Shown here piece after piece: positions 1 to 7,292 of a DNA stretch of 7,292 bases. The translations under genes were made by a program, and so were the position numbers. This DNA comes from a bacterium (GTDB lineage: Bacteria > UBP15 > UBA6099 > DSWB01). Under the pieces are notes generated by a model. The model ran no database searches and was not told where the DNA came from. It saw only the letters and a list, made by a program, of their open reading frames with translations. Where the stretch lies: positions 1 to 7,292 of the forward strand of contig JAGUYV010000107.1 in assembly GCA_020061125.1 (NCBI GenBank), given 5' to 3'. Within the stretch, counting starts at the first letter, position 1. Every line of letters starts with the position of its first letter.

Positions 1-1
1 A

Positions 2-97
2 CTGGAGCGCGACACCCTGCGGCGTCTCGCCGCCGCGGGCCTGCACGCCGCCCTGTGCAATGCTCTGAACACGGATTTGATCCGCAGCTTTGTCTGA
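2..97 (+). CDS. C-terminal end of an unidentified protein (5' end outside the window)
   Basis: The frame beginning at base 2 is open to a TGA at 95-97 and gives the last 31 residues of a protein, ending in ALNTDLIRSFV. Its codons end mostly in G or C, like the real genes downstream, and the other two plus-strand frames lack this bias. The tail mixes Leu/Ala-rich helix-like sequence with basic residues. It is too short to recognise a family, so no function is assigned. About 200 bases of non-coding, more AT-rich DNA follow, so this gene probably ends its own transcription unit, although I see no convincing intrinsic terminator after it. The main alternative is that the stretch is non-coding or belongs to a minus-strand gene. 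Confidence 0.55.
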   Translation: MERDTLRRLAAAGLHAALCNALNTDLIRSFV

Positions 98-191
98 ACG
101 CGCACAGGCCGCATTTCAAGGGTAAACCCCGCATTGACATTGTTGTCTATTGTGTTGTAACTTGTTGTATGTAAGGAAATGGCTTTTTCAA

Positions 192-208
192 AATCCCAAA
201 AAGGGATT
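192..208. repeat. Perfect 6-bp inverted repeat (AATCCC-AAAAA-GGGATT)
   Basis: The arms AATCCC (192-197) and GGGATT (203-208) are exact reverse complements separated by five A residues. No T-run follows, so this is not an intrinsic terminator. It lies just upstream of the -10-like box at 214-219, across the spacer and -35 position. That is where a repressor or activator dimer would bind. The operator role is inferred from position only. Confidence 0.35.
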
Positions 209-213
209 ACTAT

Positions 214-219
214 TACAAT
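214..219 (+). promoter_or_regulatory. Possible -10 box for the STAS gene
   Basis: TACAAT differs from the sigma-70 -10 consensus by one base and sits in the AT-rich gap before the STAS gene, which would give a leader of roughly 65-70 nt. No good -35 lies 16-18 bp upstream; the inverted repeat at 192-208 occupies that position. A TTGACA hexamer at 134-139 is a perfect -35, but its best partner (TTGTAA, 155-160) has a short 15-bp spacer. The rest of the 98-293 gap holds GTTGT repeats and no gene that I can support. Confidence 0.35.
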
Positions 220-293
220 ATCTGTAGCAAAACACAGAGCCTAAGAGAAAAAGAGCCATAGAACTCTGTATCAAGGCTGGGGGCCGCATTTCC

Positions 294-617
294 ATGATTC
301 GCTTCAACTACATGGGTTTGGAATTTCAGCAACACCCGCAGGGCGTTGATGTGTTCGCAACCGGGGAATTGCAGTTTTACGATTCCCAGAAGTTCATGAA
401 AACAGTGCCCGAGGAAACCAAAGGCAAAGGCCGCAATGTAACCCTCGACATGGGCGAACTGAAATTCATAGACTCCGCGGGCCTCGGCGCCGTCCTGTAT
501 GTGTCCGAAGCGCTGCGCATGCAGGGGCAGAAACTGATCCTGCGCAATGTGAACCAGTACAACCGCAGGGTGCTGGAAAAAATCGCGCCCGTGGGTACCT
601 TCGACATCCAGGACTGA
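294..617 (+). CDS. STAS-domain protein, anti-sigma factor antagonist (SpoIIAA/RsbV type)
   Basis: This 107-residue protein is essentially one STAS domain, the normal size for single-domain anti-anti-sigma factors. The diagnostic stretch FIDSAGLGAV (residues 58-67) matches the SpoIIAA/RsbV phosphorylation loop, with Ser61 as the predicted phospho-acceptor. The flanking beta-strand (residues 48-54) and the helix after the loop fit the fold. In this family, the unphosphorylated protein binds an anti-sigma kinase and frees a sigma factor or another partner. No partner kinase, PP2C phosphatase or sigma factor is in the window, so the partner is unknown. The ATG at 294 is chosen because a G-rich possible ribosome site (GGGGG, 279-283) precedes it. 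The in-frame ATG at 312 has no such site. The gene stands alone between two non-coding gaps and is probably monocistronic. Confidence 0.88.
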   Translation: MIRFNYMGLEFQQHPQGVDVFATGELQFYDSQKFMKTVPEETKGKGRNVTLDMGELKFIDSAGLGAVLYVSEALRMQGQKLILRNVNQYNRRVLEKIAPVGTFDIQD

Positions 618-694
618 ACAGAACCGCATAACTCTTGTGCCGCCATGGCAAAACACGCCCGAGCCGCCCGGCGTCTTACTCGTCCATGATTTTG

Positions 695-725
695 TTTTCA
701 CCCTCCCCGGCATTTCCTATATAAT
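695..725 (+). promoter_or_regulatory. Sigma-70-like promoter of the FAD protein/Fe-S/lipid kinase operon
   Basis: A perfect TATAAT lies at 720-725. The best upstream match is TTTTCA (695-700, four of six bases of TTGACA) with a rather long 19-bp spacer. Transcription would start near 732, leaving a leader of about 28 nt that carries a GAGG ribosome site at 749-752, 7 nt before the ATG at 760. The -10 is strong and the -35 weak, so an activator or an extended contact may matter. The rest of the 618-759 gap shows no clear terminator for the STAS gene. Confidence 0.6.
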
Positions 726-759
726 GATCAGCAGTTTTCAATGAAAGCGAGGTTCGGCC

Positions 760-2325
760 ATGGACAATATCGCTCCATCGCAACTCGATAAAAGCATCGT
801 GGCGCGGCTCGTGGAGATTTTCGGCGAACGCAATGTATCCGTGACGGATGTGGATCGCGCGGCTTACTCGCGGGATCTCTGGCCCAGAACGCATATATGG
901 ATGTCCGGAGGCCGGATCCCCCACCCGCCCGACGCCATTGTGTGGGCGAAAACCGAGGAGCAAATCTCGGAGCTGCTCAAGCTGGCCAACAAGGAACTGT
1001 TTCCGGTGATTCCGTACGGGGCGGGGTCGGGCGTATGCGGCGGCGCGCTGCCCCTGTTCCGGGGGGTGATTCTGGATGTCAAGAAAATGGACCGGATCAT
1101 CGAAATTGACGATGTGTCCCTCACCGTGACCGCGGAGCCGGGCGTGATCGGCCAGCATCTCGAAATGGAGTTGAACCGCAAGGGCTACACCATGGGGCAC
1201 TTCCCGAGCAGCATCTACTGCTCGTCGCTGGGCGGCTACCTCGCGGCGCGCTCGGCCGGGCAGTTGTCCGCGCGCTACGGCAAAATCGAGGACATGGTCA
1301 TGAGCATGCGGGCCGTGTTGCCGAATGGAGATATCGCGGAAACCGTGTGTTCGCCGCGTTCCGCGGCGGGACCCAACTGGACGCAGATGTTCGTGGGCAG
1401 CGAGGGCACGCTGGGCGTCATCACGCGAGCGCGCATGCGCATCTATCCCTACCCGCCCTCGCGCCTGTTCCGCGCGTTCACCTTCAACGGCGTGCACGAC
1501 GCCCTCGAATCCATCCGGGAAATCATGCGCGCGGGCGTACTGCCCGCGGCCGTGCGCCTGTACGACGAACTCGACACCATCCTCATCGGCGGCAAGAAAG
1601 AGGATTCCGTGGAAACGCCCATCAACCACGACCCCGAGCCGGAAAACCCGGTCAAGAAAGTCATGCACGAGGTGTCGTCCGGTGTGCAGAACATTCTCAT
1701 GGGCATTCCCAAAGTGGCGGGCCGCCTGGCCGAGCATGTCAAGGGCAAGTGCCTGCTGGTGCTCACCTTCGAGGGCGTGCCCGAGATGACGAACGCGGAA
1801 CTCGAAACCTCGGTGCGCATCTGTAAAAAGAACAGCGGCCGGGACGAGGGCGAAGAGCCGGCCAAGCGCTGGTGGGAAAACCGCTACAATGTGTCCTACA
1901 ACCAGTCCCGGGTGTTCCATCAAGGCTCGTGGGTGGACACCTTCGAGGTGGCCACAACCTGGGACAAGGTGGAGAAACTCTATTTCGCGGTGCGCAAGGC
2001 CGTGTCCCCGCACGCATTCATCATGGCGCATTTCAGCCATGCCTATGTGCACGGGTGCTGCATCTATTTTTCCATGCTGTCGCGCGGGCGCGATCAGGAA
2101 GAGGCCGAGAAGGTTTACGATACCGTGTGGAAAGCGGCGCAGGGCACGGCCGTGCGTTTCGGCGCAACCGTCACGCACCATCACGGAGTGGGGCTGCACA
2201 AGGCCCAGGGCCTCAAACGCGAACTCGGACCGCTCATGGAAACTTTCCGCGGCGTGAAAACGGCCATGGACCCCAACAACATTCTGAATCCCGGCAAGCT
2301 GGGCCTGCCCGATTGGGGTGAATGA
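760..2325 (+). CDS. FAD-binding oxidoreductase of the alkyl-DHAP synthase/GlcD (VAO) superfamily
   Basis: This 521-residue flavoprotein has an N-terminal PCMH-type FAD domain (about 55-230) and a C-terminal FAD-oxidase domain (about 235-515). The FAD-domain motifs are PYGAGSGVCGG (85-95), FPSSIYCSSLGG (148-159), YGKIEDMV (173-180) and GSEGTLGVIT (213-222). The C-terminal domain shows FEVATTWDKV (395-404), SHAYVHGCCIYF (426-437), the triple-His loop THHHGVG (472-478) and a NPGKLG end. The triple His, the SHAY...CCIYF motif and the FPSS-type FAD loop point to alkyldihydroxyacetonephosphate synthase, which exchanges the acyl group of acyl-DHAP for a fatty alcohol in ether-lipid synthesis. Glycolate or D-lactate dehydrogenase-like activity is the alternative, supported by the Fe-S protein gene that overlaps it by 4 nt (ATGA). 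Residues about 275-330 form a charged, variable segment. A GAGG site 7 nt upstream supports the start. The family is certain and the substrate is not. Confidence 0.88.
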   Translation: MDNIAPSQLDKSIVARLVEIFGERNVSVTDVDRAAYSRDLWPRTHIWMSGGRIPHPPDAIVWAKTEEQISELLKLANKELFPVIPYGAGSGVCGGALPLFRGVILDVKKMDRIIEIDDVSLTVTAEPGVIGQHLEMELNRKGYTMGHFPSSIYCSSLGGYLAARSAGQLSARYGKIEDMVMSMRAVLPNGDIAETVCSPRSAAGPNWTQMFVGSEGTLGVITRARMRIYPYPPSRLFRAFTFNGVHDALESIREIMRAGVLPAAVRLYDELDTILIGGKKEDSVETPINHDPEPENPVKKVMHEVSSGVQNILMGIPKVAGRLAEHVKGKCLLVLTFEGVPEMTNAELETSVRICKKNSGRDEGEEPAKRWWENRYNVSYNQSRVFHQGSWVDTFEVATTWDKVEKLYFAVRKAVSPHAFIMAHFSHAYVHGCCIYFSMLSRGRDQEEAEKVYDTVWKAAQGTAVRFGATVTHHHGVGLHKAQGLKRELGPLMETFRGVKTAMDPNNILNPGKLGLPDWGE

Positions 2326-3443
2326 CGGTGCTCGCCAAATACGCCAAGGACATCACCTACTGCACCTACTGCCCGCGCCTGTGCCGGTTCGCATGTCCCG
2401 TGACCAATGCGGAAACCCGCGAGACCGTGACCCCGACCAACAAAATGAACCTGCTCGAACTGCTGCGCAGCGGCGCCGTGCAAATGGACGCGGGCGTGGC
2501 GGACATCTTCTACCGCTGCGCCGGGTGCCTCACCTGCCGGGCATACTGCAAGTGGCGCATTGATGTGCCGCGGGTCATGGAGAGAGCGCGCGCCCTGGCC
2601 GTGGAAAAGGGCGTGCAGCCCGAGTGCCTGAACCGCCACATCTCAACTTTCGCCGAGCAGGGCAATCCCTACGGCAAGGCGCTGGCCGCGAAGTTCAACG
2701 CCCTCGGCCTCGAGGATCGCGTGGACAAAACCGCGGACACCCTTCTGTTCCTGGGCTGCACTACGATCTTCCATTTCCCGGACCTTGCCAAAGCCATCGT
2801 CAAGCTGCTTGACGCTGCGGGCATTGATTTCGCGGTTCACGGCGACGCGGACGCGCTGTGCTGCGGCACGCCCGCCCTGTATTCGGGCGCGCACAAGGAT
2901 TTCGAGTCCGCAGCCCGCAGGCTCAAATCCAAACTGGGCCGCTACAAGACAATCATCAGCGGCTGCCCGAGCTGTCTGGCCTCGTTCAGCATCAAATATC
3001 CCGAGCATGGGATCCCGCAGCGCGCCGCAGTGCTGCACACCACCGAGCTGGCGGCGCAGTTGCTCGACAGCAAACGCATCAAAGTGCGCGAGCCGTTCGC
3101 GCAGTCCGCCATGTACCACGACCCGTGCCACCTGGCGAAGTATTTCGGCATATACGACGCGCCCCGCCGGATCCTGTCCGCGCTGTTCGAGCCGGACCGC
3201 GTTTTCGAATTCTCATGGAACCGGGACAAGAATTACTGCTGCGGCGGCGGCGGGCTGATTCCGGTCACGGACCCGGCGCTGTCCAAAAGCATCACGCGCA
3301 AGCGCCTGGAGCAGTTTTACGAGGCCGCGCCCGACATACTGGTCACGGCGTGCCCCACATGCGAACGCACCTTCCACCGCGCGGATCCGGACATCGAGAC
3401 GCGCGATCTCATCGAGTTGCTCGCGGAGCGACTGGACGCCTGA
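2322..3443 (+). CDS. CCG-domain Fe-S oxidoreductase (GlcF/GlpC/HdrD-like)
   Basis: This 373-residue soluble protein is built like GlcF, GlpC and HdrD: two N-terminal ferredoxin-type cysteine clusters followed by two CCG domains. Cluster 1 is C14-x2-C17-x3-C21-x3-C25-P and cluster 2 is C66-x2-C69-x2-C72-x3-C76-K. CCG domain 1 uses C146, C180-C181-G182, C215 and C218. CCG domain 2 uses C269, C306-C307-G308 and CPTC (344-347). In this family, ferredoxin clusters pass electrons between a flavoprotein and an acceptor, and CCG cysteines can bind a non-cubane 4Fe-4S cluster. Its start ATG overlaps the upstream stop (ATGA), so translation is coupled and the two proteins probably work as a complex. 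I see no membrane segment. The first cluster has one extra residue compared with the usual CX2CX2CX3CP. The electron acceptor cannot be read from the sequence. Confidence 0.9.
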   Translation: MTVLAKYAKDITYCTYCPRLCRFACPVTNAETRETVTPTNKMNLLELLRSGAVQMDAGVADIFYRCAGCLTCRAYCKWRIDVPRVMERARALAVEKGVQPECLNRHISTFAEQGNPYGKALAAKFNALGLEDRVDKTADTLLFLGCTTIFHFPDLAKAIVKLLDAAGIDFAVHGDADALCCGTPALYSGAHKDFESAARRLKSKLGRYKTIISGCPSCLASFSIKYPEHGIPQRAAVLHTTELAAQLLDSKRIKVREPFAQSAMYHDPCHLAKYFGIYDAPRRILSALFEPDRVFEFSWNRDKNYCCGGGGLIPVTDPALSKSITRKRLEQFYEAAPDILVTACPTCERTFHRADPDIETRDLIELLAERLDA

Positions 3444-3449
3444 CGCGCC

Positions 3450-4412
3450 ATGCCCGATCAGTTCAAAACACAACTCGTGGTGAACCCGCGCAGCGCAAAC
3501 GGCCGCACCGGGAAAAACTGGGCGGCCATCGAGGCGCGGATCCGCGAACACCTGCCCGAGTTCGACACCGCGTTCACGCAGGGGCCGATGCACGCCACGG
3601 AACTGGCGCGCGACGCCCTGCGCCAGGGCTATGAAATGGTGGTCACCGTTGGCGGCGACGGCACCAACAGCGAAGTGGTGAACGGATTCTTCGAGCCGGA
3701 CGGCGCGCCCGTTCGGCCCGATGCGGTCCTGGGCGTGCTGCCCATGGGCACCGGGTGCGACTTCGTGAAAACCGCGGGCATTCCCAAACCCGTGGAACAG
3801 GCCGCGGCCCATCTGCCCGGCCGCCACGCCATTCCCTGCGACGCCGGGTATCTCGAATACACGGACAGCGGCGGAAACCCCGCCGCGCGCCACTTCATCA
3901 ACATTACCGACTTCGGCATCGGCGGCGAGGTGGCGGTGAATGTGAACCGCACCACCAAGGCGCTCGGCGGGTTCGTTTCGTTCTTCGGAGGCATCCTGCG
4001 CACGGAGTTGACATATCGCAATAAAACCGTGCGCCTGCACGCGGACGGGCGGGATCTGGGCGAACGGCTGATTAAAAATGTCATCGTGGCCAACGGGCAA
4101 TTCTTCGGAGGCGGCATGCGCATCGCCCGCGAAGCCGCTTTGAGCGACGGGCAGTTCGAGGTGATCATCATGAACGCCCTCACACGCTGGGAGGGCCTGC
4201 GCCTGATTCGCGGCATGTATTCCGGCGATTATGTGGATTACACGAAGAAGATCGAGCGGTTCAAGGCGCGCGAACTGCGTGCGGAGAGCGGCGACACCGT
4301 GCTTCTGGATGTGGACGGCGAACAGCCCGGCCGCCTGCCCTGCTCCTTGAAAATCGTTCCCCGGGCCATCAGACTCAAACTCAAGGACCCGGAATCCGGC
4401 GCACACGCATGA
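3450..4412 (+). CDS. Diacylglycerol kinase-family lipid kinase (DgkB/YegS type)
   Basis: This 320-residue protein has the length and motif order of bacterial lipid kinases with a DAGK catalytic domain. VVNPRSANG (10-18) opens the nucleotide-binding region, and VGGDGTNSEVVNGF (67-80) is the hallmark GGDGT loop. LPMGTGCDF (97-105) corresponds to the GTGNDFA motif, with Cys in place of Asn. GGGMRIAREAALSDGQ (220-235) and DVDGEQPG (287-294) are the C-terminal domain motifs. Such enzymes phosphorylate the hydroxyl of diacylglycerol, phosphatidylglycerol, sphingoid bases or similar lipids using ATP. The substrate here is unknown. The gene starts 6 nt after the Fe-S protein with only a weak ribosome site, so it is probably translated by coupling from the same mRNA. 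Its place behind an ADPS-like gene fits phosphorylation of an ether- or acyl-glycerol product, which is an inference. Confidence 0.9.
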   Translation: MPDQFKTQLVVNPRSANGRTGKNWAAIEARIREHLPEFDTAFTQGPMHATELARDALRQGYEMVVTVGGDGTNSEVVNGFFEPDGAPVRPDAVLGVLPMGTGCDFVKTAGIPKPVEQAAAHLPGRHAIPCDAGYLEYTDSGGNPAARHFINITDFGIGGEVAVNVNRTTKALGGFVSFFGGILRTELTYRNKTVRLHADGRDLGERLIKNVIVANGQFFGGGMRIAREAALSDGQFEVIIMNALTRWEGLRLIRGMYSGDYVDYTKKIERFKARELRAESGDTVLLDVDGEQPGRLPCSLKIVPRAIRLKLKDPESGAHA

Positions 4413-4427
4413 CCCCCGCCCCTCGCG

Positions 4428-4455
4428 TTGACTTTTTGATCCGCCGCAATATTAT
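4428..4455 (+). promoter_or_regulatory. Strong sigma-70-like promoter of the 273-residue unknown gene
   Basis: TTGACT (4428-4433, five of six bases) and TATTAT (4450-4455, five of six) are separated by 16 bp, with a T-run directly after the -35. It lies wholly in the 52-nt gap after the lipid kinase. Transcription would start about 4461-4463, almost at the ATG at 4465, which predicts a leaderless message. The downstream gene can therefore be transcribed independently of the operon, although read-through is possible because no terminator separates them. Confidence 0.65.
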
Positions 4456-4464
4456 GTACTGGAT

Positions 4465-5286
4465 ATGGAAATGACCGCCGGAACAGACATCGGCAGCCTG
4501 GTGCGCGACCAGGCTGTGAAGTGCATCCATCAGGATTTCGACAGTCGTTATGACATGGAGCACATACGACGCGTGCTCGGAACAGAGAATGCGCGCCTGC
4601 TCCAGGGCGTCTCCCAGAACGACATTGACATGCTCAAGCAGTTTTTTTTCAACACCATATACCCGCGCATGGGTGAGCGCGCGGAGCGGGACAAAAGTTT
4701 CGAGTCCATGGTGGCGATGCTCAAGCACCCGTCGCGTTTGGGCCGGTTCATCCCCTCGCTGCCCGTGCTTGTGCTCAAGTATGCGCGGGTATGGCCCACG
4801 GCCGTGAATGTTGGCGTCAACGCCATGATGGCGTACCTGTACTCGCTGCGCATCGAGGAGCTGGTTTCGCGCGAGGCAGTGGCCATCCTCAAGGAACAGG
4901 GGCGCGCGCCGGACGAGCGGTTCGAGATGGACATCCCCCTCTACGAGAAGGCTTTCGTGCGCGTGCCCCTATCGCACAGCAGACGTATGCTCTCCTCCGC
5001 GGTCAAAGTCATGAGGGCGGGCAAAAACCCGGAGCTGGTGAAGACCACGCGCAACATACTCAATGATGTGCGCGGCAATTTCGCGCGCCTGGACAAACAG
5101 CGCCGCGATGCCGGACAGCCGCCCATGTACGAGGACATCATCCGCGCTCTCAACTTCGGGGAAACCGTGCTCAACCAGGTGCAGTCCGTGTTCGGCGCTC
5201 TGGGAGAGGAAAAACTCACGCGCGTTATCCGCATCACCGAAATCAACGAATCCCACCACATCAACACTCTGTACGGTGTTTCATAG
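4465..5286 (+). CDS. Conserved-looking hypothetical protein, 273 residues, probably leaderless
   Basis: I do not recognise this protein. It is open across 273 codons with the same G/C-ending codon preference as its neighbours, and it looks mainly helical and soluble. It has alternating hydrophobic and basic/acidic residues and no signal peptide. Residues 94-128 are the most hydrophobic part (around LPVLVLKYARVW and VGVNAMMAYLYSL), but Lys and Arg interrupt them, so an amphipathic or buried helix pair is likelier than a membrane span. The C-terminal quarter has short helix-like stretches and ends in NESHHINTLYGVS. The start is ambiguous between ATG 4465 and ATG 4471. Neither has a clear Shine-Dalgarno site, and the promoter lies directly in front. 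It is codirectional with the lipid operon, but a functional link is only positional. A run of eight T residues (4642-4649) encodes Phe60-Phe61 and part of Phe62. Confidence 0.8.
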   Translation: MEMTAGTDIGSLVRDQAVKCIHQDFDSRYDMEHIRRVLGTENARLLQGVSQNDIDMLKQFFFNTIYPRMGERAERDKSFESMVAMLKHPSRLGRFIPSLPVLVLKYARVWPTAVNVGVNAMMAYLYSLRIEELVSREAVAILKEQGRAPDERFEMDIPLYEKAFVRVPLSHSRRMLSSAVKVMRAGKNPELVKTTRNILNDVRGNFARLDKQRRDAGQPPMYEDIIRALNFGETVLNQVQSVFGALGEEKLTRVIRITEINESHHINTLYGVS

Positions 5287-5317
5287 CCGCCCGCAATTTT
5301 CTCTCCGGGATTGCGCG

Positions 5318-5354
5318 AAAAAAAGCATCCCCGGCACAAGTGCGCCGGGGATGC
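5318..5354 (-). terminator. Intrinsic terminator of the minus-strand papain-like gene
   Basis: GCATCCCCGGC (5325-5335) and GCCGGGGATGC (5344-5354) form a perfect 11-bp GC-rich stem with an 8-nt loop. On the minus strand the stem is followed directly by seven U residues (the A-run 5318-5324 on the plus strand). It lies 34 nt past the stop codon of the minus-strand gene. No T-run follows the stem on the plus strand, so it should work in one direction only. A second, weaker stem (CGCAAT 5292-5297 with ATTGCG 5310-5315) lies just after the convergent gene and lacks a U-tract. Confidence 0.88.
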
Positions 5355-5388
5355 GGATTGCCGAATGGTTGCTTGTATGACGCGCGAG

Positions 5389-6657
5389 CTACGGCACCGA
5401 CACGGCGGTTTCGCCGCCTTCGTCGCCCAGATTGTCCACCACGGCGCCGTTCACGCGGCAGCCGGGATAGTAGGTTCCGGCGGCGTTGTACACACATGTT
5501 CCGGTGCGGCCTGTTGTAATCGCGGTCCAGGCCCCGACCGAGTCGCAGCGGAACTCGAGCTGCGTGGGCAGCGCGCCTGTCACATCGCAGGTGATGGTCA
5601 CATTCGCGCCGATGCCCGCGGGGTTGGGGCTGGCGGAAATTTCAACGCTTGACGCCTGCACGCCCACGGCCACATCCACGGTGTCCGCCGCGGAATCGTT
5701 CACATAACATGCCGGATAATAGGATCCTGCAAAGCTGTACTGACAGGTCGCGGTGTTGCCCGATGTGATGCTGACCCAACTGTCCAGCGTGTCGCAGCGG
5801 TATTTGAGCGATGTGGGTGTGCTGGAGGGCGTGCATGTGAGAATGAAGGTTGTGCTGGTGTCGCCCGCCGTGGGAGAAACGCCCGCTGTCACGGTAACAT
5901 TATTGACCGGCGGCGTGTACTGGGTCACGGTCACGGCGCTGTCCACATTGTCAATGATGGCGCTGTTCACGCGGCAGCCCGGCGTGTAGGAGCCGGGATA
6001 GCCGTATGAGCAAACGCCTGTTTTGCCGTTCTGCCATGTGCCGACCGTGTCGCACCGGTACGATGCGGAGGTGGGCGTTCCCGTGGTCGTGCAGGTCACG
6101 GTGTAGGAATCATTGGTGGTTCCCGAGGCAGGGCTTACGGATGCGGTGACGCTGACATCCGAGCCGCCGGTCACGGTCACGGGCGTATCCACATTGTCAA
6201 TGGACGCCTGGTTCACGCGGCAGCCGGGAATGTAGGAACCTGCAATGGAGTAGGTGCAAACGCCGGTGCGCCCGGAGGTCCAGGCGTCAACCGAGTCGCA
6301 GCGGTATTCCACGGCCGAAGGCGTGGCCCCCGAAGTGGAACAAGTCACGGTGAAGCCCGTGGTGCCGGCGTCGCCGCTGGATGGGGTGACGGCCGCGGTC
6401 ACGGTAATTTCGCCCACGGTGATGGCCGTGTCCACATTGTCGCTGGTGGCGCTGTTTACGCGGCAGCCGGGGGTGTAGGACCCGGCGGTTGTGTATGTAC
6501 AGGTTTTGGTGGTGGTTCCCGTGGTCATGCTCTCCCAGCCCAGGGCGCTGTCGCAGCGCACTTCGAGCTTGCTGACCGCGCCAGAGGAAATGCAGGACAC
6601 ATCCACCTGCGCGGATCCTCCGGCCAGAGCCAGGGATGTTTCCGAGGCCAGGGCGCT
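5389..6657 (-). repeat. Five tandem modules of about 85 codons, each with four conserved cysteines
   Basis: Counting from the papain domain outward, the units occupy about 6657-6406, 6405-6157, 6156-5899, 5898-5650 and 5649-5389, or 83-86 residues each. Each carries the order VTC ... (Y/F/V)RCD(S/T)...W ... C.Y..(A/P)G(S/T)Y.P(G/A)C.VN ... NVD/TVD, so cysteines recur at 228/241/259/271, 312/326/340/352, 395/408/422/434, 481/494/511/523 and 563/577/594/606. Alternating Val/Thr strands suggest a beta-sandwich of PKD or Ig-like type, and four Cys per unit suggest two disulfides. Units 1-3 are also close at DNA level; the plus-strand 11-mer TCCACATTGTC occurs in all three. Unit 4 is the most diverged (AC instead of GC, YVN instead of RVN). 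The likely role is binding or spacing on the outside of the cell. Confidence 0.85.
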
Positions 6658-7292
6658 GACCGTGGCCGGGTTGCCGCTCACTGTCAGAGCCATGACATAA
6701 TCCTCGATGCCAATTTGACCGTAAGCAACGCGCGCGAACCCGCTCTCGCCCCAGTCCGTGCCCCAACTGTTCTGGATGATCCAGTATCCGCCGGCGTCGT
6801 TATAGCCGATAATGGCCACTGCGTGGCGGCCCTGCAGATCTCCGTAGGCGTGTTTGAAGACGCCGGATTTGTAATAGTAGAAATCCGTGTACACATTGAT
6901 GATGGCCGCCACGGGGCCGTCGGCCAGAGCAGTCTTGATGGCGGTGGTGTCGCCCGAAGCCAGCCATTCCCACGAATCGAGCTTGGTGGTGCGTGTCTGC
7001 CAGTCGCTGCATTTGTTCGCGCATACGCTGTCGCTGGCGGAATATTGCAGGCAGGCCTCGTCCACTACGCCCGCGGTCTGCAGCCGTGTGGCGGCCGAAG
7101 ACATGGTCCACCCCGTAGTGCACGATCCGCCGCCGCACGAGAACAGATCGGCTTCGGAATAGTCTACATTAAGCAATGCGTTGTTGTTCGCCACGCGGGA
7201 AACGGACTCGAACACGGTCAGGAGCGCGAATGCGGCGCTGCTGCCGCACACGCCCTGGGTTTTCACCGCGGGCACCCAGTAGTTGCCGCTGG
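5389..7292 (-). CDS. Papain-fold (C1A) protein with Ser in place of the catalytic Cys, fused to five cysteine-rich repeats (N-terminus outside the window)
   Basis: The frame stays open to the window edge, and residues SGNYW precede a GTG at 7275, so that GTG is not the real start. Signal peptide and any propeptide must lie beyond 7292. Numbering from the GTG codon, QGVCGSSAAFA (7-17) aligns with papain QGxCGSCWAF. The oxyanion Gln (7) is kept, but the nucleophile Cys is Ser13 and the next Trp is Ala14. The catalytic His (GRHAVAIIGY, His151) and Asn (QNSWGTDWGESG, Asn169) are kept, as is the Trp after Asn-Ser. YSEADLFSC and FYYYKSGVF are further papain landmarks. The peptidase-like domain ends near residue 200. 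Five modules (207-628) follow, and the protein ends without an LPXTG, PEP-CTERM or membrane anchor. The many paired cysteines imply export. Activity could be Ser-dependent, silicatein-like, or absent. Confidence 0.87.
   Translation of the reverse strand, partial: SGNYWVPAVKTQGVCGSSAAFALLTVFESVSRVANNNALLNVDYSEADLFSCGGGSCTTGWTMSSAATRLQTAGVVDEACLQYSASDSVCANKCSDWQTRTTKLDSWEWLASGDTTAIKTALADGPVAAIINVYTDFYYYKSGVFKHAYGDLQGRHAVAIIGYNDAGGYWIIQNSWGTDWGESGFARVAYGQIGIEDYVMALTVSGNPATVSALASETSLALAGGSAQVDVSCISSGAVSKLEVRCDSALGWESMTTGTTTKTCTYTTAGSYTPGCRVNSATSDNVDTAITVGEITVTAAVTPSSGDAGTTGFTVTCSTSGATPSAVEYRCDSVDAWTSGRTGVCTYSIAGSYIPGCRVNQASIDNVDTPVTVTGGSDVSVTASVSPASGTTNDSYTVTCTTTGTPTSASYRCDTVGTWQNGKTGVCSYGYPGSYTPGCRVNSAIIDNVDSAVTVTQYTPPVNNVTVTAGVSPTAGDTSTTFILTCTPSSTPTSLKYRCDTLDSWVSITSGNTATCQYSFAGSYYPACYVNDSAADTVDVAVGVQASSVEISASPNPAGIGANVTITCDVTGALPTQLEFRCDSVGAWTAITTGRTGTCVYNAAGTYYPGCRVNGAVVDNLGDEGGETAVSVP

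Follow-up and report, generated by a model that had tools for sequence, protein, structure and literature searches.

A bacterial C1A papain homologue with serine at the catalytic cysteine position: a candidate surface-anchored pseudoprotease

Serine in place of the papain nucleophile

Serine at the position of the catalytic cysteine is already a known kind of variant of the papain fold. The serine-type SERA proteins of Plasmodium contain a papain domain with a serine nucleophile, and in the case of SERA5 protease activity is undetectable and the role is non-enzymatic (PMC4671257). Silicateins, which are sponge cathepsin-L relatives that template silica, also combine a papain fold with a serine nucleophile, and their activity may be independent of the triad (PMC6233156). 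Bleomycin hydrolase and congopain keep partial activity after Cys-to-Ser replacement (PMC10318531). Serine triads are almost exclusively of the N-epsilon type, whereas that of papain is N-delta, and natural serine triads of the N-delta type are extremely rare; for the serine variants of parasites, an adaptation to oxidative stress has been proposed (PMC9825947).

The window analysed here, 7292 bases long, is an entire contig (G000:C219) of a draft genome that is 79% complete and divided into 513 contigs. An ORF at 5389–7290 (minus strand; 633 amino acids), whose 5′-end is open at the contig end, encodes a papain-like domain and five repeats. The papain (Peptidase_C1) domain corresponds to fragment residues 1–205 (6676–7290, minus strand), as judged by Pfam, a predicted structure and Foldseek. 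The Pfam match (PF00112) covers ORF residues 6–200 with an E-value of 2.3e-38, so that both the reading frame and the alignment of the serine to papain Cys25 are secure; a search of NCBIfam gave no match.

The active-site segment of this domain reads QGVCGSSAAF. Ser18, at the catalytic Cys25 of papain, is encoded by AGC (7237–7239, minus strand; gct on the plus strand), and Ala19, at papain Trp26, by the adjoining GCC (7234–7236, minus strand). The oxyanion-hole glutamine (Gln12, papain Gln19; 7255–7257), the histidine (His156, papain His159; 6823–6825) and the asparagine (Asn174, papain Asn175; 6769–6771) are all kept on the minus strand, as are Cys15, Cys52, Cys57, Cys90, Cys94 and Trp176. 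His156 and Asn174 are the residues that the earlier note on this DNA, counting from an internal GTG, had numbered 151 and 169. Translation probably does not begin at that GTG, since in the nearest relative found, a protein of the same order, a signal peptide and a pro-region lie upstream; both are missing from the fragment, and its N-terminus falls beyond the contig end.

A predicted model of the papain domain has pLDDT values mostly above 85 per 10-residue block. In this prediction, Ser18 opens the central helix (residues 18–34), like the nucleophile of papain. Foldseek matched the model to cathepsin S, ananain and silicatein (structure 6zq3) with TM-scores (target) of ~0.8; the E-values to cathepsins were ~1e-12, and C25S mutants of cathepsins were also among the matches. 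Profile and fold together place the protein in the C1A papain family by descent. It resembles the peptidases of that family (PF00112; MEROPS C1A) in its homologous fold, its Gln/His/Asn/Trp frame and its disulfide cysteines, but differs from them in the serine nucleophile and in the alanine at residue 26. Of the residues that define a C1A cysteine peptidase, the equivalents of His159, Asn175 and Gln19 are present and the catalytic Cys25 is absent.

Homologues and the origin of the serine

Homologues were drawn from GTDB contigs, from two samples taken by kinship (98 and 386 genomes), from the whole order, from small phyla around the best matches and from plasmids; several of the phylum searches covered just 1–8 genomes, so close kin are thinly sampled. 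The catalytic column is cysteine in 107 of 107 alignable homologous domains, and in 110 of 110 bacterial and archaeal homologues once the same-order relative and two plasmid homologues are counted. No second domain with serine was found in the whole order, the larger kinship sample (386 genomes), the small phyla, one scan of GTDB contigs or the plasmids, and viral contigs yielded no relatives. A bacterial C1A papain with a natural serine nucleophile was likewise found neither among the homologues nor in the literature searched, a negative that argues only weakly for its absence. The His, Gln and Asn columns are 99–100% conserved across the 107 domains, and the window protein keeps all three.

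The nearest relative found (G003; L135:5085–7595) is about 50% identical in the catalytic domain. In a quick tree built without the trait columns, the window protein pairs with it (SH-aLRT 93), and proteins with a CVAF motif from Rhodocyclaceae, Calidithermus, Kriegella and a Methanothrix bin follow next (SH-aLRT 84), neither support value reaching 95. Like the window protein, the relative has a small residue at position 26 with an aromatic residue near 54, followed by the same repeats. It differs in reading CGSCVAF, with the catalytic cysteine in place, and in having only two repeats, which are followed by a Cys-rich EGF-like stretch and an FGE-sulfatase (formylglycine-generating-type) domain. 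Its N-terminus carries a lipobox-like signal (ALSGCGGGG) and a pro-region. The union of papain and FGE-sulfatase domains in one predicted lipoprotein looks unusual in itself.

The earlier note's description of a papain-fold protein with serine at the nucleophile and alanine for the tryptophan is thus borne out by the codons and the Pfam match, and the 107-domain alignment agrees with it that the rest of the active site (Gln, His, Asn and structural Cys) is kept. The clade with fixed serine that it envisaged was not found: the serine is a singleton among the homologues collected here. The note had further held that close homologues all carrying Cys-Trp would speak for a sequencing error or a lone mutation. 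Every homologue does keep the cysteine, but many lack the tryptophan. Of the precedents it named, the SERA proteins and the silicateins are documented as serine-bearing relatives; for TIN-Ag, a literature search turned up no paper. The window protein shares with both groups a serine nucleophile and a retained His/Asn pair, but not the occurrence of serine throughout a group of relatives. The SERAs differ besides in belonging to eukaryotic parasites, in counting several serine proteins in their family and in their flanking architecture, and nothing in the window suggests silica binding.

Our preferred reading, to which we give a probability of about 0.58, is a surface-anchored C1A pseudoprotease that recently lost its nucleophile through a single-base Cys-to-Ser change and is now non-hydrolytic or nearly inactive but still binds substrate. 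The protein would be an exported, probably lipid-anchored papain homologue whose stalk consists of five PKD/Ig-like modules stabilised by cystines; the lipid anchor is suggested by analogy with the same-order relative. Its ancestor would have been a cysteine-bearing peptidase of the same order, and the serine codon AGC is indeed one base from the cysteine codon TGC. That the loss was recent is our inference, and the nearest relative available for comparison is just 50% identical. Ser18 would sit at the N-terminus of the helix, facing His156, in an N-delta-type triad that deprotonates serine poorly. Proteolysis would then be lost and peptide binding in the cleft retained, with peptides or the pro-region bound uncut and the domain unable to activate itself. 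Intact Gln, His, Asn, Trp and disulfide Cys would be expected if the nucleophile was lost recently or binding has been retained. The inactivity is uncertain because some C1 enzymes stay partly active with serine.

The serine call depends on a single codon of one draft genome, and it counts against a pseudoprotease that one wrong base at this distance from the contig end (53 bases) would abolish the effect. An error in base calling or assembly, or a variant of a minority strain, is unlikely but deserves some weight; the true sequence would then have cysteine, and the protein would be an ordinary active peptidase with a small residue 26 and Phe near 54. Consistent with such an error are the one-base distance between AGC and TGC, the location close to where a short contig ends, in a fragmented, incomplete draft, the cysteine in every relative, the same-order one included, and the otherwise intact active site. 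The earlier note had taken that intact site to be held by selection, but it is equally expected from a recent change or from an error. On the other side, single-base errors in assembled contigs are a priori rare, and the final 53 bases encode residues conserved in the family (NYWVPAVKTQGVCGS), which speaks against a junk contig end; one wrong base would still be compatible with this. A second copy of the contig end, sought in the same genome for an alternative version, was not found, and neither was a further C1 gene there.

Early pseudogenisation, with the serine as a step without selected function, is improbable in our judgement. The window protein departs from consensus at four of the 33 columns that are at least 85% conserved among the 107 homologues, towards the top of the spread seen among the homologues (0–9), and in most other genomes of the order no copy of the gene was detected. 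A decaying gene sits poorly, however, with a 633-codon ORF that has no internal stop or frameshift, with the intact Cys pattern of the five repeats and with the retention of all other catalytic residues. Of the four departures, the Cys-to-Ser one alone affects a column that shows no other variation.

Alternatively, Ser18, His156 and Asn174 could form a working serine-type system, perhaps acting on esters or under oxidising conditions that inactivate cysteine. The Ser/His/Asn/Gln set is complete, the papain fold is kept in the predicted model, and both the partial activity of the C-to-S bleomycin hydrolase and congopain (PMC10318531) and the oxidative-stress proposal for parasite variants (PMC9825947) lend the idea some support. 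Such a hydrolase nevertheless seems a slim prospect: N-delta serine triads are extremely rare, none of the 110 homologues shares the serine, and no compensating change specific to the window protein was found around the site. Negative charge was considered as a sign of serine activity and discarded, as the window domain (-8) and the homologues (average -11.5) are not discriminated by it. A real bacterial C1A protein with serine, if true, would broaden a phenomenon so far recorded chiefly from eukaryotes, and it would provide an easy way to test whether serine can work in papain-type geometry.

Residue 26 and its aromatic partner

The earlier note had treated Ser-Ala as one joint signature, and here the homologues separate the two changes. 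Of the 109 aligned domains, 32, the window's among them, carry Val, Ala, Ser, Gly or Gln instead of Trp26. An aromatic residue (Phe, Tyr or Trp) near papain residue 54 occurs in 28 of the 32 domains without Trp or Tyr at 26, against 0 of the 77 with either (Fisher p ~4e-22, phylogeny ignored); L022 and the G103 proteins are exceptions. Two plasmid homologues outside the original sample, from Deinococcus and Streptomyces, are both CVAF with Phe. The window protein obeys the pairing with Ala19 and Phe50 (7141–7143, minus strand). Loss of Trp26 says nothing about inactivation, because it is widespread in Cys-bearing relatives and paired with the aromatic residue, and the Trp-to-Ala change in the window looks like a compensated pocket swap, separate from the Cys-to-Ser change.

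On the tree, the label at position 26 switches about seven times, with just two contrasts well supported, so that a phylogenetically independent test has only two pairs and is underpowered; repeated origin of the swap is likely rather than proven. In ananain and papain, Trp26 is reported to line the S2 pocket (PMC7658999), and the swap therefore probably remodels that pocket, with residue 54 presumably packing directly against 26. Variants at 26/54 may accordingly differ in substrate preference, and motif searches based on CGSCWAF would under-call them or misread them as inactive. The same reshaping might be thought to let a serine nucleophile function in an N-delta triad, as an exception to the N-epsilon rule, but we regard this as very improbable.

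The CVAF relatives also show a conserved gene order. At four loci, L002 (3317–4996), L004 (3989–5753), L005 (3989–5633) and L151 (1246–3160), a CVAF-type C1 peptidase without an evident signal peptide is followed by a protein of ~117–143 amino acids and then by a chagasin-family I42 inhibitor (Pfam E-values 2e-22 to 3e-13). The middle protein has no Pfam match and ends in -(H/Y)E(I/L/M)Y(V/C)W. Hosts of this cassette are Rhodocyclaceae, Calidithermus, Kriegella and a Deinococcus plasmid, and on a Streptomyces plasmid the I42 gene directly follows the C1 gene. From its gene order, the cassette looks like a protease/partner/inhibitor unit. The adjoining inhibitor gene in several of them suggests that the small-26 CVAF relatives are working peptidases. 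The paired swap and the I42 link are a more robust result than the Cys-to-Ser change.

Four-cysteine repeats and neighbouring genes

The remainder of the ORF consists of five repeats of ~85 amino acids with four cysteines each, which also have invariant Cys, Trp, Gly, Tyr, Pro and Asp positions in common. All are encoded on the minus strand: repeat 1, a PKD/Ig-like four-Cys module, at 6415–6672, repeat 2 at 6172–6411, repeat 3 at 5926–6162, repeat 4 at 5659–5904, and repeat 5, which reaches the C-terminus, at 5395–5658. Pfam, PKD profiles included, returned nothing above cut-off for them. An AlphaFold model of one module (repeat 2, pLDDT 94) is a beta-sandwich whose nearest structures are PKD domains of clostridial collagenases; the match to the ColG PKD domain has Z 9.3 and an rmsd of 2.0–2.1 over 76 residues at 13% identity, with several Ig-like folds scoring nearly as high. 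A profile search of 60 genomes matched three genomes of this order and gave one marginal match besides (E=4e-4), so that the repeats appear essentially restricted to the order within that set. Their most plausible role is that of lineage-specific modules for a surface stalk or for adhesion, and the earlier note's view of an exported protein with disulfide-rich repeats is supported.

Neighbouring genes differ between the window and the same-order relative, and gene order therefore provides no operon evidence. Within the window, a GC-rich inverted repeat (gcatccccggc...gccggggatgc), spotted by eye at 5320–5360, lies between the convergent genes 4465–5286 (plus strand) and 5389–7290 (minus strand) and is probably a terminator shared by both. 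The first of these genes encodes a 273-amino-acid protein without a Pfam match at E 0.001, and it adjoins a diacylglycerol-kinase-like gene.

Elsewhere in the order, the four-Cys repeat occurs in lipobox-bearing exported proteins (L148:620–4318, minus strand; L149; L150; and the same-order relative at L135), fused to subtilase S8, FGE-sulfatase-like or PKD-like domains. In the genome G001, the repeats are found in lipobox-bearing exported proteins, one of which has a subtilase domain; judged by eye from their sequences, another looks PKD-containing and a third looks FGE-sulfatase-like.
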